Shown here in pieces: positions 1 through 64,000 of a stretch of DNA of 64,000 nt. The stretch is taken from assembly GCF_002368415.1 (NCBI RefSeq), contig NZ_AP018290.1:1243470-1307469 (forward strand), in the 5' to 3' direction. Each line of letters starts with the position of its first letter. Positions within the stretch are counted from its first letter, which is position 1. This stretch comes from Calothrix sp. NIES-4105 (GTDB taxonomy: Bacteria; Cyanobacteriota; Cyanobacteriia; Cyanobacteriales; Nostocaceae). Position numbers and translations under genes: made by a program. The notes below the pieces were generated by a model, which worked only from the letters and a program-made list of their open reading frames with translations, ran no database searches and was not told the origin of the DNA.

Positions 1-2284
1 CATCAATAACTAAAATACGCATTTTTACTGAATGTATATTTTCAATATTATACTTGTAGCCAATTGGATAAGTCACTGAGTTAGGTTTGGATTCTACCCA
101 TTCGGTTGCTAACGGTAACTCAACTTCAAACCAAAAAGTACTGCCGAGGTTAGCAATACTTTCAACTTGCAGTTGACTACCCATCATTTCTACTATACGC
201 TGACTGATGGTCAAACCTAAACCAGTTCCTTCACTCATACGCTGCTTTTCGCCAACTTGCTCAAACGGTAAAAATATTTTTTCTAACTGTTGAGGTGTCA
301 TCCCAATTCCTGTATCCTCAATTTGATAGCGGATACGGTAGATGGGTTTACTACAATTAGAGGTTTCTTGCATAGGCGCCTGATTGATATTATTAATAGT
401 ATTATCAGGCAAATCGTTAACCACACCAACTTTTAGCGTCACACAACCTTTATCAGTAAATTTAATGGCGTTACCAAGTAAATTAAGTAACACTTGACGC
501 AAACGTTTTTCATCACCATGAAGGGCAACTGGCAGCTTGTTACGTGCTTCATAGATAAAATCAATTTCTTTTTGTTCTGCCCGAATGCGACAAATTTCAT
601 TAACACTAGTAATAAATGATGCAAAATGAAAGTCTTTAGGATATAATTCAAGCTTGCCTGCTTCGATTTTGGAAAGGTCAAGAATATCATTAATCAAAGT
701 TAGTAAATGCGAACCACATTGATAAATAATATCAATACCGTCTTTTTGTTTAGGACTTGCAGTTTTATCGCGAAGCAGAATTTGAGCATAACCAAGAATA
801 CCATTGAGCGGTGTACGTAACTCATGACTCATCGAAGCTAAAAATTCGCTTTTGGCATGGTTGGCAATGTCTGCAGATATTTTTGCTTGCTTGAGTTCAG
901 CAGTACGTTCTTCTACACGATTTTCTAATTCAGCGTTGGTTTTTTCTAAAGCTGTGAACGATTCGCGTAACTGCTGTGCCATCTTGTTAAAAGACTGTGC
1001 TAAACTACCTAACTCACGAATGCGATTAATTTCAACTTGATAATCGAGTTGTCCTGATGCGATAGTTTGACTTGCTGCATTTAGTTTTAATATTGGACGA
1101 GCTATCCAGCGTGAAGTATAAATTCCTAGCAACGTTGCCATGACTAATGCAACTATACACAGCATAATTGTAGTGCGAGTGTTGCTATTAATTTGACCCA
1201 TAAAATCTGATTCTGGCACTGCAATCACTACCAACCAGTCCAATCCTTCTTCATCTTTCCAGGGAGTAACTTGAATGAATTGACGTTGACCTTTTAAATC
1301 AAAATCAAACTGCTTTGTTTGTTTTAGTTTATTAAAGCCATTAAAAGAGTGCAAATATTTAGCGGTTGCTTGAATCAGACTATCACTACTTTCTACTGCC
1401 TTTAATCGTTTTACTTCATTTTTGAGTTTCTTATAAAATTTTTCTTTGTTAGATTTAGCAACTATCGTTCCATCGCGTTCAATAATAAAAACTCGACTAT
1501 TAGGACTCAGTTTCAGTTGCCGTAAGAAATCACTGATACCTAAAAGCAGTAAGTCAACTCCAACGGCGCCAATCAAGTTATTATTTCTATCATAAATCGG
1601 CTGACTGTTACTTATTGAAACTGCAACTGCATTATCAACATCCCAAGCGTATATTTGACTCCATCCCGATTTTTGGTTTGTCGCATTTATATACCAAGCT
1701 TCCTTCCGATAATCATAATCTTCAATAGAAAGCCTTAAATTTGTCCGATTACCTTTTGCATCGGTCGCAAAATTTTTATTGATATTGCCAGTAGCTGCTG
1801 ATGTTTCACTAATAGAAATTGGTTTCCCTTCAACTTCGATTGTTATACCGGCGCCTGCATATCCACCTTTAACTAAACCATAATTAATATAGCTAACATC
1901 GAACAATTGCATTTGTCCCCAAAAAAACCTGCCAATACTAGGTAAATCATCAGACTTGAGTAATCTAGATTCAATCGCGTCTACAGTTGCTTGGTTAATT
2001 TTTTTGGGTGTAGATAAATAGTTTGCTAAATGTTGGTCAACGCGCGAACTAATCTCACTCTGCAACTGGGATGCTAAATCATTCACGGCTTTTCGTCCGT
2101 TGCTGATTGATAAATACCCAGTTAGACTTACTGCTGCAAAAATTTGCAATACGAATGGAATAATTAAGACTAACCGGAGCGGAACTTGATTAGAGAAATG
2201 GCGTGTAGACTTATGAGTATTTTGATGCAGTTGCATTTTTTTAGGGACACAAGCCGCGAATGTTACTAGGTTTAGTGTTCCCAT
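1..2284 (-). CDS. Hybrid sensor histidine kinase (dCACHE-HAMP-HisKA-HATPase-REC), 3' end outside window
   Basis: The reading frame runs off the left edge, so the C-terminus is missing. The protein has an N-terminal membrane segment (about residues 30-55), a long extracytoplasmic double-CACHE-like sensor region, a second membrane segment, HAMP, a coiled coil, an H-box (SHELRTPLNGILGY), an N-box (NAIKFTDKG), and G-boxes (EDTGIGM, GTGLGLTISQ). The last visible residues (MRILVID) are the first strand of a receiver domain, so this is a hybrid kinase likely feeding a phosphorelay from an outside small-molecule cue. The start at 2284 has AGGG 5 nt upstream; an in-frame ATG at 2236 is possible but has no ribosome site. 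Seen: all domains. Inferred: ligand class. Confidence 0.88.
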   Translation of the reverse strand, partial: MGTLNLVTFAACVPKKMQLHQNTHKSTRHFSNQVPLRLVLIIPFVLQIFAAVSLTGYLSISNGRKAVNDLASQLQSEISSRVDQHLANYLSTPKKINQATVDAIESRLLKSDDLPSIGRFFWGQMQLFDVSYINYGLVKGGYAGAGITIEVEGKPISISETSAATGNINKNFATDAKGNRTNLRLSIEDYDYRKEAWYINATNQKSGWSQIYAWDVDNAVAVSISNSQPIYDRNNNLIGAVGVDLLLLGISDFLRQLKLSPNSRVFIIERDGTIVAKSNKEKFYKKLKNEVKRLKAVESSDSLIQATAKYLHSFNGFNKLKQTKQFDFDLKGQRQFIQVTPWKDEEGLDWLVVIAVPESDFMGQINSNTRTTIMLCIVALVMATLLGIYTSRWIARPILKLNAASQTIASGQLDYQVEINRIRELGSLAQSFNKMAQQLRESFTALEKTNAELENRVEERTAELKQAKISADIANHAKSEFLASMSHELRTPLNGILGYAQILLRDKTASPKQKDGIDIIYQCGSHLLTLINDILDLSKIEAGKLELYPKDFHFASFITSVNEICRIRAEQKEIDFIYEARNKLPVALHGDEKRLRQVLLNLLGNAIKFTDKGCVTLKVGVVNDLPDNTINNINQAPMQETSNCSKPIYRIRYQIEDTGIGMTPQQLEKIFLPFEQVGEKQRMSEGTGLGLTISQRIVEMMGSQLQVESIANLGSTFWFEVELPLATEWVESKPNSVTYPIGYKYNIENIHSVKMRILVID

Positions 2285-2556
2285 TTACACCCTAATATGT
2301 ATCATGGCGCGAATGTAAACTATACAACAGATTAATTGTGGTTATATTGGTTACTTGTTTGTTAAGTTTTTTTTAAGTTGGGTTGACTTTATTGAAAGGC
2401 TATAGTATAAATGTATGCAATGAAAGAGGCGATAAATCGCTACTACTAGCCAATTTCACTTAATTAAAATTTTGAAATATTAGGAATGTTTAGTGTGATT
2501 ATGGTTGTTTTTGCAACTGCTACTGAGTCAGTATTATAATGAAAAAATAATACTTC

Positions 2557-2594
2557 GGTTGGGTTGGGTTCCTTCACCCGACTTACAACTGCGT
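2557..2594. repeat. GTTGGGTT dispersed repeat (copy 1, diverged)
   Basis: GGTTGGGTTGGGTTCCTTCA followed by CCCGACTTAC, an imperfect inverted repeat of the family seen also at 5118, 17181, 50926 and 54936. It lies in the 350-bp gap between the hybrid kinase and the next gene; a short GCGATAAATCGC hairpin near 2430 is the only other structure seen there. Confidence 0.6.
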
Positions 2595-2635
2595 TATCCT
2601 AAAAATTGAAGCTGAAATAAAATGTGAGATTAGTA

Positions 2636-2863
2636 ATGATATCAATTGAATTAATAGAACAATTACGCAAACTAAATAGTGTTGAAAAACTAGAGGTTAT
2701 TGAAATTTTAACTACTCAACTAGCAGATGAAGAAAATAATCTTATCAAACCTGGTGCTTCTTACGAAGTTTGGTTTCCTAACGATGCAACAGAAGCAGCC
2801 CACATTATGTTGGAAGCATTGAAAAAAGATGCTACAATAGATTATTTTGCTAATTTACAGTGA
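2636..2863 (+). CDS. Small protein resembling addiction-module components
   Basis: 75 residues, acidic and helical. The N-terminus (ELIEQLRKLNSVEKLEVIEI) resembles the short 'putative addiction module component' proteins found in cyanobacteria, which begin with a similar leucine-rich helix about solving to a pair of helices. No toxin gene follows: the next gene is on the opposite strand and overlaps the 3' end by 14 bp. A GTG at 2624 is in frame but the ATG at 2636 is preferred. Family assignment is by resemblance only; a simple hypothetical protein is the alternative. Confidence 0.55.
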   Translation: MISIELIEQLRKLNSVEKLEVIEILTTQLADEENNLIKPGASYEVWFPNDATEAAHIMLEALKKDATIDYFANLQ

Positions 2864-4760
2864 TGGGAATTTCAATAATGATTTCTGTTCCTTCTCCCTC
2901 AGTTGAAATACATTTAATTTCACCTTTGTGTATTTCAACTATAATTTGATGACTGATGGCTAAACCTAAACCTGTTCCTTTACCTACTGGTTTTGTTGTA
3001 AAGAATGGGTCGAATATTTGGCGCCTTATTTCTTCTGTCATTCCTAAAGCGGTGTCTTTAATGCTGATACTTATATATTGATGATTTTTTAGTCGTGTAT
3101 TTATTATGATTTGAGGATTATTTTTAAAATTACTTGAATCTTGTAAAGCATCGATGGCGTTATTAATAATATTTATAAAGACCTGATTTAATTCTCCTGG
3201 ATAACATGCTATTTTTGGTAAAACTCCATACTGCTTAATTACTTCAATGGACTGGTGTTTGCTTTTGAGACGATGCTCTAATATTAATAGTGTACTACTT
3301 ATACTTTCATTTATATCAACTCTTTTAATGCCTGTTTCATCTAAACGCGCGAATTTATGAAGGTTGTCAACTATACTAGAAATACGATTTGCACCTTTAT
3401 TCATCGAATCTAAAACTCTCGGTAAATCTTCAATAATAAAATTTAATTCATTTTCTGCCAATAGTGCTATTATTTCTGGTGGAGGATATAGAAAATGCTT
3501 CTGGTAAAGCATAAGCAATTTTAATAAATAATCTGCATACTCTCGAACGTAAGTTAAATTACCATAGATAAAACTAATGGGATTATTGATTTCGTGAGCA
3601 ATACCTGCAACCAACTGCCCTAAACTAGACATTTTTTCATTTTGGATTAGTTGCACTTGCGTTTTTTTTAAATTTTGTAAAGTCGTTTCCAGCTTTTGTG
3701 TTTGTGCTTGTAACGAAGCAATTAATTGACTTTTTTCACCTTCTGAACGACGCAAAGCTGTTTCTACTTGCTTGCGCTCCATTATTTCCTTTTTTAATTT
3801 CTCGTTCATGTGTACAAGTGTGGCAGTTCGCTCTTCAACACAGGTTTCGAGTTGTTCATTCGATGTAATAAGTGCTTTTCTTGAACGCGCGCGCTCTGCC
3901 AAAACTGCAGCTAATAGCAGTGTAGTTAAAGCAATTACACCGTTAAAAGCTTGTAATAACAATAATGAATCATTGAGCGACGAGCGTATAAATGTACCTC
4001 TGCCTTGCGAAGTAGCGAGTACTGTTAAAGATGCAGCTAAAGCTAGACTGATAATAGCTCCAGTTTCTTTAAACCGAAACGTTGCCCATACCAAGCAAGG
4101 AATCATCAGATACTCAACTGGATATCCTAAACCAAAGGCAACCTGAGCAATGATAAGAATTACTAATAATAATAAAACTGCCTCTAACAGCTTTGTGCTT
4201 GCTAGACGAACGTGAGTTATATCCTTACACAACAGCAACAGCGGTGTAAAAACTAATAGACTGACACTATCTCCTAACCAAAACGTCAACCATAGTGATT
4301 TATAATTTTCCCAACTCGTAATTTGTACAACACACATTGTATATATTGCAACAGTACAGGCAATCATTGGGCACATCATTACTATCCACACGTATTTGAA
4401 TACATCTCGCGCGCGTCGAAAAGGAAAATCACCGCCAGTGAACGTGCGAATTAGAAAAGCTGCTAATATTAAACTAAACGTCGATATACTTGCTTTAATA
4501 ACTGCTGCTATTATTGACGTGGGTAAATAATGTACTGCCTGAAAATAACTAGGAAAATTTACCAAAAAATCACCTAACCATATACCCAACCATACCCAGT
4601 TTCCCAATAATAAAATTGCTGCTAACCCTATTGGCGCCGGTATCCATACAGATGTAACGTTGTTTGGTGGAATAATAGACAACGCTAATGATACACTTAA
4701 CTTCCCTGTAGCAAAATAGAGGAGCGCCAGTCCTAATATTATTACTAAGAATTTGAACAT
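2850..4760 (-). CDS. MASE1-domain sensor histidine kinase
   Basis: 636 residues. Residues 1-290 form about eight membrane segments of MASE1 type (integral membrane sensor), followed by a long coiled coil (EERTATLVHMNEKLKKEIME region), an H-box (GIAHEINNPISFIYGN) and an ATPase domain with N-box (NIINNAIDAL) and G2 box (GKGTGLGLAISHQI). The G1 box reads KDTALGM rather than the usual DNGxGM, a mild deviation. The kinase has no linked response regulator in the same operon; partner is unknown. The H-box style (HEINNP) is typical of cyanobacterial kinases that signal to unlinked regulators. Signal is not predictable from sequence. Confidence 0.88.
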   Translation of the reverse strand: MFKFLVIILGLALLYFATGKLSVSLALSIIPPNNVTSVWIPAPIGLAAILLLGNWVWLGIWLGDFLVNFPSYFQAVHYLPTSIIAAVIKASISTFSLILAAFLIRTFTGGDFPFRRARDVFKYVWIVMMCPMIACTVAIYTMCVVQITSWENYKSLWLTFWLGDSVSLLVFTPLLLLCKDITHVRLASTKLLEAVLLLLVILIIAQVAFGLGYPVEYLMIPCLVWATFRFKETGAIISLALAASLTVLATSQGRGTFIRSSLNDSLLLLQAFNGVIALTTLLLAAVLAERARSRKALITSNEQLETCVEERTATLVHMNEKLKKEIMERKQVETALRRSEGEKSQLIASLQAQTQKLETTLQNLKKTQVQLIQNEKMSSLGQLVAGIAHEINNPISFIYGNLTYVREYADYLLKLLMLYQKHFLYPPPEIIALLAENELNFIIEDLPRVLDSMNKGANRISSIVDNLHKFARLDETGIKRVDINESISSTLLILEHRLKSKHQSIEVIKQYGVLPKIACYPGELNQVFINIINNAIDALQDSSNFKNNPQIIINTRLKNHQYISISIKDTALGMTEEIRRQIFDPFFTTKPVGKGTGLGLAISHQIIVEIHKGEIKCISTEGEGTEIIIEIPITVN

Positions 4761-4909
4761 AAGTACTAATAATTCTTTGATTTTTTATATAAATCAATAA
4801 GATTTGATTTATTTTTATGTAAAAGCTCAAGTGTAAAATCAATTGCACTTGATTGATGCATAGAGATATTACTGAATTATAGTGATTTTTGTCACAGACA
4901 TTTAGCTAA

Positions 4910-4927
4910 TATTCTGAATTCAGAATA
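4910..4927. promoter_or_regulatory. Perfect 18-bp palindrome, possible operator
   Basis: TATTCTGAATTCAGAATA is a perfect dyad, about 150 bp upstream of the MASE1 kinase start and 430 bp upstream of the rightward secreted-protein gene. Its shape fits a homodimeric regulator site. No second copy was seen in the window. The rest of the 600-bp gap 4761-5360 holds only the repeat at 5118. Confidence 0.35.
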
Positions 4928-5117
4928 CTTCTAATGCACGCCTAGTAGAGATATCATTCGCTATTGAATTAAACAAACCGGAAAATATTAGGAAAGATAA
5001 CTTTTTTAGCAATTGTACAATGGATAACGCGCGCATTAAAATATTGTGTTATAAACTACAATTAAAATTAAAAGTCAATATTTCGGAGTATGCGAAAAAT
5101 CGAACATTAGAGTATAT

Positions 5118-5164
5118 GTTGGGTTCCGTTCCTCCACCCAACCTACGAACTACGAACTACGAAC
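5118..5164. repeat. GTTGGGTT dispersed repeat (copy 2) with GAACTAC triplet
   Basis: GTTGGGTTCCGTTCCTCCAC followed by CCAACCTACG, an inverted repeat, then a short tandem run of GAACTAC units (two and a half copies). The element matches copies at 50926-51007 closely. Confidence 0.75.
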
Positions 5165-5360
5165 GGTAGAAATTATAATAGACCCAAGATTTGATAAAAA
5201 AAGGTAATGCTATTTTTTAACGCTAACTAATCTGCTTCTCAGCAAAAACTCAGTAATTAAGTCAATACTAATAAACATCGAAGACAGGCGCCACTTCTAA
5301 AGTTATCGCCAATTATTTCAATTTAATGTACTTTCTAAATTTTTTATAGGAGTTAACCAA

Positions 5361-5786
5361 ATGAGTCTCAAAACTATTGTTACCACTGCTGCTTTAACTA
5401 GTTTAATTACAATTGGTGGTTCACTTAATGCAATTAATCTACAGTCGAATCAAGCAGTAGCAAAAGAAACAAGTACAATGACTGCAACATCTACTCAACA
5501 GTATGCACAAGCAGAAGCAATGAAAGACGTTACAGGCTTGACTGCCGCTCAAAAAATTGCCATGCTGACTAAACACAAAGGTATGTTTGGTAGTGGTGAT
5601 GAACTGCGTCGTTATTTCTTTGGTGACTTAGAACCTATTTCTGTTCAACCCGGTGGTGCAGGTATGGTAGTTAATCTCTACAACAAAGCTAATAATACAA
5701 CCTTTGCTTATTGTGCAACATATGATGTAATAGTTGCAGTTAAGCAAGGTAAGATAACGACTTTCGCACCAAACGAAGTAAAGTAA
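5361..5786 (+). CDS. Exported protein of unknown function
   Basis: 141 residues starting after a good ribosome site (TAGGAG, 10 nt before ATG). Residues 1-34 form a Sec-type signal peptide with an alanine-rich cleavage region (NQAVAKE). The mature part is about 105 residues, with a central GMFGSGDELRRYFFGDLEP segment and one or two cysteine positions only (AYCATY). I do not recognise the family. It sits upstream of the OmpR-type regulator gene on the same strand, separated by 60 bp containing a hairpin, so it may be a separate transcript. Confidence 0.75.
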   Translation: MSLKTIVTTAALTSLITIGGSLNAINLQSNQAVAKETSTMTATSTQQYAQAEAMKDVTGLTAAQKIAMLTKHKGMFGSGDELRRYFFGDLEPISVQPGGAGMVVNLYNKANNTTFAYCATYDVIVAVKQGKITTFAPNEVK

Positions 5787-5805
5787 TTGTAGGGTGGGTC
5801 TGTAG

Positions 5806-5823
5806 GGTGGACTTCAGTCCACC
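5806..5823 (+). terminator. Short hairpin between exported-protein and regulator genes
   Basis: GGTGGAC-TTCA-GTCCACC forms a perfect 7-bp stem with a 4-nt loop, 20 bp after the stop codon. No U-tract follows, so it may be a repeat-derived hairpin (GTAGGGTGG family) rather than a true terminator. Confidence 0.4.
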
Positions 5824-5846
5824 ACACTAATAAACTGTATTTACAT

Positions 5847-6524
5847 ATGACAGCGCATATTCTTTTAGTGGAAGATGATGTAAAGTTGGCTCGATTTGTC
5901 GAGTTAGAATTAACCAGCGAAGGTTATAAAGTTAGTGTTGCCAACGATGGAATGACAGGAATTAGTATCGCGCGCTCTGCAGCACCAGATTTAGCGATCT
6001 TAGACTGGATGGTTCCTGGTTTAAGCGGGGTAGAACTTTGTCGTCGTTTGCGGGCAACCGGTAGTAAAATTCCAATCATCCTGTTAACCGCAAAAGATGA
6101 TATTACCGACCGTGTTACTGGTTTAGATGCTGGCGCCGATGATTATGTTGTGAAACCATTTAGTATAGAGGAACTTCTTGCAAGAATCCGCGCGCATCTA
6201 CGTCGCACTCAAGAAGATAGTTCTGATGTATTAAAGTTTGAAGATTTACAATTGAACCGTCGTACTCGTGAAGTATTTCGGGGTGAGCGAACAATCGAAT
6301 TAACTGCGAAAGAGTTTGATTTGCTTGAATATTTGATGAGTAATCCTCGTCAGGTATTCACTAGAGAGCAAATTTTAGAGAAAGTTTGGGGTTATGATTT
6401 TGTTGGCGATTCTAATATCATAGAAGTTTATGTTCGCTATGTTCGTTTGAAATTGGAAGAAAATAATGAAAGGCGCCTAATTCAAACGGTGCGCGGTATT
6501 GGGTATGCATTGCGCGATAATTAA
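5847..6524 (+). CDS. OmpR/PhoB-family response regulator
   Basis: 225 residues. Receiver domain 1-120 with acidic pocket D10/D11, phosphoacceptor D53 (LAILDWMVPG) and the conserved lysine in VVKPFS. Winged-helix DNA-binding domain about 130-225, with the recognition helix and wing (DSNIIEVYVRYVRLKLE, TVRGIGYAL). The GAF kinase starts 104 bp downstream on the same strand and the HAMP kinase converges on that gene, so either could be the cognate kinase. Domain content is like RppA/NrsR-type regulators of cyanobacteria, but I cannot name an ortholog. Expected role: a phosphorylation-controlled transcription factor. Confidence 0.93.
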   Translation: MTAHILLVEDDVKLARFVELELTSEGYKVSVANDGMTGISIARSAAPDLAILDWMVPGLSGVELCRRLRATGSKIPIILLTAKDDITDRVTGLDAGADDYVVKPFSIEELLARIRAHLRRTQEDSSDVLKFEDLQLNRRTREVFRGERTIELTAKEFDLLEYLMSNPRQVFTREQILEKVWGYDFVGDSNIIEVYVRYVRLKLEENNERRLIQTVRGIGYALRDN

Positions 6525-6628
6525 TAGTCATTGACAGCAAATCTTAAATTTTTATTTAATTTCTTGTTAAATTAGCATCTGGTGTTAAATCTATAGTATA
6601 CATATATTCTCAAAACCCACGGTATACT

Positions 6629-7858
6629 ATGACCCATGACTTCTATTGGCAGCAAATGCGGACACTAGAAGTTTTATCATCGTTAAGTCATCGAAATGGT
6701 GATTTAAGCGGGTATTTAAAAGAAATAGCTTGTGGAGTCAATGAGTTAATTAGTACTGACTGGTCTGTAGTAACTATTTGTCAACAAGGTTTCGGCGAAG
6801 TATTAGCTAGCAGTATAAATTTAGATAGAAAAATTGGTACTTATGCTGTACACGGTCAATTATCTGGAACAGTAATAGAAACTGGCTGTAGTTTGGTAGT
6901 AGAGGATACTAAAAACTGTACAGAATATGGTCAAGCTCCAGAAGGTTATCAAGCTTACTTAGGTGTACCGTTACGTACTTCCCAAAATCAAGTTATTGGG
7001 ACAATTTGCTCGTTCCATAGACAACCGCGCGATTTTTCTCAGCAAGAAGTTAATATTGTTGAATTATTTGCTGAACGTGCTGCGACGGCAATAGATAATT
7101 ATTATTTATATAAACAACAAACGCAATTTAATCAAGTTTTAGAAGCTGAAGTCGCGCGCAGAACCGAAGAATTAAAAGCTGCACAAGCGCAACTTGTCGA
7201 GCAAGAACGTCTTGCTGCAATTGGTGAATTTGCCGCTTGTATTATACATGAAATTCGCAACCCTTTTACAACCGTGAAAATGGGATTGAATTATTTTAGT
7301 AAACTTGATTTAAGCGAAGCAGCAAAACTACGTTTATCTTTGGCATTAGATGAAGGTAACCGTTTGGAAAGATTATTACAAGAAATATTACTTTATGCTA
7401 AACCACAAGCTTTACAATTAGAACCTATTTATATCAATCAATTTATTACAAAGATTGTAGAGTCTTTGCATATGCCAGAGGCAGAAGGTAAATATATTGA
7501 TTTTATATCCCTGAGTACAGATGTTCAAATATTAGGGGATCAAGATAAGCTTAAACAAGTATTGATTAATGTTATCCGCAATGCTTATGAAGCTGTAGCG
7601 GTCGGAAATACGATTAAATTAGATATTATAGAATCAAATACTAATCAAGTTGTAATCAATATTCAGAACAGTGGTGCCGTAATAGTACCAGAGGTCTTAT
7701 CTAAACTAACTCAGCCATTTTACTCGACAAAACCCGATGGTACTGGACTTGGACTTGCAATAACGAAACGTATTGTTGAAGCGCACGGTGGAAAGTTAGT
7801 AATTACATCTAGTCTTGAAGAAGGGACTATAGTCAGTATAACATTAGCTCAAAGGTAA
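6629..7858 (+). CDS. GAF-domain sensor histidine kinase (soluble)
   Basis: 409 residues with no membrane segment. GAF domain about 25-165 (GYQAYLGVPLRTS, ERAATAIDN), a linker coiled coil (EVARRTEELKAAQAQLVEQE), H-box (CIIHEIRNPFTTVKMGL), N-box (NVIRNAYEAV) and G2 box (DGTGLGLAITKRIVEAHGG). No obvious chromophore cysteine motif of phytochrome type was seen, so the GAF likely binds a small molecule or redox cofactor. It follows the OmpR-type regulator by about 100 bp and is its best candidate partner. The 3' end overlaps the convergent HAMP kinase gene by 15 bp. Confidence 0.9.
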   Translation: MTHDFYWQQMRTLEVLSSLSHRNGDLSGYLKEIACGVNELISTDWSVVTICQQGFGEVLASSINLDRKIGTYAVHGQLSGTVIETGCSLVVEDTKNCTEYGQAPEGYQAYLGVPLRTSQNQVIGTICSFHRQPRDFSQQEVNIVELFAERAATAIDNYYLYKQQTQFNQVLEAEVARRTEELKAAQAQLVEQERLAAIGEFAACIIHEIRNPFTTVKMGLNYFSKLDLSEAAKLRLSLALDEGNRLERLLQEILLYAKPQALQLEPIYINQFITKIVESLHMPEAEGKYIDFISLSTDVQILGDQDKLKQVLINVIRNAYEAVAVGNTIKLDIIESNTNQVVINIQNSGAVIVPEVLSKLTQPFYSTKPDGTGLGLAITKRIVEAHGGKLVITSSLEEGTIVSITLAQR

Positions 7859-9271
7859 AATAATTGTAAATATACTACCTACATCTATCTTGGAACTTAC
7901 CGTTACAGTCCCACCCATTGCTTCGATAAAAGTTTTAACTACTGATAAACCCAAACCTGTTCCACCAGTTGAACGACCGCGCGCTTCGTCTACACGATAA
8001 AATCTTTCAAAAATTCGAGCTTGATGTTGTAAGGGAATACCATAACCATTGTCACAGACTTGTATTATGCCCTCTTTTTGAGTCTGCTTTAATTTTATAA
8101 TGATAGATGTATCTGAATTAGAATAATTAATGGCATTATCAATTAAGTGAAGTAGTGCTTGTTTTAATTTACTGCTGTCCGCTTTGACTATAATAGAATG
8201 TGGCGCCTCAATAATAATTTCTCTGCTGCTATTTTTAGATGTCATCTCCGCTATTTCGCATACTATATCATTTAGTACGCAATCTTCAAAATTCAATTGT
8301 CCATAACCGTCATCTGCTCTAGCTAAGTCTAATAAATCTTGTAATATACGAATAGTACGCTCTGCTTCTGATGCTGCTGTTTCTAAAGCTTCTTTCTGAA
8401 TTTCTGTTAAGTTATGTTGCCTTCTTAATACGCTTTGTAAATATCCATATACTACAGTTAAAGGAGTTCGCAATTCGTGGGAAATATTATTTGTAAATTG
8501 TCGCTCTTTATCCCAAGCTTGAGATAATCGAGATAGCATCATGTTTACTGTTTGTGCTAGCTCTTTTACCTCGCTCGGCGCCGACTTTAGCTGTAATTTC
8601 AGGTGTGATGTAGATTTTACCAAATTTTCTGCTTCAATTACTGCCGTCATTTGACTAATTTGCCGTAGAGGTTGCAAAGAATGTTTGATATAAAATGCAA
8701 TCACTCCTGATATTACTATGATTACCAAAATGCTTGCAACGTTTACGTAATGTAGCATTGTTAAAAACATAGTTTGGTCGCGCGTAATATCTCGTGCTAT
8801 CGAAATTTCTCCTAACAACTTACCTTGAGCGCGCAATTTTTCACCACACGAAACAAAATAACGTCCTTTCACTTCATAAACTTGTGCTTTAATAGGCATT
8901 TGTGTAAGATAAATTAAGTCAGCGATACTAGAACTAGATACAGTTAAATTATTAGACTTAGCTAATATCTTATTTTCTTGATTTTTAGCCCACAACAAAG
9001 TAAAAGAGTCAGTTCGATTATCAATTGCTTTTTGTAATGCTGCTTCTATTGGTAGCATCTCGCTATAAAGCTCCACATCGCGCGGTAAACGTGAAGCTAT
9101 TTCCTTAATACTGTGCTTATGACTATCAATCAAGATTTGCTGCATTTTCCAACCAGTCCAGGTAGCAAGACTAGCTAAACCAAGAGCAGAAACCGCGACA
9201 AGACCCACTGTTAAACGAATTTGCAATGAAGAAGGGTCAAATTTAGAAAACACTTTGCGAACGTAATTCAC
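7844..9271 (-). CDS. HAMP-domain membrane sensor histidine kinase (BaeS/PhoR type)
   Basis: About 475 residues. Two membrane segments bracket a periplasmic loop of about 140 residues, then HAMP, H-box (NNISHELRTPLTVVYGYLQ), N-box (HLIDNAINYSNSD), G1 (VCDNGYGIP) and G2 (GGTGLGLSVVKTFIEAMGG). The GTG start at 9271 is chosen because it overlaps the stop of the DUF4079 gene as GTGA, a coupled arrangement; a TTG at 9298 would overlap more deeply. Together with the DUF4079 membrane protein it forms a two-gene operon. It converges on the GAF kinase and may share the OmpR-type regulator at 5847. Confidence 0.88.
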   Translation of the reverse strand: MNYVRKVFSKFDPSSLQIRLTVGLVAVSALGLASLATWTGWKMQQILIDSHKHSIKEIASRLPRDVELYSEMLPIEAALQKAIDNRTDSFTLLWAKNQENKILAKSNNLTVSSSSIADLIYLTQMPIKAQVYEVKGRYFVSCGEKLRAQGKLLGEISIARDITRDQTMFLTMLHYVNVASILVIIVISGVIAFYIKHSLQPLRQISQMTAVIEAENLVKSTSHLKLQLKSAPSEVKELAQTVNMMLSRLSQAWDKERQFTNNISHELRTPLTVVYGYLQSVLRRQHNLTEIQKEALETAASEAERTIRILQDLLDLARADDGYGQLNFEDCVLNDIVCEIAEMTSKNSSREIIIEAPHSIIVKADSSKLKQALLHLIDNAINYSNSDTSIIIKLKQTQKEGIIQVCDNGYGIPLQHQARIFERFYRVDEARGRSTGGTGLGLSVVKTFIEAMGGTVTVSSKIDVGSIFTIILPLS

Positions 9272-9984
9272 TTTAATGATGTGGGAGGTACAGGACAAGT
9301 TTTATTTACAAAGTCACATTTATATATATAGGGTTCTTGCCAGCTTAAAGGTATTTCTAATAAGTCACGTGTACCTGTCATAGATTGTCCCAAAAATAAT
9401 ACTAATGCAAGACAATTTAAAACAGTGTGAATGAGGCGCCAACGGTGTGATTTATCTTTATAAATTTCTGGAACAATAGCTAAAGAGAAAATCATTAACA
9501 TCGCTGCTGCCATACCAATATAATAATGCGACCAATACCACTCATTATCACGGCGAAACACTCCGTCTTGAAAGCCTAAGATTATTAAACCCGCACCTGT
9601 TAAAGTTGCAAATACAGCCCGCCATAATTTAGTATTAGCACGGTAAAGGAATACTAAAGACGCAATAGTTGCCGGAAACATTAATAGAATAAAAATTACT
9701 TGAAATGGCGCTTTCCCCCAAACTTGATTCGTAATCAGATTTTTACCTATTGGGTAAGCTAATCCTATCAAAACTAAACCGACAATGGCGCCTGTTAGCC
9801 AACTTCCTAATTTCTTATGCTCTACACCAGAAGAAGCTGGAATTTTGCTTTTATCTCCACTTTTAGCTTGTAAACGACGCTGACGTGTTGCCCATGCATA
9901 GTTAACTACGATTCCAATTAACGGAAAAACAAAGAAAACTGCAATTACAGGATGAACCAGTCCGAGAAAATCTGCTAACTCCAT
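9268..9984 (-). CDS. DUF4079-family membrane protein
   Basis: About 238 residues with roughly six to seven membrane helices. The start ELADFLGLVHPVIAVFFVFP and the pattern of central helices (WYWSHYYIGMAAAMLMIFSL) match the cyanobacterial DUF4079 family. Function is unknown. The start at 9984 is preferred over the longer frame because GGGG lies 8 nt upstream and because the longer N-terminus (ATRQRNLTTN) is encoded by an intergenic repeat. It is translationally coupled to the HAMP kinase, so it may deliver or modulate that kinase's signal (inference); conserved histidines suggest cytochrome b-like haem binding as one possibility. Confidence 0.8.
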   Translation of the reverse strand: MELADFLGLVHPVIAVFFVFPLIGIVVNYAWATRQRRLQAKSGDKSKIPASSGVEHKKLGSWLTGAIVGLVLIGLAYPIGKNLITNQVWGKAPFQVIFILLMFPATIASLVFLYRANTKLWRAVFATLTGAGLIILGFQDGVFRRDNEWYWSHYYIGMAAAMLMIFSLAIVPEIYKDKSHRWRLIHTVLNCLALVLFLGQSMTGTRDLLEIPLSWQEPYIYKCDFVNKTCPVPPTSLK

Positions 9985-10009
9985 AAAACTGCCCCTTATA
10001 ATATTTGTT

Positions 10010-10040
10010 GTTAGGTTACGCTGTCGCGTTGCCAACCTAC
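10010..10040. repeat. Imperfect inverted repeat GTTAGGTT...AACCTAC
   Basis: GTTAGGTTACGC and GCCAACCTAC arms flank a GTCGC core. It belongs to the broad class of GTTGGGTT-type repeats and lies just upstream of the DUF4079 start. Confidence 0.5.
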
Positions 10041-10248
10041 GTTTATTTAATCATGAAGGATATTGCCAAGAACTAAATTATTTATAGCTGAGAACTTACA
10101 TAAATATTTATACATTTTTTCTAAGCTGTTTCTCAGCTAATTCTCATCTTTAAGATATATAAATGTTGCACTGGGAGCAACTTTTCGCAAGGTACACGCT
10201 TGTTAAATACAGCCTCGTCACAACGCTTTCTCTAATAGTGCGCTAACT

Positions 10249-10491
10249 ATGTCAGAAATTATTACTGCTGTCTACTCTAACGGGATGCTGCGCCCCCAAA
10301 ATCCTTTGCCCTTAACTGATGGGCAAATTGTGCGGCTACAAGTTTTGAGCTTGGAAGCATCAAAGGATACCGAACAGATAATTCAGTCCCTAGTAGCAGC
10401 AGGACTGATCACTCCTCCTCTTCATCGCAGCGATGTTGAGTCAGTCTCAGAAGAGGCGTGGCATGAACTGACGCAAAGACTGGAGGCCTGA
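10249..10491 (+). CDS. DUF104-family antitoxin-like protein
   Basis: 80 residues. The N-terminus ITAVYSNGMLRPQNPLPL and GQIVRLQVL matches the DUF104 (AF2212-like) fold, which usually neutralises a PIN-domain toxin encoded next to it. No PIN gene follows: the next 300 bp has no ORF longer than a few dozen codons and the following gene is a hydrolase. It is therefore an orphan antitoxin or the remnant of a pair. The C-terminal 30 residues are acidic (SEEAWHELTQRLEA), as expected of a toxin-binding tail. Confidence 0.75.
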   Translation: MSEIITAVYSNGMLRPQNPLPLTDGQIVRLQVLSLEASKDTEQIIQSLVAAGLITPPLHRSDVESVSEEAWHELTQRLEA

Positions 10492-10793
10492 CTGAGGCAA
10501 GCCGCTCTCCGAAATCATTATTGAAGAACGAGGTTCAATGTGACCGCCTACTTCGTAACATTTTATTAATTATTTTACAGTTTATTAAAAAAGTTAACTT
10601 AGAAAATTTAGCAAATTCTTTACCAATAAAAATGCAATTTTAAAGAGGACACAAGCAATGGGTGGAAAAAAGCTTATCTGTAAGGTCAAAATATAGACTT
10701 AGATTCCTGATTTTTTTAATAAGTCAGGAATTTTAATTTTGATTATCCCCCAATAGTTAGATGTAACTACGCGCGCGCACGAATGCAATGTAG

Positions 10794-10821
10794 GTAGAGA
10801 CTAAACATGTTTAGTCTCTAC
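10794..10821. repeat. GTAGAGAC-armed 28-bp palindrome (copy 1)
   Basis: A perfect 28-bp dyad with arms GTAGAGACTAAACA and its complement, centred on CATG. An ATG at its centre opens a false N-terminal extension of the next gene. Three more copies with the same outer arms but different cores lie at 58802, 61220 and 62422. The rest of the gap 10492-10793 has no supported gene. Confidence 0.8.
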
Positions 10822-10851
10822 ACCTGTTGTAATGATTGTAACGTTGATTTT

Positions 10852-11706
10852 ATGCGTATTCATCATCTTAATTGTGGTTGCATGTGCCCAGTTGGTGGCG
10901 CCCTTTTTGACGGTTTTAGTCGTGGACTAACAGCTAGTCTAGTATGCCACTGTTTGCTAATTGAGAGTAACGAGGGGCTAGTTCTTATTGATACTGGTTT
11001 TGGTCAACGTGATGTTAGGGCGCCGTTATCACGACTGAGCTTCTTTTTCATGAATGTAAATCGAATTCAGTTTGAGCAGAAATATACCGCACGCGCTCAA
11101 ATAGAGCAATTAGGATTTCAAGCAAGTGATGTACGTCATATTGTGCTTACACATTTAGACTTCGACCATGCTGGTGGGTTAGAAGATTTTCCAGAAGCAA
11201 CTGTACATGTAATGCAAGCAGAAATTGAAGCAGCGCAAGAACAACGAGGTTTTATATCAACGCAACGCTACCGACCCAAGCAATGGGATGAAGTCAAAAA
11301 TTGGAAGTTATATAGTGCAAAAGGTGAAGCTTGGTATGGTTTTGAAGCAGTTCGCGACCTCGACGGATTACCCTCTTCTATTTTAATGATTCCTTTGGCA
11401 GGTCACACGCGCGGTCATGCGGGTATTGCAATCGAAACATCAGATGGTTGGCTTTTACACGCAGGTGATGCTTATTTTTATAGAGATGAAGTAGGGACAA
11501 CAAAACCTAACTGCACACCAGGTTTACGCGCGTACCAGTGGTTTATGGAAGTTGATCGTCAAACGCGACTTTATAATCAAAGTAAATTACGCACGTTATC
11601 GCTAGCACATAGTAATGATGTACGCTTGTTTTGTAGCCATGATGCAATTGAATTTGATACGCTTGCTAAAAAAATTACTCCCTCCCCTGCATCCGGTCGC
11701 GGTTAG
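10852..11706 (+). CDS. MBL-fold metallo-hydrolase, AHL-lactonase-like
   Basis: 284 residues from the ATG at 10852 (MRIHHLNCGCMCPVGG); the longer frame from 10807 begins inside a palindromic repeat and is rejected. The zinc motif is LTHLDFDHAGG, with later metal ligands in IPLAGHTRGHAGI and LLHAGDAYF. This is the layout of the AiiA/AttM-like branch of the metallo-beta-lactamase fold, many of which open lactone rings; the substrate cannot be told from sequence, and D replaces the second His of HxHxDH as in many family members. The last codons (TPSPASGRG) overlap the convergent NADH dehydrogenase gene by 32 bp. Confidence 0.83.
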   Translation: MRIHHLNCGCMCPVGGALFDGFSRGLTASLVCHCLLIESNEGLVLIDTGFGQRDVRAPLSRLSFFFMNVNRIQFEQKYTARAQIEQLGFQASDVRHIVLTHLDFDHAGGLEDFPEATVHVMQAEIEAAQEQRGFISTQRYRPKQWDEVKNWKLYSAKGEAWYGFEAVRDLDGLPSSILMIPLAGHTRGHAGIAIETSDGWLLHAGDAYFYRDEVGTTKPNCTPGLRAYQWFMEVDRQTRLYNQSKLRTLSLAHSNDVRLFCSHDAIEFDTLAKKITPSPASGRG

Positions 11707-12976
11707 GAAGTGCTACATCTTCATATTTAACCAAATTATCTTGCCTAAAGATTAACTGCACAGGATATTCGCGTAAAAAGTAAATCCATCCCCAACTAAT
11801 TAAAACGTGTAGACGGTTACTCCATCCTGGTAAACAACCAATGTGAATAACTAACCACAAAAACCAAGCAGGAAACCCTGTTAATTTTACTTGCCCAATA
11901 TTAGCTACTGCTGCATGGCGCCCGATAATTACCATTGAACCTTGGTGTCGGTAGTGCAGCGGTTGCGGATTTTGACCTTTGATTTGCCGTAGAATATTAT
12001 TTGCGGCAGTGATTCCTTGCTTTACTGCTACTGGCGCCACCATTGGCAGTTGCTTATATTGTTTATCTGAGAGTGCTGCTAAATCTCCAATTGCGTAAAC
12101 TTGGGGGTATTCAGGAACTTGTAACGTTGAAAAGACTTTTACCTGATTATTACGATTTGTTGTTAATCCCCATTTATTTACCTTTTCGTCTCCCTGCACT
12201 CCCGCAGTCCATATTACTGTATGACAAGGAATGACGTGCGATTCCAAATGAACCGCGTTTTCAGTTACCCCAGTTACACGAGAATTTAATTGTACCTCGA
12301 CTCCTAATTGCTGCAACTTGCGCGCGGTATAATTACTCAAAGCGGGTGGCATTTCTGGAAGCAGTCTCTCTCCTGAATGCACTAGCAACACCCTAACTCG
12401 ACCAAAATCTAAACTTGGATAATCTTTAATTAATGTACCGTAAACTAGACTTGCGACCTCACCCGCCATCTCAACTCCAGTGGCGCCGCCTCCAACGATT
12501 ATAAATGTTAAATGCTGCTGCCGACGAGATACACGCACCTCATATGCTGCCACCTCAAAACAACTTAGCAGATGATTACGTATATTTACTGAGTCTTTCA
12601 AAGATTTTAGCGTCAATGAATGTTCATAAGCACCAGGAACTCCAAAATATTTAGAAGTACTGCCGCACGCCAAAATCAAGTAATCATAGGTAATTGGGCA
12701 ATCATTAACTTCAATAATTTTACTTTTTAGGTCTATTTTGTTGACTTCACTGGTAATAAATTTTATATTGTTATATTTTTTAACTATTTTTCTGATTGGG
12801 TGAACAATGTGTTCCGGCGCCAGTCCACAACTTGCCACCTGATGAAGTAGAGGTACAAATGTATGATAGTTTTCTCGATTGACAAGCAGCACTTCACAAG
12901 AAGAATTTACCAAAGCGCGCGCTGCTGATATTCCAGCAAACCCAGCTCCTACAATCACAACCCTCTGACGTGTCAT
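11675..12976 (-). CDS. ndb: Type II NADH dehydrogenase (NAD(P)/FAD-dependent oxidoreductase)
   Basis: About 433 residues. It opens with an FAD-binding dinucleotide fold (VVIVGAGFAGISAARAL), has a second NAD-binding fold (FIIVGGGATGVEMAGEVA), and a C-terminal FAD contact (VYAIGDLAAL). This is the single-subunit NDH-2 family that passes electrons from NAD(P)H to quinone at the membrane without proton pumping. The C-terminal amphipathic/hydrophobic stretch (PAWFLWLVIHIGCLPGW) fits membrane association. The start at 12976 follows a strong ribosome site (GGAGGAATAATG). Cyanobacteria have several such genes; which paralog this is cannot be decided here. Confidence 0.88.
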   Translation of the reverse strand: MTRQRVVIVGAGFAGISAARALVNSSCEVLLVNRENYHTFVPLLHQVASCGLAPEHIVHPIRKIVKKYNNIKFITSEVNKIDLKSKIIEVNDCPITYDYLILACGSTSKYFGVPGAYEHSLTLKSLKDSVNIRNHLLSCFEVAAYEVRVSRRQQHLTFIIVGGGATGVEMAGEVASLVYGTLIKDYPSLDFGRVRVLLVHSGERLLPEMPPALSNYTARKLQQLGVEVQLNSRVTGVTENAVHLESHVIPCHTVIWTAGVQGDEKVNKWGLTTNRNNQVKVFSTLQVPEYPQVYAIGDLAALSDKQYKQLPMVAPVAVKQGITAANNILRQIKGQNPQPLHYRHQGSMVIIGRHAAVANIGQVKLTGFPAWFLWLVIHIGCLPGWSNRLHVLISWGWIYFLREYPVQLIFRQDNLVKYEDVALPNRDRMQGRE

Positions 12977-13234
12977 TATTCCTCCACCACCGAATGCATG
13001 AAACACTTCCACATCATAATTAAAACAATAATAATTGCTCTTACGAGTAATCTTATGTGCTGTGAAGCAATTTCGCAACTCGGAAATTTCTAGTATTTAT
13101 AGGTCGTAGAGGTCTTCAATATAGTTATAATTACCTAAGTTTTTAGTTAGAAATGATACAAATTATCAAGATTAAGAGAAAAAAGAAAGATATGTAAATA
13201 TATGTAATATTACCGACATCAGCGCTTGTGTCAG

Positions 13235-13696
13235 TTAGGGAAACAGCTTTCTAAGTTTCTCAATAGCAATGCGAATTTCTTCAAATTCATGAATATCAAG
13301 AGTCGCAAAACACTCCTTGAGATATTCGGTATGTGCTGGAAAAACTTCCTCAAATATTCGTTTACCCTCTGGAGTCAAAACAGCTAGAAAGCTACGACGG
13401 TCATTTGGAGGTACTTCACGACGTACTAAACCTTTTTTTTCTAGACGGTCAACAATACCAGTTAACTCACCCTTGGTAGTCAAGGTTTTTTGAGCTAGTT
13501 TATTAAAATTCATACCCGAAGCATTACCCAAAGCGCAAATCACATCAAATTGAGATGAGGTTAAACCAAGCTGACGAACATGAGCATCAGAATAAGTACG
13601 GTATGCATGATATGCGGAAACAAGCGCACTGAGAGTAGGGTAAAACGCTTCAGATGCGGCAGTTTCTATAGATTGTTTTGTATTAATTGTGGTCAC
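13235..13696 (-). CDS. MarR-family transcriptional regulator
   Basis: 153 residues with a winged helix: recognition region NKLAQKTLTTKGELTGIVDR and wing (RREVPPNDRRSFLAVLTPEG), the classic MarR DRR motif. The start is GTG. MarR proteins usually repress a neighbouring gene and release DNA on binding a phenolic or oxidant. The NDH-2 gene upstream in the same orientation (260 bp away) and the genes on the other side are possible targets; no clear operator was found. Confidence 0.9.
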   Translation of the reverse strand: MTTINTKQSIETAASEAFYPTLSALVSAYHAYRTYSDAHVRQLGLTSSQFDVICALGNASGMNFNKLAQKTLTTKGELTGIVDRLEKKGLVRREVPPNDRRSFLAVLTPEGKRIFEEVFPAHTEYLKECFATLDIHEFEEIRIAIEKLRKLFP

Positions 13697-13838
13697 AGCC
13701 TTGATTATAACTAGTGTTCTACTGAAAACTGGCTTGTAATTAATAAGGGATTGGACATAGGAAATTTAGTGCTTCAAATCTCTATAGCCAATTAGCTATT
13801 GATTGTTTGCCATCAAGTAATTCATTAACCATTTAACA

Positions 13839-14339
13839 CTATCCGTTTACAATTCTAATAAAGTTATTTATTAAAGTACTAAATGATTTTTTAAGTTGGT
13901 GTCTACGATTCCATTTTTGAAACTCTAACTCGTACTCTTCGCTATTTTTGTTCAACTTGTTCCATCCCTCTAACCCAATCGCTAAAACCGATATCAATAA
14001 AGGATATAGTGCCCAAGAAATACTCCAACCACCGATAAAATCGACCATTAATAGGAATCCGTTTACTATAGCATAATTACCTATACGTTTATGAAACTGT
14101 TTTTGACGATAGGCAGAAAATGCGAGTCGTTGCTGTACTTCTCCTTGCTGCACCATCCAGTCACTTTCTGCCAGATTGAGTGTTTCTTTTGAAATTTCTA
14201 ACTCCGAAGCTATTTCCTGTAGTTGCTCGTAGCTAAATTCCTTCTCCTGGTCTCTTGCTTGACGTACAATTGCGAGGTGAAGAATTCGCTGTATGTCTTC
14301 TTGAGTATAAGAGCGTATAGGCTTGTTAGAAGGCGCCAT
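13839..14339 (-). CDS. 2TM-domain protein
   Basis: 166 residues. Residues 1-80 are a helical cytoplasmic region containing a SHOCT/HTH-like start (YTQEDIQRILHLAIVRQA), then two adjacent membrane helices (VNGFLLMVDFIGGWSISWAL, YPLLISVLAIGLEGW) and a basic tail. This is the layout of the 2TM domain found in cyanobacteria and often fused to regulators. No enzymatic motif. Alternative: simply a conserved membrane hypothetical. Confidence 0.72.
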   Translation of the reverse strand: MAPSNKPIRSYTQEDIQRILHLAIVRQARDQEKEFSYEQLQEIASELEISKETLNLAESDWMVQQGEVQQRLAFSAYRQKQFHKRIGNYAIVNGFLLMVDFIGGWSISWALYPLLISVLAIGLEGWNKLNKNSEEYELEFQKWNRRHQLKKSFSTLINNFIRIVNG

Positions 14340-14550
14340 AGTATTTCAATCCTAAATCAATATATATAAAGTGGCGTTGTTATGTAGTTGTGCTGCTCTA
14401 TTATTCTTAGGGTAACACTCACGGCATCGAGAGCGCGCGCGTGGATTTCCCAACCGTTCGTATACTAATTACCGTACAAGTTACAAAACTACACAAATTG
14501 TGTTAATTGTTTAAATAATCACTTATAACCACTACTAATAAACGCAAAGT

Positions 14551-15327
14551 ATGTATTTAACATGGCTTGATAGCAATTCATGGCTAATTGAAATGGCTGG
14601 TTTGAGAATTTTGCTTGACCCTTGGCTAGTTGGGCCATTAGTGTTTGGGAATGCACCTTGGTTTTTCAAGGGGGAACGTACAGCAGAACGTCTAATACCA
14701 GAAAATATAGACTTAATTCTATTATCTCAAGGTTTAGAAGACCACACTCATCCACCAACACTTCGACAGCTTGACCGTAATATTCCTGTTGTAGCTTCTG
14801 CGAATGCAGCCAAAGTTGTTGAAAAGTTAGGTTATAGCAAAATTACTACTCTCGCGCATGGAGAATCATTTACTTTTGATAAGGTAAAAATTAAAGCTAC
14901 TCCAGGTTCACCCATTGGCCCTATGCTCATAGAAAATGGTTATTTGCTGCTTGATACAGTTAACCAAACAAGTTTATACTATGAGCCTCATGGTTATCAC
15001 TCGCCTACACTCAAGGAGTTGGCACCTGTTGATGTGGTAATTACTCCTATAATTGACATCGAAATAATTTTGCTTGGCCCTTTTATTAAAGGGGTAAAAA
15101 GCGCGTTTGAATTAATTGAATGGCTACGCCCTAAAGTAATTATGAATACAGCCGCAGGTGGTGACGTGAAATTTGGCGGCGCCTTAGCATCTGCCCTACG
15201 CGCAAAAGGAGGTGCGACTGAGTTGCGTAGTCTACTTGCACAGAAAAATCTTTCCACAAAAGTAATTGAAGTGGCGCCAGGTCAACGCTTTGAAGTTGAG
15301 CTACTTGTTGCTGATAATGATGATTAG
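14551..15327 (+). CDS. MBL-fold protein with altered metal-binding motif
   Basis: 258 residues. The opening (WLDSNSWLIEMAGLRILLDP) and overall fold match UPF0173/MBL-fold hydrolases. Where active members have HxHxDH, this reads SQGLEDHTHP, so the first two histidines are missing while DH is kept. Close relatives in cyanobacteria and plastids share the SQGLxDH form, so it is a subfamily trait rather than a local mutation. Activity may need a single metal or be non-hydrolytic. A strong hairpin follows the stop codon. Confidence 0.8.
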   Translation: MYLTWLDSNSWLIEMAGLRILLDPWLVGPLVFGNAPWFFKGERTAERLIPENIDLILLSQGLEDHTHPPTLRQLDRNIPVVASANAAKVVEKLGYSKITTLAHGESFTFDKVKIKATPGSPIGPMLIENGYLLLDTVNQTSLYYEPHGYHSPTLKELAPVDVVITPIIDIEIILLGPFIKGVKSAFELIEWLRPKVIMNTAAGGDVKFGGALASALRAKGGATELRSLLAQKNLSTKVIEVAPGQRFEVELLVADNDD

Positions 15328-15339
15328 AAAACAGGCGCC

Positions 15340-15373
15340 TGGTACTACTGGTTTACGCAAACAGGTAGTACCA
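15340..15373 (+). terminator. Strong hairpin after the MBL gene
   Basis: Arms TGGTACTAC and GTAGTACCA (9 bp perfect) enclose an inner GTTT/AAAC helix. It begins 13 nt after the stop codon. A weak T-run follows, so Rho-independent termination is plausible. Confidence 0.6.
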
Positions 15374-16100
15374 CTTTAATTTGGTTTGTGACTACGTCAA
15401 AAGTGGTATATTTAACTAAAAAGCTAATTGACCCTTACGCTCCAGCAACATTTATAGCGATTGAGTACTTGGTGGGAACTGTTTTGAGAATAAACCACTC
15501 TGAAGGCAGAGAAGTTTATTCATAATTCTTAGTAAAAATGTTTAGTATGAAAATCAATCAACTACAAAAGCACAACAACCAATTTCGGAAATTGTCCATT
15601 TAGTAACATCCCCACTATATCGTAGCTTTAGATTACGGTTATCCGGACACAGGCTACGTATGGGAATCAGGGATTTTACGTCAGTATATATATAGTAGTG
15701 TGTGAGGAATTATAATTTTATTCCATCAGATTTTGTTGGTAAGTGCATCTTTTTCAACTATAATAAGAAGTTTTAGCAATGCTACTTTACTAACGCTAGA
15801 ATTTGTCGTAATATTAGATTAAAGCAAAACTCATACTGACTTCGTATTTTTAACGTCGCCGCCAGCGACCAAGAGATATAAAAACTCTTAAACGAAAAAC
15901 AGCGTGCAATGAAGTAATTTTTAATCGGTGGGAAAGTGGGGGAACAAATGAGGGGTAACCGTTCGTCTTGACAAAATCTGTATAGACTAATTGTCACACC
16001 TGTGTTACCTAATAGCTGCGTAAAAAACTAACTGCTTTTCCCAATTAGCCTTAATAATTCAAGATTTATTCTTTCATGGGAGTAGAGGAACAGCGCACCA
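15374..16100. other. 700-bp gap upstream of the sigma factor
   Basis: No gene supported. A rightward open frame from about 15355 to 15525 (ending HSEGREVYS) is too short and unrecognised to call; a 71-codon leftward frame at 15782-15997 has no ribosome site or family. TTGACA at 15969 may be a -35 element for the sigma gene, but no well-spaced -10 was found. A long 5' untranslated region for the sigma factor is possible. Confidence 0.4.
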
Positions 16101-17087
16101 ATGCCTATAGTAAACATTTCAACCGAAGAAAATACGAACGCCAAATTCACGGCTGATATGGTGCGAACCTATCTGCGCGAGATTGGTCGTGTACCGTTAT
16201 TGACCCGCGAGCAAGAGATCGTCTTCGGGAAGCAAGTCCAACAAATGATGACACTTGTTGAAGCGAAAGAAGCTCTAGAGAAGAAACTGCGTCGCGAAGC
16301 AAGCTTAAAGGAATGGGCTGAACATGTAAAACAGCCTGAAGCTGACATTAAGCAGACCGTACACCAAGGCAAGCGAGCCAAGCAGAAAATGATCGAAGCG
16401 AATTTACGCTTGGTAGTAGCAATTGCGAAGAAATACCAAAAGCGTAACATGGAATTTCTGGATTTAATTCAGGAAGGAACGCTTGGTTTAGAGCGAGGAG
16501 TTGAGAAATTCGACCCAACCCGTGGTTATAAGTTCTCTACTTATGCTTACTGGTGGATTCGTCAAGCTATTACCCGCGCGATTGCCCAGCAAGGACGTAC
16601 TATTCGCTTACCAATTCACATTACCGAAAAACTTAACAAAATCAAGAAAGTTCAGCGAGAACTAGCTCAACAGTTAGGTCGTTCACCGACTCCTGGGGAA
16701 ATTGCGAAAGAACTCGAATTAGAGCCAGCGCAAATTCGTGAGTACATGAATATGGCACGTCAGCCAGTTTCTTTAGATGTGCGAGTTGGTGACAACCAAG
16801 ATACTGAGTTGCAAGAAATGCTTGAAGATGATGGGCCATCACCTGAGTATTACACTACTCAAGAATTCCTACGTCAAGATTTAAACAACTTGCTTTCTGA
16901 ACTAACTCCGCAGCAGCGTGAAGTTCTTGCGCTCCGCTTTGGCTTGGAAGATGGTCATGAACTATCACTTGCGAAAGTTGGCGAACGCTTAAATCTTAGC
17001 CGTGAGCGCGTCCGTCAGTTAGAGCATCAAGCTCTTGCTCACTTACGTCGGCGCCGAGCAAACGTCAAGGAGTACGTAGCCAGCTAA
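16101..17087 (+). CDS. Group 2 sigma-70 RNA polymerase sigma factor (SigB/SigD type)
   Basis: 328 residues. Region 1.2 starts at about residue 20 ([20 protein letters not shown]), region 2 holds [19 protein letters not shown] and the -10 recognition helix ([17 protein letters not shown]), region 3 follows, and region 4 carries the -35 helix-turn-helix ([20 protein letters not shown]). The short N-terminus without region 1.1 extension and size near 330 place it in cyanobacterial group 2 (non-essential, stress or nutrient response) rather than SigA. Which paralog (SigB, SigC, SigD, SigE) cannot be fixed without alignment. Single-gene unit with its own terminator. Confidence 0.93.
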
Positions 17088-17126
17088 AAATGGGCTAATA
17101 ATGCCTAAGCGTTAATAATAGCCACG

Positions 17127-17156
17127 TGCCTCCTTACTGAAGGGGGCATTTTTTTA
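17127..17156 (+). terminator. Rho-independent terminator of the sigma gene
   Basis: Stem TGCCTCCTT / AAGGGGGCA (9 bp, one G-T), 4-nt loop ACTG, then a run of eight Ts. It begins 40 nt after the stop codon. Confidence 0.9.
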
Positions 17157-17180
17157 TTTCATTTAGCACACGTAATATAT

Positions 17181-17260
17181 GTAGGTTGGGTCAAGGAACG
17201 AGGTTCAACGTTGAAACTAAATGGAAAACCAAAAATGTTGGGTATCGACCCAACTTACGA
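17181..17260. repeat. GTTGGGTT dispersed repeat (copy 3, long form)
   Basis: GTAGGTTGGGTC at the left pairs with GACCCAACTTACGA at the right about 60 bp later, with AACGAGGTTCAACGTTG between. The remaining 380 bp to the next gene is very AT-rich with no gene; the transcript start of the next gene is probably there. Confidence 0.65.
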
Positions 17261-17645
17261 TTAAAAAACTATCTTAAAGCAGATATTAGAGTCTATTTTT
17301 TCGGAAAAATTTAAAGAAAATCTAAAGCTTGATTTTTAGTAGAGAGATTAAGAAGCCAAATAAATATTTAGTAATTTGCCGATTCACTGATAAAAACGAC
17401 CCAGACAACTAGTATTTGTGCATAAAGTACGCAAAATAACAATATTTCAATATTTCCGGCTAAAATTATACTAAAAATTCATATTTTTAATAATATTTTT
17501 TGAGAGAATATAAAATCAAACCTTAGACCGAGTTTATACGTAAAATAACTTAGGTATATTTATGTAAGTTAAAATAACAACTTAGAAGCTAGAGAAAAGT
17601 AAAACTTAAAAAGTCTAGACAAATATTTGTGAGGAGGAAAATAGG

Positions 17646-18365
17646 GTGCTTAAAAATAAACAAAATAAACAGAATAAACAAGGCTTTCGTCGTTTAGTTC
17701 CATCTTTTCGCTGGGGAATACCCGTACTGGGATTAGCATTAGCACTAGGTATTATTACTGAGCGTTCCACACCAGTATTCAGTAATCAACTAGATAACGA
17801 CCCATATTCTTACCGAGTCAAGTTGCCTGACTCAGGAGCATACTTTGAGACATGGAGAGAGCAACCATCAAATGATGCTACGAATGATACGCCCAACAAA
17901 CAATTAGCTTCACCCAATTTACCCACCGAGGAATCAATAATTACCGCTATTGTCCCTGAAGTGCAAAGAGAAAACAGTCAATTAACAATTAAAACTGTTA
18001 ATAACTATCCTCAGCAAGATGGAGTATATCTTTATGGGCAATCTCCTCAACCAAAACAAATTGGTCAAGGTTACATTATTTTTGAAAAAAATCAGGGTCG
18101 TGTTGTCGGCGCCTTATACATGCCAGACTCAGAATTTAGCTGTTTTAATGGCAACGTTGATTCTTCAGGAGAGTTAGCAATGACAGTCAACCCTGGTGCG
18201 GGTGAAACTGGTCAAACTCAAGTCGCAGCACAAAACAAGGCGCCTAAAATCAATGAAGACGAACCAACAAGCTACGCTTACTCAGTAGCACTACGTGATT
18301 TTCACCAAATTAATCAAATTAGCAAACTCGACCGTGATATTTTGAACGCTTGTCAAAATCAATAA
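17646..18365 (+). CDS. Conserved cyanobacterial secreted/anchored protein, unknown function
   Basis: 239 residues, GTG start with GGAGG 9 nt upstream. A basic N-terminus (KNKQNKQNKQGFRR) is followed by one membrane segment (GIPVLGLALALGIITE). The conserved core QPKQIGQGYIIFEKNQ ... LYMPDSEFSCF is shared by a family I know from many cyanobacteria, but without assigned function. It ends with an acidic/neutral tail with a single late cysteine. It probably faces the periplasm or lumen. Confidence 0.75.
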   Translation: MLKNKQNKQNKQGFRRLVPSFRWGIPVLGLALALGIITERSTPVFSNQLDNDPYSYRVKLPDSGAYFETWREQPSNDATNDTPNKQLASPNLPTEESIITAIVPEVQRENSQLTIKTVNNYPQQDGVYLYGQSPQPKQIGQGYIIFEKNQGRVVGALYMPDSEFSCFNGNVDSSGELAMTVNPGAGETGQTQVAAQNKAPKINEDEPTSYAYSVALRDFHQINQISKLDRDILNACQNQ

Positions 18366-18376
18366 TTAAATAAATT

Positions 18377-18479
18377 GGCAGCGGATATAACGGATGTAAC
18401 GGATAAATTGTTTGTTAGAAACAGATATTTCGTGATCTGAAATCATCCATCCGTTACATCCTAGAGTCATCCGTTGCCA
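18377..18479. repeat. Inverted pair of ACGGATGTAACGGAT repeats
   Basis: GGCAGCGGATATAACGGATG (18377 on) and its near reverse complement ending CATCCGTTGCC (to 18479) face each other about 40 bp apart. The right copy supplies the last codons and stop (GGCAACGGATGA) of txlA on the minus strand. Another copy starts at 19537 and a weak one lies at 22477. Confidence 0.75.
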
Positions 18480-19060
18480 GGTACAACTTGGCTGCCGTGA
18501 CTGCGCGGGTCTTCGTCGCTACCAGTAGGTGCCACGGGAGCAGAAAATTTAGAAACTTCTCCACTAGTAGTAGCATAAGGTAGAGGAGAGTTAGCGGCTA
18601 ATGCACTAAGATTATTAGCCATGATAATGCGAGGTTGATCACCAATTGCTTGAGCTACTGCTTCTCCATCTTTATTAAGAAATACAAAGTGAGGAATACC
18701 GTCTACTCGGTAGCGTAGCATTTCCGGCAACCACTTAGTGTTATCCACATTCAGCATTACAAAGTTAAGTTTGCCTGCATACTCTTTTTCTAGCGCTGCA
18801 ATATCCGGCGCCATTTTTTGACAAACCGTACACCAGTTAGCATAAAACTCAACAAAAGAGGGTTTACCGTTACTTAAAGCTACATCAAGTGGTATAGACT
18901 GTTTGTCTAACTCAGAAAGTGTTGCAGTAGTTGTTTCACTACGTAAACCCAAAACTAGCGCTACACTTAAAACAATTGCTACGATCGCAATTAGAAAATT
19001 TCTAACGCGCGTTCCTGATACAGCGTTTTGCTGCGTATTAATTTGCTCTTCACCAGCCAT
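18467..19060 (-). CDS. txlA: Membrane-anchored thioredoxin-like protein TxlA
   Basis: 197 residues. One N-terminal membrane anchor (FLIAIVAIVLSVALVLGL), then a thioredoxin fold with active site WCTVCQKM, where WCxxC is the redox centre, and cis-proline segment VDGIPHFVFLNKDGE. TxlA/HCF164 proteins sit in the thylakoid membrane and pass reducing power to the lumen for cytochrome b6f assembly. The tail (SDEDPRSHGSQVVPGNG) is low complexity and its final three residues and stop lie in a dispersed repeat, so the native C-terminus may have been altered by repeat insertion. Confidence 0.9.
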   Translation of the reverse strand: MAGEEQINTQQNAVSGTRVRNFLIAIVAIVLSVALVLGLRSETTTATLSELDKQSIPLDVALSNGKPSFVEFYANWCTVCQKMAPDIAALEKEYAGKLNFVMLNVDNTKWLPEMLRYRVDGIPHFVFLNKDGEAVAQAIGDQPRIIMANNLSALAANSPLPYATTSGEVSKFSAPVAPTGSDEDPRSHGSQVVPGNG

Positions 19061-19126
19061 AGCGGGATTATTAAAAGTTATTAAGTACTATCATGATTAA
19101 GTTTAACGAAATATAGAGATATATAT

Positions 19127-19531
19127 ATGAAAAAACGAGTTACTCTCACCTTCCCCAAACGTGCAGTGCAAATGCCAGTCACATACCGACTAGCAAAAGA
19201 CTTTAATGTTGCGGCAAATATCATCCGCGCGCAGGTGGCGCCAAATCAAATCGGTAAGCTAGTAGTAGAACTATCAGGTGATATTGACCAGTTAGATGCA
19301 GCAATTGACTGGATGCGTTCTCAAAATATTGTCGTATCGCTAACGCTTGGTGAAATAACTGTTGATGAAAACGTTTGTGTGGACTGCGGGTTATGTACGG
19401 GGGTGTGTCCAACAGAAGCGCTGACCCTTAACCCAGAAACTTATAAACTAGTATTCACACGCGCGCGCTGTATCGTTTGCGAACAGTGTATACCAACTTG
19501 TCCAGTGCAAGCAATTTCAACAAACTTATAA
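19127..19531 (+). CDS. NIL-domain 2x[4Fe-4S] ferredoxin
   Basis: 134 residues. Residues 1-75 form a NIL domain (the ACT-like fold first seen in methionine ABC transporters), and residues 80-134 are a bacterial-type ferredoxin with two clusters (CVDCGLCTGVCP and CIVCEQCIPTCP). This two-domain protein is common in cyanobacteria; a role in sulfur-amino-acid sensing or electron transfer to a sulfur enzyme is inferred from the NIL domain. Divergent from txlA, 66 bp apart, which suggests a shared redox-linked promoter region. Confidence 0.88.
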   Translation: MKKRVTLTFPKRAVQMPVTYRLAKDFNVAANIIRAQVAPNQIGKLVVELSGDIDQLDAAIDWMRSQNIVVSLTLGEITVDENVCVDCGLCTGVCPTEALTLNPETYKLVFTRARCIVCEQCIPTCPVQAISTNL

Positions 19532-19536
19532 AACTT

Positions 19537-19567
19537 GGCAACGGATCAAAACGGATGTAACGGATGA
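19537..19567. repeat. ACGGATGTAACGGAT repeat (direct copy)
   Basis: GGCAACGGATCAAAACGGAT followed by GTAACGGATGA, six nt after the ferredoxin stop codon. Same family as 18377-18479. Confidence 0.7.
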
Positions 19568-19655
19568 ATCAAAAAATATTTTTATAGAGCTTACGCTGCA
19601 TAAGCCCGGTTTCTATGTAGTTTCTAATATTTCTATATATATACACTTAATTACA

Positions 19656-21026
19656 ATGGTGCATTTACGTAACAAAGAAGTTAATATAAATACTGGTTCA
19701 GAAATCAAATCACTGTTACATTTATCTGTTCCTTTAGCATCAGCACAAATAGCTCAAGCTGCTACAGGTTTTGTAGATACCGTAATGATGGGTTGGTTGG
19801 GACAAGAAACCCTTGCAGCGGGGGGTTTAGCAACTACTACATTTACAACATTGCTGGTTAGTGCAACAGGTGTTATTGTTGCCGTCAGTCCCTTAGTTGC
19901 AGAAGCGTTTGGAAGTGGTAATAATGTAAAAATTCGGCAAGTGACACGACAAGGGTTTTGGTTATCTTTATTGTTGTCGATACCTTTAATGATACTACTT
20001 GCCCATGCTGATTCATTAATGCTGCAATTAGGTCAGGCGCCAGAAGTTGTGAGAACAGCAAAAACCTTCCTTGATTTTATAGTTTGGGGTTTTCTGCCCG
20101 CTTTAACGTTTGCAATGCTCAAAAGCGTTATATCTTCGCTTTCCCAGGTTCGACCCATCATAACTATAGTCGTAGTCGGAACTCTATTTAATGCAATTGG
20201 TAATTATATACTAGGATTTGGAAAATTAGGATTTCCGGCGATGGGGCTATCGGGGATTGCGATTGCGAGTGTATTATCACAGTGGTTAATGCTAACACTT
20301 TTAATTATTTATACACTTAAACATCCGCAACTTAAAACTTTCCAACTATTTAAAAATTTACATCATATCGAACCCAAAATACTGCGTGAAATGATATGGA
20401 TTGGGGCGCCGATTGGTATATCATTCGCTTTTGAAACAGGTTTATTCAGCGTCACAACATATTTAATGGGGTTATTAGGTACAGATACACTTGCTGCACA
20501 TCAAATAGTATTCCAAACCATCGTAGTAATATTCATGGTTCCTTTAGGGATGTCCTTTGCTACAACAATTAGAGTTGGATGGTGGAACGGGCAAAATAAC
20601 TCTGATGGAGTAAGACGCACAGCAAATATTAGTATGTGCTTAGGTGCAATATTTATGACTTGTATGGCAGTGGTATTACTATTATTTCCACGTCAAATCA
20701 TAAGTCTTTACTTAGATATTAACAAACCAGAAAACGCAAAAATATTACCACTCTTCACATCAATGCTAGCCGTGGCAGCAATATCACAAATTTTAGATGG
20801 AGTGCAAACAACAGCACAAGGCGCCTTGCGTGGACTCAAAGACACGCGCGTGCCGATGTTATTAAGCTTCGTTGCATTTTGGGTAGTCGGGTTAGCAAGC
20901 GGTTATTTTTTAGGATTCCACCTAGGTTTAAACGGTGTAGGTTTATGGATAGGACAAGCTGTTGGTGTAGGTACATCCGCAGGCGTATTTATTTGGCGCC
21001 TGCGCCTATTAATAGCAAAAGTATAA
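19656..21026 (+). CDS. MATE-family multidrug/cation exporter (NorM type)
   Basis: 456 residues with about twelve membrane helices in two symmetric halves. The first helix region (LSVPLASAQIAQAATGFVDT) and GWLGQETLAAGGLATT are MATE signatures. Exports cationic drugs or metabolites coupled to Na+ or H+. No regulator is linked. The start (ATG at 19656) has no strong ribosome site, and the first 20 residues are soluble. Confidence 0.9.
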   Translation: MVHLRNKEVNINTGSEIKSLLHLSVPLASAQIAQAATGFVDTVMMGWLGQETLAAGGLATTTFTTLLVSATGVIVAVSPLVAEAFGSGNNVKIRQVTRQGFWLSLLLSIPLMILLAHADSLMLQLGQAPEVVRTAKTFLDFIVWGFLPALTFAMLKSVISSLSQVRPIITIVVVGTLFNAIGNYILGFGKLGFPAMGLSGIAIASVLSQWLMLTLLIIYTLKHPQLKTFQLFKNLHHIEPKILREMIWIGAPIGISFAFETGLFSVTTYLMGLLGTDTLAAHQIVFQTIVVIFMVPLGMSFATTIRVGWWNGQNNSDGVRRTANISMCLGAIFMTCMAVVLLLFPRQIISLYLDINKPENAKILPLFTSMLAVAAISQILDGVQTTAQGALRGLKDTRVPMLLSFVAFWVVGLASGYFLGFHLGLNGVGLWIGQAVGVGTSAGVFIWRLRLLIAKV

Positions 21027-21084
21027 ATAAAACTCTTGTGGAACTCTAATCCTTGCCCGTCCCCACATACAATTTAAAATTACA

Positions 21085-21361
21085 TTATTCATCCAACGAA
21101 TGAAATTGCATATGCTTTCTTTTATTAGGCTGCTCTTGCCCATGCCACTGACCAGCTAAAACCCTCATATGCTGACATATTTTTTGCCACTGACTTTGAC
21201 TTGCCCACTCAACCTCGGTTAACTCAACCTGTGGTTGTTCAGGTAATGTTTGCCAAAACCGCCATTTATGAAACTTTTCTGGAACTTCCCACAAAACTAA
21301 AGTGATATTCTAAACCTTGTTGAGTTGGCGGAAATTTACGTTTTGGGTATTGATTGGGCAT
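21085..21361 (-). pseudogene. Small hypothetical gene with apparent frameshift
   Basis: Two adjoining frames seem to form one protein. An ATG at 21361 starts NQYPKRKFPPTQQGLEY; near 21303-21310 the frame shifts by one and continues as TLVLWEVPEKFHKWRFWQ to a stop at 21085. The second part alone would begin with a TTG and no ribosome site. It may be real as a 69-residue protein; I favour a single-nucleotide indel. Family not recognised. Confidence 0.35.
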
Positions 21362-21402
21362 ACAATCAAATAATTAATGCTCGCATTTACTAATATCAAC
21401 CT

Positions 21403-21924
21403 TCAAGATGCTGCTTTCATTTCGGCTTCATTATATGTTTCCATTTGCCGGATAGATGCAAGTTTTTCTTTATAGTAATCACTCATATAAGCAATAAACT
21501 TACCATCAATTAGCTTAATCCCAAATACTTCAAGTGCTGTAGTAAAATCAAGGTAACTTGCATTGCTATAATTCTTATTTTCAAACAGCTTTATTTCATC
21601 TTCAGTTCGCTGACAAAAAATTGCCAGTTCGCGATGAGTCATCTTAAATGCAATCCGTGCTTTAATTAGTAAATCCGATAAATTATCTAAGCTTTCTATT
21701 TCTAGCAAAATTTGCTCGTCTGGCTTGTGAGCAATAAGTGCTTCATATTCTACAACCTGATTTACAAGGTCTTCACGCTGAGAGGTGACACCATCATAAT
21801 GAATTTGCCATACATCCGGTTGGTTTGCTTTTTTATTTAAGTCTTGTTCTAACATGGCAATTGCTCGCCCCATTCTTTCTACCCAACTCTTAGTAATATT
21901 ATACTCTTGCTCATTTTTAATCAT
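21403..21924 (-). CDS. XRE/HigA-like helix-turn-helix protein, likely antitoxin
   Basis: 173 residues. N-terminal coiled region, then a helix-turn-helix (IAFKMTHRELAIFCQRTEDE) near residues 90-125, and a C-terminal tail. The start ATG overlaps the stop of the upstream DUF6932 gene as ATGA, so the two were one translational unit, arranged toxin-first as in many HigBA-like pairs. Now that the partner has an in-frame stop, this gene may be a surviving antitoxin or regulator. Confidence 0.72.
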   Translation of the reverse strand: MIKNEQEYNITKSWVERMGRAIAMLEQDLNKKANQPDVWQIHYDGVTSQREDLVNQVVEYEALIAHKPDEQILLEIESLDNLSDLLIKARIAFKMTHRELAIFCQRTEDEIKLFENKNYSNASYLDFTTALEVFGIKLIDGKFIAYMSDYYKEKLASIRQMETYNEAEMKAAS

Positions 21925-22370
21925 GGTTCCCACCTCAACAAGTCTATAGCAATAATACCTTTTCTATTATCCGCTCTATCACTTAGGAAAAATTCTAAGG
22001 ATGTTGTGCCCTCATCGTCAACAACCTGGTCAGAACGAAATAATTCGCCCCTATACTTGGCTTTTTGAGCAGATCGAAGATTAGCAAAATTTAACAATGT
22101 TGGAGAGTTTTACCTTAAATAATCTATATCAACAGCATCAGGTTCCCAACAGGCATCAAAATCTTTTGGCTTTGGCTCACTTGTAACAAAAGAACCATTT
22201 ATATAAAAAATTCGGCATCCAGCAGCTTTTAGTTCAGAAATTGCTGTTTCCATTCCTTTTATCATTTCTGCTCTTCTAAAAGTGTAACCGAACTTTTCTT
22301 TAAATTCATCCCAATCACAAAAATGTATACCTGGTGGTAGATTACCGTTCTCATCAAATTCTGGAATCAT
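21921..22370 (-). pseudogene. DUF6932 nucleotidyltransferase-like gene with in-frame TAA
   Basis: The frame from 22370 encodes FDENGNLPPGIHFCDWDEF and a nucleotidyltransferase motif, GSF (residues 59-61) followed 9 residues later by D70-F-D72 (pattern GS-x9-DhD). A TAA at 22110-22112 (codon 87) stops it, but the same frame continues as SPTLLNFANLRSAQKAKYRG and EFFLSDRADNRKGIIAIDL to a TGA at 21921. That matches the full length and order of DUF6932 proteins. So either a nonsense mutation has disabled it, or the stop is read through. The 86-residue product keeps the motif but loses the C-terminal half. Confidence 0.75.
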
Positions 22371-22672
22371 TGTTAAAATTTAATTACCGTCTTACTGCTT
22401 TACTTATAGCTAAAGCGTGTTTATTTTTTATTACCTATGTATGATATCAAGCAGAGTCAAGTTATTTAAAATTACTTATCCGTTACATTCGTTCATCATT
22501 TGTTGTCAGTATTCCTGGCGCCAATTTTAAATCTCTGTACAGACAAGATTAATCCCTGTAGGAAATCTTCCCAATTACGTTTCTCTACTCTGTGTACTCT
22601 GCGTCTCTGTGGTAAAAAAAATTACGTTCATGCACAGACCGAGGCGCCTGTGCAACAAGCCAGCTTTAGGAC

Positions 22673-23734
22673 TTATAACTCAAACACATCTGCTAAAACA
22701 CCAGTATCTCCAACAACTCTTTTCGTCTTCGATGGAGAATCATACACTACCAACAAAGATGGTTTCCCTAACACTTGCTCAAATAATGTTATACCTTCCG
22801 CGTGGTCGTCTCGGTTTCCGTAAGGAATATCCAGTATTACTTCTGGACGGTGTAAAACATTTTCTTGCAAATTAAAACCATTGGGCAATTTATAAACTTG
22901 TACTGGCCCATCTAAGTCCATTGTTGGGCCTGCTAAAATTAATAAATCATTGCCATAGCGACAAATATCTCGAATACCCAAACCATTAAGGTATAGAAAG
23001 TGTTTTTTATAAAGGGTTTCTCCTACCTGCGCGAGTTTAAGTACACCAGTACTTGCTGCTTCGAGTTCAATTTCTAACATGACTGCCCAACCGCGCAAAA
23101 CAGGGCCACGCAAACCAAGAAAAACTCGATTTTCTTGAACTTCGATACCCTCAATATCAAAACCATTGTCTTTCCCTGGAATTTGTGCTTTGATAAAGGC
23201 GCCGAGATGTGGGTCTTGATTTAAAGCATCGATTAATACATTGCCTGTTGGTGTTAATTCTAATTTAGCCGCGCTTAATTGTTGAGTAGAATCTTGAGGA
23301 TGTGGACATGAGCTAAATAACTCTCCATCTACAAGAGGTATACGTCCAAGGATGTAACGGTTTGGTTCTGTTTCAATAGTTGCCAATCTCTCTACATTTT
23401 TAATATCGCTTTTGTCCAGTTTAGGTTTTTTTCGCTTGTAGCTATGAGAACCAACGAACCATAAATAATAATTACTATATGCTAACCCTTCAATGTCGAT
23501 TTCTTTTTCCGATTCTGCTGGTAAATTAATAAAATTTGTAACTTGATACTGTTTTTGTTGACTAAAATTACTAGTATCAATTATGCTTAAACGTTCAATT
23601 GTAGATGTTTCATCTGAACCAAGCCATAAATGATTTTCAGATGTAAGTAAAACTGCTGAAGTATCTTCTCGGTGTTCTTTGAAACTTTCATTAAAGTTCA
23701 GTAGAATTTCCTGGATTGCTTTATTGCTAAACAT
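22673..23734 (-). CDS. DUF3616-family protein
   Basis: 353 residues, likely beta-propeller-like. Features DIEGLAYSNYYLWFVGSHS, GFDIEGIEVQENRVFLGLRG and YGNRDDHAEGITLF are DUF3616 signatures. No signal peptide, so cytoplasmic. Function unknown. The gene stands alone; a repeat of CTCTGCGTCTCTGTGGT type lies at about 22592-22612, 3' of it. Confidence 0.82.
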   Translation of the reverse strand: MFSNKAIQEILLNFNESFKEHREDTSAVLLTSENHLWLGSDETSTIERLSIIDTSNFSQQKQYQVTNFINLPAESEKEIDIEGLAYSNYYLWFVGSHSYKRKKPKLDKSDIKNVERLATIETEPNRYILGRIPLVDGELFSSCPHPQDSTQQLSAAKLELTPTGNVLIDALNQDPHLGAFIKAQIPGKDNGFDIEGIEVQENRVFLGLRGPVLRGWAVMLEIELEAASTGVLKLAQVGETLYKKHFLYLNGLGIRDICRYGNDLLILAGPTMDLDGPVQVYKLPNGFNLQENVLHRPEVILDIPYGNRDDHAEGITLFEQVLGKPSLLVVYDSPSKTKRVVGDTGVLADVFEL

Positions 23735-24056
23735 TGCGTGCGGTTTTTAATTTATTACTACAGTTAAATTATGTACTCTATTTTACTTTATTATTTTCAT
23801 TTTACTTTTAATAATTATAATTAGACTTATATCTAATTATAGAAATAATAAGTGTAGTTAAGAAAATATACAACTTAAGATAGATTAAAAAAATGCAGCA
23901 GATTCAATAATCTGATATGTTATTGTAATAATTTATTTGTATTAAGGATTACAGATAAGTTGTACACAAAAAGAACCAGAACGTCTCATATGATGCTAGT
24001 AAACTCGGAGCTTCATTCATTTGAGATCTTCTAATTGTATAATCAGGCGTGATTTT
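23735..24056. other. AT-rich divergent intergenic region
   Basis: Separates the divergent DUF3616 and CHAD genes. Very AT-rich, no gene, tRNA or palindrome recognised; presumably carries both promoters. Confidence 0.4.
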
Positions 24057-25073
24057 ATGACATTAGCAACAAGACCTGCCGTCAAAACATTAGGTGACTA
24101 TGCTTACCAGGCAATCCAAAAGCACTTCAAAAAGACTTTAAAGTGGGAAAAGACGGTCAAGAAAGATGAAGACCCAGAAGCGTTGCATCAAATGCGGGTA
24201 GGAATGCGGCGCCTACGAACTGCTGTAACTCGGTTTGGATTCGTTGTAAATTTGCCAAAAGCTGTTACAGACCGTAATATTGGTAAAATAGCACGGACTT
24301 TAGGTAGTCTTAGAGATTTAGACGTACTCAAAGAAGCTGTCGAAAAAAATTTCCTACCTCATTTGCCACCTCAAGAACTCAAACACTTAGAAAAAGCGTT
24401 CGATGCTATCGCCATTTCTCGCGGGCAAGCATTAACGGATGTAAAAGAAACTCTTAAAAACGCGCGTTATAAATCGCTGAAACATTCACTCGATAACTGG
24501 CTAGAAGAACCAAGATACCAAGAATCGGCGCCGCTGCCGATCGATTTAGTATTGCCAGATTTGCTATTACCAGAAGTAAGTCACTTTTTTCTGCATCCAG
24601 GTTGGCAATTTGGAATGCCATTAGGAAATGGTAGCGGTGTTTCAACTTCTGCCTCTTTATTAAGAAGTTATCCCAAAGGAATGACCAGCGTACAGACAGA
24701 GCAAAATTTAGATTCTAATCATGAAGTTCTCCATAGCTTACGCAAACAAGCTAAACGTCTACGCTATCAAATGGAATTGTTCAGCGAATTTTATGGTGAG
24801 AATTATGAAGAACATCTTGCTGAGGTTAAAAATATCCAAGATGTATTAGGAGAAATTCACGATAGTGATGTTTTGGAAGACTGGCTCGTCGATGTCTTTG
24901 GTGAACACTTTACAGAAAAATTGCCAACTTTCACAAGTTTGTTAGTTGACAAACGTCATCAACTGTGGCAACAATGGGCGCCGATACAGAGACGTTACAC
25001 GCAGCTAGATACAAGAAACCAACTGCACCTAGCAATATTACACCCCATATCAACGCAAATTGAGGAAAATTAG
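24057..25073 (+). CDS. CHAD-domain protein (polyphosphate-binding)
   Basis: About 338 residues. Two CHAD repeats: VKKDEDPEALHQMRVGMRRL near the start and LDSNHEVLHSLRKQAKRLRY in the second half, with the basic helices that bind inorganic polyphosphate. No triphosphate-tunnel (CYTH) enzyme domain is attached. Probably associates with polyphosphate granules. The ATG at 24057 is chosen over a TTG at 24021. A polyphosphate glucokinase gene lies elsewhere in the window (56746), not linked. Confidence 0.87.
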   Translation: MTLATRPAVKTLGDYAYQAIQKHFKKTLKWEKTVKKDEDPEALHQMRVGMRRLRTAVTRFGFVVNLPKAVTDRNIGKIARTLGSLRDLDVLKEAVEKNFLPHLPPQELKHLEKAFDAIAISRGQALTDVKETLKNARYKSLKHSLDNWLEEPRYQESAPLPIDLVLPDLLLPEVSHFFLHPGWQFGMPLGNGSGVSTSASLLRSYPKGMTSVQTEQNLDSNHEVLHSLRKQAKRLRYQMELFSEFYGENYEEHLAEVKNIQDVLGEIHDSDVLEDWLVDVFGEHFTEKLPTFTSLLVDKRHQLWQQWAPIQRRYTQLDTRNQLHLAILHPISTQIEEN

Positions 25074-25103
25074 ATGTAGCATTCTTCATTGCGTACATAA
25101 TAA

Positions 25104-25450
25104 CTACCGCAAAGCGTACATGTTGAAATACTCATGACCTTTCAAAAGATTTTGCTGTTCGATAGTAATATTGTTCAAACCATGTTGCATAAGGTACCTA
25201 ACAGCACATCAAGCTCACTTCTTTCAACATCTACTTAGAGTACATCAACTTGCCCAATGTTTTGTTCACGCATTATTTCTGATAGCGTTTTGAGATGACA
25301 AGTTATTTGTCCAGCTTGAAACGCTTTATTTATTTTCTGTTCCAGAATGAACGCGCGTAAAAACGGAGGTATCCAGCGAATAAACTCAGGCGCCTCATTC
25401 AAATTATCCAAAGCAACATTTTTTCTTAAAAATAGTATGAATTTGATGAC
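25104..25450 (-). pseudogene. Remnant of an FkbM-type methyltransferase
   Basis: Reverse-strand translation reads EAPEFIRWIPPFLRAFILEQ, then ITCHLKTLSEIMREQNIGQV, then DVL-stop-VDVERSELDVLLG, then after a frameshift HGLNNITIEQQNLLKGHEY and MYALR-stop. These are, in order, the C-terminal half of FkbM-family O-methyltransferases (the LKxDVExSELDVL motif, with the lysine codon now TAA, and the LLKG...Y-A-R ending) as found in polyketide/NRPS clusters. No start codon and the N-terminal half are absent. A decayed gene, probably from a lost secondary-metabolite locus. Confidence 0.72.
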
Positions 25451-25658
25451 CTAATTAAACATTTTTTAGCATAGCAATTTCATGAAAAATTATTCTGCTT
25501 AAATATAAAAAGCGCGCTTCATTTCTTGGTTTAACAGAAATCATTCGAGCCACAAGCCGCTTGGGCATACTGCTGTAAATTGTGTCAATAACAACCAATT
25601 AAATTATGTGATAATATAAGGTGAGTAGTCCAATAGGACATGAAGGAGAATAAAGTCA

Positions 25659-26426
25659 ATGCGTACTGTATCTAGAGAAGAATTAATCAAAGAAAGTAAA
25701 GAAATTGTAGAGTTAAACATTCTCAAAGAAAAATTAGAGAATGTTTTTGATAATGAGTATTCTAGTTTGATAAAATCTCAAGAAAAATACAATGATTTAT
25801 TGACTTTACTCGACGTTATTGTGAAAAGTGAAAATCCTAAATTAATTACATCTAGACTTTATGAAGTGGCGGAGGCAATTAAAGATTTAGCAAACAAACA
25901 CTCTCATTTAATTTCCGAAGAAATTTATGAATCACTTATGTCGGTTTCAGATAGGCTAGAACTATGGGGAGATGTTTGTACATCAATGTTTAAAATTGAT
26001 AAAAGCCTAACAGAAAAAAGTAGTATAGCGACTTTGAAAAAATGGGCAGATTGGATTGAATTACTTGTAGAAGCTATAAATAGCGATAAGGGTAAAATAT
26101 CTTTAGATAATCTTAATAATTTAGAAGAACTTGCACAAGCAATAGTTGAGGTTACGTTTATAACAAATCGTAAGGAAATAGCGAAAAACCGCTATAAAAG
26201 AACTTTAAATAATTCTGCAAATTTTATACTCAGTATTATAGAACAAAACAAGTCGAATAAGCCTTGGTCGCTTACATACACTGGCAAAAATTCATACCAA
26301 AAATTGCTGAAAAAAAGTCAAGAAAGGATACATCTGCTTGACAATTTAAACCCTAAAAACGATGAAGAAGCAAAAAAACAATCTGATACGCTTGATTACC
26401 TTGAAAAATATTTAAATCGTAAGTAA
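25659..26426 (+). CDS. Helical protein of unknown function
   Basis: 255 residues, lysine- and glutamate-rich, low GC, with a strong ribosome site (AAGGAG, 11 nt before ATG). Predicted all-helical with coiled-coil segments (EIVELNILKEKLENVF, QERIHLLDNLNPKND). No membrane segment, no cysteine motif beyond one Cys. Family not recognised. Base composition is more AT-rich than the neighbours, consistent with horizontal acquisition, and it sits next to the FkbM remnant. Confidence 0.7.
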   Translation: MRTVSREELIKESKEIVELNILKEKLENVFDNEYSSLIKSQEKYNDLLTLLDVIVKSENPKLITSRLYEVAEAIKDLANKHSHLISEEIYESLMSVSDRLELWGDVCTSMFKIDKSLTEKSSIATLKKWADWIELLVEAINSDKGKISLDNLNNLEELAQAIVEVTFITNRKEIAKNRYKRTLNNSANFILSIIEQNKSNKPWSLTYTGKNSYQKLLKKSQERIHLLDNLNPKNDEEAKKQSDTLDYLEKYLNRK

Positions 26427-26478
26427 TATGTAACCCCGACAACTTTTACGAAGTCGGGAATCTGACCGAAAGGTGCCT

Positions 26479-27282
26479 CTACTGTAATTTCAAAAATTTC
26501 TCTAATGCGCTTACCATACTGGGGGACCAACGACGCACGTTCTTGACCCAATTTATATCTTTATAGCGGGGATCAAGACCAACTGCGGCAACCCAGTTAC
26601 TTTCTGCTTCTCCTTGTAGACCTTTTTCCCAAAGTGCTGCTGTTATTGCCGCGCGCACATCAGCAAATTTAGGATATTTACGGAGAATATTTTTCATTTG
26701 GTGAATTGCTTCGTCTTTAGAGCCTGATTCATATAATGCTAGAGCATAGTTTGCGCGCGCGAAAGCGAAGTTAGGTGCAATATCTGCCGATTTTTTGTAG
26801 TCAGCGATGGCTTCTTGCCATTTTCCTAAACCAGCTTCGGCATTACCTCGGTTGTTATAACCCATTGCGTCGTTAGGATCAATTTCCAACAAATGATTAT
26901 AATCAGCAATGGCTTCTTCCCATCGTCCCAAACCTTCTAATGCAGTACCGCGATTTAAATATGGGTCAGTTACGTTGGGCGCCAGTTTAACTGAATTATT
27001 ATAATCTACAAGCGCTTCTTGCAATTTATTCTGACTTACGCGCGAGTTACCACGATTACTCCAAACTGCCGCATTCGTTGGGTCTTGTTCTAGCATTTGC
27101 GTCCAATACTTCTCAGCAGTTGCGAAGTCACCTTTATCTGTAGCGGCAAAAGCTTTGCTTCCCAATTCATCCCGCAGTTGTATTTGTTCAGGAGTTAAAT
27201 TTGCTTGCGACTGCGCCATAGCAGGTTTACTCCACCCAAATACTAAAAATAAGCTTAAGATTATAGCTATAAATCTAATCAT
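26479..27282 (-). CDS. Exported TPR-repeat protein
   Basis: About 267 residues. Signal peptide (IAIILSLFLVFGWSKPAMAQ), then four to five tetratricopeptide repeats (WSNRGNSRVSQNKLQEALVD, YLNRGTALEGLGRWEEAIAD, YNNRGNAEAGLGKWQEAIAD). Closely like thylakoid-lumen TPR proteins of cyanobacteria and plants; role in complex assembly is inferred. Start M at 27282 is chosen because the longer frame starts within an intergenic repeat. Confidence 0.87.
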   Translation of the reverse strand: MIRFIAIILSLFLVFGWSKPAMAQSQANLTPEQIQLRDELGSKAFAATDKGDFATAEKYWTQMLEQDPTNAAVWSNRGNSRVSQNKLQEALVDYNNSVKLAPNVTDPYLNRGTALEGLGRWEEAIADYNHLLEIDPNDAMGYNNRGNAEAGLGKWQEAIADYKKSADIAPNFAFARANYALALYESGSKDEAIHQMKNILRKYPKFADVRAAITAALWEKGLQGEAESNWVAAVGLDPRYKDINWVKNVRRWSPSMVSALEKFLKLQ

Positions 27283-27317
27283 CTGGTTTAATCGCGTTTT
27301 GGTTTTTATTATTGTAG

Positions 27318-27378
27318 GGTGCGTGAAAGCTATTACAATCAATCAATGCAACGAAAAATTAAAGTGCTTTCACGCACC
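27318..27378. repeat. GGTGCGTGA-type inverted repeat
   Basis: Arms GGTGCGTGAAAGC (27318-27330) and GCTTTCACGCACC (27366-27378), 13 bp perfect, lie upstream of the TPR gene. Same family as 37829-37908. Confidence 0.7.
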
Positions 27379-27486
27379 AGCATTACAGCAATTTTCAAGT
27401 ATTTGTACCACAATTTTAAACCTAACCCCCTAACCCCCTTCCCTACAAGGGAAGGGGGAATATCAAAGCCTCTCTCCTCTTAGGAG

Positions 27487-27640
27487 CTACCGTGTATACA
27501 CAAGTTAGTAAAACAACATATTCTTCTTTTTCTTTGTGTCCTTCGTGCCTTTGTGGTTCATAAAAAAGGAAAAACCACAAAGACACAAAGGGCACAAAGG
27601 GGATACAAGAAAGTTTAATAGAGATGTGTGTACACGGTAG
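27487..27640. mobile_element. MITE-like element, copy 1 (154 bp)
   Basis: Termini CTACCGTGTATACACA and TGTGTGTACACGGTAG are inverted repeats. The element is bracketed by an 11-bp direct repeat CCTCTTAGGAG (27476-27486 and 27641-27651). Removing it restores a palindrome (CCTCTCTCCT-CTT-AGGAGAGAGG). The interior is a CACAAAG hairpin. No coding capacity. A second copy is at 44654-44819. Confidence 0.8.
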
Positions 27641-27659
27641 CCTCTTAGGAGAGAGGTTT

Positions 27660-27864
27660 GGAGAGAGGTAGCAATGTGGTTTATTTACCCGAAAATAGCT
27701 GTAAATTATTAGTTCGTAGCGTCCATAGCACTTGGCGCCAGCAAACTCCCAAAACCAAAGCTCTCTTGTTGATGGCGCCACGGAAACAGCATCCATTTGG
27801 CGTTGGTGCGTGGCGCCTGAAGATTCTAATCAACGATGATAAATTGTTGATGGCGCCACACACC
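27660..27864. other. Gap with four clustered GGCGCC sites
   Basis: GGCGCC occurs at about 27735, 27774, 27810 and 27852, and the 16-mer TTGTTGATGGCGCCAC occurs twice (about 27766 and 27844). An open frame runs through but has no recognisable protein. Looks like a non-coding repeat cluster downstream of ruvB. Confidence 0.45.
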
Positions 27865-29010
27865 CTACAGTAGGGACAATTGTTCGGAGGAGTTTTGTTT
27901 GAACCCCATGTGTTTATATGCTGCTTGTGTGGCAGTTCTTCCGCGCGGGGTTCGGCTCAAGTAACCAATTTGCATGAGATACGGTTCATATACTTCTTCT
28001 ATTGTTTGAGTATCTTCGCCAGTTGCTGCAGCTATTGTTTCTAGTCCGACTGGACCGCCGTTAAATTGTTCAATTATTACACTTAACATTTTGCGGTCTG
28101 TCCAATCTAAACCACATGGATCCACTTGAAATAGTTCTAAAGCTTCGGCTGCGACGGTTCTATTAATTTCACCACATTTTTTTACTTCTGCATAATCACG
28201 CACACGCCTTAGTAATCTATTTGCTATACGTGGTGTTCCGCGCGCACGACGAGCTACTTCTTCAGCACCTTCAATATTTATGGAAGTATTTAGTAATTGA
28301 GCGCTACGAATCACAATTTTGCTGAGTTCGTCTGGTTCATAAAAGCGCAGTTTTTGCACTAAACCAAATCTATCGCGAAGCGGTGAGGTTAATGCTCCAA
28401 CTCGTGTTGTGGCGCCAACTAAAGTAAATTTTACTAAGGGTATACTGCGAGTCCTGGCACTTGTACCTTTACCAACAGTGACATCAAGACGATAATCTTC
28501 CATCGCTGGGTATAAAATTTCTTCAGCCATTCGTGATAAACGGTGAATTTCATCGATAAATAATACATCCCCAGGTTTTAAAGTAACTAATAACCCAGCG
28601 ATATCGCGCGGACGCTCAAGAGCGGGTGCTGAAGTGATTTTACAACCAACACCCATCTCTGATGCGAGTATCATTGCCATCGTAGTTTTACCAAGTCCAG
28701 GCGGGCCATATAGCAATAAATGGTCAAGAACCTCACCCCGCGATTTTGCGGCTTTCATTGCTATATCTAATACGTCTTTTAAATCTTTTTGACCAATATA
28801 GTCTTCAAAGCGATGCGGACGAATGCTATCCTCTTGTTTACCTTGTTCGTCAACTTTTGCTTCGGGTTGCAAAAGAGGATTCTCTTGCGGCGCCTCTTGC
28901 GGTGTCTGTTTTGGTGCTTGTTTAGGTGTTTTCTTAGCCCCCCTTGGACGTTTTGGTTGTTCACCATCGTCAGGGTTCTGTGACTGTTGCCTTGAGGAGA
29001 TGATAGCCAT
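27865..29010 (-). CDS. ruvB: Holliday junction branch-migration helicase RuvB
   Basis: 381 residues. Walker [12 protein letters not shown], Walker B FIDEIHRL, sensor [18 protein letters not shown], and the C-terminal winged helix ([16 protein letters not shown]). Hexameric motor that with RuvA moves Holliday junctions in recombinational repair. An N-terminal basic/proline/glutamine extension of about 60 residues ([17 protein letters not shown]) precedes the AAA+ core, longer than the enterobacterial form but common in cyanobacteria. ruvA is not adjacent. Divergent from hisF. Confidence 0.97.
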
Positions 29011-29146
29011 AGTTGGGTTGGTAGTTAGTAACTTGATGGTTGGGAGTGAGAATCGGATATAATTTTTTCTTCTGCGCGCGCTCGTAAATTTAAAATTTAT
29101 TTAAAATTTTAAGTCTGGGCATTACTAAGGAGTGTAAATAATTCTC

Positions 29147-29923
29147 ATGCTAGCTAAAAGGATTTTACCGTGTCTGGATGTCAAAGCGGGACGGGTTGTA
29201 AAAGGAGTTAACTTTGTCAACCTCAAAGATGCGGGCGACCCAGTGGAACTAGCGAAGGTTTATAACGAGGCAGGCGCCGATGAGTTAGTATTTCTTGATA
29301 TTACAGCCACTCATGAAGATAGAGGCACAATTATTGATGTTGTTTACCGAACTGCAGAGCAAGTATTTATACCCCTGACTGTCGGTGGTGGTATACAATC
29401 CTTAGAAAATGTTAAAAATTTGTTACGAGCTGGGGCAGATAAGGTTAGTATTAATTCTGCAGCAGTGCGCGACCCTGATTTTATCAACCGCGCTTCAGAC
29501 CGTTTTGGCAATCAGTGTATAGTCGTTGCTATTGATGCCCGAAGGAGGCAAAATTCAGAAAATCCAGGTTGGGATGTTTATGTGAGGGGTGGTAGAGAAA
29601 ATACAGGTATTGATGCTCTCACTTGGGCACAAGAACTTGAAAAACGTGGCGCCGGAGAACTATTAGTTACAAGTATGGATGCCGATGGTACCCAAGCTGG
29701 TTACGACTTAGAACTTACACGCGCTATCGCTTCTAGAGTCCAAATTCCTGTTGTTGCCTCTGGTGGCGCCGGAACTTGTGAACATATTCACCAAGCGCTA
29801 ACCGAGGGTAAAGCCGAAGCTGCTTTATTAGCATCGCTGTTACATTACGGACAATTAACTGTGAGCCAAATCAAAAATTATCTCAACGACAATAAAGTTC
29901 CCATCCGAATGTATTGCCACTAA
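29147..29923 (+). CDS. hisF: Imidazole glycerol phosphate synthase cyclase subunit HisF
   Basis: 258 residues, TIM barrel. Signatures [15 protein letters not shown], the catalytic D11 region (CLDVK), TVGGGIQS and [12 protein letters not shown] phosphate-binding loops. HisF closes the imidazole ring using ammonia from HisH in histidine biosynthesis. hisH is not nearby, as usual for cyanobacteria with dispersed his genes. Confidence 0.97.
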
Positions 29924-29938
29924 ATATTTGGCCTAAAA

Positions 29939-29962
29939 TCTAACCACTATAACGTGGTTAGA
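29939..29962 (+). terminator. Hairpin downstream of hisF
   Basis: TCTAACCAC / GTGGTTAGA forms a 9-bp perfect stem with a 6-nt loop, 16 nt after the hisF stop. No U-tract, so weak as an intrinsic terminator, but well placed. Confidence 0.5.
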
Positions 29963-30021
29963 CACACTTATCCAAATTAGTGTTAAGCTTGATGAAGAAG
30001 AAATAACTTTTATTAAGAAAA

Positions 30022-30210
30022 ATGTTGATACCTATATTAGTTTTTGATGTAGCACTGGTTGCCTGGTCGCTACACCTGATGGAAAAAGCAGTAGAACACA
30101 AAGAATTTTCACTAATGTTAGCCGGAACATTAGTAGCGATGGCAGCAGCAGGAATGCTCGTTGTCTATTTCTTGATGGGTCACTGTATGAGCTATCTTTT
30201 ACAGCTGTAA
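30022..30210 (+). CDS. Small two-helix membrane protein
   Basis: 62 residues with two membrane segments (MLIPILVFDVALVAWSL, LAGTLVAMAAAGMLVVYFL). Short but strongly hydrophobic with a charged loop (MEKAVEHKE), typical of conserved cyanobacterial small membrane proteins. No function assigned. Same strand as hisF, 98 bp downstream, after a hairpin. Confidence 0.62.
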   Translation: MLIPILVFDVALVAWSLHLMEKAVEHKEFSLMLAGTLVAMAAAGMLVVYFLMGHCMSYLLQL

Positions 30211-30348
30211 AGGTGTAAATATTATTTCAGTTATTTCAGTGCTATTAATAATTCTCATTAAAGACATAACTCATCAATATAACTGAGATTTTAAGTCACG
30301 CTTGTATTGACATAGCTAATTTTTAATATATAATAATGAGACGGTTGC

Positions 30349-30421
30349 GGGGTTATAGCTCAGTTGGTAGAGCACTACAATGGCATTGTAGGGGCCAGCG
30401 GTTCGAATCCGCTTAACTCCA
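30349..30421 (+). tRNA. tRNA-Ala (anticodon GGC)
   Basis: Seven-bp acceptor stem GGGGTTA/TAACTCC (one G-T), D-loop AGCTCAGTTGGTAGAGC, anticodon stem CTACA/TGTAG with loop ATGGCAT (anticodon GGC), T-arm CAGCGGTTCGAATCCGCT. Discriminator A; CCA is not encoded. Reads GCC/GCU codons. Confidence 0.96.
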
Positions 30422-30508
30422 CTATTATTTTATAAAGATTATAGGTTATATAAGCTATACTTTACTATCAAAATCCTCTTTAACCTCTTAAAAAGGCTAA
30501 GTATAGTC

Positions 30509-30952
30509 ATGTATATTTTTACATCAGGTAGATTAGCTGTTGCAATTGCCATGCCTTTAACAATAGTTGGATGGTTTTTTTCGGCACTTACTCTTGCAGA
30601 TACTAACTTTAGTTTAAATCAATTGTTAACATCGACTCAAACCTCTCCAGAGTCAGAAAAACTAATAAATCAAATATCTAGCAATTTGCGTAATAGTAAA
30701 ATCAAGCCAGAGCAAGTTCAATGCACGGGAACCAAGTTGACGGGGCGCCACAGCTTACTCTCTGGCGCCGTAGCTCCTTTTGATTGCCGTTTTTCCAAAA
30801 AGGTAGTTCTCAAAATTAACGCGCAAAACTTTGTGATATTGCCCAGTGGTAGAGTTACACCTCTTGAGAATGCTAAAAACCTCGATTTAATGCCAAAGCC
30901 AATTGCTTTGTCTTATAAAATAACATCTTGGAATTGGGATCAAGTGCCTTAA
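30509..30952 (+). CDS. Hypothetical protein with N-terminal membrane/signal segment
   Basis: 147 residues. Residues 8-32 are hydrophobic (LAVAIAMPLTIVGWFFSAL), likely a signal peptide or anchor. The rest has two cysteines (VQCTGTKL, FDCRFSK), spaced as if forming a disulfide. Cyanobacterium-specific; no function recognised. Confidence 0.65.
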   Translation: MYIFTSGRLAVAIAMPLTIVGWFFSALTLADTNFSLNQLLTSTQTSPESEKLINQISSNLRNSKIKPEQVQCTGTKLTGRHSLLSGAVAPFDCRFSKKVVLKINAQNFVILPSGRVTPLENAKNLDLMPKPIALSYKITSWNWDQVP

Positions 30953-30975
30953 GCAAAACCTAATTACAGCCCACA

Positions 30976-31749
30976 TTAATTGTTGCAACAATTATTAATA
31001 GGAAGCGGGGCAGCTTTCTCTAAATTTACTTGTTGTAACAATTGATTCCAAGCTATTGAGACATCTTTTGGTTTTTGACCGCGCATGTTTACAGCTATTG
31101 TAGTTAAGGTATCAAACCATATACCATTTTTAGCATATGCGTTTGCTTGTTCAACTGGAGTTTTGGCGCCTGCAAGTTGATTTTTTAGTTGTGTCGATAT
31201 GGCAACTCTTTGGATAGTGCCTTGAACTTCTCCTGGTTTATCTTCCAAAGTTTCAAAATCACACGAAAGTGAGAGTGACCAGCTATAAGTTTTACCAATT
31301 TGCAAGGGTGGTATTTGTTTAGGGATGGTGAAACTAATTATCCCCTTTGGAATTTCTGATTTTAATGTAGTTTTATAAATCTCTTTACCTGGCTTTTCCA
31401 ACACAAACGTGACAGCATCTTTTTTCGTTAACTTCCTAGGTAATACGAACCAAAATTGAGGTCTTTCAGCAACTGTTTGCCCCCATAAATAACTACCTTC
31501 TTTATCCAATATTTTAGGTACTAACGCTATTGGCTCACAACCTCTTCCGCCTCCACCTGCTCCCCTTTGTGTCGGTTCACCACTAGTTGGTGGTGGTGGT
31601 GGTGGCTCATATTTTATTGATGCTAATTTTAAATTGGAGTCTTGAGTTAGTACTTTTTTTGGAATAGCGTTAGAAAAAGCGCAACTTGTAGACACTGTTA
31701 CAAGTGTAAAAAATATTATGCTTTGAGTGTAAAATTTTAATGTAATCAT
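30976..31749 (-). CDS. DUF928-family exported protein
   Basis: 257 residues. A signal/lipoprotein-like N-terminus (FFTLVTVSTSCAFS, with a possible lipobox cysteine), a proline-rich linker (YEPPPPPPTSGEPTQRG), and a DUF928 domain (GSYLWGQTVAERPQFWFVLP, TYSWSLSLSC). DUF928 genes often neighbour CHAT-domain genes in cyanobacteria, and here a CHAT-CHASE2 gene lies two genes upstream. Function unknown; likely periplasmic. Confidence 0.85.
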   Translation of the reverse strand: MITLKFYTQSIIFFTLVTVSTSCAFSNAIPKKVLTQDSNLKLASIKYEPPPPPPTSGEPTQRGAGGGGRGCEPIALVPKILDKEGSYLWGQTVAERPQFWFVLPRKLTKKDAVTFVLEKPGKEIYKTTLKSEIPKGIISFTIPKQIPPLQIGKTYSWSLSLSCDFETLEDKPGEVQGTIQRVAISTQLKNQLAGAKTPVEQANAYAKNGIWFDTLTTIAVNMRGQKPKDVSIAWNQLLQQVNLEKAAPLPINNCCNN

Positions 31750-31802
31750 AAGTAATTAAACACGATTCTGTTTCATATCTTAGTACGGTTTAGTCAAAGT
31801 TT

Positions 31803-32978
31803 TTATGCAGTTGCTTTAACACAGGCGCCTGCCATCAGAAAAGCTAAAGCACCAATAAATGCTTCAGGGATAAGTGGAATAACAGCTAACTGAGGAAATA
31901 TAACCGATAGTAAACTTCCCCCTAAAGCTGCACCCGCAAAATATGTTCCCACTCCTAAACCTGCTCGTTGCGGTGTAAAGAGCGATAGTGCGAAGGGAAC
32001 TGCACCATTCATAATTAAACTAAATGTACCAACAGTTAGTAAAAGCAATATAAAATTGGCGCCGAAAAACAGCATTAATAAAAGTGATGCCGAAATAACA
32101 CAGCTTCCCCAAACCATAGCTTGACGGTTGCCTATCTTACTTGCAAATGCACCTGCTGGTAAAGCCGCAAACGCAAGTGCAAGACTAACAATAAACATCA
32201 TTCCATCGACGTTATTTGTACCTAACGCAATTTTGAGCAATTTTCCTAAAACATCAATTAATAAACGTGAACCCCAAGCAACTCCAAAACCAGTTCCTAA
32301 TATTAAAAATAGTACAGATAATGGTTCGGATATGCTTCTTTCTACAGGTTCAGCAACACGTTCTTCAGGAGGATTAACATATCGCAACATCAAAGCGGCA
32401 CCCAGTAAAACAAAAGAACCAGTAGCAAAACTAAAAACGGCGCCTAAGCTGAGGATAAAATTAGTACTGATAGGTCGAAAAGCAGAAATAATACCAGAAG
32501 CTAGAGTTAATAAACTTCCTGCCAGCGGCAAATCATGTTTTGATGCATATTTTCCTAATAACGCAGTTGCAGGACTACGAAAAATAGCCATTGCGAATGA
32601 CCAACCGACAACAACAAACAAAAAAATCCAGCGTGTAGCTTCAGACAAAGGTAAAAGTGCAACAACTGCCGGTATGATAATAAATAAAGCCGACGAAAGA
32701 ATTACACCAGCAGAAACAAAATAAAAACGACTAACAAACCAGCGCTTGGCATTATCAGAAAGACCACCCATTAAAGGTTCTAATCCTACAGCAATTAGAT
32801 TTTCAACAATCAACACTCCAACAGCAAAGTCCTTGTTAAAACCAATTGTTACCAACAGTTGCGGTATATACAGATTATAAATCACCCAACACAAAGTAAT
32901 TGCACCCTGCATTCCAGCTAAGGCGCCCACCTGTAACCACATTACTTGCTTCGGTTTTATTTCTATCGTCCTTGTCAT
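31803..32978 (-). CDS. MFS transporter
   Basis: 391 residues with eleven to twelve membrane helices. Loop motif GGLSDNAKRWFVSRFYF between helices 2 and 3 is the MFS motif A variant, similar to SLC45/GPH-like sugar carriers. Substrate not predictable. The gene is located between DUF928 and the CHAT-CHASE2 gene on the same strand, separated by 53 and 150 bp; it may or may not belong to that module. Confidence 0.85.
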   Translation of the reverse strand: MTRTIEIKPKQVMWLQVGALAGMQGAITLCWVIYNLYIPQLLVTIGFNKDFAVGVLIVENLIAVGLEPLMGGLSDNAKRWFVSRFYFVSAGVILSSALFIIIPAVVALLPLSEATRWIFLFVVVGWSFAMAIFRSPATALLGKYASKHDLPLAGSLLTLASGIISAFRPISTNFILSLGAVFSFATGSFVLLGAALMLRYVNPPEERVAEPVERSISEPLSVLFLILGTGFGVAWGSRLLIDVLGKLLKIALGTNNVDGMMFIVSLALAFAALPAGAFASKIGNRQAMVWGSCVISASLLLMLFFGANFILLLLTVGTFSLIMNGAVPFALSLFTPQRAGLGVGTYFAGAALGGSLLSVIFPQLAVIPLIPEAFIGALAFLMAGACVKATA

Positions 32979-33128
32979 GTGCCTACACCTGATTTCTGTA
33001 GTCTATCTCAAAGCTGCCCATACTTATCTAATCTCTTAGCGGATGGAAAAGAAAAATTATGCAAGCTGCCTCGTAGCACAAGCGTCCCGCCTGTAATAAT
33101 ACAAAACGCAATAAAAGCGGCACTATAA

Positions 33129-35459
33129 TTACTCTTTGTTGCTTAATAATATAAAAACAACGGCGCCATTAGTTATCACAAAACTTAATAACGGCGCCAC
33201 TAAAGGAACCCAACCACTCAAACATAGTATTATCCAGCACATACTAATTATTGTGATTACTGTAATAAACACAACAACACCCATAATTAATATTTTGCGG
33301 AATCTCCAAGCAATAAATCCACCAAGTATTGACCAGCAAGCAATCCAGATAATTTCCTGCCATGTTGACCAAACCCATAGCAATGGTCTGTTATTTAAAA
33401 CTGTACTAAGTATTTGACTTAGCATGTGTGCATGAACTAACACACCGGGTATTTTATCTGAAGACCCTGAACCGTAAGGAGTTGCCCAGTAATCGCCAGA
33501 GCTAGGGTCTGCTATTCCAATTAAGATGATACGATTTTTGATAATTTGCGGATTTACTTTGTCGCTAAAAATATCTTTGAGCGTGACTCTTTGCGCTATC
33601 ATTCTTGGGTCAGTTATCGCACGATAGTTGATTAGTACTTGACCGGGTGATGCGTCTACGGTTTGATATCCAGATGTACGCGCGTTTATTGATGGAAATA
33701 TAGTTTTACCTAGTTTTAAGTTTCCATTTCGTGTAAACTCTGTTTTAATATTATATTTGGCATATAGATATTGAATTGCCAGTCTTGTACTAAATGCATA
33801 TGGTGCGTTACAACGAGAAGTTGTATCTGGTGTCATGAATAATAAATGGCGCCGAACCGTACCGTCATAATCCTGAACAAAATCGCTAAATCCTAACCGT
33901 GAAGCAGGAATATCCGGTGATGGTAAAGTACCATGTGGGTCGTCTTTAGCATCGGGACGCTTACAAATACCTATCAAATCTGAAGATTTTAATGTAGATG
34001 CTAATTCCGGTTTAAGACTTGGATAATCACGGTAAATATCCAAACCAATTATTCCGCTGTTATGTTTTTTAAGGTAAATTAGTAGTCTATTTAGTGTACT
34101 ATCAGATAACGAACCAAAACGAGGCTCGTTAGGCTGTACTTGAATATCTTCAGATGTAACGGTAACAACTAATATTCTATCATCAGGTGGTTCAGGAGTT
34201 CGCGACCGCATTAATAAATCAAATGCCCACAAATCTACAGCAGATAACAACCCAAAAAATCTAATTCCCGTAATCAACAGCGTACTTGCTAGACTACATA
34301 TCAGAATTTTCTGTAACGCGCGACGTGATGGTAATAATTGAATTGAATTTTGTTTTCCACACAACTCTAACCAAGTAAAAGGTATTTCAGCAGGGTTTTG
34401 ACAAATTACAGGTAACCAAGTTGCACAAGGAAATTGTGTTTCTAACCCTTGTAACTTCTCTCTTGCTTCACGAACAGCAATATAAAGAGACTTTCCTTCT
34501 TTAAAAGCAGCGAGAAAATGCTTGAGAAATTCTTGGGCTACTTGATCAGGCACAGGTTCGCGCATTACAATTACTTGGGGTAAATGTAAATCTGCTAAAT
34601 TAACAGCTAACCCTAAACCATCACACGAGTTAAAAATGGCTAATTTTAAACCGTTAGATATTGCTTTTCTCAAACCATACTTTAATTGTTCAATTGTAAG
34701 AGATTCTGTAGAGTTAATTTGAATGTGTCCTGTAGTACCGCGCGCTTGACTCGAACTATGTCCTGCGAAAAATAAAATATCCCATTCCAACTGCCAAAGT
34801 TTTTCGTTTAGCTCTTGCGACGTTGGTTCTGTTAAAAAGGTAATTTCTGATTCTGGTATTTTTTCAACTAGTATATTTTGGTCTTGAGTAACATTAATAC
34901 CAGTACTATCTCCCAAAATACTGAGAATTTTTACCTTCTTTTTGGCGCCTGGTTTATCTATTTTAAACGGACGTGCATATTCAGGGGGACTTAGAGCAAT
35001 TTCAGCAAGCGGGTAATCAGACAGAAAATCCCATAAACACCAAGGTAACGTTAAAATTGTAGATGGCGCCACAATAACTAAACAGATTTCTTCAGATGGT
35101 GTTAAGTGTGTTCGTAGTTTGCGCTCGATACTTAGAAAAGAACCAGCAGATAACCAGCGATTAAATTGAACTTGTACATCCCGACATAGTTCTTGAAACT
35201 CCGCATGAGAAATATGGGCAATATCCTCATCATCTTCATCAATTTCAAAATCAATGTTTGGATGGCGGCGAAAGTTGGCGTAAAATGATTTATACAATAA
35301 TTGCCAACGTTGATAAAGAGTATCAAGATTTGGAGTTGGGGGTAAACTCCCCACAAATTGCATACTTGTTCTGTCTGAGTCCCAAAATTGTGCTGTTACA
35401 GTCGGGAACCCTTGTACTAAGTCTCCTTGTCCCAAATTTAAAACAATAAGTCTATTCAT
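33129..35459 (-). CDS. CHAT-CHASE2 membrane protein
   Basis: 776 residues. Residues about 110-370 are a CHAT (caspase-HetF-related protease) domain with His-Cys dyad H234 (FFAGHSSSQ) and C279 (IFNSCDGLG). A membrane helix near 385-405 is followed by a CHASE2 sensor (WAFDLLMRSRTPEPPDDRI ... ILIGIADPSSGDYWATPYG) and two to three C-terminal helices. So an extracytoplasmic sensor is coupled to a cytoplasmic protease-like domain. It lies 3' of DUF1822 and the sigma factor in one strand-wise block, with 42 bp to DUF1822, so co-transcription is likely. Both catalytic residues are intact. Target is unknown. Confidence 0.9.
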   Translation of the reverse strand: MNRLIVLNLGQGDLVQGFPTVTAQFWDSDRTSMQFVGSLPPTPNLDTLYQRWQLLYKSFYANFRRHPNIDFEIDEDDEDIAHISHAEFQELCRDVQVQFNRWLSAGSFLSIERKLRTHLTPSEEICLVIVAPSTILTLPWCLWDFLSDYPLAEIALSPPEYARPFKIDKPGAKKKVKILSILGDSTGINVTQDQNILVEKIPESEITFLTEPTSQELNEKLWQLEWDILFFAGHSSSQARGTTGHIQINSTESLTIEQLKYGLRKAISNGLKLAIFNSCDGLGLAVNLADLHLPQVIVMREPVPDQVAQEFLKHFLAAFKEGKSLYIAVREAREKLQGLETQFPCATWLPVICQNPAEIPFTWLELCGKQNSIQLLPSRRALQKILICSLASTLLITGIRFFGLLSAVDLWAFDLLMRSRTPEPPDDRILVVTVTSEDIQVQPNEPRFGSLSDSTLNRLLIYLKKHNSGIIGLDIYRDYPSLKPELASTLKSSDLIGICKRPDAKDDPHGTLPSPDIPASRLGFSDFVQDYDGTVRRHLLFMTPDTTSRCNAPYAFSTRLAIQYLYAKYNIKTEFTRNGNLKLGKTIFPSINARTSGYQTVDASPGQVLINYRAITDPRMIAQRVTLKDIFSDKVNPQIIKNRIILIGIADPSSGDYWATPYGSGSSDKIPGVLVHAHMLSQILSTVLNNRPLLWVWSTWQEIIWIACWSILGGFIAWRFRKILIMGVVVFITVITIISMCWIILCLSGWVPLVAPLLSFVITNGAVVFILLSNKE

Positions 35460-35501
35460 TCCTCTCTTTCTCTGCGTCCTAATAGTCTCTGTGGTAAAAA
35501 A

Positions 35502-36623
35502 TCAAGAAACACAATTCTCCGTTACCACAAAATCCCCAACTTCAACCTGAATACTAAACTCAACACCAACTGGACTTTTAAACCGCTTCAATTGAATTAT
35601 ATTATCTTGATTACGCGATTGAATCGACTGAATAACATCTCCGGAAGCTGATATTAACTTTAAAGTAGTTTCTGGTGGTAAATACTCGTCTTGACTTCTA
35701 GAACGCAATTGAATCCGAATTCCAATTCTACCATCTGGTTCTGCTTCTAATCCCAATACCAAAAAAGCTTCCTCATTTGGTAAATTTAAAGATTTCACTC
35801 TTTTGATAGATGTATCAGTCTCTGTTGCCCTCAATCCAAAACTGGCGCCACTACTTGGTGATAATATACTATCTATAGCTTGCCAGGTATCAGTAAAGGT
35901 ATTTTGTAGCCACTGACTAAGATTTGTTTTAGCAGGTTGTCCAGTACGCAGTTGATATAAACGCTGGCGCCAGTTATCATCTGTTATTAAGCTTGCCCAT
36001 AATGAAAAAGGTATTTCTAATCGAGGTTGGATAATATTAGTGTTAGAACATCTTAATAATAAGTTTTCTGCTTGCGTTGTGGGGACTGGAGAAAAAGTTG
36101 GAACAGTAACACGAGTTGGTTCATCTGGGTTTAGTTGACTAACTACCCATAACACGTTTAAATCTGGAATTAGATATTGAGCATCAAGACTGTATGTTCG
36201 ATCAAAATTGTAAGTAGCTGTTGACTTGATACGTTCATGGGTAGTATATCCCCACACTCGCATCGATAGTTCATCTGGATTAATTTTAACCGCTAAATAG
36301 TAATCTCCTACTAATTGTTCAATATCTACCCATTCTTGGGGTATTGTATATTCTGTTGTGTCTATAGATATTTCTGGTATCAATATTATACGTTTATTTC
36401 TCCAAGTAAACGCGGCGCCGTTAACATGTGCCCAAAAGCTTGGAACTGATGCGCTATCTAATATTACGTCTTCTTCTAAAGTCGGTAAAAAGGTTTGTAA
36501 ACAAATTTGGTTAAGAAATATGTTCCAATGTGAAAAAGTACTTTTATGATGGCGCCATAATTGTTCTACTAAGTTTGGGGAAATTTCTAATTCTATTTGG
36601 GTGGGGTCAGATAGGATAGTCAT
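35502..36623 (-). CDS. DUF1822-family protein
   Basis: About 373 residues. The N-terminus (IELEISPNLVEQLWRHHKSTF), a middle WVDIEQLVGDYYLAVKINPD and a conserved C-terminal YLPPETTLKLISASGDVIQS region match DUF1822, a cyanobacterial family usually encoded with an unusual sigma factor and CHASE2/CHAT proteins. The start at 36623 overlaps the sigma stop as ATGA, so the two genes are translationally coupled. Cytoplasmic. I infer a regulatory or anti-sigma-like role from context only. Confidence 0.85.
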   Translation of the reverse strand: MTILSDPTQIELEISPNLVEQLWRHHKSTFSHWNIFLNQICLQTFLPTLEEDVILDSASVPSFWAHVNGAAFTWRNKRIILIPEISIDTTEYTIPQEWVDIEQLVGDYYLAVKINPDELSMRVWGYTTHERIKSTATYNFDRTYSLDAQYLIPDLNVLWVVSQLNPDEPTRVTVPTFSPVPTTQAENLLLRCSNTNIIQPRLEIPFSLWASLITDDNWRQRLYQLRTGQPAKTNLSQWLQNTFTDTWQAIDSILSPSSGASFGLRATETDTSIKRVKSLNLPNEEAFLVLGLEAEPDGRIGIRIQLRSRSQDEYLPPETTLKLISASGDVIQSIQSRNQDNIIQLKRFKSPVGVEFSIQVEVGDFVVTENCVS

Positions 36624-37804
36624 AATTTTTGAGTGTAGTATGTCTGTAACCATTCTTCGAGAGTTGCGCTGATATATTTAACCACGTCCGAGGTTACGGT
36701 AATATGCAGCGTCTGTTGACTCCAACGAGTTAGGGTTAGCAGTAACGACTCGCGCGCTTTGGATAATTTGCGGGATATAGTGTACTGTTGTACTGCCAGT
36801 TGTTTGGCTATTTGTTGCTGAGTCAGATTTTGTTGGTAATATAGTTGGAGTAGCTCAGTCGCGTTGGTATCAAGTTTTGTTATCGCTTCTTGTAAAACAG
36901 CATTGATTTGATTTTTTTGGTCAACACGTACAACTTGGTCTTCTTGCTGAATTAGTTCTGTTAATAAAGATTGAGAAGTATCTACGAGGTCATCTTGTAA
37001 TTCTCCCTCTTCGTACCCTGGTTTAGGAGCATTAAGAGATTTTACAGAAGGATACAAATATTTACGAACTTTGGCGCCGCAATCAGTTATCCAACGCTCT
37101 ATAGTTTGTTTAGTACATTCAGTACCAGGCGAAGAAAGGGTATGCCGCATTTTATTGTAGTATACTGCCATAGAATCCCATACTTCTGGTTGGGGCGCCT
37201 TACGTTGTCTTAGTTGGGGAGATTTTTGCGGTAAGTAAATATGAACATAGCAATTCCAAGCAAGTACATAACGTTCAATTGTTGAAGTATCATATCCTGC
37301 ACTTTGTAGTGATTCTGTCAAGAGCTTACGGCTAATTTTAAGTAATAAACCCCAATCGGTACATAAATTAGTTTCTCGATTTTGACGTAAATAACTACGA
37401 ATAGTATTTCCAAAAGTAGTGCTAGCATATGCTTTGATACTACCACTAACATCAGGATTACAAGAAGAGAGAATTTTGGGGACTTCAACAATTGCAATTT
37501 GAAAAAAGTCTGGCATCTTTTCTTGAGACTCTTGCAACCTAGGCATTAATTTTTGTATAGTCCAATAACAAGGTTCTTGCAAGTAAGCTGACATATGTCC
37601 TAATGCAAGTTGAGGACTTTTTGATTTTTGTGATTGTTTGTGCCAATATACAGCTAAAAACTCTTCTGATGCTTGATCAGAATTACTTAAACAAGCTTTG
37701 ATACTGCGATGTAGTTTAGCATCGGTTGCCCAACCACTAGACCTGTCATCCGAAAACAGTAAAAAAGTAGAAAACATTTCAATAATACTTTGACGTGGAC
37801 GCAT
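36620..37804 (-). CDS. Sigma-70 family factor of the DUF1822-linked type
   Basis: 394 residues. The C-terminal part has a region 4 helix-turn-helix (LTQQQIAKQLAVQQYTISRK) preceded by ATELLQLYYQ. The N-terminal 300 residues contain a divergent region 2 (YASTTFGNTIRSYLRQNRET) rather than a classical -10 recognition domain. This is a distinct class of cyanobacterial sigma-like protein, larger than ECF factors. It is coupled by ATGA overlap to DUF1822 and then CHAT-CHASE2. The upstream 100 bp contains an inverted repeat, and a CHAT gene lies further upstream on the same strand. Confidence 0.82.
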   Translation of the reverse strand: MRPRQSIIEMFSTFLLFSDDRSSGWATDAKLHRSIKACLSNSDQASEEFLAVYWHKQSQKSKSPQLALGHMSAYLQEPCYWTIQKLMPRLQESQEKMPDFFQIAIVEVPKILSSCNPDVSGSIKAYASTTFGNTIRSYLRQNRETNLCTDWGLLLKISRKLLTESLQSAGYDTSTIERYVLAWNCYVHIYLPQKSPQLRQRKAPQPEVWDSMAVYYNKMRHTLSSPGTECTKQTIERWITDCGAKVRKYLYPSVKSLNAPKPGYEEGELQDDLVDTSQSLLTELIQQEDQVVRVDQKNQINAVLQEAITKLDTNATELLQLYYQQNLTQQQIAKQLAVQQYTISRKLSKARESLLLTLTRWSQQTLHITVTSDVVKYISATLEEWLQTYYTQKL

Positions 37805-37828
37805 AATTATTAAACTCCTAATTCGTAA

Positions 37829-37908
37829 GTGCGTGACGCTATTAGTAAGGTGCGTGACGCTATTAGATTTCTAGCTTCGTTGTAGGATTATTGGTAGCGT
37901 CACGCACC
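37829..37908. repeat. Direct and inverted GTGCGTGACGCTATTAG repeats
   Basis: Two direct 17-bp copies (37829-37845 and 37850-37866) and a facing arm TAGCGTCACGCACC (37895-37908) separate the sigma and the CHAT genes. Could fold into alternative hairpins that affect expression of the sigma gene. Confidence 0.75.
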
Positions 37909-39297
37909 CTACCAAGGATTACCAATTAAAGTAAAACCAGCCCAATAAAAAGGATGTGATAACTGTAGACTATTTAAATTAGCTAGGTCTGGGGGTAAAG
38001 AACCGCTACCACGAATTGCGGGATTATTTTTTATACTAACTTGTTGTTTAATCATGGCAATTTGAGCTTGTCGTAGTGCTTCTGATTTAATTGGGGTATC
38101 TTTAAGATGTTGATAAAATTGAGTCATTAAAGCTAAAGTTCCGGTGTCATCAACCGACCATAAACTTGCTATAGTCGATGAAGCTCCTGACTGTACCGCT
38201 AACCCAGCAAAACCTAATTCAGCTTGCGGGTTTCCTAAAGCAGTGCGACAAGCACTTAGTACTAATAGCTGTACAGGAGGTTTATTTAATTCCAAAGTTT
38301 TGAGTTCATTTAAGCGAACTTTTGTATCCCAAAATTGAATGTACGAATGTTCTACAGAATCAGGTGATAATTCTGCATGAGTTGCTAAATGTACAATACC
38401 AAACGGAATTATAGCACGCTGTTTCTTCAGATTTTCTGGTGTAAATGCTTGGTTTAGTAAAGACTTTCCTTTCCATTCGTTATTAACTATACTCGATAAT
38501 TCTAAAGGTACGGCGGGTAAAGGTTGTTGAGCTTGAAATTCCGAGGCGCCCATTGCTAAAATTTGAGTTTGGGTAATGTTCGCTCGATTAAAATTAAGTA
38601 AGTTAAAAGCTGGAATTATGCCCAGACTATACTTTTCAACCAAAAATTTCTCACCATCATGAATTGCAGCTAAAGGGACGGTTCGTAAACCACCACCTAA
38701 ACAAAATATTAAATTATCGATTTTTTGCCCTTGTAATACTCCTTCTAAAGGAGCTATAAGCAATTCATGTATTTGTTTACCAGAACTTAAGTACTCATCT
38801 GGCGGTTTGGAATTTACGATAGCTGTGCGAAATTTACTCACAAGCTTCATTAACACCTCTCGCTTTGCTGCTGGAATTCTTTTGTGAATTGCAGGTATAT
38901 TCGGCGCCACTAAAATCAGTTCTAAGTGACTAGGCGTAGGAATAGCGTATATTAAAGCACTTTTTGTTCCAGTTTGTTGATGAAGTTGGTCTAATATTCG
39001 ACTCATTTTTTGAGCATCGAATATTTGATTAGAAGGCAATTTATTTTGAAGGTATTCTTGATACTGCTGCTGCCATGACTGTTCAACGTATTGAATGCCA
39101 GAGTTGACGTTTTGAGCGTCAAGGATTTTTTGCAAAACTTCTGGTTTGAGAGGTGACACAGGTAGTTTACTTTGTTGTGGCGCCTGTGCTGGGGGTGGAA
39201 CGGCATTGATGGGTTCCTTAAAAAGCTTCGCATATAGCCCAACTATAGATATGAGCGTCGCAGAAGCCAATAATATAGTTAGCTTAGTTTTGTTCAT
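37909..39297 (-). CDS. Membrane-anchored CHAT-domain protein
   Basis: 462 residues from the ATG at 39297. A membrane anchor (TKLTILLASATLISIVGLYA) and a proline-rich linker precede a CHAT domain with H307 (VHLATHAE) and C350 (LLVLSACRTALG), followed by GFAGLAVQSGASSTIASLW. The TPR array usually found before CHAT domains is absent; the domain begins after only about 100 residues. Both catalytic residues are present, so it may be a peptidase facing the periplasm or lumen. Divergent from the Tat-signal protein gene, 198 bp away. Confidence 0.88.
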   Translation of the reverse strand: MNKTKLTILLASATLISIVGLYAKLFKEPINAVPPPAQAPQQSKLPVSPLKPEVLQKILDAQNVNSGIQYVEQSWQQQYQEYLQNKLPSNQIFDAQKMSRILDQLHQQTGTKSALIYAIPTPSHLELILVAPNIPAIHKRIPAAKREVLMKLVSKFRTAIVNSKPPDEYLSSGKQIHELLIAPLEGVLQGQKIDNLIFCLGGGLRTVPLAAIHDGEKFLVEKYSLGIIPAFNLLNFNRANITQTQILAMGASEFQAQQPLPAVPLELSSIVNNEWKGKSLLNQAFTPENLKKQRAIIPFGIVHLATHAELSPDSVEHSYIQFWDTKVRLNELKTLELNKPPVQLLVLSACRTALGNPQAELGFAGLAVQSGASSTIASLWSVDDTGTLALMTQFYQHLKDTPIKSEALRQAQIAMIKQQVSIKNNPAIRGSGSLPPDLANLNSLQLSHPFYWAGFTLIGNPW

Positions 39298-39495
39298 ACA
39301 TTCATATACACAAAGCTGAGTTGTAATTTCGTCTATGCCACTTACTATTTTCATCTTACATCGCTTTTACGAACTTACAACTTAGTAAAAATTTAAGCTT
39401 TTCGTTGATGTTTGTTTCTGATGCATAAACTAAAAACTGAGCGCGTGTATGTAATTAGTTGGAATTTAACTAATTATATAGGAGCTAATTTTATT

Positions 39496-40248
39496 ATGTC
39501 TAAGTTCAAACGTAGACAATTTGTACTGTCTTCAATGACAGGCGCCTTTGTTGTATTACTCAACAGTATTACCAAAAATAGTTTTGCACAAACACCATCA
39601 CGTGTTACTACACCAATTAAAACATCAGACCTACAAAAAGTTTTAATTCCTCAAATAGCAGAAACCACAAGACGTATTGATATAAAGGAGGTAGAAAGAC
39701 GTTCACAACAATTAAATGCCACTGCTGATGAAATAGATGCAGCGCTCGACGCATTAGAAAATAAACTCGTTCGTGTTAAATCTAATCAATCAGATAGTGC
39801 TGTAAACCAAGACGATAATGCAGTTGCACCAACTTTAGAAATAAATGCAGCAGCGTCTTTAACTGCACAAGAACAACAAGCAGCAAATAATCTTGTCACA
39901 GCTTTTCAGGAAAAACTTAGAACTGGAGAAGTTACCGCATCTGACTTAAAACAAGATGAACAGACTTTAGAATTTTCATTACAAACGAAACAAGCATGTA
40001 CTAACGGTAGAGTTTGCTGGAAATTTAAATGGTGGGGAGTCAGAATAAGACTTAACCATTGTGCTGTTGTGTGGGCAACCACAGGTGGAAGTATTGCTGC
40101 ACTTGCAGCTCCTGTGCCTGTAAAAGCTGCTATTCTTTTCTTCGTAGCAATTTTAAAGGCTTTTGACAAAGGTTGTGGTGTACAAATACATTGGTTGTGG
40201 TTTGGAGTATCTTGGATAAAACCAAAATCTTGCTCCAAATGTAATTAA
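39496..40248 (+). CDS. Twin-arginine-signal protein with cysteine-rich hydrophobic C-terminus
   Basis: 250 residues from the ATG at 39496 (GGAG 11 nt upstream); a longer frame from 39412 is rejected. The N-terminus SKFKRRQFVLSSMTGAFVV carries a twin-arginine (R6 R7) signal with a hydrophobic core and an FAQ cleavage site. Residues 40-165 are acidic and helical. Residues 166-250 contain six cysteines (168, 174, 189, 227, 246, 249) and a hydrophobic segment (AALAAPVPVKAAILFFVAIL), somewhat like membrane-active peptides. Family not recognised. Divergent from the CHAT protein, which could act on it; that is hypothesis. Confidence 0.72.
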   Translation: MSKFKRRQFVLSSMTGAFVVLLNSITKNSFAQTPSRVTTPIKTSDLQKVLIPQIAETTRRIDIKEVERRSQQLNATADEIDAALDALENKLVRVKSNQSDSAVNQDDNAVAPTLEINAAASLTAQEQQAANNLVTAFQEKLRTGEVTASDLKQDEQTLEFSLQTKQACTNGRVCWKFKWWGVRIRLNHCAVVWATTGGSIAALAAPVPVKAAILFFVAILKAFDKGCGVQIHWLWFGVSWIKPKSCSKCN

Positions 40249-40293
40249 CGTTGACATTGGCGCCACACCAAATTTAACTTATCATTCTTAGCC

Positions 40294-40311
40294 CCCCCGC
40301 GAGTTCGGGGG
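40294..40311 (+). terminator. GC-rich hairpin after the Tat-signal gene
   Basis: CCCCCG / CGGGGG, 6-bp stem with loop CGAGTT, about 45 bp after the stop. No U-tract; part of a CCCCC...GGGGG repeat type. The following 200 bp up to 40516 shows no gene. Confidence 0.45.
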
Positions 40312-40516
40312 ATCAACCCATTCAAAAAATCATTATAATAATTTATTTAAGCTAAATTACGTACCCAAGTATAATCAATATTTATAAAGTAAGTATTTGT
40401 ACTGAAAGTGAATTAGCCCACAATTTGATATAGTATGCGCGTAACTATATAGTATTTACTTGTGTTAATTAGTTTGACACGTATACATAATAACTCAGCG
40501 CTATAGTGTAGAAATA

Positions 40517-43006
40517 ATGAAGACGATTAAAGAAAAAATCTTAATTACAGACGATACAGAATATTTGGTAGTCGCAGATAATTTATTGATAATAGAAACT
40601 TCTCCAGAAATTAATAAATTCGCTGATAGTAATATTGAAGTCACTCAAGGAGAAGATATCAGACTTACATTTCCAGAATTAATTGGAGCGGAAGATTATC
40701 TAAATAATATATTGTTAGGACAACAAAAAAGTTTAGAGTTAAAAGGTATTGCTCGTTCAGAAGAACCATCACCCTTTTATATTGATTTATACATTACAAA
40801 TTTTGAAGGTTTACTGATTGTTTTACTGATAGATTCAACTGAAAGGATGGTTTTAAAACAAAAGTTACTACAGCAGAACTATGAAAACATTATATTATTA
40901 TCAAAAACTCAAACGGCATTATCTGCACTATATGAAAGCGAACAGCGGTTTCAAATATTTATGAATAATAGTCCTGCTGTTGCATTTATAAAAGACTATA
41001 AAGGACGGTACGTTTATATTAACGCTGCATACGAGCGAAAATTTAATCTTAAATCTGTTGATTTGTATATGAAAACAGATTTTGATTTTTTACCAGAAGA
41101 AACAGCTACACAAGTTAGCAAAAATGACTATCATGTTATTTCAACGGGTCAAACTTTACAGTTATTCGAGACTGTTCCAACACCAGACGGGTATCTACGT
41201 CACTGGTTAGTGTTCAAATTTCCTTGTTTTGGTAGTAAAGGAGAAAGGTTAGTTGGAGGTGTAGCAGTTGAAGTTACTGAACAAAAACTTCTTGAGCAGC
41301 AGTTATTTGAAGAAAAAGAACTAGCGCAGGTCACATTAAAGTCTATTAGAGATGCTGTCATTACAACTGATGCATATGGAAAAGTCAAATATCTTAACCC
41401 AGCAGCAGAAAACTTAATTGGTTGGAGTTTTAGCTTTGCACAAGGAAAACCAATAGCAAAAGTATTTCAAGTCGTTAACGAAAGCACCCGTGAAGTAGTA
41501 CAAAATCCTGTAGAGGAAATTTTAATACATAATACTGATGTACGTGAAGAATATAGTTTAATTACCCACAGTGGAAAGGAAATTAGCATTGACTATTCTG
41601 TTGAACCTATTCACGCTCAAAATGGCCAGTTTGTTGGAGCAGTAATAGTGCTTAAAGATGTTACTGATGAACGCATTCTCGCAAAACAGTTATCTTGGCA
41701 AGCAACTCATGATGACTTAACTCAGTTATTTAATCGAACCGAATTTGAACGTTGTTTAGAACTAGCTTTAAATACGAGAACAGAGAAGCAACAACACGCA
41801 CTATTGTTTTTGGACTTAGACCGATTTAAAATTGTTAATGATACTTGTGGTCACATTGCTGGTGATGAATTATTGCGGCAAATTAGTATATTATTTCAAG
41901 ACTCAATTCGTTGTTCAGACATTCTAGCACGTTTAGGCGGAGATGAATTTGGTATTTTGTTGAAAGATTGTCCGAAGCAGTCAGCATTGAAAATTGCTGA
42001 AACTATATTGCGACGAGTTCAAGAGTTTCGCTTCGTATGGCAAGACAAAACTTTCAACATCGGTGTTAGCATCGGTTTAGCTCCAATTAAAGCAAATACT
42101 ACCATAACTAATTTACTCAATGTTGCCGATACAGCTTGCTATGTTGCCAAAAACAAAGGACGTGACTGTATACATGTGTATCAAGATGAACAAGTAAAAG
42201 TTGAAAATGGAATGCATTGGATAACACAAATAAATCAAGCTTTAGAAAATAATCGTTTTTCTCTTTACTATCAACCGATTGTTTCCACTTCTAATAATAA
42301 ATCTTATATTAATCATACTGATACTTACGAGAATACACATTTTGAAGTTTTGTTACGATTAATTGATCATAAAGGTAAAGAAGTGTTACCAATGGCATTT
42401 ATTCCTACGGCTGAACGATATAATTTAATGCCCGCTATCGACCGTTGGGTTATTAGCAGAGTTTTTACGAATTTAGCAGCTTATAAAAAAGAAGAATTGA
42501 GTCATTGCCATAGTAAAGATGATTGTGGTTGTATTTATGCTATCAATCTTTCCGGCGCCAGTTTAAACGATGAGTATTTTGTAGAGTATGTGCGTGACCA
42601 GTTGATTTTACATCAAATTCCGCCACAAGCAATTTGTTTTGAAATTACAGAAACGGTTGCTGTCGCTAACTTCATCAAAGCTACAAACTTTATCCGCGCG
42701 CTGAAAGAACTTGGTTGTCGTTTTGCATTAGATGATTTTGCGAGCAGTATATCATCATGGAACTATATCAAAAACATGTCAATTGACTATCTAAAAATTG
42801 ATGGAAGTTTCATTAAGCACATCGTTAAGGATAAAATGAACATGGCAATGGTAGAAGCTATTAATAAAATTAGTCATTTGATAGGTATTGAAACAATTGC
42901 CAAATACGTAGAAAATCAAGAAATCCTTGATACTATTAAACTTATTGGTGTTGATTATATACAAGGTTACAGTATTGCCAAACCACATCCTTTGTTTGTA
43001 GGGTAG
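40517..43006 (+). CDS. PAS-PAS-GGDEF-EAL cyclic-di-GMP protein
   Basis: 829 residues. Two PAS domains (about 145-255 and 265-385, the second with GWSFSFAQGKPIAKVF), then GGDEF (ARLGGDEFGILL, intact active site), then EAL. The EAL signature reads EVLLR, and the metal and catalytic motifs NLSGASLNDE, EITET, DDFASS and KIDGSFIK are present, so phosphodiesterase activity is likely though the EAL alanine is V and DDFG is DDFA. It probably makes or breaks cyclic-di-GMP according to a PAS-bound ligand. Single-gene unit. Confidence 0.92.
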   Translation: MKTIKEKILITDDTEYLVVADNLLIIETSPEINKFADSNIEVTQGEDIRLTFPELIGAEDYLNNILLGQQKSLELKGIARSEEPSPFYIDLYITNFEGLLIVLLIDSTERMVLKQKLLQQNYENIILLSKTQTALSALYESEQRFQIFMNNSPAVAFIKDYKGRYVYINAAYERKFNLKSVDLYMKTDFDFLPEETATQVSKNDYHVISTGQTLQLFETVPTPDGYLRHWLVFKFPCFGSKGERLVGGVAVEVTEQKLLEQQLFEEKELAQVTLKSIRDAVITTDAYGKVKYLNPAAENLIGWSFSFAQGKPIAKVFQVVNESTREVVQNPVEEILIHNTDVREEYSLITHSGKEISIDYSVEPIHAQNGQFVGAVIVLKDVTDERILAKQLSWQATHDDLTQLFNRTEFERCLELALNTRTEKQQHALLFLDLDRFKIVNDTCGHIAGDELLRQISILFQDSIRCSDILARLGGDEFGILLKDCPKQSALKIAETILRRVQEFRFVWQDKTFNIGVSIGLAPIKANTTITNLLNVADTACYVAKNKGRDCIHVYQDEQVKVENGMHWITQINQALENNRFSLYYQPIVSTSNNKSYINHTDTYENTHFEVLLRLIDHKGKEVLPMAFIPTAERYNLMPAIDRWVISRVFTNLAAYKKEELSHCHSKDDCGCIYAINLSGASLNDEYFVEYVRDQLILHQIPPQAICFEITETVAVANFIKATNFIRALKELGCRFALDDFASSISSWNYIKNMSIDYLKIDGSFIKHIVKDKMNMAMVEAINKISHLIGIETIAKYVENQEILDTIKLIGVDYIQGYSIAKPHPLFVG

Positions 43007-43019
43007 ATTATAAGTAATA

Positions 43020-44600
43020 TCAAAACGGCGCCTTTACTTGTAAAGACAATTTTCCTAAGATTGGATGTGTAAAGTGAAGTTCGCGCGCGTGCAAATGTAA
43101 TCTGGTTGAATTATCACTTCCATATAACCTATCACCCAAAATAGGAGTTCCAAGTCCTTGTTGGTCAGCAGCATGAACTCGTAACTGATGCGGGCGCCCA
43201 GTTAATGGTGTAAACTCAACACGAGTATTATTACTATTGTTACTAATAACTTTATAATGAGTTATACAATCTTTTCCATACTCCCAATTAACTTCTTGGT
43301 ATGGACGGTTTTCAGGATTTCCCCAAAGTGGCAGTTGAATAATACCTGATGTATTTATATTACCGCAAACCACAGCTTCATACACTTTGTGAACTTGTCT
43401 TTGTTGAAACTGTGTAGCAAGTTGACGATATATATCTAAATTACGCGCGATTAGTAATATCCCTGATGTATCCTGGTCTAAACGATGCACAGGAATTAAT
43501 TTCATACCATCGGGTAATATATTACGTAAACGACTTAATACACTATCTTGAGTATCACGATAGCGACCAGGAACAGATAATAACCCTGATGGTTTGTTAA
43601 TAACTATTATATATTCATCTTCGTAAATAGACGGCGTTAGCTCTATTGTATGTAAACCCGAAAGTAAAAACCCCATTATCGGTTGACAACGTTCAGAACA
43701 GGCGCCATAGAATTCTCCTTGAATTTTATCACCGTTAGGTAACGAAGCTCCCCACCAAAACTCAGCCATTGCTAAAGGTTTTAAATTATGTGTAGCAGCA
43801 TAATGAAGTAATTTTGGGGCACAACAGTCACCTGTTCCAGTTGGTGCTTGTGGCATTAACTGCTGTAAAGATTGCGACATTCCTAAAAAATTAGTCAGCG
43901 TATATACTGCGTGCATTTTAACTTGAAGTTGACGCGAAATTTCCTTACGCTGCTGTTTTAGTTCGGCAATGCGCGCGTCGGCTGATTCAATAATTTGCTT
44001 TAATGGATGTAACGCTTCATCACGTTGACGTTTGAGTAATTTTTTCTCAATACCATCTCGACGACTTTCTTCTAAAAGTTCTTCTTCGTTTACTAGTTGT
44101 AGGCGCCTTTGTTGACGTTCGTGTTTACGCTGTTGGTGAAGTATATTTAACTGTAATATTTTATCAGCGAAGTGACGCGATAAGCTTTCATATTCATGAC
44201 GTGATGGTATTTGTTGTAAACTAATTAATTCCTGTTTAATAGCATCTAACTGTGACAGCACCTGCGCTTCATCAAATGCGACTTCTGAACGTCCGGGTAT
44301 AGGTGGCGCCCAACCTTCTACTAAACTTACCCCATTTAATAATCCTGAAAATGCTTTAATAACCCTAATTTCACCTGATGGTAATTCTACCAGTAATATA
44401 CCATACATTTTACCTTCATTTGAATAACGCGCGTCTTGTTTCAAGTACCGCATCAAACCGCGCGCAACTTCTTCTGCTAAGGCAGTCCGAGGAAGTCGCT
44501 TTATTTCACCCTGTGAATATCCTTCATAATAGTAGCTAGGAGGCGCCTTGCTTACTAGTACAGGGTGAATAAAGTCCGAAATTTGATGCAATATAACCAT
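43020..44600 (-). CDS. RluA-family pseudouridine synthase with N-terminal extension
   Basis: About 526 residues. The C-terminal 220 residues are an RluA/RsuA catalytic domain with the aspartate motif HRLDQDTSGILLIAR and GRPHQLRVH. The N-terminal 300 residues hold a coiled coil (QQRKHERQQRRLQLVNEEEL) and a cysteine cluster (GDCCAPKLLH, GACSERCQPI) that could bind zinc. Such long RluA proteins are common in cyanobacteria and some proteobacteria. The substrate, rRNA or tRNA, is not fixed by sequence. Convergent with the GGDEF-EAL gene, 13 bp apart. Confidence 0.88.
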   Translation of the reverse strand: MVILHQISDFIHPVLVSKAPPSYYYEGYSQGEIKRLPRTALAEEVARGLMRYLKQDARYSNEGKMYGILLVELPSGEIRVIKAFSGLLNGVSLVEGWAPPIPGRSEVAFDEAQVLSQLDAIKQELISLQQIPSRHEYESLSRHFADKILQLNILHQQRKHERQQRRLQLVNEEELLEESRRDGIEKKLLKRQRDEALHPLKQIIESADARIAELKQQRKEISRQLQVKMHAVYTLTNFLGMSQSLQQLMPQAPTGTGDCCAPKLLHYAATHNLKPLAMAEFWWGASLPNGDKIQGEFYGACSERCQPIMGFLLSGLHTIELTPSIYEDEYIIVINKPSGLLSVPGRYRDTQDSVLSRLRNILPDGMKLIPVHRLDQDTSGILLIARNLDIYRQLATQFQQRQVHKVYEAVVCGNINTSGIIQLPLWGNPENRPYQEVNWEYGKDCITHYKVISNNSNNTRVEFTPLTGRPHQLRVHAADQQGLGTPILGDRLYGSDNSTRLHLHARELHFTHPILGKLSLQVKAPF

Positions 44601-44653
44601 AAACATTTGTTAGAGAATATTGAATTTTGATCCCCCCTACCCCCCTTAATAAG

Positions 44654-44819
44654 CTACCGTGTACACACATCTTTATAACCCTTCTTATATTCCCCCCTTT
44701 GTGCCCTTTGTGACCTTTGTGGTTTATCTCTTTAAGGAACCACGCTCGTGACAAAGGACACAAAGAAAGAGAAGAAAGGGAAGAAAAGTAACTTTCAAAA
44801 ACTTGTGTGTACACGGTAG
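44654..44819. mobile_element. MITE-like element, copy 2 (166 bp)
   Basis: Termini CTACCGTGTACACACA and TGTGTGTACACGGTAG are perfect 16-bp inverted repeats. Flanked by a 10-bp direct repeat CCTTAATAAG (44644-44653 and 44820-44829). Removing it restores a palindrome CCCCCTT-AAT-AAGGGGG. The interior contains a CTTTGTG/CACAAAG hairpin like copy 1 at 27487, but the spacer sequences differ. Confidence 0.82.
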
Positions 44820-44972
44820 CCTTAATAAGGGGGAAATGCAATTATAATTTTAAGCCCATCTCAATAAAGATAAGCCGATAAAGGCTGTGATGCTTCCGAA
44901 AGTTCTATTTTTTCATTTTAACTCTACCTCTTGACCTGTTTAAGATCAGCTGACTATTGTACAGGCTCTCTA

Positions 44973-45317
44973 TTATTTCGTTTCTTGAACTAAATATTGA
45001 CTTAGATTATGTAATAATCGTTGGTGCCTTTCTGATGAAATCACCCCAATTGACCCAGTTACAATGTTTCGGTAGACAACTGCTAAAAAAGTTAATCTAA
45101 TTACAGATGCGCGAACTAATCCACTTGCTTGAAAATCATCATCACCAGGTGAAATTATTTCATCAAAATTAGATGTATATTGTTTTAATTGTGCGCTAAT
45201 ACCACATACTAAAAAGTCCTGAAATTTTGGCATTTCTCTTAAGATAAGCACAGGACGATTTTTGATTTCTCCGTTTGCTTGCAGAATAGACGTTAAAATA
45301 ATATTACCTTCTCTCAT
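44973..45317 (-). CDS. PemK/MazF-family toxin (mRNA interferase)
   Basis: 114 residues. GEIKNRPVLILREMPKFQDF and GLVRASVIRLTFLAVV match the PemK/MazF fold, an SH3-like endoribonuclease barrel. The start overlaps the 3' end of the upstream small gene by 14 bp, giving a classic antitoxin-toxin operon. Cleavage specificity is unknown. Confidence 0.82.
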   Translation of the reverse strand: MREGNIILTSILQANGEIKNRPVLILREMPKFQDFLVCGISAQLKQYTSNFDEIISPGDDDFQASGLVRASVIRLTFLAVVYRNIVTGSIGVISSERHQRLLHNLSQYLVQETK

Positions 45318-45543
45318 AATCAGGATTATGCTCTTTAATGGACTCTAAACTATATTCAGGTTCATCTTCCCCATAGCATTGATTTAAATTTTCAAGTGAC
45401 CAATTTCCCCAACTTTCTCTTTCCTGCGTATCGCTTTCTAAAGACATAGGTATAATAAGAAGTTTTGTTCCTTCAGGAATAGATACAGGCTCAAGTAATT
45501 CTATTTTACCGTCTTTAACAATTGCTATATGTTTTGAGGTCAT
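45304..45543 (-). CDS. Antitoxin partner of PemK/MazF-like toxin
   Basis: 79 residues. The N-terminus (IAIVKDGKIELLEPVSIPEG) resembles AbrB/DUF104-like antitoxins, and the C-terminus is acidic (GEDEPEYSLESIKEHNPDYE), suited to binding the toxin. The gene is upstream of the toxin with a 14-bp overlap and is preceded by a ribosome site (GGAG). Confidence 0.78.
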   Translation of the reverse strand: MTSKHIAIVKDGKIELLEPVSIPEGTKLLIIPMSLESDTQERESWGNWSLENLNQCYGEDEPEYSLESIKEHNPDYERR

Positions 45544-45866
45544 TATGATATCTCCTTATTTTTGTATATTTTATCTTAGTATATATAATCTGCGCCACCT
45601 CTTGAAACAATCACACCAATAAATAGAAATGCCTCTCTGTGTTCTCTGCGTCTCTGTAGTAATGTAATTTTGACTAAAATTTTATGGTGATAATTACAAG
45701 CTATAACCATAGAAAATCCCCCCTAACCCGAATGGCACGAAAAAAGGCAGAGGGCTTTATGGATAACGCTAGCATTTTTAAGTTTGTTACATTCTTGGCG
45801 CCTAAAAATAAATTTTTACCAGCTAAACCCGTTCATCTCTCACAGAACCGTGAGGGGATCAAAATC
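45544..45866. other. Intergenic region with CTCTGCGTCTCTG repeat
   Basis: Contains the short repeat TCTGTGTTCTCTGCGTCTCT (about 45635-45654), also present at about 22590 and, diverged, at 35465-35495. A 70-codon rightward frame here has no ribosome site or recognisable family and is not called. Confidence 0.45.
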
Positions 45867-46637
45867 TTATATCAAACTTGCAGAATCAACATCTAAAAAT
45901 AGCGTTGCTTGCGGTTGATGAAGTAAAATTGAGGCTGGACAAGTTGTAGTGACTTCACCTTGAAGCATTTTAGCAATGATTTTGGCTTTACGCTGACTCG
46001 GCGCCAGACAGATTATTTTTCTAGCAGCGCAAATAGTCGGTAGTGTAACAGTAAAAGCATATTGAGGAACTTGTTCAATATTAGAGAAATATCCAGTATT
46101 TACCTGCTGTTGACGGTTAACTTCATCTAGTTTGACTAATTTAACAGTATATCGGTCATCAAAATCTGCTACGAATGGGTCATTAAACGCTAAATGCCCA
46201 TTTTCACCAATTCCCAATAAACATAAGTCAATCTTATGACTTTGCAGTAGTCCCGAATAACGCGCGCACTCTATTAATGGTTGTTGAGCATCTCCCTCAA
46301 TATAATGAAACACCTGGGGATTAACTTTTTGTTCGACCTTTTCTTTTAAATACCGTCGAAAACTAGCTGGATGGTCTGCCGAAATTCCTAGATACTCATC
46401 TAAATGAAAACAAGTAACCCGTGACCAATCAATTCCACCTAACGATATCAACTCATCCAAAAACTTAAGCTGTGAATTACCTGTTGCTAATAACACACTA
46501 ACGCTTTCTCGTTCCTGCAACACATTATATAGATACTCGTATACAATTTCAGCAGCAGCGCGCGCTATCTCAGCTTCAGAATTATATACATTGACCTGTA
46601 GTTCTGAGACGCGCAAGTTCCTCAAAGCAGCTATCAT
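45867..46637 (-). CDS. nagB: Glucosamine-6-phosphate deaminase
   Basis: 256 residues. Signatures SVLLATGNSQLKFLDEL, FHLDEYLGISADHPASFR and LGIGENGHLAFNDP are those of NagB, which converts glucosamine-6-phosphate to fructose-6-phosphate plus ammonia. It links amino-sugar turnover to central metabolism. No nagA nearby. The start MIAALRNLRVSE could be trimmed, but there is no clear alternative. Confidence 0.92.
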   Translation of the reverse strand: MIAALRNLRVSELQVNVYNSEAEIARAAAEIVYEYLYNVLQERESVSVLLATGNSQLKFLDELISLGGIDWSRVTCFHLDEYLGISADHPASFRRYLKEKVEQKVNPQVFHYIEGDAQQPLIECARYSGLLQSHKIDLCLLGIGENGHLAFNDPFVADFDDRYTVKLVKLDEVNRQQQVNTGYFSNIEQVPQYAFTVTLPTICAARKIICLAPSQRKAKIIAKMLQGEVTTTCPASILLHQPQATLFLDVDSASLI

Positions 46638-46922
46638 CTGACCTTGTATTATTGTGAAAGAGCAGTTTTATTATAGTTGCCGTTCCAGTTCATAGAAAGT
46701 TACCAGTAATTCCTTAAGAAAAAGCTATTGTAAAAAATTATTTTACAAATGATTTCAAATTAAATACAATACAATACGTCTTGTTTCGCTAGTCTTGGCA
46801 CCTTCATAATCATTCCGTAGTAAAATATAGTTAAAAAAAGCTATATTATAAAATAAACAGAAATTATTAATATAAACGCTAACTCTATAGAGTCAGCGGT
46901 AATCAATGGGTGTTTTGAGATT

Positions 46923-47561
46923 ATGTACGTTATTCAAGCAACTTCATTAACTGGTAAAACTGGCTATTTATACGAAGTTAGCAACAAGGGTAAAAGATAT
47001 CTAGATTTTCCTGTAGAGCTTTTCGATGCTAAACAGTATAAATTAAAGGAGCGTGCAGAAGCTGCATTAACCAAATATAAAAACGAAAAAGGCGCCAATA
47101 TAAGAGATATATTTGTTCAGGAGGTTACGAAAAAGGATATAGAACTCGCGCGCGTTGATAGCGGGGAAAATGCTTTACAATCACAGATAGAATATTTGAA
47201 CAAAGAATATTCGATTGACTCCAAAGTATTAAGACCGATGGAGCGTAAACTAGCTTCTACACTCGTAAAGTTAAAACGAGGCGATGAAGTTCGTTATTAT
47301 ATATATATAGATAGGCGTTGGAAGTACGAATTAGTAAAAATTGAAGAAGTAAGAGGGTCTACATTAATCGTTAAAGATAATCAATATAAACGTATTAACG
47401 GAATGCCTGAAATACAAGGCACGTTTAACAAAATTTTACCAGACGATGACGAGATAGCTGGGTATTTTGTTGGGTTAGGCGCCATTAAAGCAGTTTACTG
47501 GGATGATATTAATGTAGATAAAATTATCAGAATTGCAGCAATCTTAAAAGAAAACACTTGA
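46923..47561 (+). CDS. Hypothetical protein, unknown family
   Basis: 212 residues. An N-terminal region (YVIQATSLTGKTGYLYEVSN) and a C-terminal half (RRWKYELVKIEEVRGSTLIV) are beta-strand rich; basic overall, no signal peptide. Not recognised. It is co-directional with the HAD gene (77 bp downstream), between which is an imperfect GTAGGTG...CACCCTAC repeat. Confidence 0.6.
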   Translation: MYVIQATSLTGKTGYLYEVSNKGKRYLDFPVELFDAKQYKLKERAEAALTKYKNEKGANIRDIFVQEVTKKDIELARVDSGENALQSQIEYLNKEYSIDSKVLRPMERKLASTLVKLKRGDEVRYYIYIDRRWKYELVKIEEVRGSTLIVKDNQYKRINGMPEIQGTFNKILPDDDEIAGYFVGLGAIKAVYWDDINVDKIIRIAAILKENT

Positions 47562-47638
47562 ACTGTAGGTGCGGCATAGCCACCCTACGTGATAATGTAA
47601 AGAAAGTTTATATTTTCTTACTTTTCTTTACATAACGT

Positions 47639-48310
47639 ATGCTAGAAGCAATTCTGTTCGACCTAGATGGAACTCTCGTCAATACTGACCCCGTTCATTT
47701 CATCGCTTGGCAGAATATGCTGAGTCGGTATGATATATATATAGATGAAAGCTTTTATCAGAAAAATATCAGCGGCAGATTGAATCCGGAAATACTCGCA
47801 GATATTCTGCCACAGTTATCAACGCAGGAAGCTATAGAATTTGCTGATGAAAAAGAAGCGATGTTTCGAGATATGGCGCCATCTTTAGAGCGTTTACCAG
47901 GACTAACTGAGTTGTTAACTTGGACTCAGACGCATCACATCAAGCGTGCATTAGTCACAAATGCGCCGCACGAAAATGCTTATTTCATGCTAGATATATT
48001 AGAACTAGGCGCCACATTTGAATTAATAGTGTTGGCAGAAGACGAAGAAAAACCAAAACCTGACCCTACTCCGTACAGGGTTGCAGCGCAACGTCTAGGA
48101 GTTAGTATAGAAAACGCTATTGCACTCGAAGACTCACCATCCGGAATTAAATCAGCAGTTGGTGCGGGTATAAAAACTATCGGTATTGCATCAACTCATG
48201 ACCCAGAAAAGTTATGCTCTCTCGGCGCCTTTATGGCAATACCTGATTTTACAGACTTACGCTTATGGACATTTCTAAATCAAACTTCTGGCTGTAAATC
48301 TGTACTATAG
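47639..48310 (+). CDS. HAD-superfamily hydrolase (beta-phosphoglucomutase-like)
   Basis: 223 residues. Motif I LFDLDGTLVNTDPVHF, motif II VTNAPHENA, motif III with K in EDEEKPKPDP and motif IV ALEDSPSGIKSA. The helical cap is of class C1. Either a sugar-phosphate mutase or phosphatase; substrate not certain. Its 3' end overlaps a phoD remnant by 31 bp on the other strand. Confidence 0.9.
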   Translation: MLEAILFDLDGTLVNTDPVHFIAWQNMLSRYDIYIDESFYQKNISGRLNPEILADILPQLSTQEAIEFADEKEAMFRDMAPSLERLPGLTELLTWTQTHHIKRALVTNAPHENAYFMLDILELGATFELIVLAEDEEKPKPDPTPYRVAAQRLGVSIENAIALEDSPSGIKSAVGAGIKTIGIASTHDPEKLCSLGAFMAIPDFTDLRLWTFLNQTSGCKSVL

Positions 48311-48588
48311 AGCTTTTTTCCTTCCAAATTATATAAACCGACCGTCATCACTTTACTATGGGCTGCAATTTTCACCGTTCCAAAAAATTGTAAGCCCTCT
48401 GACGGCGCCTGATGAAGGTTTTATCCCCGGAGAGACGCTTTGAAATTTCACTTCGGGGCCAAACGTATCATCTAATTTATTTGGTCCAAATGTACCGGAG
48501 TTGAGTGGATCTGCTACAAATTCCCAAAAAGGTTTAAAGTTTTTAAATTGGGCTTTGTTTGGGTCATAATAATGTGCTGCTGCATAGT
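48280..48588 (-). pseudogene. 3' remnant of a PhoD-type alkaline phosphatase gene
   Basis: Reverse-strand translation gives VHYAAAHYYDPNKAQFKNFK, EFVADPLNSGTFGPNKLDDT and EVKFQSVSPG, then a frameshift near 48405, then QFFGTVKIAAHSKVMTVGLY and KKLYSTDLQPEV-stop. These match in order the C-terminal region of PhoD-type phosphatases. The N-terminal two thirds, including the metal site, is absent. No start codon. A relic left by deletion; the HAD gene's stop lies inside it. Confidence 0.72.
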
Positions 48589-48695
48589 GGACCACACCGC
48601 AAAAGGAAAGGTGTAGGAGATGTCACACAGTTGATATAGCGGAGTACATGAATATCGTTTAAATTGGATGCATACCTCCAGGAATCGTTCAAATC

Positions 48696-49634
48696 ATGGC
48701 TGTACTGCTTCCTCACCAAGCGCGCGTCCTCATACTGTTTAATCCGTTTGCTGGTCAGGCGTATAATCTTAAGCAAACGCTGGAAAGCGCTGCTGATATT
48801 TGGCGAAGTAAAGGATGGGATGTAGAAGTACGTCCAACTAAGGCGCCTGGTGATGCTACAGTGCAAGCGCGCGCAGCCGCAGAACAAGGATATGATGTTG
48901 TAGTAGCTGCTGGGGGTGATGGTACAGTTAACGAAGTAGTTAATGGATTGGTAGGAACACACGTAGCTTTAGCAGTATTACCAGTTGGGACAGTCAATAT
49001 TTGGGCACGCGAACTCGGTTTGCCAATGGACTTGCATCGTGTTGCTAACGCTTTTCTAACAGCGCAGTTAGAACAAATTGATGTTGGGAAAGCAGGACAA
49101 AGATTTTTTCTGTTAATGGCAGGTGTTGGGTTTGATGGTGCAGTTACAGCAAAAATTAATCCTTTGGAAAAGAAGCGACTAGGTGTATTTGCTTATGTGA
49201 AACAAACATTACAGCTTGCATGGAATTATCAAGGAGTACGTTCATTTATTTGTATTGATGGTACACGAATACGTGGACGTATATTATTAATTGTAATTGG
49301 TAATAGTCAACTTTACGGTGGTATTGTCAAATTGACCGCCGATGCAATAGTAAATGACGGCTTATTAGATGTTTGCGTTATTAAAGGACGCAGCATGTTA
49401 GTAGCGCCGTTACGATTATTATCGGTATTTACACGTCGTTATAACCGTGACCCTAAAGTAGTATATTACCGCGCGCGGCAAGTTCAGATTAAAGGTAAAA
49501 AATTATTACCTGTACAAGTAGATGGAGATTATTTAGGAACAACACCAATGAATTTTGAAGTAGTACCTCAAGGTTTATGGGTATTAGTTCCAAAAAGTGT
49601 TGATAAGTCACTGTGGAAAGATGGCAACCCATGA
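48696..49634 (+). CDS. YegS/BmrU-family lipid kinase
   Basis: 312 residues. NAD-kinase-like diacylglycerol kinase fold: ILFNPFAGQAYNLKQTLE, the GGDGT motif in VVAAGGDGTVNEVVNGL, and VLPVGTVNIWARELG. Phosphorylates diacylglycerol or a related lipid. In cyanobacteria it probably takes part in membrane lipid turnover. Rightward, single-gene unit. Confidence 0.9.
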   Translation: MAVLLPHQARVLILFNPFAGQAYNLKQTLESAADIWRSKGWDVEVRPTKAPGDATVQARAAAEQGYDVVVAAGGDGTVNEVVNGLVGTHVALAVLPVGTVNIWARELGLPMDLHRVANAFLTAQLEQIDVGKAGQRFFLLMAGVGFDGAVTAKINPLEKKRLGVFAYVKQTLQLAWNYQGVRSFICIDGTRIRGRILLIVIGNSQLYGGIVKLTADAIVNDGLLDVCVIKGRSMLVAPLRLLSVFTRRYNRDPKVVYYRARQVQIKGKKLLPVQVDGDYLGTTPMNFEVVPQGLWVLVPKSVDKSLWKDGNP

Positions 49635-49801
49635 TCAACGGCTGTAATGAATGAGTTATTAGTATAAACAGTTGCAGTATATAATCAAAATGTCTGCTTA
49701 ATCGACCAAATTGCTATGCAAATTATAATCGGAATTATTGAATAGCACCATCCACAATTTTAATAATTACATAATATGTAATATACATAGGCGCCAAAAA
49801 G

Positions 49802-50923
49802 ATGGGAAAAGACAAAAAGGTAACGAAACAAGAAGAACCAAAATTGACAGATATTGAAAACCGTCTATCGCAATTATTAACTAAAAGTCGAGCAGACTGG
49901 ACGGAGATGGCGAAGTTGACGCTCAATGTACAGCAGGAAAAACTTTACAGGCAAGGAGGTTTTTCTTCGTTTTCTGCCTGGGTGCGTCAGTTAGCTGTAA
50001 CTAATGACCGTGAACCTTCATTATTATGGCGATTTATCAAAGCTGCTAAATATTTTTTAAAATTAACAGGATACGAAGATTTAGAGCAAGTCCACCAAGC
50101 CGCGCGAATACCACCCGAAGCTTTAGAAAAACTTGAAAAACTCCAACGTCAGGCGCCAACTCCAGTATTTGAGACTTTGAAGAAGCGAGTTTTTTCAGGA
50201 GATGTAACGGTTGCTGAGTGTCGGCGTATAGAAAAAGATTATAGACCACCAATTACAGAAGCACGCACAAATCGCGGGCGCCCCCATAAAGGACAAGAAG
50301 GAAAAATTGAATATTTGGGACATTGGAAAGGAGCAGCATTCGATACATTTATTGAACAAACACAAGGAGAAGTTGAAAAGCGTGCGATACCAGCAAGCAG
50401 TCGGTTTACGAGTCGTCAAATTGCATCTACAATAAAACGTGCGCTTAAAGAAGATTGCGCTTGGATGCAAAACTATACAAATATTAAACATTCCCCAAGA
50501 CATTGGGCAACACACCAAGAAGTACTTATTACATCTAAAATTTTGCGTTTAGATTTAGTTGGTGTTGCTCGTTGGAATTTTAAACAGCCGAAAGACTTAT
50601 TTGCTGTCAAAATTATCAGTTGTATGGATGATTTGGAATTTTTTGGAAAATGGGAAGATTATTCTCAATATTGTAATTATCTTTGTTTCGCAAGTCCACT
50701 TGACGACACTGAGTTATTAGAAGCACTTCGAGAAACAGCATCGCAGTTTGACTTTATTGGTATCTTAGGTGTAGATTTTTCTGCAAAGCTTAATGACTCA
50801 ATCGCATATCCGATCAAAGTAATTCGTTACTCAAGGCGCCTGGTTGGCAGCGAAATAAACTCTGTATACGAAACCTTATACGAACAAGCGCTCGGATGGT
50901 CAGAAGTTGAAATTGAATCATAG
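49802..50923 (+). CDS. Protein with C-terminal MmcB/PDDEXK-like domain, unknown role
   Basis: 373 residues. The N-terminal half has no family I recognise, but carries a basic AT-hook-like patch (RTNRGRPHKGQEGK). The C-terminal part, RLDLVGVARWNFKQPKDLFA, then FGKWEDYSQYCNYLCFASP, resembles MmcB-type PDDEXK proteins (D...ExK then KWxDY). The catalytic ExK is replaced by AVK (LFAVKII), so nuclease activity may be lost. DNA-binding role is inferred from the basic patch. Confidence 0.6.
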   Translation: MGKDKKVTKQEEPKLTDIENRLSQLLTKSRADWTEMAKLTLNVQQEKLYRQGGFSSFSAWVRQLAVTNDREPSLLWRFIKAAKYFLKLTGYEDLEQVHQAARIPPEALEKLEKLQRQAPTPVFETLKKRVFSGDVTVAECRRIEKDYRPPITEARTNRGRPHKGQEGKIEYLGHWKGAAFDTFIEQTQGEVEKRAIPASSRFTSRQIASTIKRALKEDCAWMQNYTNIKHSPRHWATHQEVLITSKILRLDLVGVARWNFKQPKDLFAVKIISCMDDLEFFGKWEDYSQYCNYLCFASPLDDTELLEALRETASQFDFIGILGVDFSAKLNDSIAYPIKVIRYSRRLVGSEINSVYETLYEQALGWSEVEIES

Positions 50924-50925
50924 AA

Positions 50926-51007
50926 TCGTAGGTTGGGTTCCGGCTTTGCGTAACCCAACATTGCAATTAAATGTTGGTGTTGGGTTCCGTTCCTCCACCA
51001 ACCTACG
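50926..51007. repeat. GTTGGGTT dispersed repeat (copy 4, long form)
   Basis: CGTAGGTTGGGTTCCGGCTT then AACCCAACATTG, then GTTGGGTTCCGTTCCTCCAC and CAACCTACG. Two nested inverted units, nearly identical to 5118-5149. Confidence 0.75.
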
Positions 51008-51011
51008 CTCT

Positions 51012-51305
51012 TTAAGCTCCATCCAAAGGTTTATCTACAATGGCGCCCTCGCTAAAAGCAGTTTCCTTGCCTCGTTTAGCAAGAATTTCACTCCATATTT
51101 GGTCTGAAGTAACACCTCTCTTATCAGCAAGGTATTTTACCCGTTGTTTTATATCGGGCACCCGTTCATTGAGCTTTTCGGATAATAAGCTTTGTGCTTG
51201 CTGAACTCTGGTGCGACTACTCAATTCCGCATCAATATCAAGCAAGTCATCATAGAATTCCCCTAAAGCAGGAATTTGTAAGCGCTCTTCTCGCCGCTGA
51301 TTCAT
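51012..51305 (-). CDS. Small paralogous protein A flanking DAHP synthase
   Basis: 97 residues: MNQRREERLQIPALGEFYDD, then coiled helices and a KYLADKRGVTSDQIWSEILA segment. A close paralog (about 60 percent identical by eye) is encoded at 52735-53037. Both are on the minus strand on either side of the aroF-type gene. The middle segment (YLADKRGVT) looks DNA- or RNA-binding-like, but I cannot name a family. Confidence 0.75.
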   Translation of the reverse strand: MNQRREERLQIPALGEFYDDLLDIDAELSSRTRVQQAQSLLSEKLNERVPDIKQRVKYLADKRGVTSDQIWSEILAKRGKETAFSEGAIVDKPLDGA

Positions 51306-51441
51306 TAGTAAACGTAAATGTAACGCCTTTTCTATTGAATCAAAAATGTGACAAATTAGAATCAGTACTCACTTATCTGATTACTTTAGTCATAAATGAA
51401 TCAAATTCAATCTATATACGACTATAATTTGAATTGATTTT

Positions 51442-52497
51442 TTACTTCAGCTTATTATAGGCGCCTAAAATGATTTTTTCTGTTTCGTACCAATTTATAC
51501 ATTGGTCTGTCACAGAAACACCATATTTTAATTCTTCCAAGTTATTGGGAATTGGTTGATTACCTTCAGACAAATTTGATTCTAACATCATCCCAACGAT
51601 AGAGTTATTACCATCTACTATTTGTTGAATTACATTTTCAAAGACAGTAGCTTGTAGTTTATAATCTTTATTAGAATTGCCATGACTACAGTCAATCACA
51701 ATAGAAGGCGAAACAGAAGCGGACTTTAGCTTTGCCTCGACTTGCGCGATATTAACTGCATCATAGTTAGGCAGTCCGTTTCCACCCCGTAGGATAATAT
51801 GTCCGTGGGTATTTCCTTTCGTTTTAAATACGCTTACCTGTCCTTGTTGATTAATTCCTAAAAAATTATGAGGACTTTTAGCTGCTTGCATAGCATTTAA
51901 CGCTACCTGAATATTCCCATCTGTGCCATTTTTAAAACCTACTGGCATCGAAAGTCCACTTGCTAATTCTCGATGAGTTTGTGACTCTGTAGTACGGGCG
52001 CCAATTGCAGCCCATGCTACAAGTTCACTAATATATTGAGGCACTATAGGGTCAAGAGCTTCTGTACCAGATGGTAATCCTAGTTCTGCAATTTTAACCA
52101 GTAAAGAGCGCGCGATTAATAAACCTTTTTCAATGTGGAAAGAATCATCCATATCTGGGTCATTGATTAATCCTTTCCATCCAACAGTTGTACGAGGTTT
52201 CTCAAAATAAACTCGCATTATTAGCAAAAGTTTATCTTGCACTTTTTCGCTAAGATGCTTTAATCTTTCTGAATATTCAATAGCAGCTTCAGTATCGTGA
52301 ATTGAACATGGCCCGACTACTATAAATTTTCTTCTATCTTGAAAGTCTAATATCTGCTTAATTTCTTGTCTAAATTTTAAAATATTTTGTTCGGCTGATT
52401 TTGTTAAAGGTACTTTAGCTTTTAGCTCATCAGGTGTTAATAAAATATGAGAGCTTGCAATATTAGTGTTAATTAAATTGTCATGCATATTTGACAT
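51442..52497 (-). CDS. aroF: 3-Deoxy-7-phosphoheptulonate synthase (DAHP synthase, class I)
   Basis: 351 residues, TIM barrel. Motifs KFIVVGPCSIHD, RVYFEKPRTTVGWKGL, WAAIGARTTESQTHRELASG and IVIDCSHGNSNKD are those of AroF/G/H-type DAHP synthase, which joins PEP and erythrose-4-phosphate as the first step of the shikimate pathway. It is not the type II plant-like enzyme. The gene stands between two paralogous small genes that may regulate or simply flank it. Feedback amino acid not predictable. Confidence 0.95.
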   Translation of the reverse strand: MSNMHDNLINTNIASSHILLTPDELKAKVPLTKSAEQNILKFRQEIKQILDFQDRRKFIVVGPCSIHDTEAAIEYSERLKHLSEKVQDKLLLIMRVYFEKPRTTVGWKGLINDPDMDDSFHIEKGLLIARSLLVKIAELGLPSGTEALDPIVPQYISELVAWAAIGARTTESQTHRELASGLSMPVGFKNGTDGNIQVALNAMQAAKSPHNFLGINQQGQVSVFKTKGNTHGHIILRGGNGLPNYDAVNIAQVEAKLKSASVSPSIVIDCSHGNSNKDYKLQATVFENVIQQIVDGNNSIVGMMLESNLSEGNQPIPNNLEELKYGVSVTDQCINWYETEKIILGAYNKLK

Positions 52498-52734
52498 TTC
52501 CTTGAATGAACTTGGAATGGTGTGAGCGGGCTAGGGTATTTTTCGTTCTGATTATAAATTGTTTTAGTATCACACACCCAATCAAATACAAGGTAGAGCC
52601 AAAAAAAATATGCAATCGTGAGTTAGAAGTATAGAAATCCGAATCTATATTAAGAAAATGTTACAATTAGAACAAAAATATATCTAACTGTAACATTAAT
52701 TAATAATGAGTTCGATGTGATAAAAAAAGGCTAT

Positions 52735-53037
52735 TTATCCTTCTTCTCCAGGTTTATACTGAATGGCACCTTCAGTAAAAGCAGTAACTTTACCTCGCTT
52801 TGCAAGAATTTCACCCCACATTTGATTAAAGGTAATACCCCTCTTATCGGCGAGGTATTGAACTCTATCTTTAATACCTAACATCCGCTCCTGAAGTCTT
52901 TCGGATATTAAACTTTGCGCTTGCTGAACCTTAGTGCGGTTACTGAGTTCAGCATCAATATCTAGTAAATCATCGTAATATTCCCCCAAAGCAGGAATTT
53001 GTAGCCGTTCTAAACGGTCTTCCCGTCGTTGATTCAT
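52735..53037 (-). CDS. Small paralogous protein B flanking DAHP synthase
   Basis: 100 residues from the ATG at 53037; four upstream residues from 53049 are dispensable. Shares with the gene at 51012 the start NQRRED, the segment IPALGEYYDDLLDIDAELSN, QQAQSLISERL and the C-terminal ILAKRGKVTAFTEGAI. Three added residues (LER) near the N-terminus distinguish it. Strong conservation of both copies suggests selection. Confidence 0.75.
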   Translation of the reverse strand: MNQRREDRLERLQIPALGEYYDDLLDIDAELSNRTKVQQAQSLISERLQERMLGIKDRVQYLADKRGITFNQMWGEILAKRGKVTAFTEGAIQYKPGEEG

Positions 53038-53190
53038 CGATGTACACAATGGTGACTTTTTTACTATTCAAGCAAAGAACGGGATAAGTCTAGATAGTAA
53101 TATTTTTTACATCAATATTGATTCAACTAAATTTCATCAAAAATTCATTAATGACTCGTTTGTGATTATTATAGAAGATGTAGCCAAACG

Positions 53191-53268
53191 ACTGCATTAA
53201 GGTGTCCAGCCAAGCAATGCAGTCGCGAGGCTACCCTTTCCACGTTATGAAAAGGTTGTTTATATATC
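53191..53268 (+). promoter_or_regulatory. Predicted pseudoknot leader RNA (copy 1)
   Basis: ACTGCATT (53191-53198) pairs with AATGCAGT (53216-53223), an 8-bp helix; the enclosed loop contains AGCC (53208-53211), complementary to GGCT (53229-53232) just outside, giving an H-type pseudoknot. Next, CCTTT/AAAGG (53235-53239, 53251-53255) encloses CACGTTAT, hiding a purine-rich ribosome site. The start codon at 53269 follows. The same geometry precedes 54462. Not matched to a named family by me. Confidence 0.62.
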
Positions 53269-53511
53269 ATGACCAAATTTGAATTGATTTACAACTGTGT
53301 CCATAAGTACGACGAGCAGACGATTTGTAACAGTAACATTATCCGTCGTGCCGTTAGTTCAAACCACGCCGAAAGTTTAATCGAAGGCGCCAGTATGAAC
53401 GCAGTAGTCGCAGTTGCCTCACCTCTAGCTTGCCCCATTCAATTATCGAGCGAAATTAGCGCTTATGTAGAGAAAATGGGCTATTACCTGGGAGGAGGCG
53501 CCGACACTTAA
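53269..53511 (+). CDS. Small protein downstream of the leader RNA
   Basis: 80 residues. Starts MTKFELIYNCVHKYDEQTIC; the C-terminal part (AYVEKMGYYLGGGADT) is glycine-ended. No signal peptide or membrane helix. Family not recognised. Codon use and frame are uninterrupted, and a hairpin follows the stop, so it is likely a real gene under control of the upstream RNA structure. Confidence 0.62.
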   Translation: MTKFELIYNCVHKYDEQTICNSNIIRRAVSSNHAESLIEGASMNAVVAVASPLACPIQLSSEISAYVEKMGYYLGGGADT

Positions 53512-53562
53512 CAAATCTTAACCATTCAGTTACATAAAAACAATTTTCCCATCACGTAAACA

Positions 53563-53613
53563 CGCCCTTAGTTACAGCACTAAGATATTCATCTTATACT
53601 GTAGCCAAGGGCG
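53563..53613. terminator. Bidirectional hairpin between two convergent genes
   Basis: Stem CGCCCTT / AAGGGCG plus adjacent AAAC/GTTT, with a 37-nt loop. It lies after the gene ending at 53511 and overlaps the last codons of the convergent gene. Confidence 0.55.
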
Positions 53614-54115
53614 GTTTCTTTAGCTGTAAATTAGTTATATTTTCCGGTGCATTTGGATGTTTCTTTAGCAGATTCGCAATCACTGAATTTTGAGCTATAT
53701 TTACGCGTTTAGCAATCTCTTCGATAATAGACGGCGCCGTAGTCTTTGATTCAACAAGATGTAAAATAATATCACGATTTTCAGTTCTAAGGGCAATATT
53801 TTGTAATTCCAATGACAGTAATTTATTATACCTAAAAATTGAATTATGAGATTGAATAAACCAATTAGTTACAAGTAAAGGGTCTTCAAGTATAAGCAAA
53901 GGCATAACAGGGTTGTCAAAGACAATATCAGCCATATTCGGCTCTTTTGTAAATAAATATTCAAGTAACTCCAGAGAAGTATTCGGATTACTACCAATAG
54001 CTTCGATTATCTGACGTTTATAACCACGAACCTTGTGTTCATCATAAATTTGATAAAGTTCATCAGGATGAGTGCAAGGGTCAGTTGCCTTTTCAAGAAT
54101 ATCTTCAATATACAT
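53594..54115 (-). CDS. Hypothetical alpha-helical repeat protein (LRV-like)
   Basis: 173 residues from the ATG at 54115 (TTG at 54130 less likely). Contains short repeats of the form NPxxSLELLEYL, NPVMPLLILEDP and HPNAPENITNL, like leucine-rich-repeat-variant (LRV) proteins of cyanobacteria. Likely a protein-interaction scaffold. Function unknown. Confidence 0.6.
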   Translation of the reverse strand: MYIEDILEKATDPCTHPDELYQIYDEHKVRGYKRQIIEAIGSNPNTSLELLEYLFTKEPNMADIVFDNPVMPLLILEDPLLVTNWFIQSHNSIFRYNKLLSLELQNIALRTENRDIILHLVESKTTAPSIIEEIAKRVNIAQNSVIANLLKKHPNAPENITNLQLKKPPLATV

Positions 54116-54391
54116 AAATATATAATTCAAAACTACTACTTTGCTGCTAACATTAAAATAACCAATATTATCAAAATATCAAAAATACAAAAAAATATCT
54201 ATAACTAAACATGTAAGGTAAATTACTATCAAACATGCATGTAGGGGCAGGAACGAGACTCAACATTTTCAGTTATAGAGTCAAGTCTTCCAAAGCTTGA
54301 GAATTATAATCAAAATATAATCATAATTAAGATAAATTTGCTTTACATACGATTCAAAAGCGATTAAGATTTAAATTATTAAGTCAAGCGC

Positions 54392-54461
54392 CTGCATTAA
54401 GGTGTCCAGCCAAGTAAATGTGGTCGTAGGCTAACAACCTTCACGTTATATAGGAAAAATC
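54392..54461 (+). promoter_or_regulatory. Predicted pseudoknot leader RNA (copy 2)
   Basis: CTGCATT (54392-54398) pairs with AATGTGG (54417-54423) using two G-U pairs in place of the Watson-Crick pairs of copy 1; AGCC (54408-54411) pairs with GGCT (54429-54432), same spacing as copy 1. CACGTTAT sits in the loop of a short CCT/AGG hairpin just before the ATG at 54462. The loop sequence AAGGTGTCCAGCCAAG is identical in both copies. Confidence 0.62.
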
Positions 54462-54920
54462 ATGGCAAACGCGCAACCAGAAGACATAAATGTCAAATTA
54501 GAAGACATGGATGAGCGTCTAGAGCAGTTAGGAGACGAAATAGACTTAATACGTACTATCCAGAATGCCAACCGCAGAGAGACACGAGCAAACTCTCAAA
54601 CAATAGCGCGAGTCGAGCGAACTGTATCAGAACTAGTTGATATCGCGCGCTTACACCAGCAAGCATTAAAAATTAATCAACAAAATATAGTAAGAGTGGA
54701 GGGAACTGTATCAGAGCTTGTTGATATCGCGCGTTTACACCAGCAAGCATTAGTCAGTAATCAACAAAATACAGCACGAGTGGAGGGAACTGTATCAGAG
54801 CTTGTTGATATCGCGCGTTTACACCAGCAAGCATTAAAACTTAATCAACAAAACATAGACCGTATATGGCAATATCTCGAAAGTCAAATTAGAACAAACG
54901 GCAATGGTAACGCGGCATAA
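54462..54920 (+). CDS. Coiled-coil protein with three 28-residue repeats
   Basis: 152 residues. Three tandem copies of a 28-residue unit, core RVEGTVSELVDIARLHQQAL, at about residues 50-133, i.e. four heptads each; in DNA this is an 84-bp tandem repeat. The repeats differ at a few positions only (KIN, VSN, KLN), consistent with recent expansion. The protein should form a long parallel coiled coil. No catalytic motif. Preceded by the same leader RNA as 53269. Confidence 0.75.
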   Translation: MANAQPEDINVKLEDMDERLEQLGDEIDLIRTIQNANRRETRANSQTIARVERTVSELVDIARLHQQALKINQQNIVRVEGTVSELVDIARLHQQALVSNQQNTARVEGTVSELVDIARLHQQALKLNQQNIDRIWQYLESQIRTNGNGNAA

Positions 54921-54935
54921 AATTTAGGTGAGATA

Positions 54936-54962
54936 TTGGGTTGGGTTATCACCCAACCTACA
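54936..54962. repeat. GTTGGGTT dispersed repeat (copy 5, short)
   Basis: TTGGGTTGGGTTATCA followed by CCCAACCTACA; lies between the coiled-coil gene and the dienelactone hydrolase start. Confidence 0.65.
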
Positions 54963-54975
54963 CGGAGAAAAAGCG

Positions 54976-55716
54976 ATGCAAATAACCAAGCGTAATATTG
55001 AGTTACGAGTTGATGATAGTTTGATGCGTGTTTATGTAGCAACTCCAAAACCACCAGGTCAATACCCAGGTATTATTTTTCATAGTGATATTTATCAATT
55101 AGGCGGCGCCATGTTACGGGCAGTAAACTACTTAGCAGGGTTTGGTTATGTAGTCGCGGCGCCTGAAATATTCCATCGCATTGAACCTGTTGGTCAAGTT
55201 ATCGAACCAGATGACATTGGTAGAATGCGAGGTAACGATGACGCGCGTCGCACAGCTATTTCAGAGTATGATGCTGACTGCAAAGCAGTTTTGGAATTCC
55301 TCAAAAACGATGCTTCTGTAAATTCAGAAAAAATAGGCGCCTTTGGTTTTTGTATAGGAGGACACCTAGCTTTTAGAGCCGCATTTCAAAGTGAAGTCAA
55401 AGCCACCGTATGCTGTTATCCTACAGGCATTCCTAGCGGTAAGTTAGGTACGAGTATAGCTGACAGCATCGAGCGATGTAATGAAATTAAAAGCGAAATG
55501 TTGATAGTGTTCGGCACACAAGACCCACATATACCAGAGAATGACCGTCAAACAATCGTAAAATCACTTTCAAACGCTGGTATACAACATCAAGTTCTGT
55601 TGTACGATGCGGAACATACGTTTATGCGTGACGATGGATATCGGTATGACTCAGAACAGTCAACACTCGCTTGGTTTGAAATTACCACGTTTTTGAAAAA
55701 GATATTTGGAAAATAA
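54976..55716 (+). CDS. Dienelactone hydrolase family protein
   Basis: 246 residues from the ATG at 54976, which has a purine-rich ribosome site; a longer frame starts in a repeat. Alpha/beta hydrolase fold with nucleophile Cys in the FGFCIGGHLAFR motif, acid D in FGTQDPHIP and base H in YDAEHTFMRDDG. The Cys nucleophile marks the dienelactone hydrolase group. Substrate in cyanobacteria is unknown. Confidence 0.9.
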   Translation: MQITKRNIELRVDDSLMRVYVATPKPPGQYPGIIFHSDIYQLGGAMLRAVNYLAGFGYVVAAPEIFHRIEPVGQVIEPDDIGRMRGNDDARRTAISEYDADCKAVLEFLKNDASVNSEKIGAFGFCIGGHLAFRAAFQSEVKATVCCYPTGIPSGKLGTSIADSIERCNEIKSEMLIVFGTQDPHIPENDRQTIVKSLSNAGIQHQVLLYDAEHTFMRDDGYRYDSEQSTLAWFEITTFLKKIFGK

Positions 55717-55787
55717 ACCACAAAGGCACAAAGAACACAAAGAAAGAAGATAGCTCTTTTCTTTGTGCCCTTTGTGCCTTTGTGGTT
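55716..55787. repeat. CACAAAG-type hairpin repeat, stand-alone copy
   Basis: AACCACAAAGGCACAAAG at left pairs with CTTTGTGCCTTTGTGGTT at right. The same hairpin forms the core of the MITE-like elements at 27487 and 44654, but here there are no CTACCGTG termini. Confidence 0.8.
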
Positions 55788-55856
55788 CATTCCTCTTAAA
55801 GAATATTTTAAAAGTAATATTTATTACTAAATCCTAAATTTGATCCGGGGGATTCT

Positions 55857-56660
55857 CTAATTAACTTGAGGTTGACGAAAAGTATAAATATCTTTAATTG
55901 CAGTTACCCAACCATCAGATACAGATTCAAGAATTTTTATACCCTTTTCTTTGGTGGCTGTCGTCGCATCTCCTATTACACCACTTTTACTTAAATCGCG
56001 CGTTGTCCAAGCAAAAGGTAATTTACCTTCTGGTGAAAGCAAGCTACCCTCTGGCTGTTCAGGTGGATATTCAGTAACCGCGCGTTCCATTTTTACTTGT
56101 TGAGGCAAAAGTGCCAAAATAATGCTCGTCTCTAAATCTCCTGCGTGCATTCCTAACTGCGCTTCTTTTGGTGTTACTAGCTCTTTACAAATATGTGGCA
56201 CACGCCATGTAAATAATGGAAACACAATAAAATCACTATATTTAACATGCAAGTCTCGTGCGACCATTTGCATAACTTGTGGTTGTCCACCATGCGAATT
56301 CATTAGTACTAATTTTCTAAATCCCGCGCGGTATAAGCTATCTCCTACTTCAAAGAGCGTTGCAGACAGCGTTTCTGTAGTCAAAGTAATGGTTCCAGGG
56401 AAATGCCAATGCTCATTTGATTTACCGTAGTAGAGAGACGGCATTGCATAAGCAGGAACGCTCTTATCAAGTTTTTCTAGAGCTTTCCCTAATACTCCCA
56501 TGCCAATTGCAGCATCCACAATTAATGGTAGATGTGGGCCATGTTGTTCAATAGCTCCTGTAGGTTGAATAATTACCACATTTTCCTTATCGGGCATTGA
56601 CTCGATATCTGTCCAAGTCAAATATGGAAAAAAGCGCTCTGGAGGGATAAAACTATGCAT
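55857..56660 (-). CDS. Creatininase-family protein
   Basis: 267 residues. Metal-binding motifs PTGAIEQHGPHLPLIVDA and LVLMNSHGGQPQVMQM, with the HGG motif and MHAGDLETSIILA, are those of the creatininase/MftE-like amidohydrolase family. Members open cyclic amides or process redox peptides. Substrate here is not predictable. Divergent from the polyphosphate glucokinase gene, 85 bp apart. Confidence 0.9.
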   Translation of the reverse strand: MHSFIPPERFFPYLTWTDIESMPDKENVVIIQPTGAIEQHGPHLPLIVDAAIGMGVLGKALEKLDKSVPAYAMPSLYYGKSNEHWHFPGTITLTTETLSATLFEVGDSLYRAGFRKLVLMNSHGGQPQVMQMVARDLHVKYSDFIVFPLFTWRVPHICKELVTPKEAQLGMHAGDLETSIILALLPQQVKMERAVTEYPPEQPEGSLLSPEGKLPFAWTTRDLSKSGVIGDATTATKEKGIKILESVSDGWVTAIKDIYTFRQPQVN

Positions 56661-56745
56661 AAAGTCTTGTATATGTAATCCTTAACTTGAATTTTACTTG
56701 CGTTTGACAAATTAGTAATATAGTACACAAGGAGAACAAATTGTA

Positions 56746-57453
56746 ATGGCTGATACAAATGCATCTACTCGCACTCTATCAATAGATATTGGTGGAAGCG
56801 GTATTAAAGTAATGGTTTTGGATGAAAACGGTAACGCCATAAGCGAACGCGCGCGTTTAGATACTCCACAACCTCCAACACCTGAAGCGGTTATGAATAC
56901 AATTACCCAGTTAATAAAATCAGTTGGAGAATTTGATAGAATTTCTGCTGGGTTTCCTGGTGTAGTACGCGCGGGGGTCACAGAAACAGCCGTCAACTTA
57001 CATCCTGACTGGGTAGGGTATAATTTGGCTTCGGCATTATCAGAGCGTTTGCAAAAACCCGCGCGGGTGATCAATGACGCTGATATGCAGGGATTAGGCG
57101 CCATAGCGGGTAAAGGTGTAGAGTTAGTAATTACGCTAGGTACAGGGTTTGGGTCGGCATTATTTTTAAATGGAAAATTGGTACCCAATTTAGAAATGGG
57201 ACATCATCGTTTCCGAAAAGGTGAAACTTATGAAGAACAGCTTGGACGTGCAGCGTTAGAAAAAGTTGGCGAAGCAAAATGGAACGGAAGACTTGGAAAA
57301 GCAATATCATCGCTACAACACCTATTCAACTATGACTATCTATATATAGGTGGTGGGGAAGCAAAGTTAGTCAAAATCAAACTTCCCGAAAATATCAAAA
57401 TTATTTCCAATCTCAATGGCTTGTTAGGTGGTATAGCGTTATGGAGAGACTAG
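56746..57453 (+). CDS. ppgK: Polyphosphate glucokinase (ROK family)
   Basis: 235 residues. ROK signature LSIDIGGSGIKVMVLDENG, the phosphate motif LVITLGTGFGSALFLNG, and NLEMGHHRF as in polyphosphate-dependent glucokinases. Uses polyphosphate (or ATP) to make glucose-6-phosphate. Links polyphosphate stores with carbon metabolism. A 159-codon antisense frame over it is a shadow. Confidence 0.9.
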   Translation: MADTNASTRTLSIDIGGSGIKVMVLDENGNAISERARLDTPQPPTPEAVMNTITQLIKSVGEFDRISAGFPGVVRAGVTETAVNLHPDWVGYNLASALSERLQKPARVINDADMQGLGAIAGKGVELVITLGTGFGSALFLNGKLVPNLEMGHHRFRKGETYEEQLGRAALEKVGEAKWNGRLGKAISSLQHLFNYDYLYIGGGEAKLVKIKLPENIKIISNLNGLLGGIALWRD

Positions 57454-57570
57454 ACTCAAAAATCTCATCTATTCTTTAGATAGAGTTCATACTCAACCTG
57501 TCGAATGATGCAATAGTCTGTAATAAAAATTATCACATAAGAGTAGGGATATATTATTATAAACAGACTT

Positions 57571-58569
57571 ATGCTTCTTAAACCAATTAATCAGCAAGTA
57601 GTCGCCATCATGGGCGCCTCCAGTGGTATCGGTAGGTTGGCAGCGTTTATGTTCGCGCAAAAAGGTGCCAAAGTAATGGTATCCGCGCGTTCGGAAGCTG
57701 GATTAAAATCTTTAGTAGACGAGATTCATTTATTCGGTGGTGAAGTTGAGTATGTAGTTGCTGATGTCAGCGATATTGAACAAGTTCAAGCTTTTGTTGA
57801 TAAAACAGTCGCACAGTATGGGCGCCTAGATACATGGGTTAACGCAGCAGCTACAGGTGTAATCGGTCGGTTTGAAGATATTACAATTGAAGAATATAAG
57901 CGTGTAATTGATGTTACCTTGATGGGTCAAGTCAACGGTGTGAAAGCAGCTTTGCCTTACCTCAAGCAACAAGGAGGAGCAATAATTTGTGTTTCTTCGA
58001 TGGAAGGTAGAAGAAGTTTACCACTGCAAAATCCATATTCAACCGCAAAACACGGTTTGGAAGGATTTTTAGAAGGTTTGCGTGTCGAGTTAATGCACGA
58101 CAAGATACCTGTGAGTGTAACATCTATATTACCATCAGTAATAAACACACCTTACTATAATAAAGTTCGTACCAAGTTGGGAGTCAAACCAACAGGCATA
58201 CCACCTTATTATCAACCAAAAGTAGTTGCCGAAGCAATTCTTTATGCAGCAGAAAATCCAACGCGCGACTTTATTGCCGGAGATGTTGGTAGAGTATTAG
58301 ATGTGCTACAAAAACTTTCACCCCAGTTAGTAGATACAGTCTTAGCAGCAATAGGTTTTGTTGGACAGCGTACAAACGAGCCAAAAGCCGCTGGAACCGA
58401 TAACTTGTACGAACCGATTGAAGGTTATGACAAAATTGAAGGTGATTTTGGTAAACTCACAATACCCACTTTCTTAGACAATTTAGATAGAAACCCTGCA
58501 TTGAAGTGGGGAGCCGTTGCCGCTGGAGTTGCTGCGCTATTCGGACTGCTTGGTCAAGATAAAGCTTAA
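57571..58569 (+). CDS. SDR-family oxidoreductase with C-terminal membrane segment
   Basis: 332 residues. Rossmann signature GASSGIGRLAAFMF, catalytic Ser in ICVSSMEGR and YxxxK as YSTAKHGLEG. The C-terminus adds a 60-residue tail ending in a hydrophobic helix (GAVAAGVAALFGLLG), which may anchor it. NAD(P)-dependent dehydrogenase of unknown substrate. A hairpin follows the stop. Confidence 0.88.
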   Translation: MLLKPINQQVVAIMGASSGIGRLAAFMFAQKGAKVMVSARSEAGLKSLVDEIHLFGGEVEYVVADVSDIEQVQAFVDKTVAQYGRLDTWVNAAATGVIGRFEDITIEEYKRVIDVTLMGQVNGVKAALPYLKQQGGAIICVSSMEGRRSLPLQNPYSTAKHGLEGFLEGLRVELMHDKIPVSVTSILPSVINTPYYNKVRTKLGVKPTGIPPYYQPKVVAEAILYAAENPTRDFIAGDVGRVLDVLQKLSPQLVDTVLAAIGFVGQRTNEPKAAGTDNLYEPIEGYDKIEGDFGKLTIPTFLDNLDRNPALKWGAVAAGVAALFGLLGQDKA

Positions 58570-58582
58570 TATTAGTTGTAAT

Positions 58583-58606
58583 AGGGCGCTTTTGTTAAGG
58601 CGCCTT
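58583..58606 (+). terminator. GGCGC/GCGCC hairpin after the SDR gene
   Basis: GGGCGC ... GGCGCC with TTTTGTTAA between, 14 nt after the stop codon; followed by TTATAAATTTT. Moderate terminator candidate. Confidence 0.5.
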
Positions 58607-58613
58607 ATAAATT

Positions 58614-58757
58614 TTACAAATCAATACCTCTATCTTAAAGTTGGTTCAGTAATTCTTGATAACGTTGAGGTTCAATTTCAAGTTCCTGCTGCGCTGTTTA
58701 TTTCGCTACCCGTCTTAGTTCCGTGCGCTGCTCTGCTTGTTGACACTGCTGGTCTAG
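58614..58757 (-). pseudogene. Decayed Uma2-type coiled-coil tail
   Basis: Reverse-strand frame reads LDQQCQQAEQRTELRRVAK, stop, TAQQELEIEPQRYQELLNQL, stop, DRGIDL, stop. This pattern of Q/E/R-rich helix ending RGIDL resembles the C-terminal coiled coil of cyanobacterial Uma2 endonucleases. Two in-frame stops and no N-terminal domain make it a relic. Confidence 0.42.
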
Positions 58758-58801
58758 CTAATATCATGTTCGGTAACGTAACGTAACCGTACAGAATTGT
58801 T

Positions 58802-58830
58802 GTAGAGACGCGATTTAATCGCGTCTCCAC
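58802..58830. repeat. GTAGAGAC-armed palindrome (copy 2)
   Basis: Arms GTAGAGACGCGATT and AATCGCGTCTCCAC around a central A, 29 bp with one mismatch. Lies between the Uma2 relic and the HicB-like gene. Confidence 0.8.
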
Positions 58831-58890
58831 ATTATAGGCAATTAACCGGACATGATATAATTAAGTTCATAAGCGCGCTGAGAAGAGTTC

Positions 58891-59244
58891 ATGATTACTA
58901 AATTTGTAAAAAATCAAAATCAAGATTTATCTAAAGTTAATTATTCAATATTAATAGAAGAAAAAGAAGGAGGATATACTGCAACAGTTTGGGGGTTACC
59001 AGAATGTCAGTCCGAAGCACAAACACGAGAAGAAGCTATTCAAAATTTGTATGAGATTGTAAATACACGATTACAAAATGTTGAGATAGTTATGGCTGAA
59101 ATTGAAGCACCACACAAGCGAAACCCTTGGATAGAATTCGCAGGTATGTATGAAGATAATCCCTTATTTAATGAAGTCGTATCTAACATTGCAGCTTATC
59201 GCTGTGAAATGGACAATGAAATTGACTTAGAAGGGGAGGTTTAA
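58891..59244 (+). CDS. HicB-like antitoxin
   Basis: 117 residues. The core YSILIEEKEGGYTATVWGLP and SEAQTREEAIQNLYE is the HicB fold (RNase H-like). HicB proteins normally pair with HicA; here the next gene, 5 bp downstream, is a PIN-domain toxin instead, so it is a hybrid pair. The C-terminal tail has no recognised DNA-binding domain. Confidence 0.82.
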   Translation: MITKFVKNQNQDLSKVNYSILIEEKEGGYTATVWGLPECQSEAQTREEAIQNLYEIVNTRLQNVEIVMAEIEAPHKRNPWIEFAGMYEDNPLFNEVVSNIAAYRCEMDNEIDLEGEV

Positions 59245-59249
59245 TAAAT

Positions 59250-59669
59250 TTGTGGATACTAGATACAGATACTTTAACACTATACCAAAACCGAAACCCT
59301 AGAATACTGCAACGTCTTAACCAAATTAATTTTGAGCAAGTTGCTGTAACTGCAGTTACAGTTGAAGAACAAATGCGCGGTTGGTTGGATGCTATTAGAC
59401 AATCATCAGAACCACAAAGACTTGTTTGGGGTTATTTAGGATTACGACGAGGAATTGAATTTTTCAATAGAATAAGGATACTTGATTTTGATCAAAATGC
59501 ATCTGAGTTTTATAAAGAACTTAAGCAAGCGAAAATTCGTGTTGGTACACAGGATTTGCGAATTGCTGCAATCGCAATTTCAAATAATGCAATTTTAGTA
59601 ACACGCAACTTGCGAGATTTTTCTCGTATACCCAATTTAAAGTTTGAAGATTGGACTTTGGAAAACTAA
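59250..59669 (+). CDS. PIN-domain toxin (VapC-like ribonuclease)
   Basis: 139 residues. Acidic residues of the PIN site: D5 in ILDTDTLTLY, E in TVEEQMRGWL, D in GTQDLRIAAIA, and the tail TRNLRDFSRIPNLKFEDW typical of VapC. Begins with TTG, preceded by GGGGAGG 10 nt upstream; no better in-frame start. Five bp after the HicB-like gene, so co-translated. An RNA-cleaving toxin is expected. Confidence 0.85.
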   Translation: MWILDTDTLTLYQNRNPRILQRLNQINFEQVAVTAVTVEEQMRGWLDAIRQSSEPQRLVWGYLGLRRGIEFFNRIRILDFDQNASEFYKELKQAKIRVGTQDLRIAAIAISNNAILVTRNLRDFSRIPNLKFEDWTLEN

Positions 59670-59794
59670 TGTTCATTACCAGTAGCGGTTCGCGCTTCTT
59701 TTAATTCTGAGTTGGCGCCACGTGCGGATAATAATACGGACTTACTCATCTGGGAATTATCAACTGTTAACTCACTAATAGCGGAGTTATCAAT

Positions 59795-60802
59795 ATGCTA
59801 AGAAATAATTTCAGTAAAATCGTACTATCGCTATCTTTACCAATAGTTTTTGCCAGCAACATCATTACACCAGCCAAAGCTCAATCAATAACCCCAGCTA
59901 TTGATAGTACAGATACAAGTATCACGACAGAAGGAAACCGCATTAACATTCAAGGGGGGACGCTTTCTGGAGATAAAGCGAATCTTTTCCATAGTTTTCA
60001 AAAGTTTGGTCTTAACCCTAACGAAATTGCCAATTTTGTTTCTAATCGTCAGATTCAGAATATTTTAGGACGGGTAGTTGGTGGTGATGCTTCTATAATT
60101 AATGGATTAATTCAAGTTACGGGTGGTAACTCTAATTTATATTTAATGAATCCTGCTGGTATAGTATTCGGCGCCAACGCACGTCTAAATGTTCCAGCAG
60201 CTTTTACGGCAACAACTGCTAATGGTATTGGTTTTGGTAAAGATTGGTTTAACGCAATTGGCAGTAATGATTATAATGCCTTAGTTGGAAATCCGAATAG
60301 CTTTGCTTTCACAATGTCCCAACCTGGAAGTATTTTTAATGCAGAGAATTTAACACTAGGGGAAGGACAAAATTTGATGTTGCTGGGTGGAACTGTAGTT
60401 AATACAGGAACTATTACAGCACCATCGGGTAATATTACAGTTACCGCAGTACCAAGAACAAATTTAGTCAAAATTAGCCAGCAAGGTAACGTGTTAAGTT
60501 TGGCATTAGAAATGCCAACAACAATTAATACAAGCACCGGAGATACTACAAACGCTGGAAATATAAACATCAACGCTACTAACGGAAATATCATTACAGG
60601 TAATTTACAGTCCTACTCTTCCATAACTAGCAACGCTCCTACAGGTAATGCTAACAATTCTATTAGTTCAAGCAATGCAGGAGCAATTACTCTTGACGCT
60701 AAGGGTTCAATTACTACAGCTGATTTACAGTCGTACTCATCTACGAGTGCCAACGCTACTTCTGGTAACGCTAATAATTCTGGAAATGCAGGACGTTTGT
60801 AG
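59795..60802 (+). CDS. Truncated haemagglutinin-type TPS-domain protein
   Basis: 335 residues. Signal peptide ([21 protein letters not shown]) and TPS domain ([40 protein letters not shown]). Full-length relatives are usually much longer, with many beta-helix repeats, whereas this one ends after 335 residues with a tag GNAGRL. At the stop, the other frame continues as a different protein tail (see 60793). So the gene is probably truncated by deletion; the secreted TPS domain may still fold. Confidence 0.8.
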
Positions 60803-60900
60803 AAACAGACGGGTCAGGGGAAATGGTTCTCACACCTAATGCAGCTACGATGTTCCTAATCGACCAAGAACAACGCCGATTATCACGACCATTTGATTAA
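60793..60900 (+). pseudogene. Foreign 3' tail fused to the truncated TPS gene
   Basis: A reading frame shifted by one relative to the TPS gene encodes [20 protein letters not shown] then IDQEQRRLSRPFD and a stop at 60898-60900. It has no start codon and begins exactly where the TPS gene ends. I take it as the end of a different gene joined by deletion. Source not recognised. Confidence 0.45.
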
Positions 60901-60912
60901 AGGAGATCAAAA

Positions 60913-61206
60913 ATGTCATCAGAAATCTACCAACCTACACCTGAACAACTCCAACATTGGGAAAAACTTGATGAGTTAGATAAATACGCATCTGCAGGTG
61001 TTATGTCTCTTGAAGAACAAGAACGGCGAGTCAACAACCTCCTTGATAAAAACTATTTTCACCGTCGTTTGGAAGAACTGCGCGCTCACAAACAAAAGTT
61101 GTTAGAAGATTTAGCTTGGGCTGAAGAACGCGAAGAATTATTGATTGCTGAAATCGATAGACGAGAACAATTGGCGCCTACTATTGACTCAAATAACCAA
61201 CACTGA
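60913..61206 (+). CDS. Small coiled-coil protein, unknown
   Basis: 97 residues. Highly charged helices (LEEQERRVNNLLDKNYF, HKQKLLEDLAWAEEREELL). No signal or membrane segment. AAGGAG lies 10 nt before the ATG. Family not recognised. Follows the TPS tail by 12 bp. Confidence 0.6.
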   Translation: MSSEIYQPTPEQLQHWEKLDELDKYASAGVMSLEEQERRVNNLLDKNYFHRRLEELRAHKQKLLEDLAWAEEREELLIAEIDRREQLAPTIDSNNQH

Positions 61207-61219
61207 TTAATCAACACAA

Positions 61220-61247
61220 GTAGAGATGTTACATGTAACGTCTCTAC
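61220..61247. repeat. GTAGAGAC-armed palindrome (copy 3)
   Basis: Arms GTAGAGATGTTACA and TGTAACGTCTCTAC form a 28-bp palindrome with one G-T type mismatch. Follows the coiled-coil gene stop by 14 bp. Confidence 0.8.
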
Positions 61248-61292
61248 AACATGTTATTTGTTGGGTTTTACTAAGTGCAAGCCAACGCACAA

Positions 61293-62099
61293 TTATATAA
61301 GAAGCCATTTACTGCGAGGGTCTACACAAGCGTTTACTTGCTGTAAATTACTATCAGTGAGCATAAAATCATTTTCATCAATTAAGCTAATACCAAAGTG
61401 TTCTGCAGATAATGCTATAGTTTCAGCAATAGCTTCTAACCAGGCTAATTTTAGTGTCTCACTTTCGTAATCAAAATTAGGATTGTGATGTAAGAAATAA
61501 CCAAAGAGAAATTCACAATCGTAAGCATATTTATGAGTGTCCAAAATATGGTAATGCCACACAGTATCGATTTCACGAGTGGGAATAATGGTGCGGTTTG
61601 GGTAAAGGTAGATTAAATAAAGAAACATTTTGTAGCGCTCAATTCCTTGTGAAACCTGTTTGTGATTCCACCCCAAACCATGTTCGGGGTGAATCAACAT
61701 GTTACTCCAGCCTAAATTGGCTAGGCGCCCGTAGTTGCTTTGGTATTCTTCCCAAGCTTGGGATGTAGCTTGAGTAGTTTTTAACACCTGGACACCGCGA
61801 AAGGTTTCCACTAAAAAGCCTTGGTTTTCTGTGCCAGAAATAATCAAATTACGGGTTTTTTGACGTATTGCTGGTAAAAAAAGCCAGTTAACACCCGTAA
61901 CAATAATAAATGCAACTATAGAAGCTAGAGTTAGTTCCACACTGTAAAAGAGCATAAAGCCCAAAGAAATTACAGCAATAAAAAACTGGCTGGGTAATCC
62001 AAGGACGATTTGGGAAACTAAGTTATTAATGGCATTCGCATCAGCAATGCGGCTAGCAACTTCCCCACTAGGCGGTCCTTCAAAATAGGATAAAGGCAA
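61293..62099 (-). CDS. Chimera of ABC-transporter membrane domain and GRDP-like domain
   Basis: 268 residues. Residues 1-132 match the central part of a peptidase-type ABC exporter membrane domain (ISLGFMLFYSVELTLAS; LPLSYFEG; NLGWSNM), but there is no ATPase domain. From about residue 134 (nucleotide near 61700) the sequence becomes a glycine-rich-domain-protein-like (GRDP) segment (DTVWHYHILDTHKYAYDCEF, LFGYFLHHNPNF). The frame is open, but neither half is complete. The transporter frame continues upstream of the ATG for about 50 bp before a stop codon, so the start is uncertain. Likely a recombination product. Confidence 0.7.
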   Translation of the reverse strand: MPLSYFEGPPSGEVASRIADANAINNLVSQIVLGLPSQFFIAVISLGFMLFYSVELTLASIVAFIIVTGVNWLFLPAIRQKTRNLIISGTENQGFLVETFRGVQVLKTTQATSQAWEEYQSNYGRLANLGWSNMLIHPEHGLGWNHKQVSQGIERYKMFLYLIYLYPNRTIIPTREIDTVWHYHILDTHKYAYDCEFLFGYFLHHNPNFDYESETLKLAWLEAIAETIALSAEHFGISLIDENDFMLTDSNLQQVNACVDPRSKWLLI

Positions 62100-62421
62100 A
62101 TGTAACAGCTTGCGTCCGTATTCTAAAATTAGTCCTTGGTTTAGATTTTTTGTTTATACGCTTCAGCAGGAATTTTTTTTAGATAAGTTTTGTTTTAGTG
62201 CGTACAATTTGAGAATACGCGCAAAAATTTGTATCAAAGGCGCCTTCTTTAGCCAGAGCAATAGTTTATTTTACAGTGGTTGTCTTTTAATGTTTCTGAA
62301 CTGGCACAGCAACTAGGTTGGCAACGAACTCAATTATTAGCTTACATTGTCAGGTAGTTGCCACCTGGTTTAATCGATTTCAACAATGTTTCGGGGCACG
62401 TGTTATTTTTAAATCAACATT
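62100..62421. other. Degraded region between the chimera and glgA
   Basis: A rightward frame gives FNVSELAQQLGWQRTQLLAY, then a frameshift to VVATWFNRFQQCFGARVIF and a stop near 62423. It looks like a decayed helix-turn-helix-like gene but no family was identified. An extra piece of the ABC frame (NQGLILEYGRKLLHLP) lies at about 62101-62155. Confidence 0.4.
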
Positions 62422-62449
62422 GTAGAGACGCGATATATCGCGTCTCTAC
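62422..62449. repeat. GTAGAGAC-armed palindrome (copy 4)
   Basis: Perfect 28-bp palindrome with arms GTAGAGACGCGATA and its complement. The glgA stop codon is 7 bp away, so it may act as a glgA terminator hairpin. Confidence 0.85.
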
Positions 62450-62455
62450 ATGTCT

Positions 62456-63934
62456 TTACCATTTATGGCGGATGGTATCGTATATTTCTATATACTTATC
62501 GCCAGGATGATTCCATGAGTAGTCACACTGCATTCCTTGAATGGCTAACTGACGGAATAGTTCAGGACTGATATTATATAAATCAATCGCGCGTCCCATT
62601 GCTGATTCTAAAGCGTAGTTATCTAATTCAAAAAATACAAAGCCGTTGCGTGTTTCTTTGGTGTGCATTTGGTCGTAGTCCCAGTCGAATACTGTGTTGA
62701 CTAATCCACCAACACCTCGAACAATAGGAACTGTGCCATATTTTAGACCGATGATTTGCGTTAGTCCACATGGTTCATAGTTACTAGGAACAACAATCAT
62801 ATCGGCGCCTGCATATATAAGGTGCGATAATTCTTCGTTGAATCCTAATTCAATATGTACATCGGGGTTTTCAGCGAGGAAAGATTGTTCGTGAACGAAC
62901 CAACTATTAATACTTGGTTCAGTGGCAGCACCTAACAAAACAAATTGGGCACCGCGTTCAAGGGCATGATAAATTGCATGGTGAACCAAATGTACGCCTT
63001 TTTGAGCATCAAGGCGCCCAATATAAGCAATTAAGGGTTTATCGCTATCACCTATCTTCAATCGCTCGCGTAAAGCCTTTTTATTATATTGTTTTTGTTC
63101 AAATTCTTCTGTTGTGTAGTGGAAAGGAATATACTTATCAGTTTCTGGGTTCCAAAATTCAAAGTCAATACCGTTAAGAACTCCTTGGAACTTATCGCGA
63201 TGTAAGTATAAAGTATGTCCTAACCCACAACTAATCTCAGTATGCTGGGCTTCCCAAGCATGATGTGGTGATACAGTAGTGACAGCATTCGAGTAAACAA
63301 TACCCGCTTTCATCATGTTTAACACGAACGGGTTAAAATTATCCTGTAACTTATCAGGCTGGTAGTAATACTCAGGACGGTTTAAACCAGTTGCCTCCAA
63401 AACCTCGTTTCCACATATACCTTGGTGCTTGAAATTGTGGATAGTATAGCAAACACGCTGGAATTCCATGCCGTTGTACTTATATATCTCGTACAACATT
63501 ACAGGTAGTAACCCAGTTTGCCAATCGTGACAGTGGATAATATCAGGGCACTTATTGCTTTGCTGTAAGAACTGTAAAGCTGCTTTACTAAAGAAAGCAA
63601 ACCGCATATTGTCGTCATTGCACCCGTAGTAACACCCGCGATGGAAGAAATTATCCTCTGAATGGGGTTCGATAAAGAAACAAACTCGACCATGCACCCA
63701 ACCACAATATACAGAGCAATGAATTCGTCCACCATACCAAGGCACCCAGAGTTCGCGGTAGGCATCATGTAATCCCCATATATGGTCATAGCGCATACAG
63801 TCATACATGGGAAGAATCAATTCGACACAATGTCCCTTGTTCTCTAACTCCCTACTCAGTCCGTACACGACATCGCCTAAGCCACCTGCCTTAATTACAG
63901 GCGCACACTCTGAGGCTATTTGTACGATGTACAT
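62456..63934 (-). CDS. glgA: Glycogen synthase (ADP-glucose type)
   Basis: 492 residues, GT5 family. ADP-glucose site KAGGLGDVVYGLSRE at the N-terminus, HCHDWQTGLLPVMLYEI, catalytic-region IPFHYTTEEF, IGRLDAQKGVHL and the C-terminal VPSNYEPCGLTQIIGLKYGT motif. Transfers glucose from ADP-glucose to the growing alpha-1,4-glucan. Cyanobacteria carry two isoforms; this one is of the MYIVQIASECAPVIKAGG type with the insert after residue 70. Start ATG has a GGGGGG ribosome site 6 nt upstream. Single-gene unit. Confidence 0.96.
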   Translation of the reverse strand: MYIVQIASECAPVIKAGGLGDVVYGLSRELENKGHCVELILPMYDCMRYDHIWGLHDAYRELWVPWYGGRIHCSVYCGWVHGRVCFFIEPHSEDNFFHRGCYYGCNDDNMRFAFFSKAALQFLQQSNKCPDIIHCHDWQTGLLPVMLYEIYKYNGMEFQRVCYTIHNFKHQGICGNEVLEATGLNRPEYYYQPDKLQDNFNPFVLNMMKAGIVYSNAVTTVSPHHAWEAQHTEISCGLGHTLYLHRDKFQGVLNGIDFEFWNPETDKYIPFHYTTEEFEQKQYNKKALRERLKIGDSDKPLIAYIGRLDAQKGVHLVHHAIYHALERGAQFVLLGAATEPSINSWFVHEQSFLAENPDVHIELGFNEELSHLIYAGADMIVVPSNYEPCGLTQIIGLKYGTVPIVRGVGGLVNTVFDWDYDQMHTKETRNGFVFFELDNYALESAMGRAIDLYNISPELFRQLAIQGMQCDYSWNHPGDKYIEIYDTIRHKW

Positions 63935-64000
63935 TCTTTACCCCCCGGTTAATAAAAATTAATCTTATCCATCTTCTAAAGTATATTCAAGATGTACTTT

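Follow-up and report, generated by a model that had tools for sequence, protein, structure and literature searches.

Two small genes lying about 1.2 kb apart in the cyanobacterium Calothrix sp. NIES-4105 are preceded by leaders with a common sequence, which raises the question of what has been conserved before them and what it might do for the two genes. We addressed this question in a 64,000-nucleotide stretch of DNA (the window, a term used here for the whole of that stretch), which is part of a 12-Mb genome. The sequence AAGGTGTCCAGCCAAG, hereafter called the core, occurs exactly in both leaders, as the initial annotation had reported, on the same strand and 1200 nt apart (Table 1). In a search of the whole 12-Mb genome, the second leader (leader B) aligned with the first (leader A) at 80% across 68 nt (E = 5.8e-7). 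The sequence search revealed no third copy, and a covariance-model search of the genome at E ≤ 10 likewise returned two. Each leader is ~90 nt long and ends at a start codon, that of an 80-aa protein (gene A) or of a 152-aa protein (gene B). The leader is common to the two genes and their proteins are dissimilar, as had been claimed: tblastn gave no match between the 80-aa protein and the 152-aa gene at E 1e-3. By comparison of the copies described below, the element is a predicted hairpin with an invariant tip, a near-fixed geometry of 42-43 nt and a position before start codons. We favour, at slightly better than even confidence, the reading that it is a genus-specific 5′-terminal cis-regulatory hairpin common to two neighbouring genes.

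Table 1. Features of the two leaders and their genes, in positions of the window
Feature	Position	Strand	Remark
Possible promoter of leader A, TTCATT - 17 nt - TATTAT	53144-53172	+	read from the sequence, aligned with the B promoter
Leader A	about 53180-53268 (predicted)	+	runs into the 80-aa ORF starting at 53269
Leader A hairpin	53180-53234	+	MFE fold, z -4; pair changes in relatives
Leader A P1a, GTAGCC/GGCTAC	53180-53185 / 53229-53234	+	lower stem
Leader A P1b, CGACTGCATT/AATGCAGTCG	53189-53198 / 53216-53225	+	upper stem
Invariant core AAGGTGTCCAGCCAAG, leader A	53199-53214	+	tip folded GGU(GUCCA)GCC; identical in 11/11 leaders
Small hairpin CCTTT/AAAGG round CACGTT (53241-53246)	53235-53255	+	pairs the SD-like AGG 53253-53255
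Gene A, 80-aa protein	53269-53511 (with stop)	+	ORF
Predicted promoter of leader B, TTTACA - 17 nt - TAAGAT	54342-54370	+	consensus scan
Leader B	about 54377-54461 (predicted)	+	runs into the 152-aa ORF starting at 54462
Leader B hairpin	54382-54432	+	MFE of the isolated 60 nt, tip probability about 0.58
Leader B P1a, AGTC/GGCT	54382-54385 / 54429-54432	+	lower stem
Leader B P1b, CGCCTGCATT/AATGTGGTCG	54389-54398 / 54417-54426	+	upper stem
Invariant core, second copy, leader B	54399-54414	+	exact match
CACGTT block (54442-54447) and SD-like AGG (54452-54454), leader B	54442-54454	+	AGG pairing weak
Gene B, 152-aa coiled-coil-like protein, three 84-nt repeats	54462-54920 (with stop)	+	ORF

Occurrence of the leaders and their core

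Among the seven members of the Calothrix/Dulcicalothrix genus, leader A is present in six and leader B in five, giving 11 leaders (6 A and 5 B). Apart from the window's own genome, four genomes carry the locus with both leaders, a fifth has leader A alone, and the sixth (6.5 Mb) has neither. The five relatives are Dulcicalothrix desertica PCC 7102 and Calothrix sp. PCC 7716, HK-06, PCC 7103 and FI2-JRJ7. PCC 7103 (L068) retains leader A with gene A and lacks leader B; its match to gene B starts at residue 98 of 152, so that the C-terminal part is represented and the N-terminal part is absent. In one relative, a palindrome-like repeat, AGAAACCTGGTTTCT, occurs twice in the gap that precedes leader B (L066:6298-6379); it was not noticed in the leader region of the window when that sequence was read through.

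The core is identical in all 11 leaders of the final list, which was gathered by the exact core, and the flanks diverge. A search allowing two substitutions, BLAST and a covariance model all returned the identical 11 leaders in the genus. In an alignment of promoter plus leader, 66 of the 180 columns are invariant across the 11 leaders, and the longest invariant run, of 19 columns, was reached by none of 200,000 column permutations. The A copies are mutually close, with 158 of 180 columns invariant as against 103 of 180 in the B copies. Because the A copies come from close relatives, the weight is carried by the B copies and by the contrast between A and B. Within one genome, A and B are equal at 20 or 21 of the 21 positions covering the core and the inner stem arm, and at 6 to 12 of the 20 positions (compared ungapped) just upstream of this segment.

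An upstream reading frame passing through the core was considered and rejected, the frame having no start codon when the A copies were checked by eye. A start codon followed directly by a stop (ATGTAG) is seen at 53178-53183, at the predicted 5′ end of leader A; it is present in all six A leaders and one B leader, and absent in the other four B copies.

A covariance-model search of cyanobacterial genomes, which the initial annotation had named as a check, did reveal further copies, confined to one genus. In 217 genomes of the family, model R2 gave 11 matches in six genomes, all of the genus, and none in the 210 outside it under strict filters; in the seven genus genomes at E ≤ 10, with 150 candidates scored, it returned the same 11 places. 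Model R1, applied to 388 genomes of the order at E ≤ 0.1, matched eight genomes, of which three are genus members; the other five were inspected and had no core. These large scans, run with strict filters, scored few candidates per genome (11 for R1 in the order, 19 for R2 in the family), and weak relatives may be lost in them. The exact pattern was found only in its own genome among 195 order genomes. A DNA search of the 217 family genomes at E ≤ 1 gave some match in 74 genomes, the best one outside the genus (E 0.002) lying inside a 613-codon open frame.

When up to three mismatches in the core were allowed, it occurred at 21 places outside the genus in the 217 family genomes (7 for a reversed-pattern control) and at seven places in 291 genomes of the class (control, 3). 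We opened and folded 12 of these 28 places; the 16 unopened ones repeat an opened 23-mer (14 as L165/L170 and 2 as L187). Ten of the 12 are inside frames that run for 80 codons or more from stop to stop, and none has a two-part stem round the core. The nearest likenesses among them are L192, which has a short five-pair stem plus tip (-4.9 kcal/mol) outside stop-to-stop frames of at least 80 codons, and L186, which has the outer stem and tip, no inner stem, and a position inside a 471-codon frame. An exact 18-mer was found in one viral contig and in nine genome-contig stretches (five from Calothrix/Dulcicalothrix and four others), the five stretches outside the genus being inspected as sequence, without folding. 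Plasmids gave no leader match, and phages gave just a 21-nt match at E 0.2.

The impression that no named family applies was confirmed by Rfam searches of the window and of both leaders. With Rfam 15, the whole window yielded only a tRNA at the gathering score; at E ≤ 10, leader A gave six sub-threshold rows (five miRNA and one sRNA) and leader B gave none. The titles and abstract openings of the best literature matches contained no description of such an element.

The predicted hairpin, the proposed pseudoknot and the ribosome site

The 11 elements were folded one by one as isolated 60-nt sequences, with the CACGTT region left out and no alignment used. All of them gave the same overall MFE shape, one long hairpin, which consists in order of the lower stem P1a, an internal loop, the upper stem P1b, an internal loop and the tip GGU(GUCCA)GCC. 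The tip-pair probability was at least 0.94 in ten of the 11 elements and about 0.58 in the window's B. A likeness of the hairpin's internal loop to a GNRA receptor was considered and dropped after a literature search.

For the analysis of covariation, we used an 11-row alignment fitted to an A-type model, which contains 11 of the 19 model matches and leaves out six opposite-strand matches over leader A and two weak ones (E 0.33 and 0.8). In this alignment, 93% of the cells of the whole hairpin are paired and nine of its 21 pairs are changed on both sides, and slid controls reached at most 43% of cells paired and two such pair changes. P1a is 98% paired, with both-side changes in all six pairs, and P1b has both-side changes in two of its ten pairs. 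RNAalifold, run on the same alignment, recovers P1a, eight of the ten P1b pairs and the tip. Further pair types were no more numerous than in shuffles (255 of 500 for the whole hairpin and 293 of 500 for P1a). When the flanks were shuffled round the fixed core, none of 2000 shuffles reached any A copy on both measures jointly, and the five B copies were reached by 51, 11, 3, 5 and 89 of 2000.

Compensatory changes in further copies, for which the initial annotation had asked, are thus found in the genus relatives, in a shared helix made up of P1a and P1b; since most of the changes are differences between the A copies and the B copies, they represent few independent events. The outer helix kept through G-U replacements was found just as described. 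These results support the view that one structured leader RNA stands in two copies before unrelated small genes.

The fold first proposed was a different one, in which a loop AGCC pairs with an outside GGCT. This pairing would make the leader an H-type, riboswitch-like pseudoknot that switches access to the ribosome site. AGCC and GGCT are indeed equally spaced in both window copies, and both are present in all six A copies. In four of the five B copies, however, GGCT is replaced by ACTA, which is unable to pair with the invariant AGCC. As a result, four of ten distinct alignment rows have three of the four pairs broken, with no compensating change; 70% of the cells are paired, and none of the four pairs is changed on both sides. 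Moreover, the same GGCT is the 3′ strand of the co-varying P1a, which reads GTAGCC/GGCTAC in A and TAGT/ACTA in most B copies. We rejected the pseudoknot for the loss of its pairing in the relatives and, as the GGCT strand is accounted for by P1a, put the long hairpin in its place. The missing Rfam match and the restriction of the element to one genus also speak against the pseudoknot, which we regard as highly improbable and as the least likely of the readings weighed here.

Between the hairpin and the start codon, CACGTT is invariant in the 11 leaders. It begins 42 nt from the start of the core in ten of them and 43 nt in the window's B, so that the distances once given as identical over about 42 nt are so in ten of the 11 genus leaders and differ by one in the window's own second copy. 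The hairpin that was thought to cover the ribosome site, with CACGTT in its loop, fared well in leader A, being predicted in all six A copies with the AGG paired at 0.94-0.98. It fared less well in the B leaders, where it is weakly predicted with the AGG paired at 0.23-0.52, and RNAalifold on the 11-leader alignment did not recover it. The AGG lies 13 nt from the start codon in the window's A and 7 nt in its B. Folding of the full B leaders favours, in three of the five copies (the window's B among them), a competing structure in which the CACGTT region is paired to the 3′ arm of P1b; the inner P1b has probabilities of 0.04, 0.11 and 0.20 in these three copies, which are the only ones in which competing folds win. 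The stability of the full B leaders is not unusual (z -1.07 to +0.51).

An invariant tip close to a predicted SD hairpin, as in leader A, would suit a ligand-binding riboswitch in which the tip forms the pocket and the ribosome-site hairpin provides the output. We consider such a riboswitch distinctly unlikely, given that the element is a single small hairpin, that the supposed output is weak in leader B, that the downstream genes belong to no recognised metabolic family and that no spread beyond one genus was seen.

Promoters, downstream genes and the origin of the second leader

All 11 leaders stand just before a start codon, on the strand of the gene, and their promoters are assigned by consensus, that of A being weak. 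Promoter-like sites are common in the scanned stretch (11, versus 5.6 in shuffles), and the B promoter is among those that the scan listed. All five B copies have TTTAC, as TTTACA in four and TTTACG in one, and the 17-nt spacing; the second box reads TAATAT, TAGTAT or TAAGAT. The promoter of leader A, whose -35 box is weak, is a possible assignment that is absent from the consensus-scan list. Transcription is predicted to start close to the foot of the hairpin. The A and B promoter regions resemble each other and include an ATGAnTCrT-like motif in the spacer; the search pattern for this motif was drawn from the leader copies, so that its two matches are no independent test.

The likeness of the promoter regions and the hairpin predicted at the 5′ end would both be expected of a passive mRNA-stabilising 5′ stem-loop, or of a duplicated promoter-leader without regulation. 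Neither of these needs the tip to have stayed identical in 11 of 11 leaders despite change in stem and promoter, and we hold this explanation to be unlikely. The inverted repeat, the 42-43 nt between the invariant blocks and the motif common to the promoter spacers might point instead to an element acting as DNA, either an operator or a recombination site. Such an element, which we judge very unlikely, is hard to reconcile with stems that vary by G-U and paired changes, with the same orientation and the same place just before the start codon in 11 of 11 cases, with a number of only two copies per genome, or with the scan of neighbouring proteins, which gave no mobile-element family.

Homologs of gene A are present in nine of the 217 family genomes, six of the genus and three of another genus. 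PCC 7716 has one extra gene A paralog, without a leader, and the homolog at the one other-genus locus that was opened matches the end of a 224-aa ORF. For the 80-aa protein, searches of Pfam, PHROGs, PADLOC and PDB sequences gave no match, NCBIfam gave a single meaningless row at E 0.04, and plasmids gave no match. Homologs of gene B are more widespread (53 of the 217 family genomes); at the 25 loci opened beyond the genus, the sequence upstream of the gene is a different one and contains no leader. As gene B homologs outside the genus are without it, the leader came to the gene. The distribution of the homologs, compared with that of the leader, indicates that the leader goes with the locus and not with either protein family. 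Most likely, a promoter-plus-leader module was copied from A to B; the copying, as one module, would have taken place in the ancestor of the strains.

Some features of the genes in this region were observed in passing. Gene B has three in-frame 84-nt repeats (28-aa units) at 54603-54858, and is shorter in four relatives that have an intact start, showing that the copy number varies. The 178-aa ORF between the two leader genes (53594-54130, minus strand) is 83-84% alike in five relatives and has a weak leucine-rich-repeat-variant match below the cut-off. Two genes that neighbour each other on the minus strand (51012-51305 and 52735-53049) encode 97- and 104-aa proteins that are 76% alike over 96 aa; both are matched in five relatives and have no Pfam family above the cut-off.

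Possible action and relation to known elements

If the leader is a cis-regulatory hairpin, as we favour, transcription would start at its foot and its tip would be the recognition site of a putative trans-acting factor. This factor may be a small RNA or else a protein that binds RNA, for which the 80-aa product itself is a candidate. Once bound, it would affect either the stability of the mRNA or the access of ribosomes to the nearby AGG/start region, and both genes would respond together. The 80-aa protein may thus be under autogenous control. A small RNA perfectly complementary to the central 11-mer of the core, GGTGTCCAGCC, appears unlikely, because no exact match to this 11-mer beyond the leaders, on either strand, is common to the seven genus genomes. 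A more specific version of the cis-regulatory reading is a genus-private RNA operator, in which a dedicated factor, perhaps the 80-aa protein, would read the tip and control its own gene together with a neighbour that captured the module; we put this forward tentatively, as a rather doubtful proposal.

Hairpin RNA operators of autoregulated genes are familiar from phage coat-protein and ribosomal-protein leaders. The present element resembles them in having a stem of free sequence and an invariant loop beside the start codon, and in that more than one target is possible; it differs in that its 80-aa protein has no Pfam or credible NCBIfam match. The ompA mRNA has a stabilising stem-loop at its 5′ terminus, and the hairpin described here is, by prediction, likewise 5′-terminal on its transcript. 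The difference is that the tip here does not vary in sequence, a constancy for which a passive stabiliser would have no need.

Nearest in concept are the cyanobacterial Downstream-peptide RNAs (RF01704), which according to PMC2864571 precede small ORFs of unknown family in cyanobacteria as 5′ leaders, a setting like that of the present leader. By the Rfam scan our element is not a member: neither RF01704 nor glnA RNA (RF01739), both leader motifs of cyanobacteria, appeared in the scans of the window and leaders. In contrast to these two, the element was found in one genus only and its proposed pseudoknot is unsupported.

The locus thus probably contains a small RNA control element of two genes that lies outside the RNA-family library searched. 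It offers a comparative case of a leader RNA without an Rfam family, with a frozen tip and a co-varying stem, in a single genus. With so narrow a range, the case has a limited reach. The genes that probably served as donor and recipient are still neighbours, which makes the locus a tractable example of how a two-gene leader regulon could arise by the copying of a promoter and leader. If the genus-private operator is real, it would represent a small post-transcriptional regulon early in its evolution.
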